From NCBI RefSeq assembly GCF_014203395.1, contig NZ_JACHIW010000001.1:2046001-2110000 (forward strand): a DNA stretch of 64,000 nt, written 5' to 3'. This stretch comes from Saccharopolyspora phatthalungensis. Its GTDB lineage: Bacteria; Actinomycetota; Actinomycetes; Mycobacteriales; Pseudonocardiaceae. Below are positions 1 to 64,000 of this stretch, in pieces. Below the pieces are notes generated by a model that was given only the letters and a program-made list of their open reading frames with translations, had not been told where the DNA came from and searched no databases. How positions within the stretch are numbered: position 1 is the first letter of the stretch; the number at the start of each line of letters is the position of its first letter. The position numbers were made by a program, and so were the translations under genes.

Positions 1-992
1 CAGTGCGTCGTGCCGGGCCCGTAGCCGCCGCCGACGAGTTCGGTGGCCTTCTCGGCCGTCGGCGAGTCATGCTCGGCGAGCCAGCGCTCGGCGTCGATGG
101 CGGCGGCGCAACCGGAGCCGGCGGCGGTGACCGCCTGCCGGTAGATGTGGTCCACCAGGTCGCCGGCGGCGAACACACCGGGCACGCCGGTGTGCGTGGT
201 CGGCTGCCGGACCTGCACATAGCCCGCGTCGTCCACGGTGACCTGCTCCCGCACCAGTTCGCTGCGCGGGTCGTGGCCGATCGCGACGAACATGCCGGTC
301 ACGTCCAGCTCGGAGGTCTCGCCGGTGACCGTGTCGCTTAGCTTCAGGCCGCTGACGGTGGTATCGCCGACGACCTCGGTGACCGTCTTGTTGGTCAGCC
401 ACTTGATCTTCTCGTTGGCCCGCGCGCGCTCCAGCATGATCTTGGAGGCCCGGAACTCCTCGCGGCGGTGGATGATCGTCACCGACCGGGCGAAGCGGGT
501 CAGGAAGGTGGCCTCCTCCATCGCCGAGTCACCGCCGCCGATGACCGCGATGTCCTGGTCGCGGAAGAAGAACCCGTCGCAGGTGGCGCAGGCGGACACG
601 CCGCGCCCAAGCAGCCGCTCCTCGCCGGGCACGCCGAGGTAGCGGGCGGCGGCGCCCATGGCCAGGACGATGGCTTTGGCGCGGTACTCCACGCCGTTGG
701 CCAGCACCGTCTTGACGTCGCCGGTCAGATCGAGGCGCTCGACGTCCTCGGCCCGCAGTTCGGCGCCGAAGCGTTCCGCCTGGGATCGCATCTGCTCCAT
801 CAGGTCGGGGCCCATGATCCCGTCCCGGAAGCCCGGGTAGTTCTCCACCTCGGTGGTGGTCATCAACGCGCCACCGAACTGGGTGCCCTCGAAGATCAGT
901 GGTTCGAGCTCCGCTCGCGCGGCGTACACCGCTGCGGTGTACCCGGCTGGGCCAGAGCCCACGATGATCACGTTGCGGACGTCGCCAGTCAC
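1..992 (-). CDS. trxB: Thioredoxin reductase (partial, 3' end outside window)
   Basis: NADPH-dependent flavoenzyme that reduces thioredoxin in the cytoplasm. About 330 residues are visible; the stop lies beyond the left edge. The N-terminal FAD-binding Rossmann motif is [14 protein letters not shown]. The redox-active CATC motif is encoded at 579-590, with its first Cys at residue 135, the usual position in the low-molecular-weight TrxB family. The GTG start (990-992) is chosen because the protein begins [12 protein letters not shown], as TrxB proteins do. The gene follows sigM and its anti-sigma gene on the same strand, as in mycobacteria, where trxA comes next (here off the window). It has its own SigR/SigH-like promoter about 55 bp upstream. 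Confidence 0.96.
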
Positions 993-1049
993 CGCGCCCC
1001 TTCCGTTGTAGCGTCCCCGTCGCGCTCGGCGCGCGACCGTATCCGGCTT

Positions 1050-1076
1050 AACGCGATCCTATTCGGGTCTGTTCCC
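1050..1076 (-). promoter_or_regulatory. SigR/SigH-type thiol-stress promoter of trxB
   Basis: On the minus strand, GGGAAC (1076-1071) is followed by exactly 18 bp and then GTT (1052-1050). This fits the GGAAT-N18-GTT consensus of actinobacterial thiol-oxidative-stress sigma factors (SigR in Streptomyces, SigH in mycobacteria), whose classic targets include trxB. The predicted transcript would start about 50 bp before the trxB start codon. SigM, encoded just upstream, may recognise a related sequence, so the sigma factor assignment is inferred. Confidence 0.65.
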
Positions 1077-1200
1077 GATCACGCCAGACGCCGTGCGCCA
1101 GGGCACAGCGGAGCCGACTCCCGTCCCAAGGACCGAGAGCCGGCGCAGCTTTGGCACGGCCGGTTGCGGGATCCGCACCCGGCGGCGTGGCGGTTGGGTG

Positions 1201-2010
1201 TCAGCCGCCGAACGTGGCGTCCGAGATCTTGGCGGGGTTGCCCGGGCCGCACTCGGGGCCGACCGCTAAGAGGCGGAACTTGCCGAGGCCGCCGCCCGGC
1301 AGGATCAGCAGCTGGGCCGGTTGTCCGTCGAGCGTTATCGCCCGCGCCCCGAGCGGTTTTCCGCCGTTGACGCCGTTGGCCTGCAAACAGCCGATGAGCC
1401 GCTTCGGGTCCGCCAGCGCGCCGTTGTACTGCTCGGAGTTGATGATCTCGGCGAACTGTTCGCCGCTCAGCGTGACCCGGTCGCCCTGCAACGCCAGCGG
1501 CGCGGGTGAGGCGGTCGTCGCGTTTGGGTGCGCCTGGTGGCTGCTCGGTTCCATGTCCCCCGGCATGATCGAGAACACCACTGCCGCGGCTGCGGCCGCC
1601 ACCCCGACCAGGCCGGTGCCCACCGTGATCCGCCGTCGGCGGCGCTGCTTGGCCGCTGTGAAGTCGATTACCTGGCCACCCTGCTCGGCAGCCGGAGCCG
1701 GGCGGGCGGGCTCGACCGGCGGTGCGGCACTTCCCTGCTGCTCGGCCCAGGCCCGAACCTCGTTCTCCAGTGCGGCATCGATGCGGGCCGAAACGTCGTC
1801 GGGGATCGTCAGCGGCGGAAGCGCCGCCAGATCCGAACTGGTGGCGTCCAACGCCGCCAGGATCTCCCTGGCCTCCGGGTCATCCTGGACCTGGACGCGC
1901 AGTTGATCGGCGGTCTGCTGGTCCAGCACTCCAGCGTGGAGATCGGCCAGCAAGTCCAAGGACCACGGTGGCCCCTGCGGCGCCCCCGTGCGCCGGTGTT
2001 CACCACTCAT
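1201..2010 (-). CDS. rsmA: SigM anti-sigma factor (RsmA-like membrane protein)
   Basis: Single-pass membrane protein of 269 residues expected to sequester SigM. Its N-terminal cytoplasmic part (about 1-90) carries the short helical segment WSLDLLADLHAGVLD typical of actinobacterial anti-sigma domains. It lacks the HxxxCxxC zinc motif of ZAS proteins. An Arg-rich stretch (RRRRR, about 123-127) precedes one transmembrane helix (about 128-149), and a C-terminal domain of about 120 residues lies outside. The ATG overlaps the sigM stop as ATGA (2007-2010) and has the strong RBS GGGAGG, so the two are translationally coupled. The assignment rests on position in the sigM-rsmA-trxB order and on topology. 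Confidence 0.85.
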   Translation of the reverse strand: MSGEHRRTGAPQGPPWSLDLLADLHAGVLDQQTADQLRVQVQDDPEAREILAALDATSSDLAALPPLTIPDDVSARIDAALENEVRAWAEQQGSAAPPVEPARPAPAAEQGGQVIDFTAAKQRRRRRITVGTGLVGVAAAAAAVVFSIMPGDMEPSSHQAHPNATTASPAPLALQGDRVTLSGEQFAEIINSEQYNGALADPKRLIGCLQANGVNGGKPLGARAITLDGQPAQLLILPGGGLGKFRLLAVGPECGPGNPAKISDATFGG

Positions 2011-2615
2011 CGTCCCTCCCGTTGACGCATGGCCATCGCGTCATCTCGGACGTTCGCATCTGCACTTGGGTTCCGCAGGTGTCCTAGAAGTTTGGCGAGT
2101 TTGGCCCGACCGCGTGCGCATCGGCTCTTCACGGTTCCCTCGGCGACACCCAAGATCGCCGCGGTCTCCGCTACGGAGTATCCCTCCACGTCTACCAGCA
2201 CGATCGCCGACCGTTGATCTTCGGGGAGTTCGGCGAGCGCGTCCTGGACGGCCATCTTGGTGTCCTGTTCATCGATGGCATCGCGGGACACCGCCGGTTC
2301 GGTGGGGCCGGTCTCCGGTAGCGGTACGGTCGGCCGGGCCTGGCGGCGGCGGATGCGGTCCAGGCAGGCGTTCACCACGATCCGGTGCAGCCAGGTGGTG
2401 ACCTGGGATTCGGCGCGGAACGACGAGGCGTTGCGGAAAGCCGAGATCATGGCGTCCTGAAGCGCATCCGCGGCATCTTCGTGGTCGCGCACGGTCCGCA
2501 GCGCCACCGCCCACAGCCGATCCCGATGTCGGCGGAAGAGCTCGGAGAACGCGTGCGGATCTCCGTTGGTATGCGCCGCGATGAGTTCGGCGTCCGAGCT
2601 GACGGGGACAGACAC
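2007..2615 (-). CDS. sigM: ECF RNA polymerase sigma factor SigM
   Basis: 202-residue ECF sigma factor. The sigma-2 region spans about residues 21-91 (AFSELFRRHRDRLW, DALQDAM, TWLHRIVVNACLDRIRR). The sigma-4 helix-turn-helix spans about 127-180 (LPEDQRSAIVLVDVEGYS, ILGVAEGTVKSR). The GTG at 2613-2615 gives the normal family length; an in-frame start at 2660 would add an untypical Cys-rich leader. It is followed by its anti-sigma gene with a 4-bp overlap and lies downstream of the MurJ/pseudokinase genes, the same order as mycobacterial sigM. In mycobacteria SigM controls ESX genes and lipid synthesis; its regulon here cannot be read from the sequence. Confidence 0.92.
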   Translation of the reverse strand: MSVPVSSDAELIAAHTNGDPHAFSELFRRHRDRLWAVALRTVRDHEDAADALQDAMISAFRNASSFRAESQVTTWLHRIVVNACLDRIRRRQARPTVPLPETGPTEPAVSRDAIDEQDTKMAVQDALAELPEDQRSAIVLVDVEGYSVAETAAILGVAEGTVKSRCARGRAKLAKLLGHLRNPSADANVRDDAMAMRQREGR

Positions 2616-2649
2616 GGAACAGCACTTTACTGATCGTGAGAACCGGCAC

Positions 2650-2675
2650 ATCCGCCACACTGACGAGTGGCGGAT
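2650..2675 (-). terminator. Hairpin between pseudokinase gene and sigM
   Basis: Perfect 9-bp inverted repeat ATCCGCCAC / GTGGCGGAT with an 8-nt loop, about 120 bp after the pseudokinase stop and 35 bp before the preferred sigM start. No U-tract follows. It could be a weak terminator separating the cell-wall genes from sigM, or an operator or 5'UTR structure of sigM. Confidence 0.35.
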
Positions 2676-2793
2676 CTGCCGTGGTCAACCATCCGCCGCA
2701 GGTGACTCCGCGACCGGTTGTCTCCCGCTTGCCGCGAATCGATCTCGGATCGCGCCGGTCGCCGCGTGGTGACTACTGCCCTACGGGTTGCCG

Positions 2794-4416
2794 TCAGCCA
2801 GCGGTGCCGTTGACGGTGATCTCGTTGATCTGTGCGGCGAATCCGCCGTCCTGGGGGATCAGCCGTTTGATCACGACCAGGATCTGCTGCATCGGGGAGT
2901 CCGCGTTCAACTTGATCGCGGTGTCACCGTTGCCGAGCGTCGCCGCCCCTAGCAGGGTGCCGCCATCCGCGCTGGGCGCCCCGCTGACCGTGCGGACCTC
3001 GACGACAGTGCCGACGCTCGCCGAGTTGATCACGAGTTCCCGAGGCACCGCGGGGTGATCGAAGTTCAGCACGGCACCGGTGCCGTTGCTGATCCCGCCG
3101 GGGCCGAGCTGCTGGTTGTAGCGGGAGGTCCCCCATTCCGTGGTGGGGTTGCCATCGACGAGAAAGCGAATCCTGTTCGGGTTGTCCGCCGAGCCGTTGC
3201 CGCTGAACTGCGTCGCGCCGGTCACCGGCACCTTGATCAGCGCCGCCGGCGGCTGCTGCTCGCTGGGCTGACCGCCCGGCCGGTTTCCGGACTCGCCGAT
3301 GATCTGGCCGGTACCGCTGTCGCGGTTGGACTCGGTGAACATGCCGATCAGGCCGACCGCGATCCAGCCGACCACCAGCAGCGTGGCCACCGCGAGTACG
3401 CCGAGGCTGATCAGCAGCTTCTTGCGCTTGGCCCGGTCCGGCTTGGGGTCCTCGCGACGCCAGACTTCGTTGCTCTCGGTAGCCTGCGTGTTCTGCGTCA
3501 CCGAACCGGTGGTTTCGAAGGTCGCATGCTGTTCCAGCACGCGGAGCACGGCGGCACCGGTGCGGACCCCGCCGGTGGTGCCGGTGGAATCCGGGTTGCC
3601 CAGCGCCCGCACCGCGACCGTGGACAGCTCCAGCGGCACGGTCGGTCGCAGGGTGCGCGGCGCGATCAGGTTGCCGTCGGGGCCGGTCGGCGCGGCGGGC
3701 AGGCTCTCGGGCGCGTCGCCGAGCGCCCACCTGCCGGTGAGCAGCAGGTACAGCGCGGCACCCAGGCCGCGAACGTCGTCGCTGGAGGTGGCCCGAGCCA
3801 TCGGGCCGGGGAAGGCCATCCGGATCTCGCCGTCCGGGGTGACCCGGATCCGCTGCGGGTGATCGGCGCCGAGCACCAGCCCGGCATGGTGCGCCGCCTC
3901 GACCGCGGCGGCGAGCGGCTGCAGCAGCCGGGCCGCGGTGCCAGGCGGCAGCGGGCCCTCGGCGACCAGATCGAGCAGATCGGTGCCGTGGGTCCATTCG
4001 GCGATCACGAGGCCTAGCACGCCATTGGGATCGCTGGAGGATTGCGTAACGACGTCGAGCACCCGCGCGACGCCGACGTGGTTGAAGGTGCTGGCGTGCA
4101 TCGCGCGTTCCAGGGTGCGCCGCGCGTTGGACGCAGCTTCGGAGTCCGAGCGGTCGCCAATCAAGATCGTCAGCGCGACGTCCCGGCCCAGCACACCGTC
4201 CTTGGCCCGCCACAACTGGACGTTGCAGCGGTTGTCCGAACCAGCCTGGGAAAGCAGCCGATACCGGCCGTGGTCCAGAACCCGACCAGGAGTCAGCGCC
4301 TGCTCGGCCGAACCCTCGTCGCCGGACTCGTTGCGTTCCGCTGCGATCTGCTCGGTGGGTTTGCTGGTCACCTTCCCTCTCCCGCTCCTTCCGGTCCGCC
4401 AGGGGTTGCGTGCCAC
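2794..4416 (-). CDS. MurJ-associated membrane pseudokinase with extracellular discoidin-like domain
   Basis: 540-residue transmembrane protein. Residues about 45-300 have the Ser/Thr protein kinase fold but lack catalysis. The ATP lysine position reads VALT (80-83) instead of VAIK. The HRD loop is replaced by ADHPQRIRV (184-192), and DFG by AFPGP (201-205). One transmembrane helix lies at about 333-360. It is followed by a Pro/Gly linker and an extracellular beta-sandwich resembling galactose-binding domains (NRIRFLVDGNPTTEW). In mycobacteria these domains are fused to the C-terminus of MviN/MurJ and the phosphorylated pseudokinase binds FhaA; here they form a separate gene 52 bp after murJ. 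A GTG at 4371 with RBS GGGAG is an alternative start. Confidence 0.88.
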   Translation of the reverse strand: MARNPWRTGRSGRGKVTSKPTEQIAAERNESGDEGSAEQALTPGRVLDHGRYRLLSQAGSDNRCNVQLWRAKDGVLGRDVALTILIGDRSDSEAASNARRTLERAMHASTFNHVGVARVLDVVTQSSSDPNGVLGLVIAEWTHGTDLLDLVAEGPLPPGTAARLLQPLAAAVEAAHHAGLVLGADHPQRIRVTPDGEIRMAFPGPMARATSSDDVRGLGAALYLLLTGRWALGDAPESLPAAPTGPDGNLIAPRTLRPTVPLELSTVAVRALGNPDSTGTTGGVRTGAAVLRVLEQHATFETTGSVTQNTQATESNEVWRREDPKPDRAKRKKLLISLGVLAVATLLVVGWIAVGLIGMFTESNRDSGTGQIIGESGNRPGGQPSEQQPPAALIKVPVTGATQFSGNGSADNPNRIRFLVDGNPTTEWGTSRYNQQLGPGGISNGTGAVLNFDHPAVPRELVINSASVGTVVEVRTVSGAPSADGGTLLGAATLGNGDTAIKLNADSPMQQILVVIKRLIPQDGGFAAQINEITVNGTAG

Positions 4417-4468
4417 CCCTCTCCCCCCACGGAAGGAGACTTAATCACGAGGGTACGTGACGGAGGGG

Positions 4469-6319
4469 TCAGCGACGACGCAGCAAACCGGTGAGCCGTC
4501 CGATCGCCGGCTGCAATTCCGCAACGCGCAGCACCGACATCAGTCCGAAGATCGCCGCGAAACCGATCACGCTGCCCACGCTCAACTGTAGCCATCCCGT
4601 TCCGGCACCGGCGCTTCCGGGCACCAGTGCGTCCACGCCCAGCGCGGTAACCCACGCGAGAAACCCGCCGAGCAGCGAAGCCGTCAAGGTTTTTGCCAGT
4701 GTGACAAGGAAACGGCGGCTGCCGAGTGGGCCGAGCCGGTGCCGCAGCCAGGCTTCGCCGACCAGCCAACCGATCACGAAGCAGAAAGAGTTGACGAACG
4801 TCAGGCCGAATACCACGTGCTCTGGTGCGAGGAACGCGGGAACCACGAAGGCCATCAGCACCTTGGCGAGGGTCATCACCACCATGATCAGCGTTGGGGT
4901 GCGGGCGTCGTTCAAGGCGTTGAACGTCCGCATCTGCATCATGGTCAGCGCGTAGGGCAGCACACCAAAGGCCGACAGGGCCAGCGCGAGACCGAGTATG
5001 GTGGCCTGCCCGGAAAGCCCGGACTTCAGCGCGAACAACGCCATCGCCAGCGGTACGCCGAGCGCGGTCATGATCGCACTGACCGGCAGCAAGGTCACAG
5101 TGGACAGTCGGTTGCCCAGCGAAAGATCGGCGATCACCTTGGGATGATCGCCGTCCGCGGCGGCGGCGCTCATCCGCGGCAGGATCGCGGTCATGATCGA
5201 GAAACCGATCACACCGTAGGGCAACTGGAGCAGCATCCACACGTAGGTGTAAGTGGACAGGGCACCGGCGTCGGAGCCGGTCGCCACCCGGGTCAGCGCG
5301 GTCAGCCCGACCTGGCTGATCGCGACGTAGCCGAGCATCCAGAGCGCGAGCCCGCCGAACTCGGAAAGCCGCGAGTCCCAGCCCCACCGCCAACGGAAGC
5401 GGAATCCGGTCCTGCGCAGCGCGGGCAATTGAATGAACGCTTGGCAGACCACACCGAGGGTGACGCCGATGCCCAGAACGAGCACGTGCCCGTCCGTCAT
5501 CGAGACCGGCGACAGCGAGATCCTGCCCGGTAGCAGCCAGAAGACGCCGATGGTGGCGATCACCACCAGGTTGTTGACCACCGGTGCCCAAGCCGGGGGG
5601 CTGAAGATCTGCTTGGCCTGCAAGATCGCGCCGATCAGCGCGCTGAGGCCGTAGAAGAAGATCTGCGGCAGCAGCAGGTACGCGAACGCGTTGACCAGCG
5701 ACATGTTCGAGGCGTCGGACTCGGTGACGAGGATCCAGGTCAGGATCGGCGTGCAGACCAGCGCCAGCAGCGTGCCGAGCCCCAGGACCACGCTTGCGAT
5801 CGTCATCAGCTGCTGGACGAACCGCTCGCCGCCATCGGCGTCGGACTTCTGGGCGCGCACCAGAACCGGCACCACGATGCTGGTCAGAACGCCGCCGATG
5901 AGCAGTTCGAAGATCATGTTCGGCAGCGTGTTGGCCACGTTGAACGAGTCGTTCTCGACGCCGAAGGTGAGCACCACGGCCAGCATCAGCTTCCACAGGA
6001 AGCCGGTGATCCGGCTGGTCAGGGTGGCCACGGCCATCGATCCGCTGGCCTTGAGCAGCGACGGCTTGCCCGGCGAGACCGGGCGGATCACCTGGGTCTG
6101 CTCGGTGGCCTGCTCGACGGCTTGGCCCATACCGGGCTCCGGCGGCACCGCGGGGATCGGCTGGGTCTCCGCGACGTGCCAGCCGCGCGGCATGCTCGGG
6201 GCCTGGGACATGGCGCCGGGCCGGCGAATCGGCATGGTCGGGCGCGTCTCGGGTGGCGGCGCGGGCCTGGGCGGCCCGGGGTTACCGCCGATCCGCCCGG
6301 TATCCCTGTCTCGGTTCAC
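4469..6319 (-). CDS. murJ: Lipid II flippase MurJ (MviN)
   Basis: Multipass MOP-superfamily transporter that flips undecaprenyl-linked peptidoglycan precursors. The start is GTG 6317-6319, preceded by AAGGA at 9 nt; an upstream GTG at 6346 has no RBS. The 616-residue protein has a Pro-rich cytoplasmic N-tail of about 95 residues, then roughly 14 hydrophobic helices. Typical segments are SMAVATLTSRITGFLWK, NTLPNMIFELLIGGVLTS and LRVAELQPAIGRLTGLL near the end. It ends shortly after the last helix, so it lacks the C-terminal pseudokinase and extracellular domains of the mycobacterial protein, which the next gene supplies. Confidence 0.95.
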   Translation of the reverse strand: MNRDRDTGRIGGNPGPPRPAPPPETRPTMPIRRPGAMSQAPSMPRGWHVAETQPIPAVPPEPGMGQAVEQATEQTQVIRPVSPGKPSLLKASGSMAVATLTSRITGFLWKLMLAVVLTFGVENDSFNVANTLPNMIFELLIGGVLTSIVVPVLVRAQKSDADGGERFVQQLMTIASVVLGLGTLLALVCTPILTWILVTESDASNMSLVNAFAYLLLPQIFFYGLSALIGAILQAKQIFSPPAWAPVVNNLVVIATIGVFWLLPGRISLSPVSMTDGHVLVLGIGVTLGVVCQAFIQLPALRRTGFRFRWRWGWDSRLSEFGGLALWMLGYVAISQVGLTALTRVATGSDAGALSTYTYVWMLLQLPYGVIGFSIMTAILPRMSAAAADGDHPKVIADLSLGNRLSTVTLLPVSAIMTALGVPLAMALFALKSGLSGQATILGLALALSAFGVLPYALTMMQMRTFNALNDARTPTLIMVVMTLAKVLMAFVVPAFLAPEHVVFGLTFVNSFCFVIGWLVGEAWLRHRLGPLGSRRFLVTLAKTLTASLLGGFLAWVTALGVDALVPGSAGAGTGWLQLSVGSVIGFAAIFGLMSVLRVAELQPAIGRLTGLLRRR

Positions 6320-6422
6320 TGGCTCAAATCCTTCGCCCGTCGGCACACCGAGTGCATCGCCCGGTCCTGTCGGTCAGTCCAGGTCCACACCTACGAGTGA
6401 TGGCATGACCCCGCTCAGGATC

Positions 6423-8774
6423 TCAGTTCCGGTTCCGATCACCGTCAGTGGTGGCGATCTGGGTGTTTTCGGGCGTGCTGTCCTGCGGCGCTCCGTTCGT
6501 ACCGGTCGGTTCGGTCGAGCCGGTCGATTCCGCTGGGTGAGCCGGGTCTGTCGAGTCAGTCGGAGCGGCCGAGTCAGCAGGGTCGGAAGGATCGGCTGTG
6601 GCGCACGGCGCGGCCGGGCCGGACCAGCGAGCCGCCGATTCCGCGGCCCGGCGACGCCTGGCGCGCGCCCGCTTGACGATCCGCAGCGCCGACATCAGCA
6701 CCAGCAGCGCCGCCGCGATCGCGGTCAGGATCGGGATCAGGGCGCCGTAGTTGGTGGACTCGATCTGCAGCCGCTTGGTGGGCCCGAGCTGGGTGCCCGC
6801 CTGCGTGGTCGTGCTCACGTCGATGGTGAACTTCCCGGCGCGCTGCGCCGAGGTCTGCAGGTAGAACACCCGCCGCCCGTTGGCCGGGATGGAGACCGGA
6901 CCGCCGAACTCGTGCCGGATCTCGACGCCGGGCACCCGCGGGATGTGGAACACGATCTTCACCGTGATCGGCAGGTCGTTGACCACCGTCAGGGGGATCG
7001 GGCTGCTGCCCGAATCCAACCGCGTGACCTGGCCGGCGAACTCCTCGACGCGGACCTGCCCGAGTACCTCGCCGATCACGCCGGTCGCCCGGTTCACCCA
7101 CTGCCGGGCGGCGTCGGGGTGCCCGCGCCACGCGCTCGAAGCCCCGCGCAGCAAACCGCTGCGCAGCGGCGTGGTGACGTCGCTGGGCGGCACGGGGCTG
7201 GACCGTTCCTCCGACGAAGACCGGTACAGGTCGCCGACCTTGAAGTTCTGCTCGGCGAGTTGGTCGATCACGGGTTGCGGGATCTCCGCCGAACCGGCGT
7301 CCACCGGGTATCTGAGGTCGGCTTCCGGCAGCGTCTTCGGGTTCGGGTCGGGCAGGGCCGTGGGCCGGATGAAACCGGCGTCGCTCAACTGCTGCATGCC
7401 GTCGAGCAGGCCGCGTAGATCGTCGCCGCGGAGGTTCCAGCGGCGCGGCGGCATCAGCACCGAGGTGGCGTTCGGCACCGCACCCTGCGTCGCCCGGAAG
7501 GTCAGCGCGCCGAGCGCGTTCTGCGCGGACAAGGCGCCGTTTTGCGGCGGAGAGAGCGCGGTGACCTTCATCTCGGTGTCGTGCAGCGGGTCGAGCGCGC
7601 TGGTCAGCAGCGGGTCGATCGGCAGGGCGGCCAACTGCTGACCGCGCACCCGGACCGGGGACAGTGAACCGGCGGGGAGGTCCAGCGCTCGGGGCTCCAA
7701 CAGCGCGAGACCGGGCAGCTTGCCGATCGCCGCGTTGTCCAGCGCCCCCTCGATCGGCCAGAGCACGTTGCGGGGCTCGACGCCCAGGATGTCGCGGACG
7801 AGGGCGGTGCCGTCCAGCGCGCCGTTGACCAGGTCCGGCAGCCCGGCCCGGCCCAGCGCCACGATGTCGGCGTCGGCATAGGGCAGCGCGATCACGCAGC
7901 GCCCCGCGGTGGCCTCGCGGAGCTTGCTCAGCCACAGGTCGGCAGCGCGGGCGCCGATTCCTTCGGTCAGCGAACCGTTGGGCTGGCGCACCAGGTAGCC
8001 GCGTTGCATGGCTCTGACGGTGACCAGCAGGTCCGGGTCGACGGCGAAGCACAGCGCGCTGCCCAGCGGCGAACCCGGCGCGGCCCGGTCGGTTACCGCT
8101 TGCACCAGGTCGTAGAGCCGGCCGCCGGGCGCGAGCGAGGTGGACAGCTGGTCGTCGGCCAGCACCGCGCGCATGCGCCCGATGGCCTCCCGCTCCAGGT
8201 GTGGGTAGTCCACGATCGGCACCAGCATGCTGATCGGGGTTGGCTGTGCGGGCCGGACCGGCGCACCGCCCGGTGGGCCGAGCACTGGCAGCAGGAACTG
8301 GGCTTCGGCGATGCGCGCCCGGCCGCCGCCGGTCGGCGCTCCGTTGATGTTGACCAACAGCGGGTACACACCGGGTTGGCTGAGCTGCAGCGAATTCGCG
8401 CCGGTCAACGGAATGCGCAGCTCGACCGGGATCTGCTGGCCGGGCGCGATCCGGTCGGCGACCGCGGCGAAGGCGGGTTCGGTGACGGTGGCCGTGTCGT
8501 CGTGCAGTGCGCGCTGGACGGCCGGTTCGGTGGTGGTCGCGTTGCCGCGCTGGATGCGGGCCTCGATGTCGTTGATCTGGCGATCGCTGGTGTTGGTCAA
8601 CCGACCGGTGACGACGACTTCGCCCGGAGATCCGCCGGTGACCGCCGGCGGGGTGATCTTGATCACGTCCAAGTGGGCTGGGGTCTCGCCCTGCGCGGCC
8701 GCCCGGGGCGCCGGGACCAGCGGGACCACCGCGAACAACACCGCCGCGACCAGCGCGGCAAGCAGAACCTTCAC
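6423..8774 (-). CDS. DUF6049 family secreted, membrane-anchored protein
   Basis: 783-residue protein with an N-terminal signal peptide ([20 protein letters not shown], cleavage near AAAQG). A large extracellular region follows, then one C-terminal transmembrane helix ([20 protein letters not shown]) and a basic Ser/Thr/Pro/Asp-rich cytoplasmic tail. Length, topology and position between a NUDIX gene and murJ match M. tuberculosis Rv3909 (DUF6049), whose function is not established; a role in cell envelope assembly is only suggested by the neighbours. The GTG start overlaps the upstream NUDIX stop (GTGA, 8771-8774), which indicates translational coupling. Confidence 0.85.
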
Positions 8775-9328
8775 CCCGGCTCCGTTTCGCTACCTCGCAC
8801 CGGCCGGGCCGCGAGCCGCTCGCCCGGGCCGTCCGGTTCGTCGCCGCGCAGGCTCAGCGCGCGGCGCACCAGCCGACGCTCGTCGGCGTAGGCCAGTACC
8901 TCGTCCAGTTCACCAAGCGGCACCCACGCCACCTCGGTGACCTCCACGTCTTCGTCGGAAAGCTGTCCGCCCACCGCATCCAGCAGGAAGTGGTGCACGG
9001 TCTTGTGTATGCGCCGGCTGCCCGCGACGAACCAGTAGTCGATCGTGCCGATCGGGGCCACCACCCGGCCGATGATGCCGGTCTCCTCGGCGACCTCGCG
9101 CACCGCGGTCTGCTCCGCGGTTTCGCCCGCCTCGATGTGCCCCTTCGGCAGCGACCACAGCAGGCGTCCCTTGCGGTCCAGCCTTCCGATGATCGCAGCG
9201 AGGCTTTCGACGCCGTCGACCACCAGCCCGCCGGCCGAGGTCTCGTCGACGGTTCGCAGCCTGCGCCGCCGGCGCCGGTTCCGACGCCCCGGCTGGGCAC
9301 CGCCGGAGCGGCCGGGCGACGGGGGCAT
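8771..9328 (-). CDS. NUDIX hydrolase (MutT4-like)
   Basis: 185-residue NUDIX enzyme with a perfect Nudix box at residues 63-85 (G63, E69, R77-E78, E81-E82, G84), which binds the divalent metal and hydrolyses nucleoside diphosphate derivatives. The N-terminus is short and very Arg-rich (about 16-24) and is followed by the family phrase [14 protein letters not shown]. The ATG at 9326-9328 gives the usual length; a longer frame up to 9526 is low-complexity and has no support. It is the first gene of the cell-wall/sigM block and diverges from pcnA, as MutT4 (Rv3908) does in mycobacteria. Its substrate is unknown. Confidence 0.88.
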
Positions 9329-9562
9329 GCCGCCGATGGTAGTGCGATCAGCTGTTTTAGGGGGGAGCTGGTCGTTTTGCGCAGCGCCGCTGGTGGCGGG
9401 GCTCACGGGCGTCGGAGAATGGCGTGGCGTGCCTGTGCGGGGCACGGAAAAGGTGTCGGCGGGTGCCCGGATGACCCGGCGTGCGCAGGTCGGCTTTTCG
9501 CGTCGATCACCGACCCCACGCCCCAAGAGGGACGGCCTGAGCAGGCGATACCCTGATACATC

Positions 9563-11056
9563 GTGTCCCCTTCACAGCACAACGACTTCGTAACGTCCGC
9601 CGAGCAGCTGCAGTCTCGGGAGCGCAGAGCGCAGCGCAACGCCGTCGTGGAGTTGGTGAAGATCGCCCCGGTCGCCGAGGAGCTTTCCCAGCGCTTCGCC
9701 GCGGCGGGCCACCGGCTGTACCTGGTCGGCGGCAGCGTGCGGGACGCGCTGCTGGGGCGGTTGGGCACGGACCTGGACTTCACCACCGACGCCCGTCCGG
9801 AGCAGGTCCGCGATCTGCTGACCGGCTGGGCGGAGACGATCTGGGACACCGGGATCCAGTTCGGCACGCTCGGCGCGTACCGGCACGGCACGACGGTCGA
9901 GATCACCACGTTCCGTGCGGACACCTACGACCGCGTGGGCCGCAATCCGGACGTCGCCTTCGGCGACACCATCGAAGGCGACCTGGTGCGCCGCGATTTC
10001 ACGGTGAACGCCATGGCCATCGAGCTGCCGAGCCGGTCGTTCATCGACCTGCACGGCGGAATGGCGGACCTGGTAAACCGTCGGCTGGACACCCCGGCCG
10101 CGCCGGAGGACTCCTTCGCCGACGATCCGCTGCGGATGCTGCGGGCCGCCCGCTTCGTCTCCCAGCTCGGCTTCACCGCCGCCGACCGGGTGGTGGAAGC
10201 GATGACCGACATGGCCACCGAAATCGCCCGGATCACCGCGGAGCGGGTGCAGGTCGAGCTGTCCAAGCTGCTGTGCGGCGAGTTCCCGCGCAGCGGCATC
10301 GAGCTGTTGGTGGAGACCGGGTTGGCCGACCACGTGCTGCCCGAGGTGCCGGCCATGAAGCTGGAGATCGACGAGCACCACCAGCACAAGGACGTCTACC
10401 GGCACTCGTTGACCGTGCTGGACCAGGCGATCGACCTGGAGCGCTCCGCCGATCCGGCGGGCGAGCCGGACCTGGTGCTGCGGCTGGCGGCGCTGCTGCA
10501 CGACATCGGCAAGCCGGCCACCCGGCGGTTCGAGTCGGGCGGCGGGGTGAGCTTCCACCACCACGAGGTGGTCGGCGCGAAGATGGTGCGCAAGCGGCTG
10601 CGCGCGCTGCGATACCCCAAGGACGTCATCGGCCAGGTCGCCGACCTGGTCTTCCTGCACCTGCGGTTCCACGGCTACAGCGACGGCCAGTGGACCGATT
10701 CGGCGGTCCGCCGCTACGTCAACGACGCCGGTCCGTTACTGCCCCGGCTGCACAAGCTGGTGCGGGCGGACTGCACGACCCGCAACAAGCGCAAGGCGGC
10801 GGCGTTGCAGCGGGCCTACGACGATCTTGAAGAGCGCATCGCGCGGATCGCGGAGGCGGAGGACCTGGCGAAGGTCCGGCCGGACCTGGACGGCAACGAG
10901 ATCATGCGGTTGCTCGGCGTCGAGCCGGGACCGGTCGTGGGCCAGGCCTGGAAGCACCTGAAAGAGCTACGCCTGGACCGCGGCCCGATGTCCCATGACG
11001 AAGCGGTCGAGGAGCTCTTCCGCTGGGCCCGGGAGCAGGGCATCGACATCTCCTGA
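9563..11056 (+). CDS. pcnA: CCA tRNA nucleotidyltransferase / poly(A) polymerase family
   Basis: 497-residue class II nucleotidyltransferase that adds or repairs the CCA end of tRNAs. The head domain has [12 protein letters not shown] (GGxVRD at 56-61) and the metal-binding DLD at 70-72. RRDFTVNAM and RMLRAARF belong to the catalytic and neck regions. A C-terminal HD phosphohydrolase domain follows ([11 protein letters not shown]). The GTG start at 9563 has no clear Shine-Dalgarno, so leaderless translation is possible. It is divergent from the NUDIX gene, as in mycobacteria (Rv3907c/Rv3908). Confidence 0.95.
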
Positions 11057-11272
11057 TCCGGTGCGGGCCAACGGGCGCCGGGTGCCAGGTGGCGCGCTAC
11101 TCATGTCGTTTCCCCAGCTCAAGGTGTCATTAATAATAATGAGAAGAAATACTTGTTGTGATCGCTGAGTGTTGTCTCGTCGTTGGTGCCCTTGACGGCT
11201 CAGTTCCGGACGTTTGCCGGACTTGGTTTGGTTGGTGTGGGTTCGTGCATGGGTAACCAGTGAGATCATGCG

Positions 11273-11848
11273 ATGGTGGGATCAGACGCGGACGTGGAAC
11301 CGGGGACGCTGCTCGTCGCCGCCCCACAACTGCTGGACCGGAACTTCCGGCGGACGGTCGTTTACGTCATTCACCACCGCGCCGAGGGCACCCTGGGCGT
11401 CGTGCTGAACCGGCCGAGCGAGGTGGCGGTGCACGACGTGCTGCCGAAGTGGGGCCCGCACGCCAGCGAACCGCAGTCGCTGTTCGTCGGCGGCCCGGTG
11501 GAACAGCGCACGGCGATCTGCCTGGCCGCGCTGCGCGCGGGCGAGGACGTCGGCAGGATCGCCGGCATGGTCGGCGTCCGCGGCCCGGTCGGGCTGGTCG
11601 ACCTCGACGGTGACCCCGAGGAACTGGTGCCCCGAGCGCGCGGCCTCCGCTTCTTCGCCGGCTATGCCGGCTGGGAGCCCGGCCAGCTCGCCGGCGAAAT
11701 CGAGCGCGGTGACTGGGTCGTGGTGCCGGCCTTGCCGGACGACGTCATCGCCGACCCCGGCGCCGAGCTCTGGGGGCGGGTCCTGCGCCGCCAGGGGCCA
11801 CCGCTCGCCTTCCTCGCCACGCATCCCGGCGACGTCAAGCTCAACTAG
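11273..11848 (+). CDS. yqgE: YqgE/AlgH family protein (UPF0301, DUF179)
   Basis: 191-residue conserved protein. Family signatures are GTLLVAAPQLLDRNFRRTVVYVIHH, read as GTLLVAAPQL plus FRRTVVY, then GTLGVVLNRPS, LFVGGPVE, GYAGWEPGQL and the C-terminal ATHPGDVKLN. The biochemical role is unknown and the protein is probably cytoplasmic. The homologue Rv0038 lies a few genes from leuS in M. tuberculosis, and the same holds here. AGTGAG precedes the ATG. Confidence 0.93.
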   Translation: MVGSDADVEPGTLLVAAPQLLDRNFRRTVVYVIHHRAEGTLGVVLNRPSEVAVHDVLPKWGPHASEPQSLFVGGPVEQRTAICLAALRAGEDVGRIAGMVGVRGPVGLVDLDGDPEELVPRARGLRFFAGYAGWEPGQLAGEIERGDWVVVPALPDDVIADPGAELWGRVLRRQGPPLAFLATHPGDVKLN

Positions 11849-11883
11849 CTCCGCCGAGCCCCAGCTGTGGATGATGCGGCGAG

Positions 11884-11938
11884 TTATCCCCAAATTTGGG
11901 AGTTGTCCACAGAGTTGTGAACAACTGCCTGTGGATAA
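11884..11938. other. DnaA-box cluster with palindromes
   Basis: Within 55 bp lie TTATCCCCA (11884-11892), TTGTCCACA (11903-11911, the actinobacterial DnaA-box consensus) and TGTGGATAA (11930-11938, a perfect TTATCCACA on the minus strand). A 12-bp palindrome CCCAAATTTGGG (11889-11900) and the inverted repeat GTTGT-GA-ACAAC (11914-11925) are interleaved. The site follows yqgE by 35 bp. It resembles DnaA-titration or regulatory clusters; there is no dnaA or dnaN here, so it is unlikely to be oriC. Confidence 0.6.
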
Positions 11939-12051
11939 CTCAGCGTCAGCCGTCGCGGCGGATAGAGACCGCACCAGGCGGTGGCGATCAGCACGAGTGC
12001 CTGGCCGGGGAACTCCTCGGCGACGCTGTCGCGGAAGCGGTGCACCAGCAT
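11884..12051 (-). CDS. Possible 55-residue small protein
   Basis: ATG at 12049-12051 opens a 55-codon frame (MLVHRFRDSVAEEF ... NSQIWG) in the 255-bp gap between yqgE and the SdpI-like gene. The first 30 codons have the third-position G/C bias of real genes and a plausible mix (VLIATAWCGLY), but there is no good RBS. The 3' part runs through the DnaA boxes and loses the bias. It may be a small gene, or a remnant of a longer gene truncated at this site. I recognise no family. Confidence 0.25.
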   Translation of the reverse strand: MLVHRFRDSVAEEFPGQALVLIATAWCGLYPPRRLTLSYPQAVVHNSVDNSQIWG

Positions 12052-12103
12052 GCCGGTTGCGGTGCCAAGGAGACGTCCGGGCGCGAGGAGTTACCGCGCA
12101 AGA

Positions 12104-12538
12104 TCAGTTCTGCCGGGGCACGCCGCAGCAGCCGCCCGCGCAGCCACCGCATCCGGCGGCGGGCGCCGGTGCCGGCATCGCCTCGGCGGCCCGATTGCCG
12201 ACCACTCCGCCGACCGTCATCAGCGCGAACGCGCCGATCAGCCCGAACCCCGCGACCATCACGACGCTGAAGGTGGCGGCCAGCATCGGCAGCGAAGCGC
12301 CGGCGAGCACCGCGATCGCGCCGCCGGCCAGCATCGCGGGACCGGCCACCCGGTTGGCGAGCTCGAACGCGTCCTCGCTGCGCATGGCGGCGGGGGTGCG
12401 GACACCGACGTAACGGTTGCGGGGCAGCTGGCCCCGGATTCCCCGGAAACCCAGGAGCAGCAGCGCCGCCCCGCCGAGAACCAAGATCGTGCAGAGGATC
12501 ACCTGAACAGCGAGCACTCGAACAGCGTAAGGCTCCAT
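12104..12538 (-). CDS. SdpI/YhfL-like membrane protein
   Basis: 144-residue protein with an N-terminal helix (VQVILCTILVLGGAALLLLG), the SdpI-type motif RNRYVGVRTPAAMRSEDAF and two further helices. It ends in a Gly/Cys-rich tail (GCGGCAGGCCG). SdpI of Bacillus is an immunity protein and signal transducer, but most actinobacterial members are uncharacterised. The ATG at 12536-12538 is chosen because it places the first helix at the N-terminus; a longer frame to 12715 overlaps the divergent gene. The two divergent starts are only 45 bp apart. Confidence 0.75.
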   Translation of the reverse strand: MEPYAVRVLAVQVILCTILVLGGAALLLLGFRGIRGQLPRNRYVGVRTPAAMRSEDAFELANRVAGPAMLAGGAIAVLAGASLPMLAATFSVVMVAGFGLIGAFALMTVGGVVGNRAAEAMPAPAPAAGCGGCAGGCCGVPRQN

Positions 12539-12583
12539 CTGGGCGCTACCTGTCGGACACCCTCGTCCGGTGTGCTGTCCCAC

Positions 12584-13660
12584 ATGTCGAAGACATCTGT
12601 CCCGAGCGGACTCCTGGCGATCGCGTTGGCGGTCGCGCTGCCGATGGCGGTCGCCGCGCCCGCCACGGCGGCCCCCGAGAAGGTAGCGCTGGTGAGCGAA
12701 ACGACATTGCCGCACGCCATGCAGTTCAACGGCACCACGGTCGGCGGGCTGTCCGGTGTGGACTACGACCCGCGGACCGGTAAATGGGTGCTGATCAGCG
12801 ATGATCGCTCAGAGCGGCAACCGGCCCGGATCTACACCGCCGAGCTGACCGACGGCGCGTTGCGGCTGACCGGCACGGCGCCGCTGCTGCGTCCGGACGG
12901 CACGACATACCCGAAGGGCAGCGTGGACCCCGAGGACGTCCGGTGGGATCCGTGGACTCGCGGCGTCTGGTGGACCAGCGAGGGCGATCGCGGCGCGCAG
13001 CCGATCGACCCGTCGATCCGCAGCGCCACCGCCGACGGCGCGTTCGCCTCGGAGCTGCCGCTGCCGGAAAACCTGCGGATCCTTCCGGAGACCGGGCCGA
13101 AGCAGAACGAGGTGCTGGAAGGTCTGACCTTCGCCGCTGGCGGCAGCAGGGTCGTCACGGCGGTCGAAGGCCCGCTGATGCAGGACGGAGAGTCGCCGAC
13201 CGCCGGGCAAGGCGCGCTGTCCCGGATCACCGTGCAGTCCCGGTCCGGCCGGGTGCTCGGGCAGTATGCCTACCCGCTGGACAAGGTGTTCGCCGAGTCG
13301 CCGACCGGTGGGTCCGCCAACAACGGGGTGTCCGCGCTGTTGGCGGACCGGAACGGCTACCTGGTGATGGAGCGTGCGTTCGTCAGCGGTGTCGGCAACT
13401 CGGTTCGGATCTACCGGATCGACACCCGCGGCGCGACCGACGTGCAGGACGTCCCGTCGTTGCTGGGCGCGCACGTGCGACCGGTGCACAAGGAACTCCT
13501 GGTCGACCTCGCCGACCTCGGCCTGAGCAAGATTGACAACGTCGAGGGCATGACCTGGGGGCCGCGGCTGCCGAACGGGCGGCGCAGCCTGGTGCTTGTC
13601 AGCGACGACAACTTCTCCCCCGCCCAGACCACGCAGATAATCACTCTTGCCGTGAAGTGA
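12584..13660 (+). CDS. Secreted esterase-like/phytase-like beta-propeller protein
   Basis: 358-residue exported protein. The signal peptide is LLAIALAVALPMAVAAPATAA. The mature region matches the 'esterase-like activity of phytase' family (PF13449): GLSGVDYDPRTGKWVLISDD, then GSVDPEDVRWDP, TSEGD, EGLTFAAGG and NVEGMTWGP, the repeated blade motifs of a propeller hydrolase. It probably acts on extracellular phosphoesters, but the substrate is not determinable. It is divergent from the SdpI-like gene, with only 45 bp for both promoters. Confidence 0.8.
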   Translation: MSKTSVPSGLLAIALAVALPMAVAAPATAAPEKVALVSETTLPHAMQFNGTTVGGLSGVDYDPRTGKWVLISDDRSERQPARIYTAELTDGALRLTGTAPLLRPDGTTYPKGSVDPEDVRWDPWTRGVWWTSEGDRGAQPIDPSIRSATADGAFASELPLPENLRILPETGPKQNEVLEGLTFAAGGSRVVTAVEGPLMQDGESPTAGQGALSRITVQSRSGRVLGQYAYPLDKVFAESPTGGSANNGVSALLADRNGYLVMERAFVSGVGNSVRIYRIDTRGATDVQDVPSLLGAHVRPVHKELLVDLADLGLSKIDNVEGMTWGPRLPNGRRSLVLVSDDNFSPAQTTQIITLAVK

Positions 13661-13679
13661 TCTAGGTTACCCTGGAGTC

Positions 13680-13715
13680 GTGAGCATGCAGCTGCTTCTT
13701 GCGAGGCCGCGTTGA
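13680..13715 (+). CDS. leuS leader peptide (leucine attenuator)
   Basis: An 11-codon frame starting GTG at 13680 encodes VSMQLLLARPR, with three consecutive Leu codons (CTG CTT CTT); CTT is rare in this genome. It lies about 140 bp before leuS and just ahead of a rho-independent terminator. A TAnnnT -10 element (TAGGTT, 13663-13668) sits 12 bp before the GTG, so the peptide could be translated leaderless. Ribosome stalling at Leu codons under leucyl-tRNA shortage would prevent terminator formation. Confidence 0.7.
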   Translation: MSMQLLLARPR

Positions 13716-13779
13716 ACGTCCGGTAGCGACGCTTCGACGCGGCAACCCCTCATGCCCAAGTGGGCCTGGGGGGTTTTCC
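13708..13779 (+). terminator. Attenuator: alternative hairpins upstream of leuS
   Basis: The terminator stem AACCCC (13744-13749) pairs with GGGGTT (13770-13775), around the inner stem GCCC/GGGC (13754-13757, 13762-13765), and is followed by TTTT. An earlier hairpin pairs CCGCGTTG (13708-13715, over the leader stop codon) with CGACGCGG (13735-13742) with one G-U pair; its 3' arm ends 2 nt before the terminator. The arrangement fits translation-coupled transcription attenuation. Confidence 0.65.
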
Positions 13780-13853
13780 ATTTTCAGCAGGCGGCACACT
13801 AAGGGCGCATGACCCGCGCGCTCGGGCGAGAAGGCAGGGAAGGACGCGACACG

Positions 13854-16742
13854 ATGAGTGGCCAGGCAGAGGGCTCGACGACCGGGGGGACCGAAGAGGT
13901 CCCGCAGTTCCGCTACACCGCGGACACGGCGGCCGAGATCGAGCAGCGTTGGCAGCGCCGTTGGGAGGAGCGCGGCACCTTCCACGCGCCCAACCCGGCC
14001 GGTTCACTCAAGGGCGATGTCCCGGCGGACAAGCTGTTCGTGCAGGACATGTTCCCGTACCCGTCCGGTTCCGGGCTGCACGTCGGGCACCCGCTGGGCT
14101 ATATCGGCACCGACGTCTACGCCCGCTACCACCGGATGCTGGGCCGCAACGTCCTGCACACCATGGGCTTCGACTCCTTCGGCCTGCCAGCCGAGCAGTA
14201 CGCGGTGCAGACCGGGACGCACCCGCGCACCACCACCGAGGCCAACATCGAGCGGTTCCTGGGGCAGATCCGCCGCCTGGGCCTGGGCCACGACGAGCGC
14301 CGCCGGATCGCCACCACCGACGTCGAGTTCTACCGCTGGACGCAGTGGATCTTCCTGCAGATCTTCAATGCCTGGTACGACACCGAGGCCAACGGCGGCA
14401 AGGGCCGCGCCCGGCCGATCAGCGAGCTGGTGGAGCAGTTCGTCACCGGCGAGCGCGCCACCCCGGACGGTCGCCCGTGGGCCGAGCTGACCCGCGCCGA
14501 GCACGCGGAGATCATCGACTCCTACCGGCTGGCGTACCTGTCCGAGGCGCCGGTGAACTGGGCGCCCGGACTGGGCACCGTGGTCGCCAACGAGGAGGTC
14601 ACCGCCGACGGCCTGACCGAGCGCGGCAACTTCCCGGTGTTCCGCCGCAACCTGAAGCAGTGGATGATGCGGATCACCGCCTACGCCGACCGGCTGGTCG
14701 ACGACCTGGACCGGCTGGACTGGCCGGACAAGGTCAAGACCATGCAGCGGAACTGGATCGGCCGCTCGCAGGGCGCGAACGTGGTATTCCCGCTGGACGG
14801 TTCGGCCCACCACATCGAGGTCTTCACCACCCGCCCGGACACCCTGTTCGGCGTGACTTACATGGTCCTGGCGCCGGAGCACCCGCTGGTCGACGAGCTG
14901 ACCGCCACGGAATGGCCCGCCAAGGTCGACGACCGCTGGACCGGCGGCGCGGCCACACCCGCCGAGGCCGTCGCGCAGTACCGGCGCGCGGCGTCGATGA
15001 AGTCGGACCTGGACCGCCAGGAGAACAAGGAGAAGACCGGCGTCTTCACCGGCGCCTGGGCGACCAACCCGGTCAACGGCGCGCAAATCCCGGTGTTCAT
15101 CGCCGACTACGTGCTGATGGGCTACGGCACCGGCGCGATCATGGCGGTGCCCGGGGAGGACGCCCGCGACTTCGAGTTCGCCGAGGTCTTCGGCCTGCCG
15201 ATCGTGCGCACTGTGCAGCCGTCGGAGGGCTTCGAGGGCGGCGCCTACACCGGCGAGGGGCCGCGGATCAACTCCGCGAACCCGGAGGTCGGGCTGGACC
15301 TGAACGGGTTGGGGCTAGCGGACGCGAAGAAGACGGTCACCGCCTGGCTGGAGGACCATGGCCACGGCCGCGGCACCGTCCAGTACAAGCTGCGTGACTG
15401 GCTGTTCGCGCGGCAACGCTACTGGGGCGAGCCGTTCCCGGTCGTCTATGGCGAGGACGGCGTGCCGCTGGGGCTGCCGGGGGACCAGCTGCCGGTCGAA
15501 CTGCCCGAGGTCGAGGACTACTCGCCGCGGACCTTCGAACCGGAGGACGCCGACAGCAGGCCGGAGCCGCCGCTGGCCAAGGCCACCGACTGGGCCGAGG
15601 TGGAACTGGACCTGGGCGACGGGCTGAAGCGCTACCACCGGGACACCAATGTGATGCCGCAGTGGGCCGGTTCCTGCTGGTACCAGCTGCGCTACATCGA
15701 CCCGGACAACTCCGAGCGGTTCGTCGAGCCGGCCAATGAGCGCTACTGGATGGGCAAGCACCCGGAGCTGCACGGCGCGAACGACCCGGGCGGCGTGGAC
15801 CTGTATGTCGGCGGCGTGGAGCACGCGGTGCTGCACCTGCTGTATTCCCGGTTCTGGCACAAGGTGCTGCACGACCTGGGGTACCTGGAGTCGGAGGAGC
15901 CGTACCGGCGGCTGTACAACCAGGGCTACATCCAGGCGTACGCCTTCACCGACTCGCGCGGTGTGTACGTCCCGGCCGACGAGGTGGAGGAACGCGACGG
16001 CAAGTTCTTCCACAACAGCGAGGAAGTCAACCGCGAGTACGGGAAGATGGGCAAGAGCCTGAAGAACTCCGTGTCGCCGGACGAGATGGCCGACGCCTAC
16101 GGCGTGGACACGCTGCGGCTCTACGAGATGTCGATGGGTCCGCTGGACGCGTCGCGGCCGTGGGTGACCAAGGACGTGGTGGGCTCGCACCGGTTCTTGC
16201 AGCGGTTGTGGCGCAACGTCGTCGACGAGCACACCGGAGAGCTGCGGATCACCGATGAGCAGCCGGACGTCGAGATGCTGCGGGCGCTGCACAAGACCAT
16301 CGCCGGGGTCCGGGAGGACTACGCGGAGCTGCGGTTCAACACCGCGGTGGCGAAGCTGATCGAGTTCAACAACCGGATCACCAAGACCTACTCGTCGGCG
16401 GCGGGTACCCCGCGGTCGGTGGTGGAGCCGCTGGTGCTGATGGTCTCGCCGCTGACGCCGCATCTGGCCGAGGAGCTGTGGGCCCGGCTGGGGCACGAGG
16501 AAAGCCTGGCGCACGGCTCGTTCCCGGTGGCCGACGAGCAGTACCTGGTCGAGGACACCCTGGAGTACCCGATCCAGGTCAACGGCAAGGTGCGGTCCCG
16601 GGTCGTGGTGCCGGCCTCGGCCGACCAGGACGCGGTCAAGGCCTCCGCGCTGGCGGACGAGAAGATCGTTGCCGCGCTGGACGGTAAGGACCCGCGCAAG
16701 GTCATCGTCGTCCCTGGCCGCCTGGTCAACGTCGTCGCCTGA
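13854..16742 (+). CDS. leuS: Leucyl-tRNA synthetase
   Basis: 962-residue class I aminoacyl-tRNA synthetase that charges tRNA-Leu. The HIGH motif is HVGH in [17 protein letters not shown]. The KMSKS loop is KMGKS ([16 protein letters not shown]). The editing (CP1) domain carries [19 protein letters not shown]. The ATG at 13854 has AAGGA 9 nt upstream and is preferred over the in-frame ATG at 13809, which would add a leader with no RBS. Expression is probably controlled by the leucine attenuator just upstream. The position after yqgE resembles Rv0041 in mycobacteria. Confidence 0.97.
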
Positions 16743-16763
16743 GCCGACGCCGGTCTCTCCGGT

Positions 16764-16785
16764 GTCGATTTCCATGGAAATCGAC
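16764..16785. repeat. Dispersed GATTTC-N4-GAAATC palindrome, copy 1
   Basis: A perfect 22-bp palindrome whose core is GATTTCCATGGAAATC, 21 bp after the leuS stop. The same arms recur at 26219, 39278, 51763 and 62170. There is no U-tract; it may be a U-less terminator or a protein-binding site. Confidence 0.7.
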
Positions 16786-16958
16786 GGGGGCTAGAGGCCG
16801 AGGGCCGTGGTGAACCGCGCCATACCGGTCGCCGCGCCTCGGGGGTGCGGTTTCAATGGGCACCGTGATCCCCGAGGGGTGGCGAGCTAGCTCACCTAGC
16901 GTTGTTACTAGCCGGTAACTACGCTCGGGGCTGCTGATACCGACAAGTGGAGGCCGCG

Positions 16959-18890
16959 ATGGGAAGCTCCGGATTCGACGCTGGCGAACTCTCGGCCCTG
17001 CTGGACGGGCGTTGGGCCGACATCCGGAAGCAGGTCCGCGACGCCCTCGACGGCGTCCAGCTCCCGCCGGGGGACGGCCTCGACACCGAAAGCCACCGCG
17101 CGCAGACCCTTGAACAGCTGCACCTGCTGGTCAAATCCGGTATCACCGACCTCGGCTTCCCGGTCGCCTACGGCGGCCGCGGGGACACCGGCGGTTCGGT
17201 GGTCTCGCTGGAGATGCTGCCCGGAAACCTGTCGCTGATGGTCAAGGCGGGTGTCCAATGGGGACTGTTCGGCGGCGCGGTCGTCGCGCTGGGCACCGAG
17301 CGCCACCACGAGCGCTACCTGCGCGACATCATGCGCCTGGACCTGCCGGGCTGCTTCGCGATGACCGAGACCGGCCACGGCTCGGACGTCCAGCACCTGC
17401 GCACAACCGCCACCTACGACCCGGCGACGCAAGAGTTCGTGGTGCACACGCCGCACGGGTCGGCGCGCAAGGATTACATCGGCAACGCCGCCCGGGACGG
17501 CCGGCTGGCGGTGGTATTCGCCCAGCTGATCACCGATGGCAAGAGCCACGGCGTGCACGCGCTGCTGGTGCCGATCCGGGACGAGAACGGGAAGATCTTG
17601 CCGGGCGTGCGGATCGAGGACTGCGGCCGCAAGGCCGGGCTCAACGGCGTCGACAACGGCCGGATCACGTTCGACCAGGTGCGGGTGCCGCGCGAGTCGC
17701 TGCTCAACCGCTATGGCGACGTTGACCCGGACGGCGCCTATCGCAGCCCGATCACCAGCCAGAGCAAGCGGTTCTTCACCATGCTCGGCACCCTGATCCG
17801 CGGCCGGATCTCGGTGGCCGGCACCGCGGGCGGTGCGACCAAGCTGGCGCTGGAGATCGCGCTGCGCTACGGCGACGCCCGCCGCCAGTTCGGACGCCCC
17901 GGTGCCGGCGAGGCGACCGTGGTGCTGGATTACCTCGCGCACCAGCGGAAACTGCTGCCCGCGCTGGCGAAGACGTTCGCTCTGCACTTCGCGCAGGAGG
18001 AGCTGGTGTCGACCCTGCACGACGCCCCGGGCGGCGAACGCGAACAGCGCGAGCTGGAATCCCGCGCCGCGGGCCTGAAGGCGATCACGACCTGGCACGC
18101 GACCCAGACCATCCAGACCTGCCGTGAGGCATGTGGCGGCGCGGGCTATCTGGCGGAAAACCAGCTGGCCCTGCTCAAGGCGGACACCGACGTCTTCACC
18201 ACGTTCGAGGGCGACAACACGGTGCTGCTACAGCTGGTCGCCAAGGGCCTGCTGACGAACTACAAGGACCAGTTCGACGACCTCGGCACGCTGGGCATGG
18301 CCAAGTTCATCGCCGACCAGTTCGTGGGCGCGGTGATCGAGCGGACCGCGACGCGTAACCTGGTGCAGCGGATCATCGACGGCTCGGGCAAGGACGACAT
18401 CCTCGACCGGGGCTGGCAGCTGAAGCTGTTCGACGACCGCGAGCGGCACGTGCTCGATGGCCTCGGTCGCCGCCTGCGCAAATCCAACCGCGACAACGCC
18501 TTCGAGGTCTTCAACAACGCGCAGGACCACGTGCTGCGCGCCGCCCGGGTGCACGTCGACCGCATCGTGCTGGAGGCTTTCGTCGCGGCGATCGATCGCT
18601 GCCGCGACCGGCGAACCACCGAGCTGCTGAACAAGCTCTGCGATCTCTACGTGCTGGCCAACATTGAGGCGGACCGCGGCTGGTTCCTGGAGCACGAGCG
18701 GATCACGCCGCGTCGGTCGAAGGCGATCATCGAGGCGATTAACGTGCTGTGCGGCCAGATCCGCCCGCACGCGGTGGACCTGGTGGCGGCCTTCGGCCTT
18801 CCGCGTCAGTGGCTGACTGCCCCGATCGCCACCGGAGCGCAAGCCCAACGCCAGGAGGCGCAACGCACCCACGAGGCTTCGGCGGAATGA
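16959..18890 (+). CDS. Acyl-CoA oxidase / acyl-CoA dehydrogenase family protein
   Basis: 643-residue flavoprotein of the acyl-CoA oxidase type, longer than the roughly 380-residue acyl-CoA dehydrogenases. Family motifs are LPGCFAMTETGHGSDVQHL (flavin/substrate region), IGNAARDGRLAVVFAQL, GRKAGLNGVDNGRI, RFFTMLGTLIRGRISVAG and CREACGGAGYLAENQLALL with TFEGDN. It would oxidise acyl-CoA to trans-2-enoyl-CoA using FAD. The ATG at 16959 has GGAGG 5 nt upstream; a GTG at 16947 overlaps that RBS. The gene stands alone after leuS; no beta-oxidation partner is adjacent. Confidence 0.9.
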   Translation: MGSSGFDAGELSALLDGRWADIRKQVRDALDGVQLPPGDGLDTESHRAQTLEQLHLLVKSGITDLGFPVAYGGRGDTGGSVVSLEMLPGNLSLMVKAGVQWGLFGGAVVALGTERHHERYLRDIMRLDLPGCFAMTETGHGSDVQHLRTTATYDPATQEFVVHTPHGSARKDYIGNAARDGRLAVVFAQLITDGKSHGVHALLVPIRDENGKILPGVRIEDCGRKAGLNGVDNGRITFDQVRVPRESLLNRYGDVDPDGAYRSPITSQSKRFFTMLGTLIRGRISVAGTAGGATKLALEIALRYGDARRQFGRPGAGEATVVLDYLAHQRKLLPALAKTFALHFAQEELVSTLHDAPGGEREQRELESRAAGLKAITTWHATQTIQTCREACGGAGYLAENQLALLKADTDVFTTFEGDNTVLLQLVAKGLLTNYKDQFDDLGTLGMAKFIADQFVGAVIERTATRNLVQRIIDGSGKDDILDRGWQLKLFDDRERHVLDGLGRRLRKSNRDNAFEVFNNAQDHVLRAARVHVDRIVLEAFVAAIDRCRDRRTTELLNKLCDLYVLANIEADRGWFLEHERITPRRSKAIIEAINVLCGQIRPHAVDLVAAFGLPRQWLTAPIATGAQAQRQEAQRTHEASAE

Positions 18891-19132
18891 TTCAACGGCA
18901 CGCCAGTTGCTCTGTCATCGGGTAGTGACCGCCCTTCGTCCGGCTCGTACTGCGTTCAACCGTGCATCAGCTTCTCTCCGGCGACACCAGGGGAATGGAC
19001 TCGCCCGGCCGCTGCGCAAGCTTGCGGTTCGTGCTGTCGACGCACGTGGTTTCCTCGAAACGAGTGGAACCGATCGGCTCGCAGTGCGTCACACCTTGCG
19101 TACGACCGATGCCGAGACGTTGAGAGGCCATG

Positions 19133-20104
19133 ATGCACACCCTGCTCCGGAAAGCCGCGATCACCGTGCTCAGCGGTGCTTTTCTAGTGGGAACCGCCGC
19201 GACCAGCGTGGCGGCGGTGCCCGAGGAAGGCGCCGCCGACTGGAAAATCCAGTGCGAGTCGAGCGCCAGCGGCAAGGATGGCGCGTTCTACAGGGGCCCC
19301 TCCGCCTCCTACGTCTACGACCGGGCTTTCGGTAAGGGCCCGGCGGTCCCGGGCCTGGACAAGTACACCCCGCAGGGCATTTCGCCTTGGTACAACTGGG
19401 ATGGCAGCGGCAACGACCTGCTGCTTGTGACCTCCTACGGCGCGAAGGGCCAGGACGCCCGCATCGTCGGCATCGACCCGAAGAGCGGCAAGCACGTCGG
19501 CACGGTCGGCATCGCCGAGTCGCACGTCGGCGGCATCACGGTCAGCAAGGGCTGGGCGTTCGTGCAGGGCAGGGACTCGGGCAAGTGGGACACGATCCGC
19601 AAGTACAAGCTGTCCGACCTCAAGGACGCGATGAAGAAGAGCGGCGTCCCGTACCTGAATCAGGACGGCAAGGCACGCCGGGTGTATGCGGCGTCGTTCG
19701 TGTCGAGCTATGGCGACACCTTGTACGCGGGCAAATTCAACGATGGCGGCCGCGGCAAGATGTACTCGTACAAGATCAATGACGACGGCTCGCTGACCAC
19801 GCAGCACGCCTACGAGGTGCCCACCAAGACGCAGGGCCTGATGGTCACCAGGGACAAGTTCATCTTCAGCACGTCCTACGGCCGCACCAAGCGCAGCAAC
19901 ATCTTCGTGGTAGACAAGGGCGCGACGGACATCGACAAGCCGTCCACCAAGTGCTTCCGCGCCCCGAGCATGGCCGAGGGCATCACGGAGTACAACGGCG
20001 CCGCCTACCTGGTCTTCGAGTCGGGTTCCTACAAGTACCGCGACGCCCGCAACGTGATCGAGAACCTGCACAAGGGCAACATCTCCGCCATCACCAACTT
20101 CTGA
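19133..20104 (+). CDS. Secreted beta-propeller-like hypothetical protein
   Basis: 323-residue exported protein. The signal peptide is LLRKAAITVLSGAFLVGTAA, with cleavage near SVAAVPEE. The mature part has repeats reminiscent of propeller blades (YTPQGISPWYNW, GGITVSKGWAFVQGRDSG, LYAGKFNDGGRGKMYSYKI, KTQGLMVTRDKFIFSTSYGR, MAEGITEYNGAAYLVFESGS), with two cysteines. The second of two adjacent ATGs (19133) lies at better distance (5 nt) from GAGAGG. Its function is unknown; it resembles secreted proteins common in Streptomyces and Pseudonocardiaceae. A strong terminator follows. Confidence 0.75.
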   Translation: MHTLLRKAAITVLSGAFLVGTAATSVAAVPEEGAADWKIQCESSASGKDGAFYRGPSASYVYDRAFGKGPAVPGLDKYTPQGISPWYNWDGSGNDLLLVTSYGAKGQDARIVGIDPKSGKHVGTVGIAESHVGGITVSKGWAFVQGRDSGKWDTIRKYKLSDLKDAMKKSGVPYLNQDGKARRVYAASFVSSYGDTLYAGKFNDGGRGKMYSYKINDDGSLTTQHAYEVPTKTQGLMVTRDKFIFSTSYGRTKRSNIFVVDKGATDIDKPSTKCFRAPSMAEGITEYNGAAYLVFESGSYKYRDARNVIENLHKGNISAITNF

Positions 20105-20117
20105 TCAAAAGCCGATC

Positions 20118-20155
20118 AAGCAGCGGCCCGCACACCGGCGGACCGCTGCTTTTTC
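20118..20155 (+). terminator. Rho-independent terminator of the secreted protein gene
   Basis: A 9-bp stem AAGCAGCGG (20118-20126) / CCGCTGCTT (20143-20151) is followed by a T-run (TTTTT), 14 bp after the stop codon. Confidence 0.85.
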
Positions 20156-20265
20156 GTCTGCCGCTGCTGCGAGGCGACGACAGCCCGGACCGCCACGCCG
20201 AGCGCGGTGTTTCTGCTGGCCAGGAAGTGCAGTCAACGTGGTGCGTGAGGAGATCGCGGTGCTGG

Positions 20266-20460
20266 CTACATCGTGATCGAGGTGACGAAGGCGGCCCACT
20301 GCCCGGTTCGGAAGATCAGGATGCCGCCTTGTCGATTTTTGGTATCTCGAACGGCGACAACGTCGCGCATCAGCGCCACTTCGACGCACGCCTGAGAGTT
20401 CGTGGTGTGGCTCGACGTGAACCACGCTGCACTATGAAGCTGTTCTTCTAAGCCTGACAC
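20266..20460 (-). CDS. DUF397 domain protein
   Basis: 64-residue protein with the DUF397 pattern (AWFTSSHTTNSQACVEVAL, then VAVRDTKNRQGGIL and WAAFV). Members are usually encoded next to an XRE regulator with a DUF5753 domain and modulate it in streptomycete development and antibiotic control, sometimes described as toxin-antitoxin-like pairs. The GTG start lies 9 nt after the XRE stop, so the two are cotranscribed. Its base composition is lower in G+C than the surroundings, as for its partner. Confidence 0.85.
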   Translation of the reverse strand: MSGLEEQLHSAAWFTSSHTTNSQACVEVALMRDVVAVRDTKNRQGGILIFRTGQWAAFVTSITM

Positions 20461-20469
20461 CCGGTCAGA

Positions 20470-21327
20470 TTAACTCTTTAGGGTATCGCGGATAAGGTCG
20501 ACAGTGTCTTGTCGACCAAGTGCGAACGTGCTCGCCTCCTCGAAGGAAGCGCTGTACTGAGCCACACGTGCCTGGTCATCGATGAGATCCATCGCAACGG
20601 CTGTCTCCAGCCATGCGAGTCGCGGCAGGCGAGGGCTTGGAAAGGTCAGCACGTGGAAAGTTGAGCTGCCCATCGCGCCATAACTTCCAGCCGTGAATGG
20701 GATGACCCGAAGATCGAGGTTGTCTGGATACTTGTCGATCAAGTCGAGTAGATGGCGGAGTTGTTCCTCCAGGACTGCGGTCCCGCCTACTTGTTGGCGC
20801 AGCGCGGCTTCACCCATGAGGATCGACGCTCGCAGTGGGTCCGCTCCCTGTATGCGGTGCTTACGGCGCATTCGTACTTCGACGCGACGTTCCACTTCGG
20901 ACATCCGAAGGTTCGCTCCGTCGCCTCGATGGATAGCGCGCGCATAGCTCTCGGTCTGGAGAAGGCCGGAGACCAGGATGTTCTCGTAGCTTCGCACCTC
21001 TTCGGCTCCGTGCTCGTATCCGAAGAACCGGAGTAGCTCTGCCGGGTAGATGCCGCCGTAACGTGCCCACCAGCCGCGACCCTCGCAAGTCTTGCGTAGG
21101 GCAACGAGCTCTTCCTGGTCTTCGGGTGGCAGCTCATACACGGCGGTCAGTTGGCGGAGCTTGTCTTCAGCGATCGTGCGCCGACCGTGCTCGATGTTGC
21201 TCATGTAGTTCTGCGTGATTCCAAGGGCTTTGGCGGCATCAGAACCCGTCAGCCCAAGGTTCTCGCGAGCCTCTTTCAGGCGTTGCCCAAGTTCCCAGGC
21301 GGCGAGCGTTGGAGAGGCGGGTGCCAT
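20470..21327 (-). CDS. XRE-family regulator with DUF5753 domain
   Basis: 285-residue regulator. The N-terminal helix-turn-helix (about 10-65) includes LGQRLKEARENLGLTGSDAA and ALGITQNYMSNIEHGRR. The DUF5753 domain covers the rest (YENILVSGLLQTESYARAI, VEVRMRRKHRI, LDLRVIPFTAGSYGAM, HVLTFPSP, VAQYSASFEEASTFAL). The ATG at 21327 has GAAGGG 7 nt upstream. It heads a two-gene unit with DUF397, as in WhiJ-like systems. Lower G+C content and its accessory neighbours suggest horizontal acquisition. Confidence 0.9.
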   Translation of the reverse strand: MAPASPTLAAWELGQRLKEARENLGLTGSDAAKALGITQNYMSNIEHGRRTIAEDKLRQLTAVYELPPEDQEELVALRKTCEGRGWWARYGGIYPAELLRFFGYEHGAEEVRSYENILVSGLLQTESYARAIHRGDGANLRMSEVERRVEVRMRRKHRIQGADPLRASILMGEAALRQQVGGTAVLEEQLRHLLDLIDKYPDNLDLRVIPFTAGSYGAMGSSTFHVLTFPSPRLPRLAWLETAVAMDLIDDQARVAQYSASFEEASTFALGRQDTVDLIRDTLKS

Positions 21328-21518
21328 CAGAATCCCTTCGTTCAGGGCAATACGCGGGCTTTTGTCACATCTAGCACAGAGCACAGCACACTACTGAGTG
21401 ATAGATCAAGAAGTATTTCTTCTGTAACTTCTTGTCTAGGCGGCGGTGCCAGATCGCCTTCCCCTCCCCGTCGATCGGACCGCCGCCGTCTTTCCCTTTC
21501 TCTTTGGAGGTGTTCTTG

Positions 21519-21746
21519 GTGCTGCTTCCCGATTTGCAGCCGCAGCGGCTTGTTTTTTCCTGGCGGCCTTTCGAAGGTTCCCGGCACGGGTTGGAGCCGA
21601 CCGAGCCGCCGTTGCCCGGGCAGGAGCGCTCGACCTTGTGCGGCCGAACGATCAGCGTCGATCGGGCAACCGAGGTCGACTGGCGCGCGGCCACTTGCGA
21701 AGTCTGCTGGTCCGAAGCCAAAGCCCGCCGCGATGCGGCGGGCTGA
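21519..21746 (+). CDS. Small zinc-finger-like protein
   Basis: 75-residue protein divergent from the XRE gene. The GTG start has GGAGG 8 nt upstream. A candidate metal site is formed by one His, CG (LPGQERSTLCGRT) and C-x2-C (TCEVCW), followed by a basic C-terminus (EAKARRDAAG). Small proteins with this LCG...DW..PTCE.CW layout are common beside DUF397/XRE genes in Pseudonocardiaceae, as far as I recall. Function is unknown. It is probably cotranscribed with the next gene. Confidence 0.55.
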   Translation: MLLPDLQPQRLVFSWRPFEGSRHGLEPTEPPLPGQERSTLCGRTISVDRATEVDWRAATCEVCWSEAKARRDAAG

Positions 21747-21798
21747 TCTGTCCAGAGTGGACTGGGTCGAACTGCACGACACTACGCGGAGGTTGGAC

Positions 21799-22269
21799 AT
21801 GGACGTGGTGCTGGGATTCATCAACTCGCCGATGGGCGCGCCGAGCGCGATCGGTGTGCTCGCCGTTGGCGTCGCGTTCGTCGCGGTTTTCCCGCTGCGC
21901 GGCGGGAACGGCCAGCACGCGGGCGCAGGACCGGGTGCGGTCAGCGTCTGGCAGATACGCGACGCCACGCAGTCGGCGGCCACGCGACATCCGGCAGAAA
22001 CGCGCGAGCGGGACACCTTCGACGACATGACGGCCGAACAGTGCCGCGCTTACCTGGCCGATCGCCACCGCCGCATGCTCGTCGCCGAACCGCCGCCTTA
22101 TGTCGGCAAGCACCGCCTCGCGATTGAAGACCTAGTCGACGAAATCTACCCCAAGGTGGCCGTGGCGCTGGCTCCCGCGGCCCTCGCGCACCAAGTATGG
22201 CCCGACGGGATCCGGGTTTCCGCACCGATCCGGACGAAGTCGCTCAGGCCAAGCCGATCTCGTGGGTGA
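21799..22269 (+). CDS. Single-pass membrane hypothetical protein
   Basis: 156-residue protein with one N-terminal hydrophobic segment (APSAIGVLAVGVAFVAVFPL) and a hydrophilic cytoplasmic part (TAEQCRAYLADRHRRML). The ATG is preceded by GGAGG at 6 nt. It lies 52 bp after the zinc-finger-like gene and its 3' end overlaps the convergent tetR by 26 bp. I recognise no family. Confidence 0.6.
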   Translation: MDVVLGFINSPMGAPSAIGVLAVGVAFVAVFPLRGGNGQHAGAGPGAVSVWQIRDATQSAATRHPAETRERDTFDDMTAEQCRAYLADRHRRMLVAEPPPYVGKHRLAIEDLVDEIYPKVAVALAPAALAHQVWPDGIRVSAPIRTKSLRPSRSRG

Positions 22270-22951
22270 GCTCGTGGAGTATCGAGTCGAAGAGCAGGTC
22301 GGCGTGCTGGAGATCGAACGGGAAGCGGCCGAAGACCTCCAGCGCCACGTAGCCGTACAGGCGCACCCACCAGCGCAGCAGGAAGTACACCGCGTCCGGG
22401 CGCAGTGCCTCCTGCGGCACCTCGATGCCCTCGGCGGAGAACGCCGCCGCCAACGCCTCCCGGTTCGCGGGCAGGTCCGGCAGCTCGAACGGCGGTCCCG
22501 CCTGGGAGTCGATCTTCAGTGCCCCCTCGATCAGCAGCGGCCCGACGATTCCCAGGAAGACCCCGGCGAACTGGTCGGCCTGCCACGTCCCCGCCTCGCC
22601 CTGCGGGACGGCGAAGACCAGCGCGAACTCCTCCGGGTGCGTCAGCGCCCAGCGCCGGAACGCCCGGCAAACCCCAAAGATCTTTTCCAGGAAGTCCTCG
22701 CCCACCGGTTCCAGCGCCGCATGCAGCTCGCTCGCCAGGTCGGCGCAGATGTCGTCGCGCAACTGCCGGAGTAGATCTTCGCGGGACTCGTAGTACCGGT
22801 ACAACGCCGGCGCCGTGATGCCGAGCTCCCGGGCGATCGCGCGCAGCGTCACCGCCTCGCGTCCGTGCTCGACGAGCAGCGTCCGCGCGTGCTGCCGGAT
22901 CTCCGCTTCGGTGGCCGCGCGAAGCCGCTCGCGCCGAGTCACCTCGGTCAT
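22244..22951 (-). CDS. TetR-family regulator (WHG-type C-terminal domain)
   Basis: 235-residue regulator. The N-terminal helix-turn-helix spans about residues 8-60 (ARTLLVEHGREAVTLRAIAR, ELGITAPALYRYYESREDLL). The C-terminal ligand-binding domain has FRRWALTHPEEFALVF and LLRWWVRLYGYVALEVFGRF, typical of WHG-domain TetR proteins. The ATG at 22951 is preceded by AGGAG at 6 nt. A long inverted repeat about 120 bp upstream is a likely autoregulatory operator. The ligand and target genes are unknown; the next gene upstream on the opposite strand encodes a redoxin. Confidence 0.9.
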   Translation of the reverse strand: MTEVTRRERLRAATEAEIRQHARTLLVEHGREAVTLRAIARELGITAPALYRYYESREDLLRQLRDDICADLASELHAALEPVGEDFLEKIFGVCRAFRRWALTHPEEFALVFAVPQGEAGTWQADQFAGVFLGIVGPLLIEGALKIDSQAGPPFELPDLPANREALAAAFSAEGIEVPQEALRPDAVYFLLRWWVRLYGYVALEVFGRFPFDLQHADLLFDSILHELTHEIGLA

Positions 22952-23069
22952 GTGCCACTCCTGTGTGTGCTGGACGACCCTGCCCTTCCGATCGGCCGCT
23001 CGTGAGTGTGGCCCATCCGGCCCTCCGATCGGGTGTGCGCGGCCGGCCCCGTCGCCGCGGCGACGCCCA

Positions 23070-23102
23070 GTGAACGGCATTTACGCAGTTGACGGCGTTC
23101 AC
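23070..23102. promoter_or_regulatory. Candidate TetR operator (GTGAACG...CGTTCAC)
   Basis: A perfect 7-bp inverted repeat, GTGAACG (23070-23076) and CGTTCAC (23096-23102), separated by 19 bp. The interior contains near-copies of the half-site (TTTACG, TTGACG), so it may hold two overlapping 13-15-bp palindromes. It lies in the intergenic region between tetR (start 22951) and the redoxin gene. Confidence 0.45.
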
Positions 23103-23269
23103 CTCACGGTAACCGGCGCGGGCTCCGGTCACCAGCAGTCGGCCACCAGAAAGGGGCGCGCTCCCGGATCTCCGAGTCGCAGTGTCGGACAGTCCATAGT
23201 GGATTCTCGGTGGACGCCGAGTGCGAACGCGAACTAAGAACCGCGCGGTGACCTGCACATTGCGGTGTG

Positions 23270-23295
23270 GGAATAAACTCACCCCGCTCCGTGTG
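23270..23295 (+). promoter_or_regulatory. Possible SigR-type promoter of the redoxin gene
   Basis: GGAAT (23270-23274) is followed after 18 bp by GTG (23293-23295), close to the GGAAT-N18-GTT thiol-stress consensus, about 50 bp before the redoxin start. The third base of the -10 deviates. Mycoredoxin-type genes are known SigR/SigH targets, which supports it. Confidence 0.35.
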
Positions 23296-23345
23296 CCGCT
23301 GCACCGGCTAGGTTCACCGAAGATGCCTACGACTCAGGAGGCAAG

Positions 23346-23678
23346 ATGACCGCCGTCGTCCAGGAAGTCGTCGTCTACACCCGGCCCGGCTGCCCGTTCT
23401 GCACCTCGCTGCGAGCCGGGTTGCGGCGCCAGGGGCTGGCCTTCACTGAGGTGAACATCTGGGAGGACCCGGCGGCGGCAGCAGTGGTGCGCTCCATCGC
23501 CGATGGCAACGAGACGGTGCCGACCGTGGTCGTCGGCGACTGGCAGGCGGTCAACCCCTCGGCGGGCAGTGTGCTTTCCGCGGTCGGCGAGCACGCGCCG
23601 CACCTGCTTCCGGAGCGGCAGCCAGGCCCGGTCGAAGGTGCGTTGAATGCTTTGGGGCTGCGCAAGGTCCGCGACTGA
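23346..23678 (+). CDS. Glutaredoxin/mycoredoxin-like protein
   Basis: 110-residue thioredoxin-fold protein with the redox motif C16-P-F-C19 (VVYTRPGCPFCTSLRAGL) and the cis-Pro segment ETVPTVVVGD. It would reduce mixed disulfides, in actinomycetes with mycothiol as the likely cofactor. The C-terminal extension (PERQPGPVEGALNALGLRK) goes beyond a minimal 80-residue redoxin. The ATG has GGAGG 6 nt upstream. It is monocistronic and lies beyond tetR. Confidence 0.88.
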   Translation: MTAVVQEVVVYTRPGCPFCTSLRAGLRRQGLAFTEVNIWEDPAAAAVVRSIADGNETVPTVVVGDWQAVNPSAGSVLSAVGEHAPHLLPERQPGPVEGALNALGLRKVRD

Positions 23679-23975
23679 TCGTGCCGGGCCAGCGGCCCGA
23701 TTTCCGCGACCGACGGCGCTCTCACTGGGGGCCGACCGTACGGGGGGCGTTACGGCCGGCCCACAGCAGGTTGTGATCGTCAGCTGCGCGATACCGGCGA
23801 ACAACAACCCACTTAGTTTGACGTCCGGCTACGCCGAAAAGATCCACAGTCGACCCGAAGTTAGCTCGAACGGTGGATTCCATTTGGGCGATCCTCCACT
23901 GTGGCTTCCGCCACACGATTGTTGCCGCTCACAAACCAATCCGGCCGAATTCCGGTCGTCTCGTGCGCGTGCGCG

Positions 23976-24016
23976 AACGGCCCGTTCGCCGCTGTTCTGA
24001 AGGCGAACGGGCCGTT
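23976..24016. terminator. Long perfect hairpin, no U-tract
   Basis: A 15-bp perfect stem, AACGGCCCGTTCGCC (23976-23990) with GGCGAACGGGCCGTT (24002-24016), and an 11-nt loop. It lies about 40 bp beyond the 3' end of the minus-strand small gene at 24058 and about 300 bp after the redoxin gene, and could end both. The gene-free stretch 23679-24057 shows nothing else I can support. Confidence 0.55.
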
Positions 24017-24057
24017 GGCGTGCTACCCGGTGCGGCCTGGGTGGCGTGGGCTGGGAA

Positions 24058-24345
24058 TCACTCCGAAGACGGGGCAGTCCCGGCCGAAGCGGCCGGGGAC
24101 TGCGCTGGGCGAGCTTGACTGGTGTCGACGGGCTCGCCCGGGATCGGATCGGTCCCGCCGAGCAGTACGCCCGTCGGTGGCGGCAGTCTGTCCGATGCGG
24201 TCCCGGGGGTCGGGTCCGCATCGCTCGTCCCGTCATCGGATGCGGCGGGCAGTTGGCTGGCGAAAAGGTTCACGACGGCGGCCAGCGGCTCGGCGAACCA
24301 GTCGAGGCGCTGGTTTGCGTCGGGGATCAGGGTGCTCGTTGCCAT
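24058..24345 (-). CDS. Hypothetical small protein
   Basis: 95 residues. The N-terminal 32 residues look folded (STLIPDANQRLDWFAEPLAA, VVNLFASQLP). The rest is disordered, rich in Pro, Asp, Ser and Thr. Third-position G+C is high, as in real genes here, but the ATG has only a weak upstream GCAGG. No family is recognised. It is divergent from ptsI. Confidence 0.4.
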   Translation of the reverse strand: MATSTLIPDANQRLDWFAEPLAAVVNLFASQLPAASDDGTSDADPTPGTASDRLPPPTGVLLGGTDPIPGEPVDTSQARPAQSPAASAGTAPSSE

Positions 24346-24542
24346 GCCCACAGCCTGCTGTTTCCGGGTTCCGGCCGGATCCGTACGGCTACTCAGGTGT
24401 TACTCATCGGTAGTCGAGTCGCTGCGACATTTGGGGGAGGTAAGAACCACTGTCGTCACCGGGTGTGTTCACGTTGGCCCTGGTAGCCGGGCCGAACGGG
24501 GTACTCATGCCTACGATCGCCCCACGGGCCGATTGAGGAGGG

Positions 24543-24558
24543 TATGGTCTAGACAATG
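24543..24558. promoter_or_regulatory. DasR-type operator (dre) at ptsI
   Basis: TGGTCTAGACAA (24545-24556) matches the core DasR palindrome TGGTCTAGACCA at 11 of 12 positions and overlaps the ptsI ATG. DasR, a GntR-family repressor that responds to glucosamine-6-phosphate, controls N-acetylglucosamine PTS genes including ptsI in Streptomyces and Saccharopolyspora. Binding here would block transcription or elongation at the start codon. Confidence 0.7.
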
Positions 24559-26193
24559 TCGCGCTTGACTGGTGTCGGAGTCAGCTCCGGCCGCGCTTCG
24601 GGACCGGTTGTCCGGGTCGCCGACTCCTTGCCCGAACCGCCCGTCACCCCCGCGCCCGCCGACCCGACCGCCGAAGCGGCGCGCATCCGGCCGGCCGCCG
24701 ATGCCGTGGCCGACCGGCTGTTCCAGCGGGCCGGCCGAGTTGAGGGCGACGCGAAAGCGGTCTTGGAGACGACCGCCGCGATGGCGATCGACCCGGCGCT
24801 GATCTCGCAGGCCGAACAACTCGTCACCGGCCGCTCATTGCCCGCGCCGCGCGCGGTGCACGAGGCCGCCAACGGCTTCGCGGACGCGCTGCGGGAAGCC
24901 GGAGATTACCTGGCCGAACGCGCCCGGGACGTGCAGGACGTCCGGGACCGGATCATCGCCGAGCTGTCCGGAGTGACACCGCCCGGCATCCCCGAATTCG
25001 AGCGGCCGAGCGTCCTTATAGCCCGCGACCTCGCGCCCGCCGACACCGCCGACCTCGACCCGGATCTGGTGCTCGCGCTGGTCACCGAGGAAGGCGGTCC
25101 GACCAGCCACACCGCGATCTTGGCGCGGGCACTGGGCATTCCGGCCGTGGTCGCGGTCCGCGGGCTGCTCGCGGTGCCGGACCTGGTCGGCGCGGTCGTG
25201 GACGGCGACCGCGGTTCGGTCGAAACCTCCGGCCAGGCGGTGGCCGTCCAGGTCGCGGAACGAGCCGGGGTCGGCGAATGGAACGGCGTCGGTGCCACCG
25301 CGGACGGCGTGCCGGTCAAGGTCGTCGCGAACGTCGGATCGGCCGCCGACGCGCGTGCCGCCGTCGCGGCCGACGCCCAGGGAGTCGGCCTGTTCCGCAC
25401 CGAGTTCTGCTATCTCGGGGCCGATGACGAGCCGGCTATTGAGACGCAGCGGACCGCGTACCACGAGGTGATCGCGCCGTTCGCGGGCAAGCCCGTCATC
25501 GTCCGCACGCTCGACGCCGGTGCGGACAAGCCGCTGCCCTTCCTCGGCATGGGGGTGGAGCCGAACCCGGCGCTCGGCGTGCGCGGTCTGCGGGTGGCCT
25601 TCGACCGGCCCGACGTGCTGGAACGGCAGCTGGAGGCGATCGTCGGTGCCACGGCAGATTCCGCCGCCGAGGTGTCCGTGATGGCTCCGATGGTCGCCAC
25701 CGTCGACGAAGCCGCCTGGTTCGCCGACCGGGTGCGGGCCGCGGGACTGCCGCGCGCCGGAGTGATGATCGAGGTCCCGGCCGCCGCGTTGAGCGCGGCG
25801 GAAATCCTCGACGCCGTCGACTTCGTCAGCATAGGCACCAACGACCTCGCCCAGTACGTCTTCGCCGCGGACCGGATGGCGGGCGCACTCGCCCAGCTCA
25901 ACGACCCCTGGCAGCCTGCGTTGCTGCGGCTGATCGCCAAGGTCGGCGACGCGGGACGGGAGCTCGACAAGCCCGTCGGCGTGTGCGGCGAGGCGGCGTC
26001 CGACCCGCTGCTGGCCGGCGTCCTCGCCGGGCTCGGCGTGACCAGCCTGTCGATGGCTGCCGGCGCTGTCCCGGCGGTCGGCGCCGCGCTCGCTAAGCAC
26101 CCGTTCGCGACCTTCCGGCAAGCTGCCGACGCGGCGCTGTCCGCACCGACCCCGTCCAGGGCCCGCGAAGCGGTCCGCGCCGCCCTCGACTGA
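24556..26193 (+). CDS. ptsI: PTS enzyme I (phosphoenolpyruvate-protein phosphotransferase)
   Basis: 545-residue cytoplasmic enzyme that autophosphorylates from phosphoenolpyruvate and passes phosphate to HPr. The phospho-histidine is H185 in GGPTSHTAILARALG. The PEP-binding barrel has GVGLFRTEFCYL, RTLDAGADKPLPFLG, ALGVRGLRV, MIEVPAA, FVSIGTNDLAQY and the active-site Cys in GVCGEAASD. The only reasonable start is ATG 24556; AGGAGG lies 14 nt upstream, with the dre palindrome in between. No ptsH or EII gene is adjacent, so those are encoded elsewhere. Confidence 0.95.
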   Translation: MSRLTGVGVSSGRASGPVVRVADSLPEPPVTPAPADPTAEAARIRPAADAVADRLFQRAGRVEGDAKAVLETTAAMAIDPALISQAEQLVTGRSLPAPRAVHEAANGFADALREAGDYLAERARDVQDVRDRIIAELSGVTPPGIPEFERPSVLIARDLAPADTADLDPDLVLALVTEEGGPTSHTAILARALGIPAVVAVRGLLAVPDLVGAVVDGDRGSVETSGQAVAVQVAERAGVGEWNGVGATADGVPVKVVANVGSAADARAAVAADAQGVGLFRTEFCYLGADDEPAIETQRTAYHEVIAPFAGKPVIVRTLDAGADKPLPFLGMGVEPNPALGVRGLRVAFDRPDVLERQLEAIVGATADSAAEVSVMAPMVATVDEAAWFADRVRAAGLPRAGVMIEVPAAALSAAEILDAVDFVSIGTNDLAQYVFAADRMAGALAQLNDPWQPALLRLIAKVGDAGRELDKPVGVCGEAASDPLLAGVLAGLGVTSLSMAAGAVPAVGAALAKHPFATFRQAADAALSAPTPSRAREAVRAALD

Positions 26194-26218
26194 ATCCTCC
26201 GGTTGCCTTGGACACCGC

Positions 26219-26236
26219 CGATTTCGCGCGAAATCG
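26219..26236. repeat. Dispersed GATTTC-N4-GAAATC palindrome, copy 2
   Basis: A perfect 18-bp palindrome (GATTTCGCGCGAAATC plus one flanking base pair), 25 bp after the ptsI stop. It lies between convergent ptsI and the SARP gene and probably acts as a two-way terminator or binding site. Confidence 0.65.
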
Positions 26237-26263
26237 CCTCGAACAATTCACACTTTGTGGGGG

Positions 26264-27043
26264 TTAAGCCCGGGATCGGGCGAGGACCGGGCGCACCAGG
26301 TCTCGCAGGTGCGGCGACGGCTCGATGCCGAGCTCGCGGTCCAGCAGCCGCTCGTAGCGCTGGTAGTGGCGGACCGCCTGCGCCGGATTGGCCTGCTGCA
26401 GCAGCACCTTGACCACCGCGCAGTGCGCCGTCTCCCGGAACGGCTCCACCTGGGTCGCGGCCTGCGCGATCTCCAACGCCGTCGCCAGATGCCGGGACTG
26501 CACCAGCCGTTCCGCGGCCATCTCCAGCGCATGCACCTGCAACTGCTGCAGGCGCTCGCGTTCCGTCAGCACCCAGTCGTCGTACCAGCCGGGCAGGAGC
26601 GGGGCGTGCCGCGCCAAGTCGCGGCCAATCTCCGCGCAGTCCGCGGGCGATTCGGTTGGGTCCTGGCGCAAAAGGTAGCGACCGGCGGCGACCAGGCCAT
26701 CGACGTCCAGTGACACCAGCGGCGCGAGTTCAAGCTCGTGCGAGGTGCTGATCACCGCGCCCTGCGCACGCTGGCGCACCCGCCACAGCGTGGTCCGAAG
26801 ATTCGCCAGCGCGCTCTGGTCGTCACTCTCCGGCCACAAAACACCGGCCACGTAGTCACGTTGCGTGCGTCCGCGCAGCGCCAGGAAGGCGAGCAGCCGT
26901 TGCCCATTGCTGGACATCGGCACGCCATCGCCCCCCGCGTGCAGGTCCCACCCGCCGAGCAGCGACAGCCGGAATTGCTGATCGGGCTGCGCCGGGGTCC
27001 GTGCACGTCGGCGTGTCATCGGACGCACTGTTCCACCGGTCAT
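26264..27043 (-). CDS. SARP-type transcriptional activator (wHTH + BTAD)
   Basis: 259-residue SARP-family regulator. The N-terminal OmpR-like winged helix spans about residues 24-95 (FRLSLLGGWDLHAGGDGVPM, LLAFLALRG, VLWPESDDQSALANLRTTLW). The bacterial transcriptional activation domain follows (about 110-255: LLPGWYDDWVLTERERLQQL, AVRHYQRYERLLDRELGIEP). SARPs activate peptide and antibiotic biosynthesis genes by binding direct heptamers at 11-bp spacing. Three such heptamers lie in the promoter of the nearby peptide genes (29200-29228). The ATG at 27043 has a GGGGG-rich RBS. It follows the protease gene on the same strand, after a terminator, so it has its own promoter or partial readthrough. 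Confidence 0.88.
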   Translation of the reverse strand: MTGGTVRPMTRRRARTPAQPDQQFRLSLLGGWDLHAGGDGVPMSSNGQRLLAFLALRGRTQRDYVAGVLWPESDDQSALANLRTTLWRVRQRAQGAVISTSHELELAPLVSLDVDGLVAAGRYLLRQDPTESPADCAEIGRDLARHAPLLPGWYDDWVLTERERLQQLQVHALEMAAERLVQSRHLATALEIAQAATQVEPFRETAHCAVVKVLLQQANPAQAVRHYQRYERLLDRELGIEPSPHLRDLVRPVLARSRA

Positions 27044-27238
27044 AGTTCCCCCCTCGACAGGCCTGCCACAGGGCTTCAGGGGGGCGACACGGCTTGCCGT
27101 CCCTTCCCCAGAAACCCGGAGCACCGGCGGGGACGCCGGAAGCAGGTCCCACATCCGTGCCTATCGGGGGTGCTCCGGTCGGTTGTTACGGCACTACTCA
27201 CCGTGATTTTCGGTTCTGAACTGGCTGCGATACGTATG

Positions 27239-27269
27239 TGGGGCTCCCACACCCCCCGTGGGAGCCCCA
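27239..27269 (-). terminator. Hairpin terminator after the M50 protease gene
   Basis: A perfect 12-bp stem, TGGGGCTCCCAC (27239-27250) with GTGGGAGCCCCA (27258-27269), and a 7-nt loop, 15 bp beyond the protease stop on the minus strand. It separates the protease from the SARP gene. Confidence 0.75.
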
Positions 27270-27283
27270 TGAAGGAGCACAAC

Positions 27284-28618
27284 TCAGGCGCGCACAGCAC
27301 GATGGCGTCCGCGTGTGCTCCGTGGCTTGCGTTGGGCGATGCGCCGGGAGATCCGTCGGCCGACCCGCACCACGAACGCGGTCGCGCCTACCCACGGCAG
27401 CAAAAGGATGATCATCGCGACCACTGCCAGCAGCGCGGTCCAGAAATGCCCCTGCCCGACACCGTTCGCCAGCATCGTCCAGTAGTCCTGTCCTCTGGTG
27501 AACACCCGGGACAGGTAGACCGGGAGCCGCCAGAGCAGCAAACCCACCGCGACCAACAACGTGGGCACCACGATCAACACCCAGGCGGCGACGATGATCC
27601 GCACCCGCGGCCGCAGCCCGGTGTAAGCGTTGGGCTGGCCGCCGTCGCCCCGGCGCCCGGTGAGGCGTCGCAGGAACGGGGCGACCTGTGAGAACAGGTT
27701 CGGCACCCCGACCAGGTCGCCAAGGATGTAGTAGCCGTCCATGCGCAGCAGAGGCAACATCTGCTGCAGCATCTGGATATGGCTGAGCGCGATGAAGACC
27801 AACAGTGGTTGGAAATGCGTCAAATCGTAGATCCCGGCCATGGCCAGAATGAAAATGGCGTTGAAGTAGACGCCGCCCAGGTCGGTGCGTAGTCTGCCCC
27901 GCCGGTCCAGCCGGTATGCGTCGGTGACGTTCGTGTAGAAGCAGGGAATGATCAGCATGATGCCGACGCCTATCGCGCCTGGCTTCGCCCCGCCATAGTG
28001 GCATCCCGCGGCGTGGCCGACCTCGTGGAACAACGTGCTGGCCAACACCAGGCCCATCAGCAGCAGCACATGCGCCGGTTCGCCCACGGACTGCTGGAAT
28101 GCCGCATCGATGTAACCGGAGCCGATCAGCCACGCATCGAACGCGAGCAACCCACACAGCACAAGAATTACGATCACGGGTGCGTACAACGGCGCGAGAA
28201 TCGCCGCCGCCACGCGCACCACCCGAGCAGGCGCGAACACGCCGTGCATGGCCAAGGACAGCAGCGGATCCGCCTTCGGTGGCTCGGCGATCGGCTCCGA
28301 CAGAGTGGCGACGCCGAGCGGATGCAGTTTCTCGTTGATGAGGAATGCCGCGCCGACGGCGGACACTTCCTTACCAGTCGCCTGCGACACTCGCGCAGCC
28401 ACCTCGGCCAGCTGCCGGGTGCCGTCGATCGCGGCCGCGAGCTGGTACAGCAACGGTGACACCAACACCATCTGACCGTCGCCGCGGGAGATCAGGTAAC
28501 GCGGTTCATCAAAGCCGCTGCCCTCGTATTCCCCGCACAACGACACTCCGTCGGCCAGTCGCGCAACCGCCTGCTCGTCGGTCTCTTCGACGCAGTCGGT
28601 CTGAGTGACTTCTGACAT
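27284..28618 (-). CDS. PqqD-like/M50 membrane metalloprotease
   Basis: 444-residue polytopic membrane protein. The N-terminus (about 30-105) resembles a PqqD/RiPP-recognition domain (YLISRGDGQMVLVSPLLYQL, LAEVAARVSQATG, AFLINEKL). A site-2-protease-like membrane domain follows, with zinc motif H198-E199-x-x-H202 (TLFHEVGHAAGCHYGG) and the second motif RMDGYYILGD with metal ligand D294. At least six hydrophobic helices are visible, and the tail is basic. The RBS is AGGAGG at 5 nt from the ATG. It lies downstream of two small peptide genes, which are its probable substrates. It could process, export or modify the peptides; the family is often annotated 'putative peptide zinc metalloprotease'. 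Confidence 0.85.
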   Translation of the reverse strand: MSEVTQTDCVEETDEQAVARLADGVSLCGEYEGSGFDEPRYLISRGDGQMVLVSPLLYQLAAAIDGTRQLAEVAARVSQATGKEVSAVGAAFLINEKLHPLGVATLSEPIAEPPKADPLLSLAMHGVFAPARVVRVAAAILAPLYAPVIVILVLCGLLAFDAWLIGSGYIDAAFQQSVGEPAHVLLLMGLVLASTLFHEVGHAAGCHYGGAKPGAIGVGIMLIIPCFYTNVTDAYRLDRRGRLRTDLGGVYFNAIFILAMAGIYDLTHFQPLLVFIALSHIQMLQQMLPLLRMDGYYILGDLVGVPNLFSQVAPFLRRLTGRRGDGGQPNAYTGLRPRVRIIVAAWVLIVVPTLLVAVGLLLWRLPVYLSRVFTRGQDYWTMLANGVGQGHFWTALLAVVAMIILLLPWVGATAFVVRVGRRISRRIAQRKPRSTRGRHRAVRA

Positions 28619-28688
28619 GGCTTCCTCCTGCGAACCCGGTCAAGTGCGGGTAGATGCACTGGGTTGAGCGCTGTGGCGAGCAGGTGAG

Positions 28689-28723
28689 CCTGGCCGGGAG
28701 CGAGCGCTTCGCTCCCGGCCAGG
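28689..28723 (-). terminator. Strong hairpin after peptide gene B
   Basis: A perfect 15-bp stem, CCTGGCCGGGAGCGA (28689-28703) with TCGCTCCCGGCCAGG (28709-28723), and a 5-nt loop, 8 bp beyond the peptide B stop. There is no U-tract. It may stabilise the peptide mRNA or limit readthrough into the protease gene. Confidence 0.65.
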
Positions 28724-28731
28724 CGGGACCG

Positions 28732-28902
28732 TCAGAACTGGTTGATGACCTGAGCGGCCGTGGCCTGCGAACCGAAGAGCGCCACAGCCGTGTTGACCGC
28801 CACGATTGTGTTGATGTCAGGGAACAAGTTGCAGCAGCCCCCCAGGGCTTCGCGCTGCGGGAGCAGTTCTGCGGACTGGCTAGAAAAATCAAGAACGTCC
28901 AT
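28732..28902 (-). CDS. Candidate precursor peptide B
   Basis: 56 residues, ATG at 28900-28902 with RBS GAGGAG at 7 nt. The N-terminal segment (MDVLDFSSQSAELLPQREAL) looks like a leader with the motif LPxREA. Then come GGCCNLF and a hydrophobic C-terminal part (PDINTIVAVNTAVALFGSQA, TAAQVINQF). The last 29 residues are nearly identical to peptide A, including an exact NTAVALFGSQATAAQVI run. No signal peptide or known bacteriocin motif is evident. The position directly upstream of a PqqD/M50 protease suggests a RiPP-like or signalling peptide; maturation is unknown. Confidence 0.8.
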   Translation of the reverse strand: MDVLDFSSQSAELLPQREALGGCCNLFPDINTIVAVNTAVALFGSQATAAQVINQF

Positions 28903-28924
28903 GTTGCATCTCCTCGTGTTGGAG

Positions 28925-28964
28925 CCCGGCCGCCCACCGCGCGCAGCAGCAGTGGGCGGCCGGG
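28925..28964 (-). terminator. Strong hairpin between the two peptide genes
   Basis: A perfect 13-bp stem, CCCGGCCGCCCAC (28925-28937) with GTGGGCGGCCGGG (28952-28964), and a 14-nt loop, 4 bp beyond the peptide A stop. Together with the hairpin after peptide B, it would give graded expression: peptide A, then peptide B, then the protease. Confidence 0.65.
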
Positions 28965-28968
28965 GGTG

Positions 28969-29127
28969 TTAGCGACTGACCTGGGTGATGACCTGTGCGG
29001 CCGTGGCCTGCGAACCGAAGAGCGCCACAGCGGTGTTCTTCGCCACGACGGTGTTGATGTCAGGGCCGAAGAACCAGCAAGCTTCGCGCTCGGGCAGTAC
29101 CTCAGCGAACTCGTACGAAAACTCCAT
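28969..29127 (-). CDS. Candidate precursor peptide A
   Basis: 52 residues, ATG at 29125-29127 with RBS AGGAG at 6 nt. The sequence starts MEFSYEFAEVLPEREACWFF, sharing the LPxREA motif with peptide B. It continues GPDINTVVAKNTAVALFGSQ and ends ATAAQVITQVSR. It has one Cys (C17). It is first in the peptide-peptide-protease set on the minus strand. Its promoter region carries three direct heptamers at 11-bp spacing, consistent with control by the nearby SARP. I know no named family for this peptide. Confidence 0.8.
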   Translation of the reverse strand: MEFSYEFAEVLPEREACWFFGPDINTVVAKNTAVALFGSQATAAQVITQVSR

Positions 29128-29199
29128 GATCTGCTCCTGTTCGCATCAACGGAATTTCGACTGCGGCTTCGCGCCGCTGGAAACGAGTACGCCAGAGGT

Positions 29200-29228
29200 C
29201 CGTCACCGCCCCGTCACCACTCCGTCAC
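29200..29228 (-). promoter_or_regulatory. Three direct heptamers at 11-bp spacing (SARP box)
   Basis: CCGTCAC occurs at 29200-29206, 29211-29217 and 29222-29228, with exactly 4-bp spacers (GTGACGG on the peptide strand). SARP-type and OmpR-type winged helices bind such heptamers on one face of DNA. On the minus strand, a possible -10 (TACTCG) begins about 10 bp after the last repeat, and peptide A starts 73 bp downstream. Confidence 0.7.
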
Positions 29229-29370
29229 GCGGTGTCGTGGTGCGCCGGGTGACGCCCTTGGTCACAGTGGGTAATGCCCTGCGTGCCCTGGGGAAACACC
29301 ATCCGGTTGAAAGCCGTTGTCGGTGAATCGGGTGAACCTGGAAAATCCTGTACAGACCGCTGTCACCCAA

Positions 29371-29410
29371 TGAAAAAGGCCCCTGCGCCCAGACCGGGCG
29401 CACGGGCCTT
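29371..29410 (-). terminator. Rho-independent terminator after the response regulator
   Basis: A 15-bp stem with one mismatch (29376-29390 with 29396-29410) and loop AGACC. It is followed on the minus strand by a run of U residues (AAAAA at 29373-29377 on the plus strand). It separates the two-component genes from the peptide cluster, so the peptides have their own promoter. Confidence 0.85.
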
Positions 29411-29513
29411 GACCAGCCTTTTCAATTGTCCTGGCAGCGCCGTGGCCGCTTGGCCGGGTGTCCGGCCCGCCGGTACCCACATCGCCGCGCGAACCCGGTG
29501 CGGACCGGGCGGT

Positions 29514-30188
29514 TCAGGCTTCTTCGGCGTCGGCTTCCTGGTCCAGGCCGTGTTCGATGGCGTAGCGAGCGAGTTCGACCCGGTTGTGAAGCTGCAGCTT
29601 GCGCAGCGTCGACTGGACGTGGTTCTCCACCGTGCGGTGCGAGATCACCAGCTTCTTCGCGATCTGCCGGGCGGTCATCCCCTTGGCGACCAGCCGCAGC
29701 ACCTCGGTCTCCCGGTCGGTCAGCTGCGGCGCCTGCGAATCCGAATCCGGGGTGATCGCCATCCGCCGGTACTCCCCGAGCACCAGCCCGGCCAGCCCGG
29801 CGGTGAACACCGCGTCGCCGACGGCGGTACGCCGCACCGCGTCCACCAGTTCCTCGACCGATGCCGACTTGACCAGGTAACCGGAGGCCCCGGCCTTGAC
29901 CGCCTCCAGCACGTCGCTGTGCTCCCCGCTGGCGGACAGCACCAGCACCCGCGTGCCGGGGATCTCCTGGGTGATCTGCAGGGTGGCGTTGACCCCGGAG
30001 GTGTCGCCCAGGTTGAGGTCCATCAGCACCACGTCGGGCTTGACGGTCCGCGCGATGCGCAGCGCGGACGCGGCGTCGCTCGCGGTGGCCCGCACCTCGA
30101 AGCCGCGCTCCGTCAGGTCGCGGGCGACTCCGTCGCGCCACATCGGGTGGTCGTCGACGACCATCACGGTGACGGGCGGCTCGCTCAT
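29514..30188 (-). CDS. NarL/FixJ-family response regulator (MacR-like)
   Basis: 224 residues. The receiver domain (about 1-125) has the acidic pair D12-D13, the phosphoacceptor D57 (VVLMDLNLGD) and the conserved Lys in GYLVKSASVEEL. The C-terminal LuxR-type helix-turn-helix is LTDRETEVLRLVAKGMTARQ with HRTVENHV. It is translationally coupled to the histidine kinase gene through a 4-bp overlap (30185-30188). The pair resembles streptomycete MacRS, which affects membrane and envelope proteins. Its targets here are unknown; the adjacent peptide promoter is one possibility. Confidence 0.92.
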   Translation of the reverse strand: MSEPPVTVMVVDDHPMWRDGVARDLTERGFEVRATASDAASALRIARTVKPDVVLMDLNLGDTSGVNATLQITQEIPGTRVLVLSASGEHSDVLEAVKAGASGYLVKSASVEELVDAVRRTAVGDAVFTAGLAGLVLGEYRRMAITPDSDSQAPQLTDRETEVLRLVAKGMTARQIAKKLVISHRTVENHVQSTLRKLQLHNRVELARYAIEHGLDQEADAEEA

Positions 30189-31369
30189 CGTTTTCCTCCT
30201 CTGCGGCGCTTGGCCGGGGGCGCCCCTGGACGGGGCACCCGGATCTCCCACTCCGTTCCCTCGCCGGGCGTGGTGTCCAGCATGATCGTGCCACCCATGT
30301 TCTCCACGCGACCCCGAATCGACTTGGCCACGCCCAACCGGCCTTCGGCGGCCGCTTCCTCCAGTCGGCCGTCGGGGATGCCCGGTCCGTCGTCGCGAAC
30401 GCTGAGCACGACCGCGTCCGGCAGTTCTTCCAACAGCACCCATGCCTGGGCGGCCGTGCCGGCGTGCTGCTCGACGTTCGCCAGGGCTTCCCGAGCCACC
30501 GCGAACAGGTCGGTGCTCAGGGGTTCCGGCAACCGCACCGGATTGCCCGGGGTTGACACGTGAATCCGGCCGGTGCGCAGCACCTGCAACCGCGCGGCGA
30601 GGTCGGTCTCACCGTTTGCGGTGGTCTCCTGCGGCGTGGTGGCGACCAGCGCACGCAGCGCGATCTCTTGCTCCCCGGCGAGTTTCGCCAGCTCGGAGGC
30701 TTCGCCACCGAGTTCCGCGCCGCGTCGCCGCACCCGCGCGAGCACCTGCAGCACGCTGTCGTGGATGTTGCGCGCCAGCCGCTCCCGCTCCGCGGTCGCG
30801 GCCTCCGCGCGCAGGGCGCGAGCGAGCCGATCGGTGGACTTGCGCGCGGTGTCCGAGGCCAGGCCGATCACCAGGCCGGTGCCGACCAGCAGCAGGGTGT
30901 CGAGCGACATCGCCGAATCGCTGTAGCCGCGGATCAGGTAGTTGTTGGCGGCGGTGATGATCCCGGTCGACAGCCCGCCGAGCATGCCCCACTGGGACGC
31001 GGCGGCGGTGACCATCGTCGGGTGCCAGACCGTCACCACTGACGGATCGTTGCTCAACATCTGATCATCGGAGAGGATGAACTCGTTGCTGAGGAATAGC
31101 GTGGTCACCACCACACAGTCGATCAGCACCATGCGGTTGGTGCGTCCGGCACGGGACCAGTAGCGCCAGACGGTGAACACCGTCCACAGGCCCATCGAGA
31201 CGATGACCACCAACGCCAACCACGGCCGGCGGTAGTCGTCGAACTGGACGATCACCCAGAAACACGCGTACAGGAACGTCACCACGCGGAACACGTTGTG
31301 CCCGCGCCACAACGGCGAACGACCGTCGGCCACTTGAGGTTGACGTGACAGCTGTTGCGGACTGCCCAC
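30185..31369 (-). CDS. DUF5931-type sensor histidine kinase (MacS-like)
   Basis: 394-residue HPK7-type sensor kinase. It has four to six hydrophobic N-terminal helices (about 27-170: VVTFLYACFWVIVQF, LALVVIVSMGLWTVF, MVLIDCVVVTTLFL and others). The dimerisation motif is ERLARNIHDSVLQVLARV with phospho-H203. The HATPase domain has FAVAREALANVEQHA and VRDDGPGIPDG. GTG at 31369 is preceded by GGAAGGAG at 5 nt. Loops are short, so the signal is probably sensed in or near the membrane. It forms an operon with the response regulator and is divergent from a diguanylate cyclase gene. Confidence 0.9.
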   Translation of the reverse strand: MGSPQQLSRQPQVADGRSPLWRGHNVFRVVTFLYACFWVIVQFDDYRRPWLALVVIVSMGLWTVFTVWRYWSRAGRTNRMVLIDCVVVTTLFLSNEFILSDDQMLSNDPSVVTVWHPTMVTAAASQWGMLGGLSTGIITAANNYLIRGYSDSAMSLDTLLLVGTGLVIGLASDTARKSTDRLARALRAEAATAERERLARNIHDSVLQVLARVRRRGAELGGEASELAKLAGEQEIALRALVATTPQETTANGETDLAARLQVLRTGRIHVSTPGNPVRLPEPLSTDLFAVAREALANVEQHAGTAAQAWVLLEELPDAVVLSVRDDGPGIPDGRLEEAAAEGRLGVAKSIRGRVENMGGTIMLDTTPGEGTEWEIRVPRPGAPPAKRRRGGKR

Positions 31370-31531
31370 ATTCGCTCCTTCCCAGCGGACCATCCTGCCG
31401 TACGCCAGGCGTTGGCAGCGGGAACCGGATCGCGCACGCTGCGTGTCTGGGATCACGACCAGCGACGACGCGAATTGCCCGGGTGGCGTGCATCGGCGTG
31501 GCGGGCCGCTGTGCGAGGCTCGTCGAGGGAG

Positions 31532-32740
31532 GTGATCGGCTTGGTGGGCGGTTGGCCGCTCTGGCGACTTCGTCCGGCGGCGATGGCCTACGTGCTCGCG
31601 GTCCAGGCGGTGGCGCTCGGGATGGTGGCGGGGGTGTTCGTCACGAGCCGCTCACCGCTGTCGCACGAGCTGCTGACCTTCACGATGCTGGCGGTCACCG
31701 CCGGGACGGTCATCGTGATCACCTCGGTGTCGATCAAGGCGCAGCGGCAACTCCGGCGGAACCCGTGGACCCTGCACATCGCCTACCTGGCCACCGGAAT
31801 CCTGACGTTGCCGCCGAACCTGCTGGTGCTCCTGCTGCTCGGGCCGACCCTGCACGGGGTGCTGGACGGTCGTCCGGAGCTGCACCGCTGGCTGTTCACC
31901 ACGGCGGCGACCACGATCGCCACGCTGTCCGCGCGCTCGGTCATCGGCTGGGAGGAACCCCAGTGGGGGCCGGTGCTGTTCGTGGTGGCCGGTGCCGTTC
32001 TGCTGCTGACGCGGGCCAGCCTGGTCGCGTTAGGCATCTGGCTGCGCAACCCCGCGGCGGCGCGGGAGGACGTGGTGGGCGAGCCGATCGACGTGCTGCT
32101 AGGCATCGTCTCCGCGAGCCTGGGCGGGCTACTGGCGGTTGCGGTAAGCACGGAGCCGAGCAGCGCGTTGCTGGCCGGCCCACCGCTGGTGCTGCTGGAC
32201 CTGGCCAGCCAGCTGCCGCAGTGGCGGCGATCCGCGCAGCGGGACGGCAAGACGGGCCTGGCCAACGCGGTGCACTGGGAGCGGTTGGCGCGTAACGAGC
32301 TCCACCGGGCGCAGGCCCGTGTCCAACCCGTGTCGCTGCTGTTGCTGGACCTGGACCACTTCAAGCGGGTCAACGACGAGATCGGGCACCTGGCGGGCGA
32401 CGCCGTGCTCGCGGCCATCGCGACGATGTTACGCGGCAGCTTGCGGCGCACAGACGTGGTCGGCCGCTTCGGCGGCGAGGAGTTCGTGGTGCTGCTGCCC
32501 GGCACGGGGGCCGATGCCGCGTGCGCCGTCGCCGATCAGGTCCGGGCCGCGACCGCCGCGCTGTCCGTGCCCGCCCGCGACACCCAGGGCCGCCACCGCG
32601 AGCTCAACGACCTGACGGTCAGCATCGGCGTGGCCAGCACGTCCCGCTTCGGCTACGACCTCACGGACCTGCTGGTGGCCGCCGACGCCGCCCTGCTCGC
32701 GGCGAAATCCGGCGGCCGGAACGCGGTCGCCCTCGCCTGA
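31532..32740 (+). CDS. Membrane diguanylate cyclase (GGDEF)
   Basis: About 402 residues. Six or more hydrophobic helices (YVLAVQAVALGMVAGVFV, LATGILTLPPNLLVLLLL, PVLFVVAGAVLLLT) are followed by a C-terminal GGDEF domain. The active site reads GRFGGEEF, and the metal-binding part LLLLDLDHFKRVNDEIGHLA is intact, so c-di-GMP synthesis is expected. No EAL domain is present. Start choice is uncertain: GTG 31532 abuts GGGAGG, while TTG 31541 and GTG 31544 have better spacing. It is divergent from the histidine kinase. Confidence 0.88.
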   Translation: MIGLVGGWPLWRLRPAAMAYVLAVQAVALGMVAGVFVTSRSPLSHELLTFTMLAVTAGTVIVITSVSIKAQRQLRRNPWTLHIAYLATGILTLPPNLLVLLLLGPTLHGVLDGRPELHRWLFTTAATTIATLSARSVIGWEEPQWGPVLFVVAGAVLLLTRASLVALGIWLRNPAAAREDVVGEPIDVLLGIVSASLGGLLAVAVSTEPSSALLAGPPLVLLDLASQLPQWRRSAQRDGKTGLANAVHWERLARNELHRAQARVQPVSLLLLDLDHFKRVNDEIGHLAGDAVLAAIATMLRGSLRRTDVVGRFGGEEFVVLLPGTGADAACAVADQVRAATAALSVPARDTQGRHRELNDLTVSIGVASTSRFGYDLTDLLVAADAALLAAKSGGRNAVALA

Positions 32741-32793
32741 GCGCTTCCGCGTGACGGGCGCCCACCGCCGAACGGCTCGGCCGCGGGTGCCGC

Positions 32794-33975
32794 TCACGCC
32801 TCGTTGTTCGCGGACGAGTTGGTGGGTGCCTTCTCGTCGGGAGTTTCGTCGGGCGGGGGTTCGGACTCTTCGTGCTCGGTCGGTTCCGGGGGTTCTTCCG
32901 GTTCCTCCTCGGCGACCAGGGAACGGATCGCCGAGTTGAGCACCGCCACCAGCGGGACCGCCAGCAGCGCGCCGATGATGCCGGAGACCACGAGCCCGAT
33001 GCTGATCGCCAGCACCACGCCCAGCGCGTGGATCTGCACGGCCCGCCCCAGGATCAGCGGTTGCAGCACGTTGCCCTCGATCTGCTGTACCGCCAGCACG
33101 ATGCCGACCACGATCAGCGCGACGATCCAGCCCTTGGTCACCAGCGCCACCAGCACGGCGACCGCGCCGGAGGCCACCGCGCCGACGATCGGCACGAAGC
33201 CGCCCAGGAAGACCAGCGCCGCCAGCGGTATCGCCAACGGCACCCCGAGGATCGCCAACCCCAGGCCGATGCCGAGCGCGTCGACCACCGCGACGAGCGC
33301 GGTCGCGCGCACGAAGCCGACCAGCGAGGCGAAGCCCCGGCAGCCGGCCACGTCGACCCGGTGCCGCACGTGCTTCGGCGCCAGCCTGGTCACGAACAGC
33401 CATACCCGGCGGCCGTCGTACAGGAAGTAGATCAGCGTGAACAGCGCCAGCACCAACCCGGTCAGGAAGTTGCCGAAGGTGCCCGCGGTGGACAACGCGC
33501 CGCTGGTCAACGCCGCCTGATTGGCCGCCAACCACTGCTGGGCCTGGTTGAGGTACTGCCCGATCTGTTGCTCGTTGATGTGCAGCGGGCCCAGCGCCAG
33601 CCAGCCCTTGAGCGTGTTGAGGCTGGCGAGGACCTGGCTCTGCAGATCCGGGAAACCTTCGACGAAAGCGTTGATGACGAAGGTGAGCACACCGCCGACG
33701 ATCGCGAGCCCGCCGATCAGCACCAGGGCGGTGGCCAGTGAGCGCGGCACGCCGTGCCGAGCCAACGAGGCCACGGCCGGGGCCAGCAGCGCGGCCAGCA
33801 GTAGCGCGATGGCTACCGGGATCACGACCACGTAGACCCGGCCGAGGGCCAACCCGAGCACGTACAGAGCGCCGAGGATCACCAGCGCTCGCCAGCTCAC
33901 CGCGGCCGAAACGCGCAGCACGCGCGGAATCGACGCCGCCGCGTCGTCCCGCGTGGTGATCTTGAAGTCGTTCAC
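32794..33975 (-). CDS. AI-2E family transporter (TqsA/PerM-like)
   Basis: 393-residue membrane protein of the AI-2E exporter family (PF01594). About eight helices are visible (WRALVILGALYVLGLALGRV, VVIPVAIALLLAALLAPAVA, ALVLIGGLAIVGGVLTFVIN). The family segments are FGNFLTGLVLALFTLIYFLY, FLGGFVPIVGAVASG and QQIEGNVLQPLILGRAV. The tail is acidic and Pro/Glu-rich. Its substrate is unknown; few members are shown to move AI-2. GTG is the start. It is convergent with the diguanylate cyclase gene. Confidence 0.92.
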   Translation of the reverse strand: MNDFKITTRDDAAASIPRVLRVSAAVSWRALVILGALYVLGLALGRVYVVVIPVAIALLLAALLAPAVASLARHGVPRSLATALVLIGGLAIVGGVLTFVINAFVEGFPDLQSQVLASLNTLKGWLALGPLHINEQQIGQYLNQAQQWLAANQAALTSGALSTAGTFGNFLTGLVLALFTLIYFLYDGRRVWLFVTRLAPKHVRHRVDVAGCRGFASLVGFVRATALVAVVDALGIGLGLAILGVPLAIPLAALVFLGGFVPIVGAVASGAVAVLVALVTKGWIVALIVVGIVLAVQQIEGNVLQPLILGRAVQIHALGVVLAISIGLVVSGIIGALLAVPLVAVLNSAIRSLVAEEEPEEPPEPTEHEESEPPPDETPDEKAPTNSSANNEA

Positions 33976-34177
33976 CCTGTCACCGTAGCGCCGACCACGG
34001 ATGCCAGGGGCGAAATGACCACTGCGCGCAATCGGACTGGATCACCGGTAACACGATGTGGCGAAGCTGTCGCGCTGCGCTTACGGAAGCGGCGATTGCT
34101 CTGAAAGAGTGCGCCACGGCGAGGAAGACGAGCTCCAGTGGGGAGTCGCCGCAAGCCGAGGAGGTTCTGGCACCGAG

Positions 34178-35044
34178 ATGTCCCGCCGCGACCGCAGGAT
34201 GGGAGCCGCCCGACCGTGGCGGCTGCTGCGCCGTGCGCTGGTCGTGGCGGGCGCGACGGTCGCCGGAACCTCCACGGCTTGGCTCGTCGGCGGCGGACTT
34301 CCGGCGGACGCCGCGAACCTGCGCCCGGCCGCAGTGGCAGACGCGCCGACCGGCGAGTCGACGACGCCGCCCGCCACGGTGGGGTCAAAACTGTCTACAG
34401 TGGACGTTACTGCCGTTGGTCGGCCTGGTCCGGCGGAGTTCTCGCTGGGGCCGCTGGATCCGGGCAAGTTGGTCCGGTCCGGTCCGACGGATCGGCTGCT
34501 CGCAACGGCACGACCGGTGACCGGCGCGCTGCAGGATTCCACCACCCAGGTGCGCGACGTCGCGGACGACGCGGTGACGGCCACCGGAGACCAGGCGGGC
34601 ACGCTCACCAAATCAGTCGACAATGGACTGGGTGGGCTCAGGACGTCGCTGCTGTCCGAGGAAACCGGACCGCAGCCGGACATCTCGTCGATCGAAACGC
34701 CGACGCCGACGCGGGGCGCTGCACCCGCCGTCCCGCAGTCGTCGCAGCTGGCCGAGCATCAAGGCTCCGCCGAGCGAACCACGCCGGTCACCGAGCGGCG
34801 GTCGCCGGAGCCCGGCGATTCCCCCGGAAAACCCGTCGGGTCAAGACCTTTCACCTTGCCCGCACCACCGGCCGCGCCCGGTTTCGGCGGAACCACCGAC
34901 GGGCAGCAGCACAACAACAACGCGGTCGGCTGGTACTTCGCCGAACCGGATCGCACTCCCGCCTTCGCCGATTCGCCGACCCGCGACACCGCCCGCGCGC
35001 TGAGCAGCGCGCCCGAACCGCAGCCGGGCACCACGCCCGACTAG
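34178..35044 (+). CDS. Secreted or membrane-anchored Pro/Thr-rich hypothetical protein
   Basis: 288 residues. It has a twin-Arg-like basic N-terminus (MSRRDRRMGAARPWRLLRR) followed by a hydrophobic segment (ALVVAGATVAGTSTAWLVGG), then AANLRPAAVADAPT. The rest is low-complexity, rich in Pro, Thr, Ser and Gly, with no recognisable domain. The ATG at 34178 is preferred because it places the export signal at the N-terminus; the spacing from GGAGG (13 nt) is long. It lies upstream of another exported protein gene; the two may be functionally linked. Confidence 0.6.
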   Translation: MSRRDRRMGAARPWRLLRRALVVAGATVAGTSTAWLVGGGLPADAANLRPAAVADAPTGESTTPPATVGSKLSTVDVTAVGRPGPAEFSLGPLDPGKLVRSGPTDRLLATARPVTGALQDSTTQVRDVADDAVTATGDQAGTLTKSVDNGLGGLRTSLLSEETGPQPDISSIETPTPTRGAAPAVPQSSQLAEHQGSAERTTPVTERRSPEPGDSPGKPVGSRPFTLPAPPAAPGFGGTTDGQQHNNNAVGWYFAEPDRTPAFADSPTRDTARALSSAPEPQPGTTPD

Positions 35045-35230
35045 CCCTCGCGCGGCGTTCCATCGGCGACAGATGTCGTTGCCGGTGAAAGGAAATCCCG
35101 CCGCAAACGCGAGCCCTATCGCAGTTCCCGAAGGCCCGCCGTCGCATCGACGATCAATTTCCGATGACGGTGTGGCGCCCATCGTTGATTTTTCTCCCCC
35201 TAGCGGAGAAACCTGGTGAAGGAGAGATCC

Positions 35231-36601
35231 ATGCAAACTTGGGCGAAGCGCGGTGTGCAGGCCGCGCTGGTCACTGGTGGCATGTTGGCCGTTGGCACAG
35301 GGGTCGCATCCGCCGGCGAGACCTGCCCGGACCACCCGACCACGCCGCGAGGCGGGTCGGTGATTCCCCCCGTCCTTGATGAGCTCGGAGACGATACGGT
35401 GCCTGCCGATCGGTGCTTCGCGGGTGAGTTGTTCCCCGAGGGCCCCGGAACGCGGTACAACGCCCCGCTGGTGGAGCCGCGATCCAGCCACGCGGTCACG
35501 GCGCTGACCGGCACCTTGGACCCGGTGCACGACCTGCTGCCGGCCGTCGAGAACGAGATGACGCGGGAGATCCCGGCGTTCCGCGACGCGCAGTGGATCA
35601 CCCCGCCGAAGACCGCGCCGCTACACCTGGCCGGCTGGGTCGCCGACCCCGCCGCCGCCCGGCCGCTGGACACCGTGCCGGGGATGCCGCCGTCCGGCGG
35701 GGCCCGCCCGGTAACCCCCGCGGAGGGCTTCCACCGCTCGCTGAGCTGGGCCGGCCCCATTGGCGAGGTGATCCGGGGAGGTGCCAACACCCTCGACAAG
35801 GGTGCATTTCGATCGGGTCCGGTCCTGGATGTCCCTGCAGACCTCATGATCCCGCACGGCGAGCCGGCCTACGTCGACGGTTTCGGGCAGACCGACGGCA
35901 TCGTCGAGCTGTGGGAGGACGCGCTGTCGCGCGGCCACGGGGGGCTGGTGACGCCGGACCTGGCGGACCTCACCTCCCCGGAGCTACCCGGCTTCCGCAG
36001 CGACATGCACACGGTGCCGCACGACGTGCTGGTCGACGCGCTGTCCGAGGTCGCCGCCGAGCCCACTCCCCGTGCGGACTTCGTGCCGCTGCACGTGCCG
36101 GGTGACCATCAGGAGAAGGCCAACGAGGTCCCGGACCTCGGCGGTCTCACCCTGATCGAGCTGTCCAAGACGCCGGGCACCGTGCAGCGCAGCGAATCCC
36201 CCGGCTTCGGGGCACCGCTGCCGGGGATCGGCGAGCTCAACGCGCTCGGCGGCGGACAGACCTCGGGGCCGTCGGTGAGCCGGATCACCGCCGCGCTGGA
36301 GGACACCGCGCCGCGCAGCGTGCCTCAGACGTTCACCAACACGCCGCTGCAGTCTGACGTCGCGGTCAAGGTGATGGACACGGCGGACGCGGTGCTGCCC
36401 CCGGAGCAGGTGGTCACCCAGAACCCGTTCCGGCCGACGCCCGCGCCGCGGGCCGCTGGCGTGGCGCTGCCGGTGCTCGGCGGCGGTGTACCGGACATCA
36501 CGGCCGCGCAGGGCCAGACGCTGCCGATGCCGGGCGTGACCGCGGACGGCGTGCGGCGCACCCTGGAGGACGCGGACACGGTCGTCCTCCCCCGCATCTG
36601 A
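35231..36601 (+). CDS. Secreted hypothetical protein
   Basis: 456 residues. The signal peptide is AKRGVQAALVTGGMLAVGTG with cleavage near ASAGETC. Two cysteines sit near the mature N-terminus (TCPDHP, RCFAGEL). The rest is Pro/Gly-rich, with several segments of similar style (LPGIGELNALGG, ALPVLGGGVP, LPMPGVTADGV) but no known domain. GGAG lies 6 nt before the ATG. A strong terminator follows. The N-terminus resembles those of chaplin-like and other small exported actinomycete surface proteins, but the length does not fit chaplins. Confidence 0.7.
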   Translation: MQTWAKRGVQAALVTGGMLAVGTGVASAGETCPDHPTTPRGGSVIPPVLDELGDDTVPADRCFAGELFPEGPGTRYNAPLVEPRSSHAVTALTGTLDPVHDLLPAVENEMTREIPAFRDAQWITPPKTAPLHLAGWVADPAAARPLDTVPGMPPSGGARPVTPAEGFHRSLSWAGPIGEVIRGGANTLDKGAFRSGPVLDVPADLMIPHGEPAYVDGFGQTDGIVELWEDALSRGHGGLVTPDLADLTSPELPGFRSDMHTVPHDVLVDALSEVAAEPTPRADFVPLHVPGDHQEKANEVPDLGGLTLIELSKTPGTVQRSESPGFGAPLPGIGELNALGGGQTSGPSVSRITAALEDTAPRSVPQTFTNTPLQSDVAVKVMDTADAVLPPEQVVTQNPFRPTPAPRAAGVALPVLGGGVPDITAAQGQTLPMPGVTADGVRRTLEDADTVVLPRI

Positions 36602-36613
36602 CCTAAACCCGGA

Positions 36614-36650
36614 ACCGGGGCGAGCGCCGCGCTCGCCCCGGTTTTTTCAT
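36614..36650. terminator. Rho-independent terminator, probably two-way
   Basis: A 14-bp perfect stem, AACCGGGGCGAGCG (36614-36627) with CGCTCGCCCCGGTT (36631-36644), loop CCG, followed by TTTT. It lies 13 bp after the secreted protein stop and about 100 bp from the convergent GT87 gene. Confidence 0.85.
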
Positions 36651-36746
36651 GCGCTGTTCTGGCTTTCCGCGGCCGCGGGCCGCGCACCTCGAATGCCTTA
36701 TTCCCGGCCGCTCGCCGACTCGATCGTGAGTCGGCGCCCGGTGCGG

Positions 36747-38159
36747 CTACAGGACTTGCGCGAGCGGAGCCTGCGGGGCCGGGTCGCTGGTCGCGAACTT
36801 GGCCGCGCGGCGGGAAAACCACCAGAGGATCGCGTTGTAGAGCAGGAACGCGAGTCCGAAGTAGACGTAGGCGTTGCCGATCAGCTGCTCGAAGAAGTTC
36901 CAGCGCAGCTCCAGGCCATGGCCCTGGGGCATCTTCCAGTGCGGGCCGACCATGAAGAACCCGGCCGTCAGCGCGCTCGCCAGCAGCAGCCCCCACTTCC
37001 GCCGGACGTAGGCCGCACCGAGCAGCAGCACCAGCCCCGGGATCGCCCAAACCCAGTGGTGTGACCAGGAGATCGGCGATACCAGCAGCCCGAGTATCCC
37101 GTTGATCGTCACCGCGATGGGCAGATCCCGTTGCCGGATCGCGTGCACCATGCCCAGCACCGCCAACACCACCACGAGCACCGCCAGCAGCACGAACACC
37201 ACCGTTAGGCTTGGCGTCGACATCTTGCTCAGCAGCGAACGCAGCGACTGGTTGCCCGCGTAGGTCGACGCGTCGCCGGTGAACTTGGGACCGAACGAGA
37301 CGTTGCTGCTAGCCAGCATCTCGTGCAGCCAGAACCGCCGGGCGTTGTCGAAGGTCAGCGCGAAGCCCAGCAGCGCGGTGCCCAGGAAACTCAGCAACGC
37401 GGTCACGATCGTGCGGACGTCCCGGCGCAGCAGCGGCAGCAGCAGGAACACCAGCGGCGTGAGCTTGATCCCGGCGGCGAGGCCGATCAGCAGACCGCGC
37501 GGGTACGGCAGCTTCTTCGGGCCGTCCACCCGCCACAGGCAATCCACCGTGACGAGCGCCATCAGCACGATGTTGATCTGCGCGTAAGTGATCGTCTCCA
37601 GCACCGGCTCGCTGATCGTGGCCAGCGGCAGCACCGCCGCCGCCACCAGCAGCACCTTGTCCCGGTGCGCGTGCAGGAAGGTCGAGGCGCCTAGCACCAC
37701 GTACAGCGTGGTGAATAACGCGACGTGGCTGACCAGCATGATCACCGCGGTCGAGCCGGCCTTCGGGATCAATGCCAGTGGCGCGAACAGGATCGCCGCG
37801 AACGGCGGATAGATGAACGGCAGCCGCAGCCCGGACTCGGTGGCCGGGAGGCCGTGATAGAGGTCGTGGCCGGCTAAGAGCGCCCGCGCGCCGAGCCGGT
37901 AGACCTCGCCGTCGATATGGTCGTGCGTGTTGACGGTGGAGACCATTATTACCGCGATCAGCTCCGCTGCCGCGATCACGGCCAGCAGTGATCGGTATTC
38001 GCGTAACCGCTCCCGCGGCGGCAGTAAACCTGCGGTCCCGTGCACCGGTATGCCCCGTCCTCTCGCCTGCAGCACCTCGGCCAGCGTAGAGATCCGGTCG
38101 GTCGGCGGGGTCGCCGTGGGGCGACTTTTGGGACCGCTACCACCGTGGCGGAATTTCAC
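36747..38159 (-). CDS. GT87-family polyprenol-phosphate-mannose-dependent mannosyltransferase
   Basis: 470-residue polytopic membrane protein of the GT87 (DUF2029) family. The first extracellular loop has the motif HDHIDGEVYRLGARALLAG with DLYHGLP, typical of GT-C alpha-1,2-mannosyltransferases such as PimE. Further signatures are FIYPPFAAILFAPLALIP, YAQINIVLMALVTVDCLW, GLAAGIKLTPLVFLLLP, YAGNQSLRSLL and LLVSPISWSHHWVWAIPGL. It probably uses decaprenyl-phosphomannose to elongate phosphatidylinositol mannosides or lipomannan-type glycolipids. The GTG start has no clear RBS, and starts further in are possible. Confidence 0.88.
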   Translation of the reverse strand: MKFRHGGSGPKSRPTATPPTDRISTLAEVLQARGRGIPVHGTAGLLPPRERLREYRSLLAVIAAAELIAVIMVSTVNTHDHIDGEVYRLGARALLAGHDLYHGLPATESGLRLPFIYPPFAAILFAPLALIPKAGSTAVIMLVSHVALFTTLYVVLGASTFLHAHRDKVLLVAAAVLPLATISEPVLETITYAQINIVLMALVTVDCLWRVDGPKKLPYPRGLLIGLAAGIKLTPLVFLLLPLLRRDVRTIVTALLSFLGTALLGFALTFDNARRFWLHEMLASSNVSFGPKFTGDASTYAGNQSLRSLLSKMSTPSLTVVFVLLAVLVVVLAVLGMVHAIRQRDLPIAVTINGILGLLVSPISWSHHWVWAIPGLVLLLGAAYVRRKWGLLLASALTAGFFMVGPHWKMPQGHGLELRWNFFEQLIGNAYVYFGLAFLLYNAILWWFSRRAAKFATSDPAPQAPLAQVL

Positions 38160-38348
38160 CCGGTCGAATCATCAAGTTCCGGCCACGGGTGTGATCCAGG
38201 CGCAACTACAGCGGGGACACCTGACGCACTGTTATGTGCGCAGCGTGAATTCCACCACTACGGGTGGTCGTCGTGCCCTTGAATTCCGCCCTGTCCGGAG
38301 GGGAGGCTCAAACGGACTGCTCCGTTCGTTGGTGAGGAGGGGGGTCGA

Positions 38349-39224
38349 ATGAGTGTCCTTGAGGTGACCGCACCAGGCCAGTTGGCACCGGTCTGGGACG
38401 AGCTCATCAGCGGACTGACAGTCGGCGTGCTGCTGACCGACGGACGGGGCCAGGTGCTGGCCACCAACGACGTCGCCGCCGAGTTGATGCAGCTGGACAA
38501 GGCCGATCTGCTCACCGGCGTCCGGCCGGTCGGCTGGCAGGTGCGCGATGACACCGGCGCCCCGATGCCGGACTGGGCCGACTTGGCCGGCCAGGTACTG
38601 CGGGCCGGTTCACCGCTTTCCATCCCGATGGTGATCGCCCGCAGCGGCCAGCCGCTGAGCCGTATCTGGGCGGACTACCACGCGGTGCAGGTGCAGGGCC
38701 GCAGCCGGGTGCTGATCCTGCTGCAGTCGGTGCACACAGACGTATCGCACAGCCGCGGCCTGCTCGACCCGCTAACCGGGTTGCCCGGCCGGGTTCTGCT
38801 GCTGGACCGGCTCGAACAGTCGCTGGTCCGCGCCCGCAGCCGCGGCACACTGTCCACTTTGGTGCTCATCGACGTGCAGCAGTTGGCGGATTTCAACGCC
38901 GAACACGGCTTCGACCGCGGTGACGACCTGCTAACCACGCTGGCCTGTCGGCTCCGGGAGGGGCTCAGCGACGAGCACACCGTGGCCCGCTACGGCGGCG
39001 ACGAGTTCGCGGTGGTCGCCGAGCACCCGAGCGGCGCTGGTGAGGAGATCGCCGAGCAGGCACGGGAAGTGGCGGGCTGGCCGGTGCGCATCGGCCGCAA
39101 GCGCGTTCAGCCCGGATTGCGGGTGTCCTGGGTGACCACCGATGGCCAGGCCTCGGTGCACTCGGTTCTCGCCCGGGCCGAGCAGCAGCTCCAACTCTGG
39201 AAGAGGGTGTCGCGTGGGGCCTGA
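38349..39224 (+). CDS. PAS-GGDEF diguanylate cyclase
   Basis: 291-residue soluble protein. The PAS-like N-terminal domain (about 12-125: LISGLTVGVLLTDGRGQVLA, TNDVAAELM) is followed by a GGDEF domain (about 138-288) with an exact GGDEF motif at residues 216-220. The first metal site is degenerate (LIDVQQLADFNAEHG instead of DxDxFKxxND), so activity needs testing. The RBS is GAGGAGGGGGG upstream of the ATG. No transmembrane helix is present. A terminator and a dispersed palindrome follow. Confidence 0.85.
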   Translation: MSVLEVTAPGQLAPVWDELISGLTVGVLLTDGRGQVLATNDVAAELMQLDKADLLTGVRPVGWQVRDDTGAPMPDWADLAGQVLRAGSPLSIPMVIARSGQPLSRIWADYHAVQVQGRSRVLILLQSVHTDVSHSRGLLDPLTGLPGRVLLLDRLEQSLVRARSRGTLSTLVLIDVQQLADFNAEHGFDRGDDLLTTLACRLREGLSDEHTVARYGGDEFAVVAEHPSGAGEEIAEQAREVAGWPVRIGRKRVQPGLRVSWVTTDGQASVHSVLARAEQQLQLWKRVSRGA

Positions 39225-39239
39225 ACAGACCCCGGCAGC

Positions 39240-39271
39240 AAGGGGCACCCGCGCGGCAACGGGTGCCCCTT
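39240..39271 (+). terminator. Terminator of the PAS-GGDEF gene
   Basis: A perfect 12-bp stem, AAGGGGCACCCG (39240-39251) with CGGGTGCCCCTT (39260-39271), and an 8-nt loop, 16 bp after the stop. The arms are almost the same as the ponA terminator that the IS element has split. Confidence 0.8.
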
Positions 39272-39277
39272 CTCCTG

Positions 39278-39301
39278 CGGCGATTTCCATGGAAATCGCC
39301 G
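39278..39301. repeat. Dispersed GATTTC-N4-GAAATC palindrome, copy 3
   Basis: A perfect 24-bp palindrome with core GATTTCCATGGAAATC, located between a GGDEF gene and convergent ino1, 6 bp after a classical terminator. The core is identical to copy 1. Confidence 0.7.
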
Positions 39302-39313
39302 ATCACGGAGCCC

Positions 39314-40411
39314 TCAGCGGTCGGCCTCGCCGGCGATGAAGTCCTCGACGGCCTGGTAGGCGGCGGAATCGGAGTACTGCTCCGGCGGCGACTTCATGAA
39401 GTACGACGAAGCGGACAAGATCGGCCCGCCGATGCCGCGATCCTTGGCGATCTTCGCGGCCCGGATGGCGTCGATGATGATCCCCGCCGAGTTCGGCGAG
39501 TCCCACACCTCCAGCTTGTACTCCAGGTTCAGCGGCACATCGCCGAACGCGCGGCCCTCCAACCGGATGTAGGCCCACTTGCGGTCGTCCAGCCACGGCA
39601 CGTAGTCCGACGGCCCGATGTGCACGTTGCGCTTGCCTAGATCGCGGTCCACCTGCGAGGTCACCGACTGCGTCTTGGAGGTCTTCTTCGACTCCAGCCG
39701 CTCCAGTTCCTTCATGTTCAGGAAGTCCATGTTGCCGCCGACGTTGAGCTGCATCGTGCGGTCCAGGTGCACGCCGCGGTCCTCGAACAGCTTGGCCAGC
39801 ACCCGGTGCGTGATGGTCGCCCCGACCTGGGACTTGATGTCGTCACCGACGATCGGCACGCCGGCGTCGGTGAACTTCTGCGCCCACTCCGGGTCCGAGG
39901 CGATGAACACCGGCAGCGCGTTGACGAACGCCACCCCGGCATCCAGCGCGCACTGCGCGTAGAACTTGTCCGCTTCCTCCGAGCCCACCGGCAGGTACGA
40001 CACCAGCACGTCGACCTCGGCGTCCTGGAGCGCCCGCACGACATCCACCGGCTGATCGTCGGACTCCTCGATGGTCTCCCGGTAGAAGCGGCCGAGACCG
40101 TCGTAGGTGTGGCCGCGCTGCACGGTGACGCCCAGCGGCGGCACGTCGGCGATCTTGATGGTGTTGTTCTCGCTGGCCACGATCGCCTCGGAGAGGTCTC
40201 GGCCGACCTTCTTCGCGTCGACGTCGAAGGCCGCGACGAACTTCACGTCGCGCACGTGGTAGTCGCCGAAGGCGACATGCATCAGGCCGGGAACCCGGCT
40301 CTTGGGATCGGCGTCGGCGTAGTAATGAACGCCCTGCACCAGCGACGCCGCGCAGTTCCCGACGCCGACGATCGCCACTCGCACCGCTCGACCGGGACGA
40401 TCTCCGCCCAT
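39314..40411 (-). CDS. ino1: Inositol-3-phosphate synthase
   Basis: 365-residue NAD-dependent enzyme converting glucose-6-phosphate to inositol-3-phosphate, the first step to phosphatidylinositol, its mannosides and mycothiol. Motifs are [18 protein letters not shown] (NAD binding), [45 protein letters not shown] and [17 protein letters not shown]. The ATG at 40411 has AAGGAGG 8 nt upstream and gives the mycobacterial length; an ATG at 40435 overlaps the padR stop. It follows padR, as ino1 (Rv0046c) follows Rv0047c in M. tuberculosis. Confidence 0.96.
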
Positions 40412-40431
40412 GGCAGGGCCCTCCTTCTTGG

Positions 40432-41022
40432 TCATCTGTCGTGTCCTTGCAGTTCTTGCCCGCCGACACTGGGTCGGCTCGGCGCCGCAGCAGCCTGCTC
40501 GGCGCGTTCGTGTTCGATGATTTCGTCGAGCCAGCGAACCTCATGCTCGCTGTGGTCCAGCCGGAGCCGGTGCAGTTCGCGGGTGTATCGGTCGAACCGG
40601 TCCCCAGAGCGCGCCAATGCACTACGCAGGCTGTCCCGACGCTCCTCGACGCGACGTCGACGTCCTTCCAGGATCCGCAGCCGGACCTCGGCCGGGGTGC
40701 GGGCGAAGAACGCCATGTGCACGCCGAAGGCGTTATCGTCGCAAGCCTGCGGGCCGCAGTCGCCGACCAGTTCGACGAACCGATGCTGTCCGGTGGCTGT
40801 GATCCGGTACACGCGCCGCGCTCGACGACCCCAACCACGCGAGCCGGAGGCGTCGGGCTCCTCCTCGATCAACCCGGCGCGCAGCAGCCTGCGCAACGTT
40901 GGGTACAAAGTTCCACAAGACAACGCGCGGAAGGCGCCGAGCGTGTCGTGCAACCGTTTCCGCAGCTCGTAGCCGTGCATCGGGGCCTCATGCAGAAGCC
41001 CGAGCACGGCGAGTTCGAGCAT
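40432..41022 (-). CDS. PadR-family transcriptional regulator
   Basis: 196 residues. The N-terminal winged helix is [20 protein letters not shown] with [19 protein letters not shown], and a long C-terminal helical (Vir_act_alpha_C-like) region follows. The ATG at 41022 has GGAGG 5 nt upstream. It is divergent from the DUF5318 gene, and ino1 follows after 20 bp, so it probably regulates itself, ino1 and possibly the divergent DUF5318-ponA unit. ATATCG repeats in the divergent promoter are its likely operator. A homologue (Rv0047c) occupies this place in mycobacteria. Confidence 0.93.
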
Positions 41023-41111
41023 CTGCACCTCCTCCGCCCGAGTCCCGACGCCCGATATCGACACGTAAATACACCGGCGACGCTGCGGCGAAGCAGCCCA
41101 CCTCGCGGATT

Positions 41112-41131
41112 ATATCGCGCCGATATATCGG
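41112..41131. promoter_or_regulatory. Candidate PadR operator
   Basis: ATATCG-CGC-CGATAT (41112-41126) overlaps the perfect palindrome CCGATATATCGG (41120-41131) in the padR/DUF5318 divergent promoter. A further CGATATCG lies near 41052. PadR proteins bind ATAT-rich palindromes of this type. The A+T-rich core may double as a -10 region. Confidence 0.55.
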
Positions 41132-41222
41132 GCGACACGATCGACAGGGTCCCGAGGTGGCCGTCGTCACTGCTGGTGGCGGTCGGTGGCGGCGCCTGCC
41201 CTGAACGGCGCATGGAGGAGCC

Positions 41223-41651
41223 GTGGTCGACACGTACCCTGTGGTCGTGCGGACCCAACGGCAAGTGGTCGACTATGCGTTGCAGCGCCGAGCGCTGCTC
41301 GCGCAAGTCCACGCTGGCCGGGTCGGGGTGATGGAGGTCTGCGACGCCGATCCGTACCTGCTGCGGGCGGCGAAATTCCATGGTGAGCCGAGCGGGGTGA
41401 CCTGCCCGGTGTGTCGGAAGGAACCGTTGACCCTGGTGTCCTGGGTTTTCGGTGATGCCCTCAAGCAAGCGTCCGGATCGGCGCGGGCCCCCGAGGAACT
41501 CGACCGGATGGCGGCCATGTTCGAGGAGTTCAACGTCTACGTCGTAGAGGTATGCCGCACATGTAACTGGAACCACCTGGTGCAGTCGTATGTTCTCGGA
41601 ACCGGCGGTTTGAACAACGGCCGTTCCCGCCGCAAGACTGCTGCGGAGTGA
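41223..41651 (+). CDS. DUF5318 family protein
   Basis: 142-residue protein with two CxxC pairs (CPVC and CRTC), a likely zinc ribbon, plus the family segments RQVVDYALQRRALLAQVHAG, VSWVFGDALKQASG and CNWNHLVQSYVLG. The RBS is GGAGGAG at GTG 41223. It is always found beside ponA1 in related genera (Rv0049-Rv0050). Function is unknown; cotranscription with ponA (99-bp gap) suggests a cell-wall link. Confidence 0.92.
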   Translation: MVDTYPVVVRTQRQVVDYALQRRALLAQVHAGRVGVMEVCDADPYLLRAAKFHGEPSGVTCPVCRKEPLTLVSWVFGDALKQASGSARAPEELDRMAAMFEEFNVYVVEVCRTCNWNHLVQSYVLGTGGLNNGRSRRKTAAE

Positions 41652-41750
41652 AATAAGTCGTGCTCCCGACACGGCTGCGCCCGGTGCGGCGCATCCCCGA
41701 CGTGAACGCATCACATGGCGTCCGATGACGCCTGTCCTGGAGGCCCACTC

Positions 41751-44700
41751 GTGAACGACGAGCGTGACGACCCCACCCGAGGGCGCCACTCCCGGCATCC
41801 GCGCCCCGACGGTCGAGGCACGCCACCCCCGCCCCCGAGACCGGGGCCGCGTCCCGGCGACCAGGCACGGCCTCCGCAGCGCCCGGTGCCGGGTCCGCCA
41901 TCGGGCCCACCGGGTGCGGGTGGTCCGGCGTGGCCAAGCGAAGAAACGCGGCCAGGTGGTCCCGCCCCCCGGTCGGCGCCGCCGCCCCCGCAGCGGGCGG
42001 CAGGCGGGGACCGCAGCTCGGAAGAGACGCAGCAGAACCCCCCGGTGCCGCCGCCGGGCCAGCCCATGAAGTGGCCGGACACGGAGCGCCCGCAGGAGCA
42101 GACCGGCGCGTGGATGCCGTCGTTCGACGACGATGACGACGACTCGGGCCTGGGCAAGCGGCTCGGCGGCGACTCCGGCGAACCCGAGAACAGCGGCGGG
42201 CGCAAACTCGACCTGCCCACCTCGTATTCCCCAGCGCCGCCGCCCCCGAACGGCGGACGGCAGGCGCCGCCACCGCCGCCGGGTGCGCAGCAGACCAGGC
42301 AGGTGCCGCCGCCGGGACCACCGCCCGGACGGCCGCCGCAGCCACCGCGTGGCGAGCAGCCGACCGAGACCATCCCGCAGACTCCGGCGGAGGACCGCAG
42401 CGGCGATCGCCGCCGGACGGGCGGCGCTGCCGCCGCAGGCGCGGCCGGTGCCGCTGCGGGCGGAATCGCCGGGGCTGCCGCAGGCGCCGGGATGGCGGCC
42501 GCGGCCGGTGCCGGAGCCGCGAAGGGGGCGACCGGCGGCGGGGGAGCCCCCGAGCCACACCTGCTCACGCACCAGGAGCAGGGGACCTATAACTACTACG
42601 CCGACGGCTACGACGACGATCCGTATCGCGGGTACGACGACGGGCGCGGCGACGAGTTCTACGGGAATGACCGCAATGGCAACGATCGCAACGACCGGTA
42701 CCTCGACGACGACTTCGACGCCGATCCGGATGACTTCTCCGACGCGGACGACGAAATGAGTGCCGCCCGAGCAAAGCGCAGCCGGATCTGGCGGCGGGTG
42801 CGCCGGGCCTGCTACGTCGCCGCGGCGCTGGCCATCCTGCTACCGACCGCGGTGTTCATCTACGGCTACTTCGCCTGGGACGTGCCGGATGAGGCCAAGG
42901 TGATGAGCGCGGCCCGGCCGATCGAGTTGCAGTACGCCAACGGCGCACCGATGGGCCGCATCGAGGTGGACGGCTCGCGGGAGGTCCTGCACAACATCAA
43001 CGAGGTGTCGGTGCCGATGCGCAACGCCACCATCTCGGCCGAGGACGCCACGTTCCGCACGAACCCCGGCTTCGACTTCATGGGCATCGTGCGGTCGGCC
43101 TACTACCTGGTGAGCGGCTCCGGCGTCGGCGGTGGCTCCACGATCACCCAGCAGTTCATCAAGATGGACCAGGGGCTGAAGAAGGACCCGACGTACATCC
43201 GCAAGATCAAGGAAGTCGTGCTGGCGTACAAGATGACGAACCAGCAGAGCAAGGACGACATCCTGCTCGCCTACATGAACACTGCGGACTACGGGCGCGG
43301 TGCCAACGGCATCAGCGCCGCCGCGCGGGCGTACTTCGACAAGAAGCCGAGCGAGCTCAACGACGCCGAAGCGGCCGTGCTGGCCGGCGTGGTCCAGAGC
43401 CCTTACGGCGGCAACGACCCCGGCCAGAACCCCGAGAAGGGCAAGAAGCGCTGGGAGTACGTCGTCGGGCAGATGGAGCAGAACGGCTTCCTGAAGCCGG
43501 GTGAGCGGCAGACCCTGACCTTGCCGCCCACCCGGCCCCGCACGGAGTGGAAGACCAACAGCAGGCTCTCCCCCGCCCAGGACGCCATCTGGCAGGGGGT
43601 GCGCAAAGAACTGGAGGCCCAGGGCCTGCCCGAGAGCGAGCTGTCCCTCGGCGGCTACACGATCAAGACCACCATCGACCCGGACGCGCAACAGAAGGCC
43701 GAGCAGGCCGTGAAGGACGTGATGGGCTCCCAGCCCGAAACGCTGCGCACGTCGCTGGTCGCGGTCGACCCCAACAGTGGCGGGATCCAGGCGTACTACG
43801 GTTCCCAAACCCAGATCGGCGACCTCGACTGGGCCAGCACGCCGCAGGAGCCGGGTTCGTCGTTCAAACCGTTCGTGACGGTCGCCGGGCTGGAGAAGGG
43901 CAAGGGCATCGGCGAGTTCTACGACGGCTCGGGACAGCAGGTGATCGCCGGTACCGAGTTCGACAACGCTCCCGGGGTGAAGTGCGATGTTCCGACCCAC
44001 TGCGGCGTCCGCGAGGCGATGACCAAGTCCGTCAACACGGTGTTCGTCAACATGGCCGCCCAATTCGGGCCGGCGAAGGTGGCCGAGGCCGCACACCAGG
44101 CGGGCATTCCGGACTCGACGAAGCTGCAAAGCCCCAACGGCGCCGTCGAGGCCGGTATCGCGCTGGGCATGTACCCGGTGCTCCCGGCGGACATGGCCGC
44201 CTCGTACGGTTCGTTCGTCAACGGCGGCCAGAAAGCGCCGGCGCACTTCGTGCAGCAGGCCGTCAGCCCCGATGCCGGCGTGTTCAAGCTCAAGACGCCC
44301 GAGCCGGCCCCGGCGTTCGGCGACCAGACGACGAGCCGCAACGTCGCCTACAACGTCTCGCAGGCGATGCTGGACGTCGCCAAGCATTCGAAGGCCGAGC
44401 TCAGCGGCAACCGACCGGTGGTGTCCAAGACCGGTACCCACCAGTGGGGCTCCACCACGAAGAACCGGAACGCCTGGATGATTGGCGCCACGCCGCAAAT
44501 CTCCACGGCGGTGGCCATGATGAACGACGACGGTGGCCCGAAGCCGCTGGAGGATGCGAACGGCCAGAGCTTCTACGGCGGTGGCCTGCCCGCCAAGGTC
44601 TGGCAGAAGTTCATGAACTCCTACCTCCAGGGCAAGAAGGTCGTCCAACTGCCCAACGGCGACAAGATCGGGCAGTTCGAGGACGTCCCGCCGCCGCCTC

Positions 44701-44930
44701 CGCCGACATCCTCGGCCCCGCCCCCCACGTCGGCGCCGCCGACATCGACGCAGAGCGAGACCAGCGCCCCGGAACCGACCAGCACCAGCAAGGAGAAGCC
44801 GAACCAGGACTGCGGTGGCATCTTCGGGCCGCCGTGCGACCCGACTGGCGGCGGCGACAGCTCCGGCAACGGCTCCGGCAACGGTTCGCCCAACATGGCG
44901 CCAACCCGGACCAGGCAGCAAGGCTGGTAA
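41751..44930 (+). CDS. ponA: Class A penicillin-binding protein PonA1 (transglycosylase/transpeptidase)
   Basis: 1059-residue bifunctional peptidoglycan synthase. The cytoplasmic N-tail of about 340 residues is disordered, rich in Pro, Arg, Ala and Asp. One transmembrane helix follows (AALAILLPTAVFIYGYFAW). The GT51 domain has SAEDATFRTNPGFDFMGIVR, GGSTITQQFIK and RKIKEVVLAYKM. The transpeptidase domain has SSFK (SxxK), SVN (SxN) and KTGT (KTG). The tail is Pro/Ser/Thr-rich. GTG 41751 has TGGAGG 7 nt upstream; an ATG at 41715 lacks an RBS. The N-tail is much longer than in mycobacterial PonA1. Its terminator was split by the IS element downstream. Confidence 0.95.
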   Translation: MNDERDDPTRGRHSRHPRPDGRGTPPPPPRPGPRPGDQARPPQRPVPGPPSGPPGAGGPAWPSEETRPGGPAPRSAPPPPQRAAGGDRSSEETQQNPPVPPPGQPMKWPDTERPQEQTGAWMPSFDDDDDDSGLGKRLGGDSGEPENSGGRKLDLPTSYSPAPPPPNGGRQAPPPPPGAQQTRQVPPPGPPPGRPPQPPRGEQPTETIPQTPAEDRSGDRRRTGGAAAAGAAGAAAGGIAGAAAGAGMAAAAGAGAAKGATGGGGAPEPHLLTHQEQGTYNYYADGYDDDPYRGYDDGRGDEFYGNDRNGNDRNDRYLDDDFDADPDDFSDADDEMSAARAKRSRIWRRVRRACYVAAALAILLPTAVFIYGYFAWDVPDEAKVMSAARPIELQYANGAPMGRIEVDGSREVLHNINEVSVPMRNATISAEDATFRTNPGFDFMGIVRSAYYLVSGSGVGGGSTITQQFIKMDQGLKKDPTYIRKIKEVVLAYKMTNQQSKDDILLAYMNTADYGRGANGISAAARAYFDKKPSELNDAEAAVLAGVVQSPYGGNDPGQNPEKGKKRWEYVVGQMEQNGFLKPGERQTLTLPPTRPRTEWKTNSRLSPAQDAIWQGVRKELEAQGLPESELSLGGYTIKTTIDPDAQQKAEQAVKDVMGSQPETLRTSLVAVDPNSGGIQAYYGSQTQIGDLDWASTPQEPGSSFKPFVTVAGLEKGKGIGEFYDGSGQQVIAGTEFDNAPGVKCDVPTHCGVREAMTKSVNTVFVNMAAQFGPAKVAEAAHQAGIPDSTKLQSPNGAVEAGIALGMYPVLPADMAASYGSFVNGGQKAPAHFVQQAVSPDAGVFKLKTPEPAPAFGDQTTSRNVAYNVSQAMLDVAKHSKAELSGNRPVVSKTGTHQWGSTTKNRNAWMIGATPQISTAVAMMNDDGGPKPLEDANGQSFYGGGLPAKVWQKFMNSYLQGKKVVQLPNGDKIGQFEDVPPPPPPTSSAPPPTSAPPTSTQSETSAPEPTSTSKEKPNQDCGGIFGPPCDPTGGGDSSGNGSGNGSPNMAPTRTRQQGW

Positions 44931-44943
44931 GCACCGGCGAAAC

Positions 44944-44960
44944 CGCGAAGGGGCACCCGC
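44944..44960 (+). terminator. Left arm of the ponA terminator, split by an IS
   Basis: This 17-base arm is exactly complementary to 49809-49825 on the far side of the IS element. Removing the IS and one 3-bp target copy joins them into a perfect 17-bp hairpin with loop GAAAGTCG, 13 bp after the ponA stop. As it stands, ponA has lost its terminator. Confidence 0.75.
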
Positions 44961-45026
44961 GAAAGTTGAACTGCTCCCCGGGAGTTGGACTGAGAAATTC
45001 AGTTCCGATCTCCGGGGAGCAGTTGC

Positions 45027-45521
45027 ATGCGTAGGGACAGTTCGTTGACCGTGGAGCAGCGTGCTGCGGCGATAGAGTTGTTCGGTGATGGTTGGGCGAG
45101 GAAGGCGGTCGCGACCAGGCTTGGGGCCTCGGTCTGGGCGGTCGGTGAGTTGTATGACCGGTGGCGGCTTCGTGGGGGTGCGGCACTGGTGAGTAAGCCG
45201 ACCAAGCGTGCGTTCTCCTTCGAGTTCAAACTCAAGGCGGTGCAGCGGTTCCTCGCTGGTGAGACCAAGTTCGATCTGGCTCGTGAGTTCGATCTGTCCT
45301 CGCCGAAGCTGATCGAGACGTGGGCGCGGATCTACCGCAACGAGGGCGAGGAGGGGCTGCGCCCGAAACGCCGAGGCCGTCCACCCAGGCCCGCTGAGGC
45401 GGGCTCGGGCGGGGAAAGCGAGCTCCAGGCACTGCGCCGGGAGAACGAGCGGCTACGGGCGGAGAACGCCTACCTGGGAAAATTGCGTGCCCTGAGGACG
45501 CGGGAACAGCGGCGAAAGTAG
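45027..45521 (+). CDS. IS3-family transposase OrfA
   Basis: 164 residues. Two helix-turn-helix segments (SLTVEQRAAAIELFGDGWAR with VATRLGASVWAVGELYDRW; FEFKLKAVQRFLAGETKFDL with AREFDLSSPKLIETWARIY) are followed by a basic GRPPRP linker and a C-terminal leucine zipper (SELQALRRENERLRAENAYL). It binds the IS ends. The RBS GGGGAG lies 7 nt before the ATG. OrfB lies in the -1 frame, as usual for IS3; GGGAAAATT near 45476 is a possible slip site for the fusion. Confidence 0.9.
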   Translation: MRRDSSLTVEQRAAAIELFGDGWARKAVATRLGASVWAVGELYDRWRLRGGAALVSKPTKRAFSFEFKLKAVQRFLAGETKFDLAREFDLSSPKLIETWARIYRNEGEEGLRPKRRGRPPRPAEAGSGGESELQALRRENERLRAENAYLGKLRALRTREQRRK

Positions 45522-45526
45522 CCGCT

Positions 45527-46170
45527 GTGATCGCCCTCAGGGCCGGCCATCGCCTCGAAGTGCTGCTTGAGGTCGCCGGGCTGGCCCGGTCGACGTTTTC
45601 TATCACCAGGCCCGCCTGGACCGGCCCGATCCCCACGCCGAGCTCAAGACCGCGATCACCACGACCTTCGAGGAAAACAGGCGCCGGGGACATCGCGTCG
45701 TGCACCGCGAACTCGTGCGCACCGGGTGGCGGGTCGCGAAGAAGACCGTGCTCAAGCTGATGCGTGAACTGGGTCTGGCCTGCCCGATCCGCCGGCGGCG
45801 GCGCTATGTCTCCTACCAGGGCGAGGTCGGCAAGGTCGCTGACAACATCCTGGACAGGCAGTTCACCGCCACCGCCCCGAACCAGAAGTGGGTCACCGAC
45901 GTCACCGAGTTCCGCATCAACGACCGCAAGGTCTACTTCTCGCCGGTGATGGACCTGTTCGACCGGCAGATCATCTCCTACGCGCTCAGCAACTCACCCA
46001 ACCTGGAGCTGACCAACTCATCCCTGCAGGACGCGCTGGCGACCTTGGAAGAGGGACAGGCGCCGTTGGTGCACTCCGACCAGGGATTTCAGTATCAGCA
46101 CCGGTCCTGGCGAGGCTTGTTGACCAAGGCCGGTGCGAGGCAGTCGATGTCACGGAAGGCCAACTCCCTC
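45527..46170 (+). pseudogene. IS3 transposase OrfB, 5' part (frameshifted and truncated)
   Basis: The DDE integrase N-terminal part. It opens at GTG 45527 (VIALRAGHRLEVLLEVAGLA) and then needs a -1 shift at TTTTC (45596-45600) to continue YHQARLDRPDPHAELK and on to HRELVRTGWRVAKKTVLKLM. The first two catalytic Asp residues are present (WVTDVTEF, VHSDQGFQY). The frame is interrupted after SMSRKANSL by a 3.4-kb insertion. The missing T is probably a mutation, though programmed slippage cannot be excluded. Confidence 0.85.
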
Positions 46171-46245
46171 TTAACCGGCTAATGGTTGTGTTTGTCCAGG
46201 TCAGCGACACGCTGCGGTAGTGGTACTTGCCGGTTGGCTGCGTTC

Positions 46246-47349
46246 ATGGCTGGTACGTCTGTTCCTTTGGGTATCGAGGCCGGTCTTCGGCTTGAGGAAC
46301 GGGACGGTGGCTGGGCGTTGGCCGGGCCGGCCGCGTCGCGGTTCGGGTTGGTGGATGAGTACCTGGCGTATTTGGCCGATCGGAACTATTCACCGAAGAC
46401 CGTGCGTGCCTATGGATACGACGTGTTGGCGTTCTGCCGGTGGCTCGTCGTTGAGGAGCAGCCGTTGCCGGAGGTGACCACGGAGGTGTTGTTGCGGTTC
46501 TTGCGTGCCTGCCGGGAGGCTACGGTTGCGGGCAGGCCGGGGCCGAACGTGGTCACGTTGTCGGGCCGTCGGATGGATCAGTATGCCCCCACGACGATCA
46601 ATCGGCGGTTGGCGGCGATCTCGGGTTTGTTCGCGTTCGCCGCGATGCGGGATCCGGACGTGAAAAACCCAGTCCCCAGAGGCAAGGAGGCCCGCTGGCT
46701 GGTAGCGGGTGAGCGCAGCGGGATGCTCGCGCACACCGTCCGTCGGCCGAAAACCCGTTCGTCGCTTCGGCTCCGGGAGCCTCGTCGTCTGCCCACGGCG
46801 CTGTCGCAGTCGGATGCGGCGGAGCTTCTGGCGAGTTTTCATGCGTGGCGGGACCGGGCGATCGCGGGCTTGATGCTGTATTGCGGGCTGCGTTCCGCCG
46901 AGGTGCTGGGCCTGGACGTCGTCGACGCCGATATCGGCGGCCGATGGCTGCGGGTGGTCGGTAAGGGCCAGCGGGAACGCCGGGTCCCGCTGGATGCCGA
47001 CGTCGCTTCGGTGATCCAGGTGTATTTGCTGGCCGAGCGGCCCGAATCCGCAAGCGCCCGTCTGTTTCTCGTGGCCAAGGGGCCGAACCGGGGCCAGCCG
47101 TTGACTGCGGCCGGGTTGCGCACGATCTTCCGCTATCACCGTGGGCTTACCGGCGTCGTCGGCGGGCATCCTCACGCGCTGCGACACACCTTCGGCACCG
47201 CCCTGGCCGAAGCGGGGGTCGATCTCGCGGTGATGCAAGCGTTGCTCGGACACGCTCATGTCGACACCACCGCCCGTTACATCCATTTGGCTCCGGCGCA
47301 TGTGAAAGCAGAATTCGATGCCGCTCGCGATCGCATCCGCTCCCAGTGA
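46246..47349 (+). CDS. Tyrosine recombinase A (TnpA-like)
   Basis: 367-residue integrase. The N-terminal SAM-like domain is YLAYLADRNYSPKTVRAYGY. The catalytic domain has the Arg motif YCGLRSAEVLGLDV, the HxxR box PHALRHTFGTALAEAG, LLGHAHVDTTARYIH and the nucleophile Tyr in TARYIHL. ATG 46246 is chosen as the first Met in a sensible N-terminus; the RBS is weak and an upstream ATG at 46186 would run into the element end. It overlaps the next gene by 32 bp. Confidence 0.85.
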   Translation: MAGTSVPLGIEAGLRLEERDGGWALAGPAASRFGLVDEYLAYLADRNYSPKTVRAYGYDVLAFCRWLVVEEQPLPEVTTEVLLRFLRACREATVAGRPGPNVVTLSGRRMDQYAPTTINRRLAAISGLFAFAAMRDPDVKNPVPRGKEARWLVAGERSGMLAHTVRRPKTRSSLRLREPRRLPTALSQSDAAELLASFHAWRDRAIAGLMLYCGLRSAEVLGLDVVDADIGGRWLRVVGKGQRERRVPLDADVASVIQVYLLAERPESASARLFLVAKGPNRGQPLTAAGLRTIFRYHRGLTGVVGGHPHALRHTFGTALAEAGVDLAVMQALLGHAHVDTTARYIHLAPAHVKAEFDAARDRIRSQ

Positions 47350-49222
47350 TGATCTGCACGCCGCCTACTTGGACTACCTGCGGCGGACCGGACGCGGAAA
47401 CACCGCCTACACGGGGGCGGCTCGGGTGTTCTTCCAGCGCTGGCCAGACCCCGGGCAGTGGGCGGTGCAGCCTTTGGAGACCCGCTTGTCGGCGGGAAGC
47501 TCGACCCGGCCGATCATCACGTTCCTGATGCTGCATCGGGTGCTGCAACCGGGCTATGACTATCTGCTGGAACGCAAGCTTTCCAGCATCTGGAGGGAGG
47601 TCAAGGATTCACCGCTGGGTCCGGATCTCGATCGGTTCATGACCGCGGCCGCCGAGCTCGGGTTCACCGAACGGGTCCGGTTCGCCACCGGTTCCCAAGT
47701 TCCGGTCCGGCTGCTGATCCAGACTGGACGGTCGCTGGATCTGCTCACCATGGCCGATCTGGACGAATTCCGGGCTGCGTGCCAGGAGCGGGAGACGCGA
47801 ACTGGCAAGGGGCACAGGCACTATCTGGCGTCGGTCAGCAATGCCCAACGGGTGCTGTTTTACTTGGGAATCGTCGATGAACTGCCACGCTCGGGCGGGC
47901 CGGTCCCGTTCGCCGACCGGCTCGCCGACCTGCGGCCGCCGATCCGCGAGACGATGATCGCCTATCTGGAACGCAAGCGGGCGACCTGTCAGCCCAAAAC
48001 GGTGTCGGCCTTCGCGACCCGGCTCAAGCACTTCGGGGTCTTCCTGGCCGAGGTCGATCCCGGACTCGGCTCCATCGCCGAGCTGGATCGCCGCAAGCAC
48101 ATCGAGCCCTACCTGAGGTCGCTGGTCGACGCGGTCAACCCGAAAAACGATCAGCCGATCACCGTCGCGGACCGATCCCGGCGAGTGCTCGCGCTGATGG
48201 GATTCCTGACCGATATCACCGAGTGGGACTGGCCCGACGCGCCACCCCGCAAGCTGATATTCCGCGACGATGTCCCCAAACTCCCGCACACGCTGCCCCG
48301 CTACCTGCCCCTCGACGTCGACCGCCGACTCACCGCAGTGCTGACCGAACACCCCGGCAACGAACTCGCCGCAGCCGCCCTGCGACTGCAACGCAGCTGC
48401 GGACTGCGGATCGGGGAACTGCTCGACCTCGAGCTCGACTGCGTCCACGAAGTCCCCGACCACGGCAGCTGGCTGAAAATCCCGCTCGGCAAACTGGAGA
48501 CCGAGCGCATGATCCCCATCGATGACGACATCCTCGACCTAATCGACCACATCACCGCCATCCGCTCCCACGGACGGCCGATGCCGCACCCTCGCTACCG
48601 GCGCCGGGCCCAGTTCCTGTTCACCCACCACGGCCGACGCCTCTCCCAAAGCGCGGTCCGTCACGAACTCGACCGCGCCGCCCAGTCCGCGGGACTCGAC
48701 CACCTCACCCCGCACCAGCTCCGCCACACCTACGCCACCGCCCTGGTCAACGCCGGCGTCTCACTCCAAGCACTGATGGCGCTACTTGGCCACGTCTCCG
48801 CCGAGATGAGCCTGCGCTACGGTCGGCTGTTCGACACCACCGTCCGAGCCGAATACGAACGAGCCCTCGACCTCGCCAAACAACAGGCCCGCACCCCCAC
48901 CACCGGCACGATCAGCCTGCCACTGGCCGACATCACCGGCGGAGCCGACTGGAAGAACACCCCATTGCTCAAATCCCGTCTGGCCGGCGGGTTCTGCCTC
49001 CGCGCACCCGCCCAAGGCGCCTGCGCCTACGCCAACATCTGCGAGCATTGCCCCAGCTTCCACACCGAACCCAGCTCGCTGCCCATCCTGGCCGCCCAAC
49101 GCGTCGACGCCGAAGCACTCGCCCGCGACGCCGAACAACGAGGCTGGATCGCCGAAGCCCAACGCCACCAACGACTCATCGCCCGACTCGACATTCTGAT
49201 CAACGAGGCCCAAGCCGGATGA
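47318..49222 (+). CDS. Tyrosine recombinase B (TnpB-like, with zinc-finger tail)
   Basis: 634 residues, longer than usual integrases. The N-terminal domains reach about residue 330. The catalytic part has RSCGLRIGELLDLELD, HQLRHTYATALVNAG, LLGHVSAEMSLRYGRLF with the Tyr nucleophile. A C-terminal Cys cluster (FCLRAPAQGACAYANICEHC) probably binds zinc. The architecture matches TnpB of Tn554-family elements. Its stop overlaps the third gene as ATGA (49219-49222). Confidence 0.88.
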   Translation: MPLAIASAPSDDLHAAYLDYLRRTGRGNTAYTGAARVFFQRWPDPGQWAVQPLETRLSAGSSTRPIITFLMLHRVLQPGYDYLLERKLSSIWREVKDSPLGPDLDRFMTAAAELGFTERVRFATGSQVPVRLLIQTGRSLDLLTMADLDEFRAACQERETRTGKGHRHYLASVSNAQRVLFYLGIVDELPRSGGPVPFADRLADLRPPIRETMIAYLERKRATCQPKTVSAFATRLKHFGVFLAEVDPGLGSIAELDRRKHIEPYLRSLVDAVNPKNDQPITVADRSRRVLALMGFLTDITEWDWPDAPPRKLIFRDDVPKLPHTLPRYLPLDVDRRLTAVLTEHPGNELAAAALRLQRSCGLRIGELLDLELDCVHEVPDHGSWLKIPLGKLETERMIPIDDDILDLIDHITAIRSHGRPMPHPRYRRRAQFLFTHHGRRLSQSAVRHELDRAAQSAGLDHLTPHQLRHTYATALVNAGVSLQALMALLGHVSAEMSLRYGRLFDTTVRAEYERALDLAKQQARTPTTGTISLPLADITGGADWKNTPLLKSRLAGGFCLRAPAQGACAYANICEHCPSFHTEPSSLPILAAQRVDAEALARDAEQRGWIAEAQRHQRLIARLDILINEAQAG

Positions 49223-49518
49223 CCACCACCAGCACCCTGGGCCGCGTCGAACGCGCCTGCGTCCAGCTCCACCACGACGGCCACGCCGTCACCTTCACCG
49301 CCGTCGCCGCCCACACCGGGCTGGGCCGCACCACCCTCTACCGCAACCCAACCCTGCGCGCCGTCATCGAGGAACACCGATCTCGATCCGCCACCAGCGG
49401 CACCCTCACCAGCCTCACCGACGAGATCACCACCCTCCGCGCCGCCCTCGACGCCCTCGCCACCCGAGTACGCCGCCACGAAGAACAACTCCGACGCCTC
49501 ACAGCTCGAAACGACTGA
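49219..49518 (+). CDS. Small DUF6262-type protein (TnpC-like)
   Basis: 99 residues. The N-terminal helix-turn-helix is VTFTAVAAHTGLGRTTLYRN. A C-terminal coiled coil (LTDEITTLRAALDALATRVR with RHEEQLRRL) follows. Such proteins accompany the two recombinases in Tn554-like elements and modulate their orientation or efficiency. Translation is coupled to the preceding gene. Confidence 0.85.
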   Translation: MTTTSTLGRVERACVQLHHDGHAVTFTAVAAHTGLGRTTLYRNPTLRAVIEEHRSRSATSGTLTSLTDEITTLRAALDALATRVRRHEEQLRRLTARND

Positions 49519-49572
49519 AAGCGTTAACCGGCCAACAACCGGAAACCACGATCATTAGCCGGATAATGTCAC

Positions 49573-49764
49573 GACAACGCCGTCATCGAGAGCTTTTTCG
49601 GTCATCTCAAGGAAGAGATGTTCCACCACACCCGATACCTCAGCGTCGAGGCGTTCACGACCGCGCTGGATGACTACATCACCTGGTTCAACACCGGCCG
49701 TGGTCACACACACTGCGAGGGTCTGAGCCCGGTGCAATACCGGACCCAGACCCTCGCCGCCTAG
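49573..49764 (+). pseudogene. IS3 transposase OrfB, 3' part
   Basis: The continuation of OrfB after the insertion: DNAVIESFFGHLKEEMFHHT with the catalytic Glu, then YLSVEAFTTALDDYITWFNT and CEGLSPVQYRTQTLAA before TAG. Because the catalytic Glu is separated from the two Asp residues, the transposase is inactive unless the inner element excises. Confidence 0.88.
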
Positions 49765-49852
49765 ACTCTCAATTACCGAGTCCAACCCCCGGGGACCACT
49801 TCAAGTCGGCGGGTGCCCCTTCGCGTTGTACTGCCCCAAGTAGCATCCGGGC

Positions 49853-51478
49853 GTGTCCACCTCCAGCGCGCCCGCCAGCCCCGAACCATCGCCGACGCCC
49901 GGCAAGCGCGCGAGCTCGGCCGTGGACACCGACTCCCTGGGCCCCGCCGACCGGGTCGCACCCACCTGGACCGAGCCGCTGGCGCAGCGGCTCAGCCGCC
50001 CCTTCGGCGGTCGGCTCGGGCGGCACGCGCAGGTCGGGCGCCAGTGGTTCTGGACGCCCCTGCGGGTGATCCTGCTGTTCGCGGTGCTGGTGCTGGCCGC
50101 CGCATGGCTGTTCAAGGCGCCCTGCCAGGTCACCTACAACACCGAGGGCGGGCCGCAGCTGGACTGGCGGAACAACCGGCAGTACACGGCGATGTGCTAC
50201 ACCGACATCATCCCGCGCTACGGCATGGGTGATCTTGCGCCGGACACCGCGTTTCCGTACAAGACACCGTGGTTGGAGAACCGCGGCACCCCCCAGGAGC
50301 GGGTCCGGTACATGGAATACCCGGTGCTGACCGGGATTTTCCAGTGGATCAACGCACGCTCCGCCGACGGTTGGGCGACCCTGGCGAGCTTCGGCTGGCT
50401 GCCGTCCGGCCTGACGAGCGTGCTGTACTTCAACATCTCGGCGTTCTGGCTGGCCGCGGCCTGGCTGGTGACCATTTGGGCGCTGGTGCTGCTGTGCCGC
50501 AGACGAATCTGGGACGCCGCGCTGGCCGCCGTGTCGCCGCTCGTCTTCGTGCACGCCTTCACCAATTTCGACACCCTGGCCACGGCTTTCGGCACGGTCG
50601 GGCTGCTCGCGTGGGCGCGGCGCAGGCCGGTGCTGGCCGGCGTACTGATCGGGCTCGGGGGCGCGGCGAAGCTCTACCCGCTGTTCTTCCTCGGCCCGCT
50701 ACTGATTCTGGCCTGGCGGGCCGGGAAGCTGCCGGAGGCGTTGCGCTCGGTGCTGGCCGCCGCGGTGACCTGGCTGGCCGTCAACGTGCCGATACTCGTG
50801 CTGTACCCGGTGGGATGGCGGGAGTTCTTCCGGCTCAATAACGAGCGACCCGCCGACCCGGACTCGCTGTACAACGTGCTCATGCACTTCACCGGCTGGG
50901 CGGGCTTCGACGGCCCGCTGCCGGACGGGGCCATGCCGACGATGCTCAACTCGGTCAGCCTCGCGGTGTTCCTGGTGGCCTGCCTCGGCATCGGCTGGCT
51001 AGCGCTGGCCGCGCCGACCCGGCCTCGGCTGGCGCAACTGTGCTTCCTGGTGGTGGCGGCGTTCCTGCTGACCAACAAGGTGTGGAGCCCGCAGTACTCG
51101 CTGTGGCTGGTGCCGCTGGCGGTACTGGCGATCCCGCGCTGGCGGCTGCTGCTGACCTGGATGGTCATCGACGCCGCGGTCTGGGCGCCGCGGATGTATT
51201 ACTACCTCGGCACCGGCAACAAGGGGCTGCCGGAAGGCTGGTTCCTGGGCGCGGTCGTGATCCGTGATGCGATGGTGGTCGCGCTGTGCGTGTTGATCAT
51301 CCAGGAGATCCTGCGGCCCGAGCGGGACAGGGTCCGCGCGGCGCTGGTCGTGCGGGGCGAGCGCGAGCCTGGCGCGTTCGATGACCCGTGCGGTGGGGTC
51401 TTGGACGGAGCACGAGACCGATTCGTGTTACCCGGCATAGGCCATTGGGGTAAGGAACCGTCCGCACCCGGGCGATGA
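49853..51478 (+). CDS. GT87-family mannosyltransferase-like membrane protein (Rv0051-like)
   Basis: 541-residue polytopic protein. The disordered N-tail is followed by a first helix ([19 protein letters not shown]) and a long first extracellular loop with [18 protein letters not shown] and [15 protein letters not shown]. About ten helices follow ([59 protein letters not shown]). The substrate is probably a polyprenyl-phosphate sugar. In mycobacteria the homologue follows ponA1 directly; here the mobile elements intervene. Because ponA has lost its terminator and IS promoters point this way, transcription may be altered. Confidence 0.85.
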
Positions 51479-51545
51479 TCCTCTCAGGGAAATCTCGGGG
51501 TCGGTCCCCGACGCAGCGAACCGCCGCGGCGGCGAACCTTGAAGC

Positions 51546-51737
51546 ATGACGACGTACCGAATGCCCCTTGCCCGGCCGCGCGATGCGGCGATGATCGCGG
51601 GTGTGTGCGCCGGTTTGGCCCAGCGGTTCGGCATCAAGCCGTTTACCGTCCGCCTGCTGTTCCTGCTGTCCTGCCTGCTACCCGGCCCGCAGTTCGTGGT
51701 CTACCTCGCGCTCTGGGTGCTGATTCCGAAGCGCTGA
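51546..51737 (+). CDS. PspC domain protein
   Basis: 63-residue membrane protein consisting of one PspC domain (DAAMIAGVCAGLAQRFGIKP with TVRLLFLLSCLLPGPQFVVY, ending LWVLIPKR). PspC domains are linked to envelope stress responses. The start ATG has a weak RBS. It is monocistronic, 67 bp after the GT87 gene. Confidence 0.9.
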   Translation: MTTYRMPLARPRDAAMIAGVCAGLAQRFGIKPFTVRLLFLLSCLLPGPQFVVYLALWVLIPKR

Positions 51738-51762
51738 AACCGCGTGGGTGGTCGTTGGTACC

Positions 51763-51808
51763 GGCGATTTCAACGGAGATTCGCCCGGGATTTCCATTGA
51801 ATCGCCCG
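51763..51808. repeat. Degenerate GATTTC palindromes, copies 4a and 4b
   Basis: Two imperfect relatives of the dispersed palindrome in tandem: GGCGATTTC with GAGATTCGCC, and CGGGATTTC with GAATCGCCCG. They lie between pspC and the convergent M20 peptidase gene. TTATCCCCA (51811-51819) follows directly. Confidence 0.5.
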
Positions 51809-51821
51809 AATTATCCCCAGG

Positions 51822-53237
51822 TCAGCGACAAGCGTGGGCGTCGAGGACGTAGGCGACGGCCGAGGTGACCTTGGCGGCGAACGCGAGGTGCAGCGACTCG
51901 TCCGGCACGTGTGCGTTGCTGTCCGGTCCCAGCGCCCCGGTGACCACGAACTGCGCGTCCGGGTAGGCGTCGTGCAGCAGGCCCATGAACGGAATCGAGC
52001 CGCCGAGCCCCATCGTCCGCCAACCCGCCCCGAACACCTCGTGGCTGGCCTGGTCCAACGCCGTCGAGAGCCAAGCCGCGGGGTCCGGCGCGTGCCAACC
52101 CAGCCCGGTCTCGGTGTGCCCGAAGGTCACCTTCGCGCCGTACGGCACGTCGGTGGTCAGCCGCTCCTGGATCGCGCGCATCGCCGCCTCGGGGTCAGCC
52201 GTCGGCGGCAGCCGGAAGCTCAGCATCACCGTCGTGTAAGGCCGCAGCACGTTGCCCGCATCCGCGGGCAGCGGCAGCCCATCGGCGCCGATCACCGACA
52301 GCGTCGGCCGCCAGGTGCTGTTCAGGGCGAGCTCGACCTCGTCCTCGTCGACCGGCCGCAGCCCATCCGGCCACGGCACCACGTTGCGCACCAGCCCGGG
52401 CGCGGCCTCGATCGCCGAACGCGCCTCGGCGATCCGGTTCTCCGGGATCGGCACGTTCAGCTCGGACACCAGGATCTCGCCGGTGGCGGAGTCCTCCAGC
52501 CGGTCCAGCAACTGCCGCAGCACCCGGAACGAGCTGGGCGCGATGCCGCTGGCGATACCCGAGTGCAGGCCGTTGTCGAGCACCTGCACCTTGACTTCAA
52601 GCTGCGCCATGCCGCGCAGCGAGTTCGTCAGCCACAGCCGGTCGTAGTCGCCGGCCCCGGAGTCCAGGCACACCACCAGCGAGACGTCGCCGAGCCGCTC
52701 GGACAGGTGCTCCAGGTAGGCGGGCAGGTCGGGGCTGCCGGACTCCTCGCCGGTCTCCAGCAGCACCACGCAGCGTGCATGCGCGCCGCCGTGCGCGCGG
52801 ACCGACTCGATCGCCGTGATCGCCGCATACCCGGCGTAGCCGTCGTCGGCGGCGCCGCGCCCATACAGCCGTCCGTCGCGGACCACCGGCGTCCACGGCT
52901 CGAGTCCCTCGGACCAGCCGCCCACCGGCGGCTGCTTGTCGAGGTGCCCATACAGCAGCGTCGTCTCGTCGGGTGCACCTTCGCTCGCCGGGATGTCCAC
53001 CAACAGCAGCGGGGTGCGTTCGGGCAGCCGCAGGACCTCGATGTTCGCGCCTGGGATGTCCCGCGCCGAGATCCACGCCCGCAGGTGTTCGATGGCGGCG
53101 TCGAGGTGCCCGGCGGCGGCCCATCCGGTGTCGAAGGCGGGCGAGATCGCCGGGATCTTCACCAACTCCGACAGACTGGGCAGGACCGATTCGTCCCATG
53201 CCTGGTCAACGGCTTTCGCTACGGCTGCACGATCCAC
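51822..53237 (-). CDS. M20-family dipeptidase / carboxypeptidase
   Basis: 471-residue di-zinc peptidase. Metal ligands and catalytic residues are in LLYGHLDKQPPVGGW (H, D), GRGAADDGYAGYAA (D), VLLETGEESGSPDL (EE) and VVCLDSGAGDYDR (D), with the C-terminal His in PDSNAHVPDESLHL. The dimerisation lid has GLHSGIASGIAPSSF. It hydrolyses dipeptides or N-acyl amino acids; the specificity cannot be read. The GTG at 53237 is the start. It is monocistronic. Confidence 0.93.
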   Translation of the reverse strand: MDRAAVAKAVDQAWDESVLPSLSELVKIPAISPAFDTGWAAAGHLDAAIEHLRAWISARDIPGANIEVLRLPERTPLLLVDIPASEGAPDETTLLYGHLDKQPPVGGWSEGLEPWTPVVRDGRLYGRGAADDGYAGYAAITAIESVRAHGGAHARCVVLLETGEESGSPDLPAYLEHLSERLGDVSLVVCLDSGAGDYDRLWLTNSLRGMAQLEVKVQVLDNGLHSGIASGIAPSSFRVLRQLLDRLEDSATGEILVSELNVPIPENRIAEARSAIEAAPGLVRNVVPWPDGLRPVDEDEVELALNSTWRPTLSVIGADGLPLPADAGNVLRPYTTVMLSFRLPPTADPEAAMRAIQERLTTDVPYGAKVTFGHTETGLGWHAPDPAAWLSTALDQASHEVFGAGWRTMGLGGSIPFMGLLHDAYPDAQFVVTGALGPDSNAHVPDESLHLAFAAKVTSAVAYVLDAHACR

Positions 53238-53372
53238 GCCGCGATCCTATGCCCGCCTTCGCCCAGTTGGAGGCGATCGCCGGAGCTGTTCTCCGTAACG
53301 ACCGTGAGTCCTTCGGGAACCTAGACCGCCCGTGCCAAGACGCCCGGGCGACTCACGGCCACGGGTTCGGCT

Positions 53373-54014
53373 TCAGCTGCTCGTACTCATGGTCGCTGCC
53401 ACGGCGCCACCGGCGGAAATGGCCGCGGTGGCAGCGGCGACAACGGCCTCCACCGTCTTGCCCAGCTGCTCGCCCTTGCTGATCTCCTTCAAGCGCTTGC
53501 GCTCGGCCCGCTCCAGGCCGAGCACCCGAACCAGCCCGGTCGCGTGCACCAAGGCGGCGAGCAGCGCCGTCCGGTTGTCGAGCTCGCGCTCCTCGCGGGC
53601 GACCGCCCGGATTTCCGCGATCAACGCCTGCCGCGCCGCCGGGTCCGGGAAGTACTTGTCGTACGTGAACAACAGCGCCGACTTGCGCTCGCACCGCATC
53701 AAGCCCCGCTCCGCCAGCGCGGCGCAATGCACCTTGCGCACGCCCCGCCGGTACTGGACGAATCGCGGTGCGGCAACCGGCTTGTTCGCCGCGCCCGCCT
53801 TCTTGACCAGGTAGGCCATGCACTCGTCGAGCCAGCCGATGCCGCTCGGTGCGGCGTCGCGAACCTGGACCCTCTTGCCGACGAACTCGATCCGATGCCG
53901 CAGCACCAGCTCACCTAGTTCCGCCGCGCCGGTGTATTCGGACGTCGAGTAGTACGAGCCGTTGTCCTTGTGGAGCAGCAACACGAACTCTTCGGGCAGG
54001 GGCAAAGCCGTCAT
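53373..54014 (-). CDS. GPP34 (GOLPH3-like) family protein 1
   Basis: 213-residue protein of the GOLPH3/VPS74 fold: LPLPEEFVLLLHKDNGSYY, GAAELGELVLRHRIEF, ERGLMRCERKSALLF, RQALIAEIRAVA and ALLAALVHATGLVRVL. Eukaryotic members bind phosphatidylinositol-4-phosphate; bacterial ones are uncharacterised, and a role at phosphoinositide-containing membranes is speculative. The C-terminus has an Ala-rich hydrophobic stretch (VEAVVAAATAAISAGG). The ATG at 54014 has a weak RBS. It lies 68 bp downstream of a paralogue. Confidence 0.85.
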   Translation of the reverse strand: MTALPLPEEFVLLLHKDNGSYYSTSEYTGAAELGELVLRHRIEFVGKRVQVRDAAPSGIGWLDECMAYLVKKAGAANKPVAAPRFVQYRRGVRKVHCAALAERGLMRCERKSALLFTYDKYFPDPAARQALIAEIRAVAREERELDNRTALLAALVHATGLVRVLGLERAERKRLKEISKGEQLGKTVEAVVAAATAAISAGGAVAATMSTSS

Positions 54015-54082
54015 GCAGGCAGTGTCGCAGCGGTCCTCGGGCGTCGTGGCCGGTTTCGGCAGGAAGGATGCATCTTTGCAGG

Positions 54083-54760
54083 TCAACCGCCTGTTGACAC
54101 GATGATCGCCGGAACCGTCGTGATCGCCACCAGCATCGCCGCGACCGCGGCACCGACCGTGTTGCTCAGGTCTTCGGTCTCGGCGATCGACTTCAACCGG
54201 GTCCGCTGCGCGCGGTCGAAGCCGAGCACGTAGATGAGCCCGCTGCGGTAGACCAGCGCGCTCAGCAGCGCAAGCCGCCCGTCGATCGGCCGCTCGTTCG
54301 AAGCGACCTGGTGCAGCTCGGTCAGCAAAGCCTCGCGGACCGTGCGATCCGGGTAGTAGCGGTCGTCCGGCAGCACACCCAGGAACTTCCGGCGCTCCCG
54401 GCGCAGCAACCCGTGCTCGACCAACACCGTCCGGTGCGTCACGAAGGCGTTGGTGTGGGTCGGCAACCACCAGCTCAGCTCGACCGGGTGGTTCTCCCGC
54501 CCGGACATCGCCTGGAAATCGGCCAGCAACCGGTCCATCCACGGCAGCCCGCTCGAACCGTCGTCGACCAGGCGAACCGCCGTGCCCACCAGCTCGACGC
54601 GGTCCCGCAGGGCCAATTCGCCGACCTCGGCCGCGGCGGTCGCCGTGTTCGGGTTCGTGCTGACGTAGTACGAGCCGTTGTCCTTGTGCAGCAGGAGGGT
54701 GAGCTCGTCGGGCAGCGCGAGTGGGTTCGAGAACTCGGCCACCTGCCCAGTGTGTCGCAT
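54083..54760 (-). CDS. GPP34 (GOLPH3-like) family protein 2
   Basis: 225 residues, a paralogue of the next gene on the strand. It has PLALPDELTLLLHKDNGSYY, AAEVGELALRDRVELVG, VLVEHGLLRRERRKFLG, REALLTELHQVASNERPIDG, ALLSALVYRSGLIYVLGF and a hydrophobic C-terminus (VGAAVAAMLVAITTVPAIIV). The shared LLHKDNGSYY block and order of elements show tandem duplication. ATG 54760 is chosen as first Met, although the family similarity begins about 14 residues later. The 322-bp gap to the first gene of the bkd operon contains nested palindromes (see 54977). Confidence 0.85.
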   Translation of the reverse strand: MRHTGQVAEFSNPLALPDELTLLLHKDNGSYYVSTNPNTATAAAEVGELALRDRVELVGTAVRLVDDGSSGLPWMDRLLADFQAMSGRENHPVELSWWLPTHTNAFVTHRTVLVEHGLLRRERRKFLGVLPDDRYYPDRTVREALLTELHQVASNERPIDGRLALLSALVYRSGLIYVLGFDRAQRTRLKSIAETEDLSNTVGAAVAAMLVAITTVPAIIVSTGG

Positions 54761-54976
54761 TTCCCGGGTCGGCGAGAGACATCAGGCTCCCAATATCGGT
54801 AACGCGATGGTCCACAAAGCGTTAGTCGGACCTCCATTAATTCGATGACCTGCGGTTTTCTTTCGATCGGCGGCGAACTACGGTGATCTCGCGGGAGGAC
54901 GCCGACCGGGCCACGGCCGAGCCGACTCCCTGTGGCAGGGCTCACGAAAGCGACCGGTTTCGTGCCAGGATGACGG

Positions 54977-55009
54977 GGAGCGATCTAATCGCTCCGGTCG
55001 AATCGACCG
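54977..55009. promoter_or_regulatory. Two adjoining palindromes upstream of the bkd operon
   Basis: Arms GGAGCGAT and ATCGCTCC around CTA (54977-54995) run into CGGTCGA-A-TCGACCG (54995-55009), about 65 bp before the E1-alpha start. They look like operators for a dimeric regulator; none is adjacent. In other actinomycetes bkd operons are controlled by Lrp/AsnC-type BkdR. Confidence 0.45.
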
Positions 55010-55073
55010 AGTGAATCACCAGGTCACCGGCCTACAGGCGGAGTGGCCCGGCGCGCGACAGAGGAGATCACAC

Positions 55074-56291
55074 ATGTCCCCTGAGCAATGGACGCGACCC
55101 GAGAACGAAGGCACCACCGGGCCCCCTGCCGCTACCGCAGCAAAACCCACACGGGAGCAGGTGATCGCCGGTTTGCGTGCGACGAGCGAGGGTGGGGCTG
55201 ACCTGGTTCAGCTACTCACGCCAGAAGGTCAGCGGGTCGAGCACCCGGACTTCGACATCGACATCCCCGACGCGGAGTTGCGCGACCTGTACCGGGACAT
55301 GGTATTGGTCCGTCGCGCCGACCGAGAAGGCAACGCACTGCAACGGCAGGGCCAGCTGGGCATCTGGGTTCCGCTGCTCGGTCAGGAAGCCGCCCAGATC
55401 GGCGCGGGCCGGGCGGTCCGGCCGCAGGACATGATCTTCCCAAGCTACCGGGAGCACGGCGTCGCCTGGTGCCGCGGTATCGACCCGACGGAGCTGCTGG
55501 GTGTCTTCCGCGGCACCGACCACGGCAGCTGGGACCCGAACAGCACCCGCTTCCACCTGTACACGATCGTCATCGGCAACCAGTGCCTGAACGCCACTGG
55601 TTACGCGATGGGCCAGCGCTTCGAGGGCAAGGTCGGCGACCCGGACGGCGAGGCCACCATGGTCTTCTTCGGCGACGGCGCCACCAGCCAGGGCGACGTG
55701 CACGAGGCGATGGTGTGGTCCGCCGTCTACGACGCCCCGCTGGTGTTCTTCTGCCAGAACAACCAGTGGGCGATCTCCGAACCGGTGGAACGCCAGTCCC
55801 GGGTGCCGCTTTACCGGCGCGCCAGCGGTTACGGCTTCCCGGGCATCCGGGTGGACGGAAATGACGTGCTGGCCAGCCTCGCGGTCGCCAAGTGGGCACT
55901 GGACGAGTGCCGCCAGGGCAACGGCCCGGTGCTGATCGAGGCGTTCACCTACCGGATGGACGCGCACACCACCTCCGACGACCCGACCCGCTACCGGCTG
56001 GCCGACGAGCAGGAGGCGTGGAAGCTCAAGGATCCGATCGAACGGCTGCGGGTGCATCTGGTCCGCGAGCAGATCGCCGACCAAGGCTTCTTCGACGGGA
56101 TCGACGCCGAGGCCGACGAACTCGCCGTCCGGCTGCGCAACTTCTGCTTCAACATGCCCGAACCGCCCCCGACCCGGATCTTCTCCGAGGTTTACGCCGA
56201 GGAAACCCCGCAGCTGGTCGCCCAGCGCGAGGATTACCTGCAGTACCTGGCCGGCTTCGCCGACGAGGCGATCGCAGGAGGTGTGCGCTGA
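55074..56291 (+). CDS. bkdA: Branched-chain 2-oxoacid dehydrogenase E1 alpha
   Basis: 405-residue thiamine diphosphate enzyme subunit that decarboxylates branched-chain 2-oxoacids. The TPP motif is GDGATSQGDVHEAMVWSAVY ending in CQNNQWAIS. Other signatures are FPSYREHGVAWCRG, GYGFPGIRVDGNDVLAS and RMDAHTTSDDPTRYR (phosphorylation-loop region). The ATG has GAGGAG 7 nt upstream. First of three genes; E1-alpha stop and E1-beta start overlap (TGATG). The genes resemble bkdABC of actinomycetes, which provide isobutyryl- and methylbutyryl-CoA starters for fatty acids and polyketides. The pyruvate-type assignment is less likely. Confidence 0.9.
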   Translation: MSPEQWTRPENEGTTGPPAATAAKPTREQVIAGLRATSEGGADLVQLLTPEGQRVEHPDFDIDIPDAELRDLYRDMVLVRRADREGNALQRQGQLGIWVPLLGQEAAQIGAGRAVRPQDMIFPSYREHGVAWCRGIDPTELLGVFRGTDHGSWDPNSTRFHLYTIVIGNQCLNATGYAMGQRFEGKVGDPDGEATMVFFGDGATSQGDVHEAMVWSAVYDAPLVFFCQNNQWAISEPVERQSRVPLYRRASGYGFPGIRVDGNDVLASLAVAKWALDECRQGNGPVLIEAFTYRMDAHTTSDDPTRYRLADEQEAWKLKDPIERLRVHLVREQIADQGFFDGIDAEADELAVRLRNFCFNMPEPPPTRIFSEVYAEETPQLVAQREDYLQYLAGFADEAIAGGVR

Positions 56292-57307
56292 TGGTCGCGC
56301 CAGCATTGAAAAGCCCGGTCGCCCCGGTAGGTACCCAGACGGTCACGATCGCCAAGGCGCTGAACATGGGCCTGCGCGCGTCGCTGGAGCGCGACCCGAA
56401 GGTCCTGGTGATGGGCGAGGACGTCGGCAAGCTCGGCGGCGTCTTCCGGATCACCGACGGCCTGCAGAAGGACTTCGGCGAGCACCGCGTGCTGGACACG
56501 CCACTGGCCGAGTCCGGGATCATCGGCACCGCCATCGGGCTGGCGATCCGCGGCTTCCGGCCGGTCTGCGAGATCCAGTTCGACGGGTTCATCTTCCCCG
56601 GTTTCGACCAGCTCGTGTCCCAGCTGGCCAAGCTGCACTTCCGCAGCCAGGGCAAGCTGAAGATGCCGGTCGTGGTGCGGGTGCCCTTCGGCGGCGGGAT
56701 CGGTGCCGTCGAGCACCACTCCGAGTCGCCGGAATCGTTGTTCGCGCACGTCGGCGGCCTGAAGGTGGTGTCCTGCTCGAATCCGGTGGACGCCTACTGG
56801 ATGTTGCAACAGGCCATCGAGTGCGACGATCCGGTGCTGTTCTTCGAGCCGAAGCGCCGCTACTACGAGAAGTCCGAGCTCGACCCGACCGCGCCGCCGA
56901 TCCCGCTGTTCAGCTCGCGGGTGGTGCGCGTGGGCTCGGCGGTGACCGTGGCGGCGTACGGCCCGATGGTGCGCACCTGCCTCGACGCGGCGACCGCCGC
57001 CGCCGAAGACGGCCAGGAACTCGAGGTCATCGACCTGCGCACGCTGTCCCCGCTGGACCTGGACCCGGTGTTCGACTCGGTGCGCCGCACCGGTCGGTTG
57101 GTGCTGGTCAGCGAGGCGCCTGCGGAGGCATCCATCACCTCGGAAATCGCCAGCCGGGTGCAGCAGGAGTGCTTCTACTCGCTGGAGGCACCGGTGCTGC
57201 GCGTGACCGGCTTCGACACGCCCTATCCGCCGAGCAAGCTGGAGGACAGCTACCTGCCCGACCTCGACCGGGTGCTGGACGTAGTCGACCGTTCGTTGGC
57301 GTACTGA
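56291..57307 (+). CDS. bkdB: Branched-chain 2-oxoacid dehydrogenase E1 beta
   Basis: 338 residues, the partner of E1-alpha in the alpha2-beta2 decarboxylase. Motifs are VLVMGEDVGKLGGVFRITDG, DTPLAESGIIGTAIGLAIRG, CEIQFDGFIFPGFDQLVSQ, GGGIGAVEHHSESPESLFAH and VIDLRTLSPLDLDPVFDSV. Translation is coupled to E1-alpha by a 1-bp overlap of stop and start. Confidence 0.93.
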   Translation: MVAPALKSPVAPVGTQTVTIAKALNMGLRASLERDPKVLVMGEDVGKLGGVFRITDGLQKDFGEHRVLDTPLAESGIIGTAIGLAIRGFRPVCEIQFDGFIFPGFDQLVSQLAKLHFRSQGKLKMPVVVRVPFGGGIGAVEHHSESPESLFAHVGGLKVVSCSNPVDAYWMLQQAIECDDPVLFFEPKRRYYEKSELDPTAPPIPLFSSRVVRVGSAVTVAAYGPMVRTCLDAATAAAEDGQELEVIDLRTLSPLDLDPVFDSVRRTGRLVLVSEAPAEASITSEIASRVQQECFYSLEAPVLRVTGFDTPYPPSKLEDSYLPDLDRVLDVVDRSLAY

Positions 57308-57319
57308 GGGAGTCATTCG

Positions 57320-58687
57320 ATGGCACTCAAGCACTTCCCGCTGCCCGACGTCGGCGAGGGGCTGAGAGAAGCGGAAATCCTCGGCTGGCGCGTCCAGCCC
57401 GGTGACACGGTCACCGTCAACCAGGTGATCGTCGAAATCGAAACGGCCAAGGCCTCCGTCGAGCTGCCCTGCCCGTGGGCCGGCACGGTGCGCGAGCTGC
57501 TCGTCGAGCCGGGGCAGACCATCGAGGTCGGATCGCCGATCGTGACGATCGACCTGGCGGGCACGGCCGAGGACGCGGCTCCGGAGGCCGCCGAGGCAGG
57601 GCCCGGCAAGATCGGCGAAGAGTCCAATGGCCGCGTCGCCACGCTGGTCGGCTACGGCCCGCGCACGGCGAGCGCGAAACGCCGCCCGCGCAAGGGCCGG
57701 GCCGGTGCGGAGCCCGCGGCCGTGCAGGTCCCGCAGGCCCGGGTGCCGGCCGTGGAGGTTGCGCCCGAGCGGGCCGTCCCTGCACCCGAGCCGGTTGTTG
57801 CAGTGCAGCAGGGCGGTTACGTGCCGCTGGCGAAGCCGCCGGTGCGGAAGCTGGCCAAAGATCTCGGGGTGGACCTGCACGCGCTGATCGGTTCCGGATC
57901 CGGGGGCGTGATCACCCGCGAGGACGTGCAGTCTGCCGCCGGTGGTGCGGCCACCGGCCTGACTAGGGGCGTCGCCGAAGCACCGGCCGGACGGGAGCGG
58001 CGGGTGCCGGTCAAGGGCGTCCGCAAGGCGACCGCGCAGGCGATGTTGGAAAGTGCGTTCACCGCCCCGCATGTCACCGAGTTCCTCACTGTCGACGTCA
58101 CGCCGATGATGGAGCTGCGGGAGCACCTGAAGTCGCAGCCGGAGTTCCACGGCGTCAAGATCACGCCGCTGGCGTTCGCGGCGAAGGCCGTGTGCCTCGC
58201 CGTCCGCCGGACCCCGGATGTGAACGCGACCTGGGACGAGCCGGCCGGCGAGATCGTCTACAAGGACTACGTGCACCTGGGCATCGCGGCGGCCACGCCG
58301 CGCGGCTTGGTGGTGCCTAAGGTCCGCGACGCCGACCGGATGTCCCTGAAGGAGCTGGCAGAGTCGCTGGAGCAACTCGCCATCACAGCGCGCGACGGCA
58401 AGACGACCCCGGCGGAGATGGTGGGCGGCACCATCACGATCAGCAACGTGGGCGTGTTCGGCGTCGACACCGGGACTCCGATCCTCAACCCCGGCGAGTC
58501 GGCGATCCTCGCGCTCGGCGCGATCCGCGACATGCCGTGGGTGGTGGACGGCCAGGTGGTGCCCCGCAAGGTCTGCCAGCTGGCGCTGAGCTTCGACCAT
58601 CGGGTGGTCGACGGCCAGCAGGGCTCCCAGTTCCTGGCCGACGTCGGCAGCCTCCTGGCCAACCCCAGCATGGCCATCACTTACTGA
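57320..58687 (+). CDS. bkdC: Branched-chain 2-oxoacid dehydrogenase E2 (dihydrolipoyl acyltransferase)
   Basis: 455 residues in three domains. The lipoyl domain has the lipoylated K44 in EIETAKASVELP. The peripheral subunit-binding domain has KPPVRKLAKDLGVDLHALIG with GGVITREDV. The catalytic domain has the active His in LSFDHRVVDGQQGSQFL. Pro/Ala linkers separate them. It lies 12 bp after E1-beta. No E3 (dihydrolipoamide dehydrogenase) gene is present, so that subunit is shared from elsewhere. Confidence 0.94.
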   Translation: MALKHFPLPDVGEGLREAEILGWRVQPGDTVTVNQVIVEIETAKASVELPCPWAGTVRELLVEPGQTIEVGSPIVTIDLAGTAEDAAPEAAEAGPGKIGEESNGRVATLVGYGPRTASAKRRPRKGRAGAEPAAVQVPQARVPAVEVAPERAVPAPEPVVAVQQGGYVPLAKPPVRKLAKDLGVDLHALIGSGSGGVITREDVQSAAGGAATGLTRGVAEAPAGRERRVPVKGVRKATAQAMLESAFTAPHVTEFLTVDVTPMMELREHLKSQPEFHGVKITPLAFAAKAVCLAVRRTPDVNATWDEPAGEIVYKDYVHLGIAAATPRGLVVPKVRDADRMSLKELAESLEQLAITARDGKTTPAEMVGGTITISNVGVFGVDTGTPILNPGESAILALGAIRDMPWVVDGQVVPRKVCQLALSFDHRVVDGQQGSQFLADVGSLLANPSMAITY

Positions 58688-58743
58688 TCGAGCTGCGGGG
58701 CACCCGCAACCAAGCAGTGACCGGTGCTCCGCCTACTCGGGCT

Positions 58744-59223
58744 CTATTTGCGAGTGAAAACGCGGGTGCCCTCGGTCGGGGTCCAGTGCTGGATGATCAG
58801 ATGGGTCTGGTCCGCCGAGACGCCCGTGGTCGTCACCTCGGTGAGCTCTAGGCGGAAGAGGTGTGAGTCCTCGCTCGGCGGCTTGACCTCGGCGACCCAG
58901 GCCCGTTGTTCGTCGCCGGTGACCTCGACCGCCCGGCCCGCGAGCTTGACGTCCGGGGCCATCATCGAGCCGTCGCCGGGATTACCGTGCAGCGCGAACC
59001 GGGGATCTCGACGCAGGTCCAGCGCCTTCCTGGCACCCGGCATCGAGCCCAGGGTCAAGTCCGGGCCGCGCCAGGCGACCTCGGTGCCGCTGACCCGCGG
59101 CGAACCGTCCAGGCGCAGGGTCGCCAGCACGTGGTGCTTGGCGGCCTTCAGCCGCACCCGGACGGTTTTCGCTAGTTCAGGGGCTTCTGCGGCGAATTCC
59201 TGCCACGTCGTCATGCGCGTCAT
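58744..59223 (-). CDS. Pyridoxamine 5'-phosphate oxidase-like (split-barrel flavin) protein
   Basis: 159 residues with the split-barrel fold: LKAAKHHVLATLRLDGSPRV, GTEVAWRGPDLTLGSM, ALDLRRDPRFALHG and KLAGRAVEVTGDE. Related actinobacterial proteins bind FMN, F420 or haem; the cofactor cannot be told here. Start choice is open among ATG 59223 and 59214. It is convergent with the bkd operon. Confidence 0.8.
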   Translation of the reverse strand: MTRMTTWQEFAAEAPELAKTVRVRLKAAKHHVLATLRLDGSPRVSGTEVAWRGPDLTLGSMPGARKALDLRRDPRFALHGNPGDGSMMAPDVKLAGRAVEVTGDEQRAWVAEVKPPSEDSHLFRLELTEVTTTGVSADQTHLIIQHWTPTEGTRVFTRK

Positions 59224-59255
59224 AGTGGCATGCGTCACCGACAGCGCCAGGTTGA

Positions 59256-59510
59256 TCAGTCCCCCTTGCGGCGCCGACCCCCGCGCCTGGAGCTGCCCGT
59301 CGATGCCGCGACCGGCTTGGCCTTCTCGGTGGCCGCCGTCGTTGCGGTTGCGGCGGACTCGTCCGCCGTGGACCTCTGCTCGTCGTACTCGCGGAGGAAG
59401 TCGAACGCGTGCTTGTCGAAGTCGTGAATGTCGATCTCGGGCAGCTCGCCGAGCTCTTTGTTCAGTTCCCGGAAGATCGGTGTCTCCAGGTCAGGGGTGG
59501 TCTTCTTCAC
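59256..59510 (-). CDS. Small conserved-looking hypothetical protein
   Basis: 84 residues. GTG 59510 has GGAGGG 7 nt upstream. The structured N-terminal half (TPIFRELNKELGELPEIDIH, FDKHAFDFLREYDEQ) is followed by an Ala/Thr-rich linker and a basic tail (SSRRGGRRRKGD). It lies 33 bp upstream of the split-barrel gene on the same strand, so the two are probably cotranscribed. No function is known. Confidence 0.55.
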   Translation of the reverse strand: MKKTTPDLETPIFRELNKELGELPEIDIHDFDKHAFDFLREYDEQRSTADESAATATTAATEKAKPVAASTGSSRRGGRRRKGD

Positions 59511-60437
59511 CGCTTCGCCCTCCCGTTCACTCTCGAAGCTGTGGCCGGGCCGCCGCGGGCAACGCCGTCGCCCACCGCATCCCGTTCCGAGCCCTCCCCG
59601 CAGAGCTCGCTCAGCGCGGCACAGGCGCCACACTTGCCTGTCCCGCGTCGATGTGACGCGCGCCGGGTTGGATGCTGATCCGCCGACGCTGACGTTCATC
59701 CGTTCGGACGAGCGTTAATGGTGCCCCTGCGCAGGCCGGGCTATGCAAGGGCCTTCGGAATCGTGCCCCTTCAGCCTTCAACCCGTGAGCGCTTTGTGCA
59801 ATTCCGCACCGTGGCGATCGCCACTGTGCAAATCCGGGCAAACCATCGTCAACCGCGTCATTCGGACACCCCGGTGAAGGTGAATCCCCGGCCCCGACCA
59901 GTGGCCGACGGGCCTGCACAGCCCGCCGAGATCGGGGCCCGCGCCGATGGCCCGCACCCCCTTCCGGTTACTGCGAACCGACCGATCGGGTCACGTTCCA
60001 GGTTTCATCGATCACGCCCCGCCACGGCTTTCTTTCTGACGTTAAGTCGCCTGATCGACGTATCCGGGCGGCGTTGGTCATGCGGCGGCATTGACCATCG
60101 AGGCGCGGCCGGGGCACGACGTGGCGCGTCGTCGCGGGTCGGGTTCGAAAGCTTCGCCTGTTCCGGCGGCACCCTCGACGGCGCATTCGTAACTCGGTCG
60201 CAGTGAGCCCCGGTGTCGCGGGTCGGAACTCCTCCCACGACCCGCGACACCCGCATGATCGCGGGAACCGGGCTACCCGACGGCGCTGTCGCTGGGCGCG
60301 TAGTTCGTCGGTGATGGCGACCCGCCTGAATCCGCGGATGCCAGTGGGTTCTCTACTCTCCGCGGTTGTTTCTGGGCATAAGCTGCCTGGCGGTAACGAA
60401 TCTAGCGCGGCTGCCTGACACTTCGGTCGCGATACGC
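59511..60437. other. Gene-poor intergenic region
   Basis: About 0.9 kb without a supportable gene. Open frames exist but are low-complexity, without RBS or recognisable motifs. It holds a 14-bp palindrome GTGGCGATCGCCAC (59811-59824) and a strong hairpin at 60212-60251. No tRNA or known riboswitch was seen. Confidence 0.5.
60212..60251. terminator. Strong isolated hairpin
   Basis: A perfect 14-bp stem, GGTGTCGCGGGTCG (60212-60225) with CGACCCGCGACACC (60238-60251), and a 12-nt loop, in the gene-poor stretch. No gene ends close by, so it may belong to an unrecognised transcript. Confidence 0.45.
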
Positions 60438-60476
60438 GAAGGCGCCCCTTCGGCGGGTAACCGAAGGAGCGCCTTC
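60438..60476 (-). terminator. Terminator of the DUF4190-like gene
   Basis: A 16-bp stem with one mismatch (60438-60453 with 60461-60476) and a 7-nt loop, 23 bp beyond the stop of the minus-strand gene at 60499. No U-tract. Confidence 0.7.
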
Positions 60477-60498
60477 ACGCTGCGCGTGGTCTAGGGCG

Positions 60499-61137
60499 TC
60501 AGAACGGCAGTCGGTTCGCCGACACCACCGAGCACGTCACGTTGCCGGACTGCTTGTCGTTGAGCATGATCACGGTTTCTTGAGTGGTTTTCTGGCCGGG
60601 CTGGAGCTTCGACGAGAACACCGGGCCTTCACCGAGTCGGGAGCCGTCGGCGGCGTCCGCGGCGACGGTGGCGGTGTAGGAAGCCAGGTCCTTGCTGCTG
60701 TTGACGATCTCCACCTGCGCCTTGACGCTCGGGAAGTACCGGTTGGAGTCGACCTTGCACGAAGTGACCTTGACGTCGGCGAGGGCGTTTCCATCGGCCA
60801 CGCCAGGAATGCCTGCTGGTGCGGACTCTCCTGCCGGAGCTGCGGGCGGCTTAGGGAGTTCCGACACCGACGACGCGAGCGAGCCGAGCCATGCGACGCA
60901 GATGATCAGGGCGACTGTGCTGGTGGCGATACCGGTGATCGCCATGCCCTTGTGGGCGCGCAGCCCGATGATCCCGAAGATCAGGCCGAGCGGGGCGAGT
61001 ACCCACGCGATGACGCCGATAAGGGGAATCAGGCTGAACAACAGGGCACATAGGCCGAGCACGAGCCCAGTGATGGCCAGCCCTGCGCCGCGTTTGGGCG
61101 GGGATGCTGGCTGGTAGATGGGCTGCTGCGTTGTCAT
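60499..61137 (-). CDS. DUF4190-type membrane protein with extracellular beta domain
   Basis: 212 residues. A Pro/Gln-rich N-tail is followed by two or three helices in DUF4190 style (AGLAITGLVLGLCALLFSLI, GVIAWVLAPLGLIFGIIGL, ALIICVAWLGSLASSV). An extracellular domain with two Cys (VTSCKVDSN, VTCSVVSANRL) resembles DUF4352/FxLYD domains that respond to or carry ligands. ATG 61137 has GGAG 5 nt upstream. Function unknown. Confidence 0.75.
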   Translation of the reverse strand: MTTQQPIYQPASPPKRGAGLAITGLVLGLCALLFSLIPLIGVIAWVLAPLGLIFGIIGLRAHKGMAITGIATSTVALIICVAWLGSLASSVSELPKPPAAPAGESAPAGIPGVADGNALADVKVTSCKVDSNRYFPSVKAQVEIVNSSKDLASYTATVAADAADGSRLGEGPVFSSKLQPGQKTTQETVIMLNDKQSGNVTCSVVSANRLPF

Positions 61138-61410
61138 GGCTACTCCGTTTTTCGGTTGTGGCTTGGTCGGACCAGCGATCCATGTATCGCCGGATGGGCT
61201 GGTTTGGTTGCCCCCCCATCCGAGTGAACTAGGGCACGGCATTCCAGACGAATGGGCGAGCCTCAACGCGGTCAGCAGTAGTGACGGGTTGGGGGCTTGT
61301 CTAGCTCGCGGACGCTGGCGTGCACACCGGCCGAATCCGTGCCGTTGCGTCTTGGCGCCGATCTTGGGGCGTGCCTTCTTGACGACGTTTTCGGTGAATC
61401 CGCCATCACC

Positions 61411-61438
61411 TACTCACGAGTAAATCTACTTTTGAGTA
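61411..61438. promoter_or_regulatory. Tandem TetR operators (TACT-N4-AGTA)
   Basis: TACTCACGAGTA (61411-61422) and TACTTTTGAGTA (61427-61438) are two TACT-N4-AGTA palindromes 16 bp apart, centred 75-100 bp before the tetR start. They are the likely autoregulatory sites for a pair of TetR dimers. Confidence 0.65.
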
Positions 61439-61512
61439 GGTTTGAAGCCAAGCAGGCAGAACCGCCGGGATCTGATCTAGCCTGACCCGAAAAGACCAGC
61501 GTAAGAGGTGAA

Positions 61513-62166
61513 ATGGTCGATCCTCAGGACAACGGCCGCCCCCGGTCGCGGCGCCTGCCAAGGGCGGTTCGCGAGCGGCAGATCCTGGACGCTGCGGTCG
61601 AGGTGTTCGGCACCCGGGGTTTCCACACCGCATCGATGGACGAGATCTCGGAGGTCGCGGGCATCTCAAAGCCGATGCTCTACGCCTACCTGGGTGCTAA
61701 GGATGAACTGTTCGTGGCCTGCATCCGGCGGGAGGCCACCCGCTTGATCGAAGCGATCAGCGTCGCGGTGGAAACCGGGCTGAGCCCGGCCGAGCAGTTG
61801 TGGCGCGGCCTGCGGGTGTTCTTCGAGTACGTGCAGCGCAATCAGGCAGGCTGGGCAGTATTGCACCGGCAGGCCAACGTGCAGGGCGAGCCGTTCGTCA
61901 CGGAGCTGGCGGAATCGCAAGAGCGGGCGACGGCCGTGATCGCCGTACTGCTGGCGCAGGCGACCGAGGGTTCGGCACAGCCCATGCAGCCAGAGCAGAC
62001 CGAGCCGTTCGCGGCGGCGCTGGTCGGGGCCGGTGAGGCGCTGGTGGAGTGGTGGTTCCACCACCCCGCGCACACCGCCGACGGGATGGCGATGCGCCTG
62101 ATGAACATGGTCTGGATGGGCTTCGGCGACCTCGTCGAAGGCCGCTCCTGGACCCCCGGCTCGTGA
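61513..62166 (+). CDS. TetR-family regulator
   Basis: 217 residues. The helix-turn-helix spans about residues 18-65 (RERQILDAAVEVFGTRGFHT, ISEVAGISKPMLYAYLGAKD). The ligand domain has LWRGLRVFFEYVQRNQAGWA and LVEWWFHHPAHTADGMAMRL. GAGG lies 5 nt before the ATG. It neighbours a MaoC-type dehydratase and FabG4, like Rv0238 near Rv0241c-Rv0242c, so it may sense an acyl-CoA and control lipid genes, but the targets are not shown. Confidence 0.92.
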   Translation: MVDPQDNGRPRSRRLPRAVRERQILDAAVEVFGTRGFHTASMDEISEVAGISKPMLYAYLGAKDELFVACIRREATRLIEAISVAVETGLSPAEQLWRGLRVFFEYVQRNQAGWAVLHRQANVQGEPFVTELAESQERATAVIAVLLAQATEGSAQPMQPEQTEPFAAALVGAGEALVEWWFHHPAHTADGMAMRLMNMVWMGFGDLVEGRSWTPGS

Positions 62167-62169
62167 GTG

Positions 62170-62216
62170 GGCGATTTCCACGGAAACCGGCACGTTGATT
62201 TCCAAATTGAAATCGC
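62170..62216. repeat. Dispersed GATTTC palindromes, copies 5a and 5b
   Basis: GGCGATTTCCACGGAAACCGGC (degenerate) is followed by GATTTC-CAAATT-GAAATC (62197-62214, perfect 6-bp arms), between convergent tetR and maoC. Confidence 0.55.
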
Positions 62217-62220
62217 TGAG

Positions 62221-63048
62221 TCACCAGCGCACGGAGCCCAGCAGGTGGGGTTTGCCGCAGCGGGCGCGCAGGGCGAAGACCCGGCCGGTGTCCCACGGGC
62301 GCGTCGCGAAGTCGACAGTGGACGGCAGCAGCAGCGGCTTCCGGAACGCGACGTCCACCGCGTACGCCTCCGGCAGCCGCTCCGCGAACGCCGCCAGGCA
62401 GCGGGCCTTCGACCACATGCCGTGCGCGATCGCCCGCGAGAACCCGAACGCCTTGGCCGCCAAGGGGTGCAGGTGGATCGGGTTGCGATCCCCGGACACC
62501 GCCGCGTACCGCCGCCCGGTGTCCCCAGGTACCCGCCACGTCGCCGTCGGCTCCCCGGCGGCATCGGCCCGCCGCTCCGCCTTCCCGGACGCCCCGCCGC
62601 GTCGCAGATAGGTGCTGACCTCCCGCCACACCACCTCGTCGCCCACGCTGGTCTCGGTGATGACGTCGAATTGCCGCCCCTTCGGGTGCGGGCGCAGGTT
62701 GGCCATCCGAACCCGCTGCGTCAGCGTGTCGGTCACCAGCAGCGGGCGCTCCTGACGAATCGTGTTGACCACGTGCACCAGGCCGACCAGCGGGAACGGG
62801 AAACCCGGGTCGGTCATCAGCCGCATCGAGAGGCCGAAGGCCAGCACGTGCGGGTAGGTGATCGGCAACTCGTCGCGTAATCCGAAACCGCACACCCGGT
62901 TGTACTCCGCGAGTTGGTCGTGGTCGATTTCGATGTCGCGCCGCAGGTACTCGGTGTCCGGCAACCGGTCGCCGCGTCGGCTCGGCCCGGTTGCGACCGC
63001 CTTGAGGTACAGCGCGGAGAGCTTCGGCGCGGTGGTCACTTCCGGCAT
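62221..63048 (-). CDS. MaoC-type (R)-specific 3-hydroxyacyl dehydratase (HtdX-like)
   Basis: 275-residue double hot-dog protein. The hydratase motif is RYAAVSGDRNPIHLHPLAAK (catalytic Asp and His) with AIAHGMWSKARCLAAF. The N-terminal half is a degenerate hot-dog. It would dehydrate (3R)-hydroxyacyl thioesters in fatty acid metabolism. ATG 63048 is chosen; a GTG at 63084 would add 12 residues. It is 44 bp downstream of the FabG4 gene on the same strand, the order of Rv0242c-Rv0241c. Confidence 0.9.
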   Translation of the reverse strand: MPEVTTAPKLSALYLKAVATGPSRRGDRLPDTEYLRRDIEIDHDQLAEYNRVCGFGLRDELPITYPHVLAFGLSMRLMTDPGFPFPLVGLVHVVNTIRQERPLLVTDTLTQRVRMANLRPHPKGRQFDVITETSVGDEVVWREVSTYLRRGGASGKAERRADAAGEPTATWRVPGDTGRRYAAVSGDRNPIHLHPLAAKAFGFSRAIAHGMWSKARCLAAFAERLPEAYAVDVAFRKPLLLPSTVDFATRPWDTGRVFALRARCGKPHLLGSVRW

Positions 63049-63092
63049 CGCAAGTTCCGTTCCGTCGGGGAGGTGTGAGTGCACACGACCGG

Positions 63093-64000
63093 TCAGGCGC
63101 CGAGCATGCTCTGTCCGCAGACCCGCACCACGTTGCCGTTCACCCCGGCCGATGCCGGGTTGGCGTACCAGGCGACGGTCTCCGCGACGTCCACCGGCAG
63201 GCCGCCTTGGGACATGCTGTTCATCCGCCGCCCCGCTTCGCGTACGAACAGCGGAACGGCCGCGGTCATCTTCGTTTCGATGAAGCCCGGCGCGACCGCG
63301 TTGATCGTGGCGCCGCATGTCGCCGCGATTCCGGCGACCGACTGCACGTGCCCGATCACCCCGGCCTTGGACGTCGCGTAGTTGGCCTGCCCGACGTTGC
63401 CGGCTATGCCGCTGATCGAGGCGACACCGATGATCCGCCCACCTGGCCGCAGCGGGGAGCCGGACTTGAGTAGGAGTTCGTCGATCCGTTCCTGCGCCGT
63501 CAGGTTCACCGCGAGCACCGCGTCCCACTGCTGCGAGGTCATCCGGCCGATCGTCTTGTCGCGGGTGATGCCCGCGTTGTGCACCACGATGTCGAGGCCG
63601 TCGTGGCGTTGCGCGAAGTGCTCGGCGATGCGCTCAGCAGCGTTTTCGGCGGTGATGTCCAGCTGCAATGTCGAGCCGCCGATGCGGTTGGCGACCTTGG
63701 CCAGATCGCCGCCCTGCGCGGGAACGTCCAGGCACACCACGTGCGCGCCGTCACGCGCGAGGGTCTCCGCGATCGCCTCGCCGATGCCTCGCGCCGCGCC
63801 GGTCACCAGGGCGATCTTGTCGCGCAGCGGGCGTTTCCAGTCGACGGCTGCGATTCCGCCGGATGCCTCGGCCGGGCTGATCCGGATCACCTGCCCGGAG
63901 ACATACGCGGACTTGGCCGAGAGCAGGAACCGCAGCGTCGAGTCGAGCGCGTTCTCGGCACCTTCGGCAACGTAGACCAGCTGCGCGGTCGCGCCGCGCT
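63093..64000 (-). CDS. fabG4: 3-oxoacyl-ACP reductase FabG4 (partial, 5' end outside window)
   Basis: About 302 residues of the C-terminal part are visible. The short-chain dehydrogenase domain has the nucleotide-binding TGAARGIGEAIAETLARDGA, NAGITRDKTIGRM, the catalytic Ser (GVASISGIAGNVGQ) and YxxxK (YATSKAGV). In front of it is the end of a further N-terminal domain (LVYVAEGAENALDSTLRFLL), as in high-molecular-weight FabG4, which has about 450 residues. It reduces 3-oxoacyl-CoA/ACP with NADH. It is upstream of the MaoC gene with which it would act in sequence. Confidence 0.93.
   Translation of the reverse strand, partial: RGATAQLVYVAEGAENALDSTLRFLLSAKSAYVSGQVIRISPAEASGGIAAVDWKRPLRDKIALVTGAARGIGEAIAETLARDGAHVVCLDVPAQGGDLAKVANRIGGSTLQLDITAENAAERIAEHFAQRHDGLDIVVHNAGITRDKTIGRMTSQQWDAVLAVNLTAQERIDELLLKSGSPLRPGGRIIGVASISGIAGNVGQANYATSKAGVIGHVQSVAGIAATCGATINAVAPGFIETKMTAAVPLFVREAGRRMNSMSQGGLPVDVAETVAWYANPASAGVNGNVVRVCGQSMLGA

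Follow-up and report, generated by a model that had tools for sequence, protein, structure and literature searches.

The closest relatives of the protease studied here are daptide MpaP and epipeptide EpeP. MpaP is described as a site-2 protease that carries an RRE at its N-terminus and is said to remove the leader, and daptide loci as encoding several short precursors with the leader motif ELExMEAP (PMC10036551). EpeP, from the epipeptide system EpeXEPAB, is an M50 membrane protease that has been proposed both to cleave a small peptide and to export it (PMC7614699, PMC10885120). In lasso peptide pathways the RRE is B1, reported as a free-standing protein whose partners are a cysteine peptidase and a cyclase (PMC10885120). 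On the regulatory side, the PimR-type SARP operator is reported to lie before the target gene and to consist of three directly repeated heptamers, 4 bp apart, so that the period is 11 bp (PMC5930380).

In a 64,000-nucleotide stretch of Saccharopolyspora phatthalungensis DNA (the window), a pair of paralogous peptide genes had been predicted to share one strand with genes for an M50-type protease and a SARP, and all four ORFs were indeed confirmed on the minus strand between 26264 and 29127 (Table 1). The original prediction had also spoken of a new class of processed peptide; a processed peptide still fits, but the system is not wholly new, since the protease is of a kind already represented by MpaP and EpeP. 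As in daptide loci, a site-2 protease is fused to an RRE, here RRE-like at moderate Z score, several short precursors are encoded, and ELExMEAP resembles the ELLPxREAL of the cassette. However, NCBIfam models run on nine proteins (the SARP included) chosen from the region 22244-33975 detected none of the other daptide components, namely the oxidative decarboxylase pair, the aminotransferase, the methyltransferase and the ABC transporter, and the claim that RiPP enzymes and an ABC transporter are missing holds for these nine proteins. Moreover, the window protease scores 97.8 bits (E 6.9e-28) against a cut-off of 300 for daptide_HExxH, and the Thr ending of daptide cores is rare (4/162 substrates); in the two window peptides the last residues are R and F. 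The epipeptide system likewise has an M50 membrane protease beside small peptides, but neither a radical SAM epimerase nor an EpeAB-type transporter is among the nine window proteins, the LiaK/YydH score is 45.6 bits (E 6.6e-12) against a cut-off of 225, and the window protease carries a fused RRE-like domain. With lasso B1 the locus shares the leader-binding fold. The putative operator has the three-repeat, 11-bp-period layout of PimR, but the heptamer is GTGACGG rather than CGGCAAG, and the target would be a peptide-protease operon instead of a polyene regulator gene. No paper about this peptide-protease family was found in the open-licence literature searched by title or start of abstract.

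Table 1. Features of the peptide-protease-SARP locus (positions in the window)
Feature	Position	Strand	Description	Basis
SARP activator (BTAD domain)	26264..27043	minus	259 aa from the corrected, more likely start	Pfam BTAD, E 4.7e-19; start from relatives
Strong GC hairpin	27239..27269	minus	between protease and SARP; without T run	
RRE-like domain + site-2 protease	27284..28618	minus	444 aa	NCBIfam, AlphaFold2, structure comparison
HExxH motif	28013..28027	minus	residues 198-202	alignment
RRE-like (PqqD-like) domain	28295..28579	minus	residues 14-108	
Precursor peptide B	28732..28902	minus	56 aa; leader motif AELLPQREALGG	leader predicted to span roughly residues 1-22
Precursor peptide A	28969..29127	minus	52 aa; leader motif AEVLPEREA	leader predicted to span roughly residues 1-17
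Invariant CTGGCGTACT	29186..29195	minus	just downstream of the repeats	14-locus alignment and 3 further loci
Putative SARP operator	29200..29228	minus	three perfect GTGACGG repeats in 11-bp steps	whole-genome search and syntenic loci
Terminator-like hairpin	29378..29395	minus	TTTTT tail; after the upstream response-regulator gene	consensus match only

The N-terminal domain of the protease, originally called PqqD-like, looked RRE-like at moderate Z score when the AlphaFold2 model (pLDDT 84.2, pTM 0.80) was compared with known structures: it has three strands followed by three helices, the fold of leader-binding domains, and matched 5v1v and 6jx3. The membrane domain is similar to SpoIVFB and RseP, and the HExxH motif, a second conserved Asp and the S2P fold that define an M50-type site-2 protease are all present. 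H198, E199 and H202 are invariant in 69 proteins, as are D294 and G295. Pfam Peptidase_M50 misses the window protease; a Foldseek search against PDB gave nothing at E 0.001 (best SpoIVFB, E 0.23), and the protease profile found no solved chain by sequence at E 1.

Both peptides carry the leader motif AELLPxREAL, in which L, P and R are invariant in the alignment whereas the cores are not; the cleavage positions implied by Table 1 are inferred. A shared leader motif and a linked protease are both present, as a leader-plus-core precursor would need. Translation of peptides A and B is supported only indirectly: 5-base ribosome-site matches precede both genes, dN was below dS in 12/12 pairwise comparisons (6 per peptide) among the window, S. 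shandongensis, S. elongata and S. spinosa, and the two-peptide layout is the same in the latter three species. Close substrates with a source name are all labelled hypothetical or uncharacterised. No Pfam or NCBIfam family scored above its cut-off with either peptide or with five distant substrate types, and PHROGs, searched with the protease and both peptides of the window, gave no match. Family matches were confined to sub-threshold ones, such as Gasdermin at E 0.006 to one long substrate. In the model of peptide B the core block reached a pLDDT of 85-93 and the leader 52-58 (pTM 0.35), and Foldseek against PDB gave no match at E 10. A beta-type core is only a guess, because no secondary structure was returned with the model.

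The original prediction was to fall if such peptides showed no conserved linkage with this protease, and it withstood that test: in a genome-wide search of 394 class genomes, 36/38 peptide matches had a family protease on the same strand of their contig, at a distance of 117-867 nt. The other two, both from genome G258, lie at the start of contig C87, and the protease of this genome lies at the end of contig C40. A leader profile built from 28 close leaders only found a leader (at least 8 bits) upstream of 43/80 distant proteases, with 1/80 on the opposite strand and 0/58 downstream; for the 23 close proteases, which include training loci, the counts were 23/23, 0/23 and 1/18. A widened motif was present upstream in 100/103 cases versus 7/103 on the opposite strand, but these counts are descriptive because the motif was broadened once variants had been seen, and the profile test is the fair one. 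The 103 counted are those of 106 distinct proteases with at least 900 nt upstream, three being dropped. Among the three misses, L123 has 100 N upstream, and the separately called substrates of L168 and L065 have LPDKE and LPAKE leaders. For proteases from other classes, 3/10 had no recognisable substrate within 1.5 kb. The protease family, defined by E 1e-20 or better with distant members included, was found in 49/249 family, 58/394 class and 23/296 phylum genomes of overlapping samples.

The SARP is present in exactly 9/17 Saccharopolyspora genomes, the same ones that have a close protease. In 7 of the 8 genomes without the block the flanking genes lie side by side (the eighth gave no flank match), and since the flanks adjoin where the whole block is absent, peptides, protease and SARP behave as one unit. 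In the flanking-gene tree 6/7 of these strains fall into one clade, and the presence/absence match may therefore go back to as few as one or two events. The SARP ORF as listed spans 26264-27154, with GAGGGGGG just upstream of 27043; the more likely start is 27043, since relatives align from about there. The protein has a BTAD domain and a predicted target with heptamer repeats spaced by 11 bp. These repeats, which the earlier description did not mention, have no second copy in the 8.5-Mb genome when up to 3 mismatches are allowed and their own shifted overlap is left aside, and GTGACG is retained at all three places in 17/17 syntenic loci. The adjoining CTGGCGTACT is possibly a -10 region; a sigma-70 scan gave no promoter-like site. 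The block's presence/absence and the operator-type repeats support a link between SARP and cassette. Outside this group, 6 more loci, from other genera or families, have a related SARP adjacent to the cassette in divergent orientation. On the other side, the three-repeat test found no operator in four loci with a related SARP (L048, L135, L136, L160), and in two genomes (G092, G187) a 44%-identical SARP adjoins an unrelated gene cluster. At E 1e-30, 83/249 family genomes had a SARP match, 18 of these beside the cassette; for 57 class genomes with the protease, the numbers were 10 and 3.

The locus had been bounded by a rho-independent terminator at 29371-29410 and the end of ptsI. A terminator-like site was recovered within that interval, and ptsI ends at 26193. 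The hairpin would part the response-regulator gene from the peptide operon; the terminator scan found 6 such sites in the 64-kb window versus a shuffled mean of 2.2. The GC hairpin between protease and SARP (-27.7 kcal/mol, z -3.1; 2/200 shuffles equally good in strand folding) is possibly an attenuator or stabiliser, and Rfam gave no match within 26000-30000.

Behind the shared leader, the cores are highly divergent and 33-466 residues long. Across 162 unique substrates they are poor in Lys and Arg (median Lys+Arg 0.1%) and mostly neutral to acidic, with a median net charge of -3 (0 or below in 87%, +2 or above in 9%). Ala, Gly, Asn, Val and Ser are abundant, and in other genomes the cores expand into long repeats. 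From this composition, surface or matrix material is the most likely role, rather than that of cationic antimicrobials. Site-2 proteases usually cut within membranes. Only 14/162 cores look membrane-spanning (19-residue Kyte-Doolittle mean of at least 1.6; the window peptides reach 0.99 and 1.38), which is a point against the reading favoured here. Many distant proteases have a companion extracytoplasmic domain, fused or encoded just downstream. Homology of short cores to this domain was considered and is not claimed, the best E value of the core profile being 3.

What else might such a locus do? The cassette could belong to a RiPP pathway with unlinked modifying enzymes and the RRE-protease as last step. 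RRE domains are described as usually serving RiPP pathways (PMC7470986), MpaP and EpeP are reported to act on modified peptides, unclustered maturation genes have been reported for lanthipeptides (PMC8960859), and 19/162 cores have at least 2 Cys; the region examined was the neighbourhood, and modifying enzymes could sit elsewhere in the genome. However, clustering of called neighbours in the 81 of 82 loci that had a protease match (L184 was dropped), judged by eye, revealed no recurring modifying enzyme, and the cores, from Gly-rich and Asn-rich to long repeats, are so varied that one shared chemistry is not suggested. We consider this pathway unlikely. That the membrane domain resembles SpoIVFB and RseP could also mean that the protease cuts an anti-sigma-type regulator by regulated intramembrane proteolysis and has nothing to do with the peptides next to it, but one leader motif ties peptides to protease across many genera and, by eye, no sigma or anti-sigma gene recurs among the listed clusters; this already disfavoured reading is very improbable.

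The small peptides, the dedicated activator and, adjoining the cassette upstream, a MacS-family kinase and response regulator (NCBIfam) would suit signalling, in which cleaved cores are exported as pheromones and sensed by a neighbour such as this kinase pair. Yet the response regulator persists in 7 genomes without the cassette, response regulators cluster here in only part of the loci (cluster 2, 20/81), and some substrates that carry this type of leader run to 200-490 residues, unlike pheromones, which makes signalling quite improbable. We give a similarly low chance to an EpeX-like role in killing competitors or siblings (antimicrobial or cannibalism peptides): EpeX and the daptides, the latter described as synergistic hemolysins, are the substrates of the most similar proteases, but the cores are almost without Lys and Arg and mostly net negative, and no immunity transporter has a fixed place, the one ABC-type ATPase cluster occurring in 7/81 loci at scattered positions.

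The locus is likely, in our judgement, to be a self-contained production cassette for secreted peptides. The SARP would bind the three GTGACGG repeats before peptide A and switch on peptides and protease. The peptides would be made as precursors whose shared leader ends near AELLPxREAL(GG), and the RRE-like domain, judging from its fold and the genetic linkage, may bind this leader. By analogy with MpaP, the intramembrane HExxH site would then cut the leader away at the motif or directly behind it, and the core would exit the cell, possibly via the same protease as proposed for EpeP. That the cores act as surface or matrix material is the least certain step. A bolder idea, tentative and on balance doubtful, is that one membrane protein is a complete secretion machine for unmodified leader peptides across the phylum: the RRE would read the leader, the site-2 core would cut and export even cores of several hundred residues, and these would form surface fibres or coats with the companion domain. 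With only one protease gene and one leader motif involved, the cassette reading is directly testable. If it is right, leader-guided site-2 proteolysis would be a general route to secreted peptides and repeat proteins in Actinomycetota, not merely a finishing step for a few modified peptides, and SARP regulators would gain a non-antibiotic target.

The peptide-protease linkage is general beyond the window locus. A search with the peptides alone in 394 sampled genomes of the class gave 38 matches in 17 genomes, all of which fall within the 58 genomes carrying a protease. Thirty-six of these matches lay 117 to 867 nt from the protease, on the same contig and strand; the other two (genome G258) were at the start of contig C87, and the G258 protease was at the end of contig C40. 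With a leader profile trained solely on close relatives, a strong match was found upstream of 43/80 distant proteases, on the opposite strand at 1/80, and downstream at 0/58. When the leader motif was widened post hoc, after variants were known, one to three leader-bearing open reading frames were found within a 1.8-kb search span at 100/103 proteases, compared to 7/103 on the opposite strand. In other classes of the phylum, a substrate was present at 7 of 10 loci (5 by motif, 2 by eye), and neither the motif nor inspection by eye revealed one at the other three. A profile built from 28 peptides, leader and core together, retrieved 122 matches among 5.8 billion proteins at an E value of 0.01; among the 120 matches listed, all that carry a source name were called hypothetical or uncharacterised.

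Peptides, protease and SARP form a unit. In the 17 Saccharopolyspora genomes sampled, a close protease was found in 9, and the SARP (E 1e-25) was found in exactly the same 9. Seven of the eight cassette-less genomes have kept the response regulator despite the absence of the cassette, at a distance of 16 to 256 bases from ptsI, and no peptides, protease or SARP were found between the two; the eighth had no match for the regulator. One of the eight genomes without a close protease (G063) contains a distant protease elsewhere. In a tree of flanking genes, six of the seven cassette-less strains form a single clade, so that presence and absence reflect perhaps one or two gains or losses rather than seven.

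On the minus strand, the downstream order is response-regulator gene, terminator-like site, three GTGACGG repeats, peptide A, peptide B, RRE-like/M50 protease, strong hairpin and SARP, followed by the convergent ptsI; the nearest named loci are those of S. shandongensis, S. elongata and S. spinosa. The genome from which the window comes has a second, distant cassette (L047), whose precursor combines the leader VEFLPARTVM with a Gly-rich core. It adjoins a Gly-rich 444-residue protein, the cluster of which occurs in 6/81 loci.

Features flanking or within the window cassette, and the second cassette of the genome
Feature	Position	Strand	Remark
MacS-family sensor kinase	window 30185-31456		upstream of cassette
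NarL-type response regulator	window 29514-30188		upstream of cassette
Very stable hairpin	window 27239-27269		no T run; between protease and SARP genes
Distant cassette	L047:6726-8598; own genome C1 about 4455725-4457597	minus	protease + 124-residue precursor

The three GTGACGG repeats are perfect and follow each other in 11-bp steps, and about 73 bp separate the last of them from peptide A. In 14/14 aligned loci and 3/3 further loci, several of which are near-identical relatives, all three repeats retain GTGACG, and CTGGCGTACT follows the triple. Such a triple occurred at ≤2 summed mismatches in 34 of 6000 random 350-nt windows from the loci sampled (3 perfect), and a whole-genome scan at ≤3 mismatches found the pattern once, not counting its own shifted overlap. 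SARP operators are described in PMC5930380 as three heptamers spaced 4 bp apart, which gives a period of 11 bp; the putative operator shares the three heptamers at this period. Related SARPs are encoded divergently beside the cassette at loci L048, L135, L136 and L160 and in genomes G384 and G424. Repeats of a different heptamer at 11 bp were present at L223 (G424) and L224 (G384), with 0 and 3 summed mismatches, respectively; the same test gave no 11-bp heptamer repeats at L048, L135, L136 and L160. A 44%-identical SARP at L221 and L222 (G092, G187) adjoins what, by eye, reads as a carboxylase-like biosynthetic cluster, and no cassette was found in the 13 kb covered there.

In the close-set leader (AELLPxREAL), L, P and R are invariant; distant variants are ELLPxRT, LPDREQMS and LPDKEV. 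Within the close group, dN was below dS in 12/12 comparisons, which fits translated peptide genes under purifying selection. A partial protein filed under Salmonella sp. NW246 (P0006) contains the entire S. spinosa peptide A sequence (P0005). The contig encoding P0006 is 229 bases long, which suggests that the assembly is contaminated.

The closest known systems are those of daptides and epipeptides, and the protease of the latter, EpeP, has been proposed both to cleave EpeX and to export it (PMC10885120, PMC7614699). By the membership tests for these systems, the window cassette belongs to neither; it retains precursors and protease alone, plus a dedicated activator. On present evidence, it would work like their common core. 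SARP-controlled, leader-guided proteolysis is probably the best explanation of the cassette, and our overall confidence in it is slightly lower because structural matches of the RRE-like domain tie with non-RRE proteins.

Some family proteases (P0071, L159, L160, L053) are fused to a MinD/ParA-type ATPase or a staphylococcal-nuclease-like domain. Directly downstream of the protease at L048, L145, L146, L147, L148, L149, L151, L152, L153, L156, L159 and L160 is a protein with a signal-peptide-like start that BLAST places in one group with the C-terminal domain seen in longer proteases; it is possibly a third component. Proteins of one group lie near the protease at L055, L056 and L140; for the L140 member, the piece that was tested has a match to DUF2807, which is a putative adhesin domain.

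The window cores are rich in Asn, Ala and Val; elsewhere, Asp-rich repeats, Gly-rich tails and Cys-bearing cores occur, and some substrates have 210 to 494 residues with repeats. Across 162 unique substrates, the median core has 50.5 residues, the median Lys plus Arg content is 0.1% and the median net charge is -3. The cores may have a signalling role; judged by their composition, that is, low charge, small residues and repeats, we favour that they would serve as structural or surface material.
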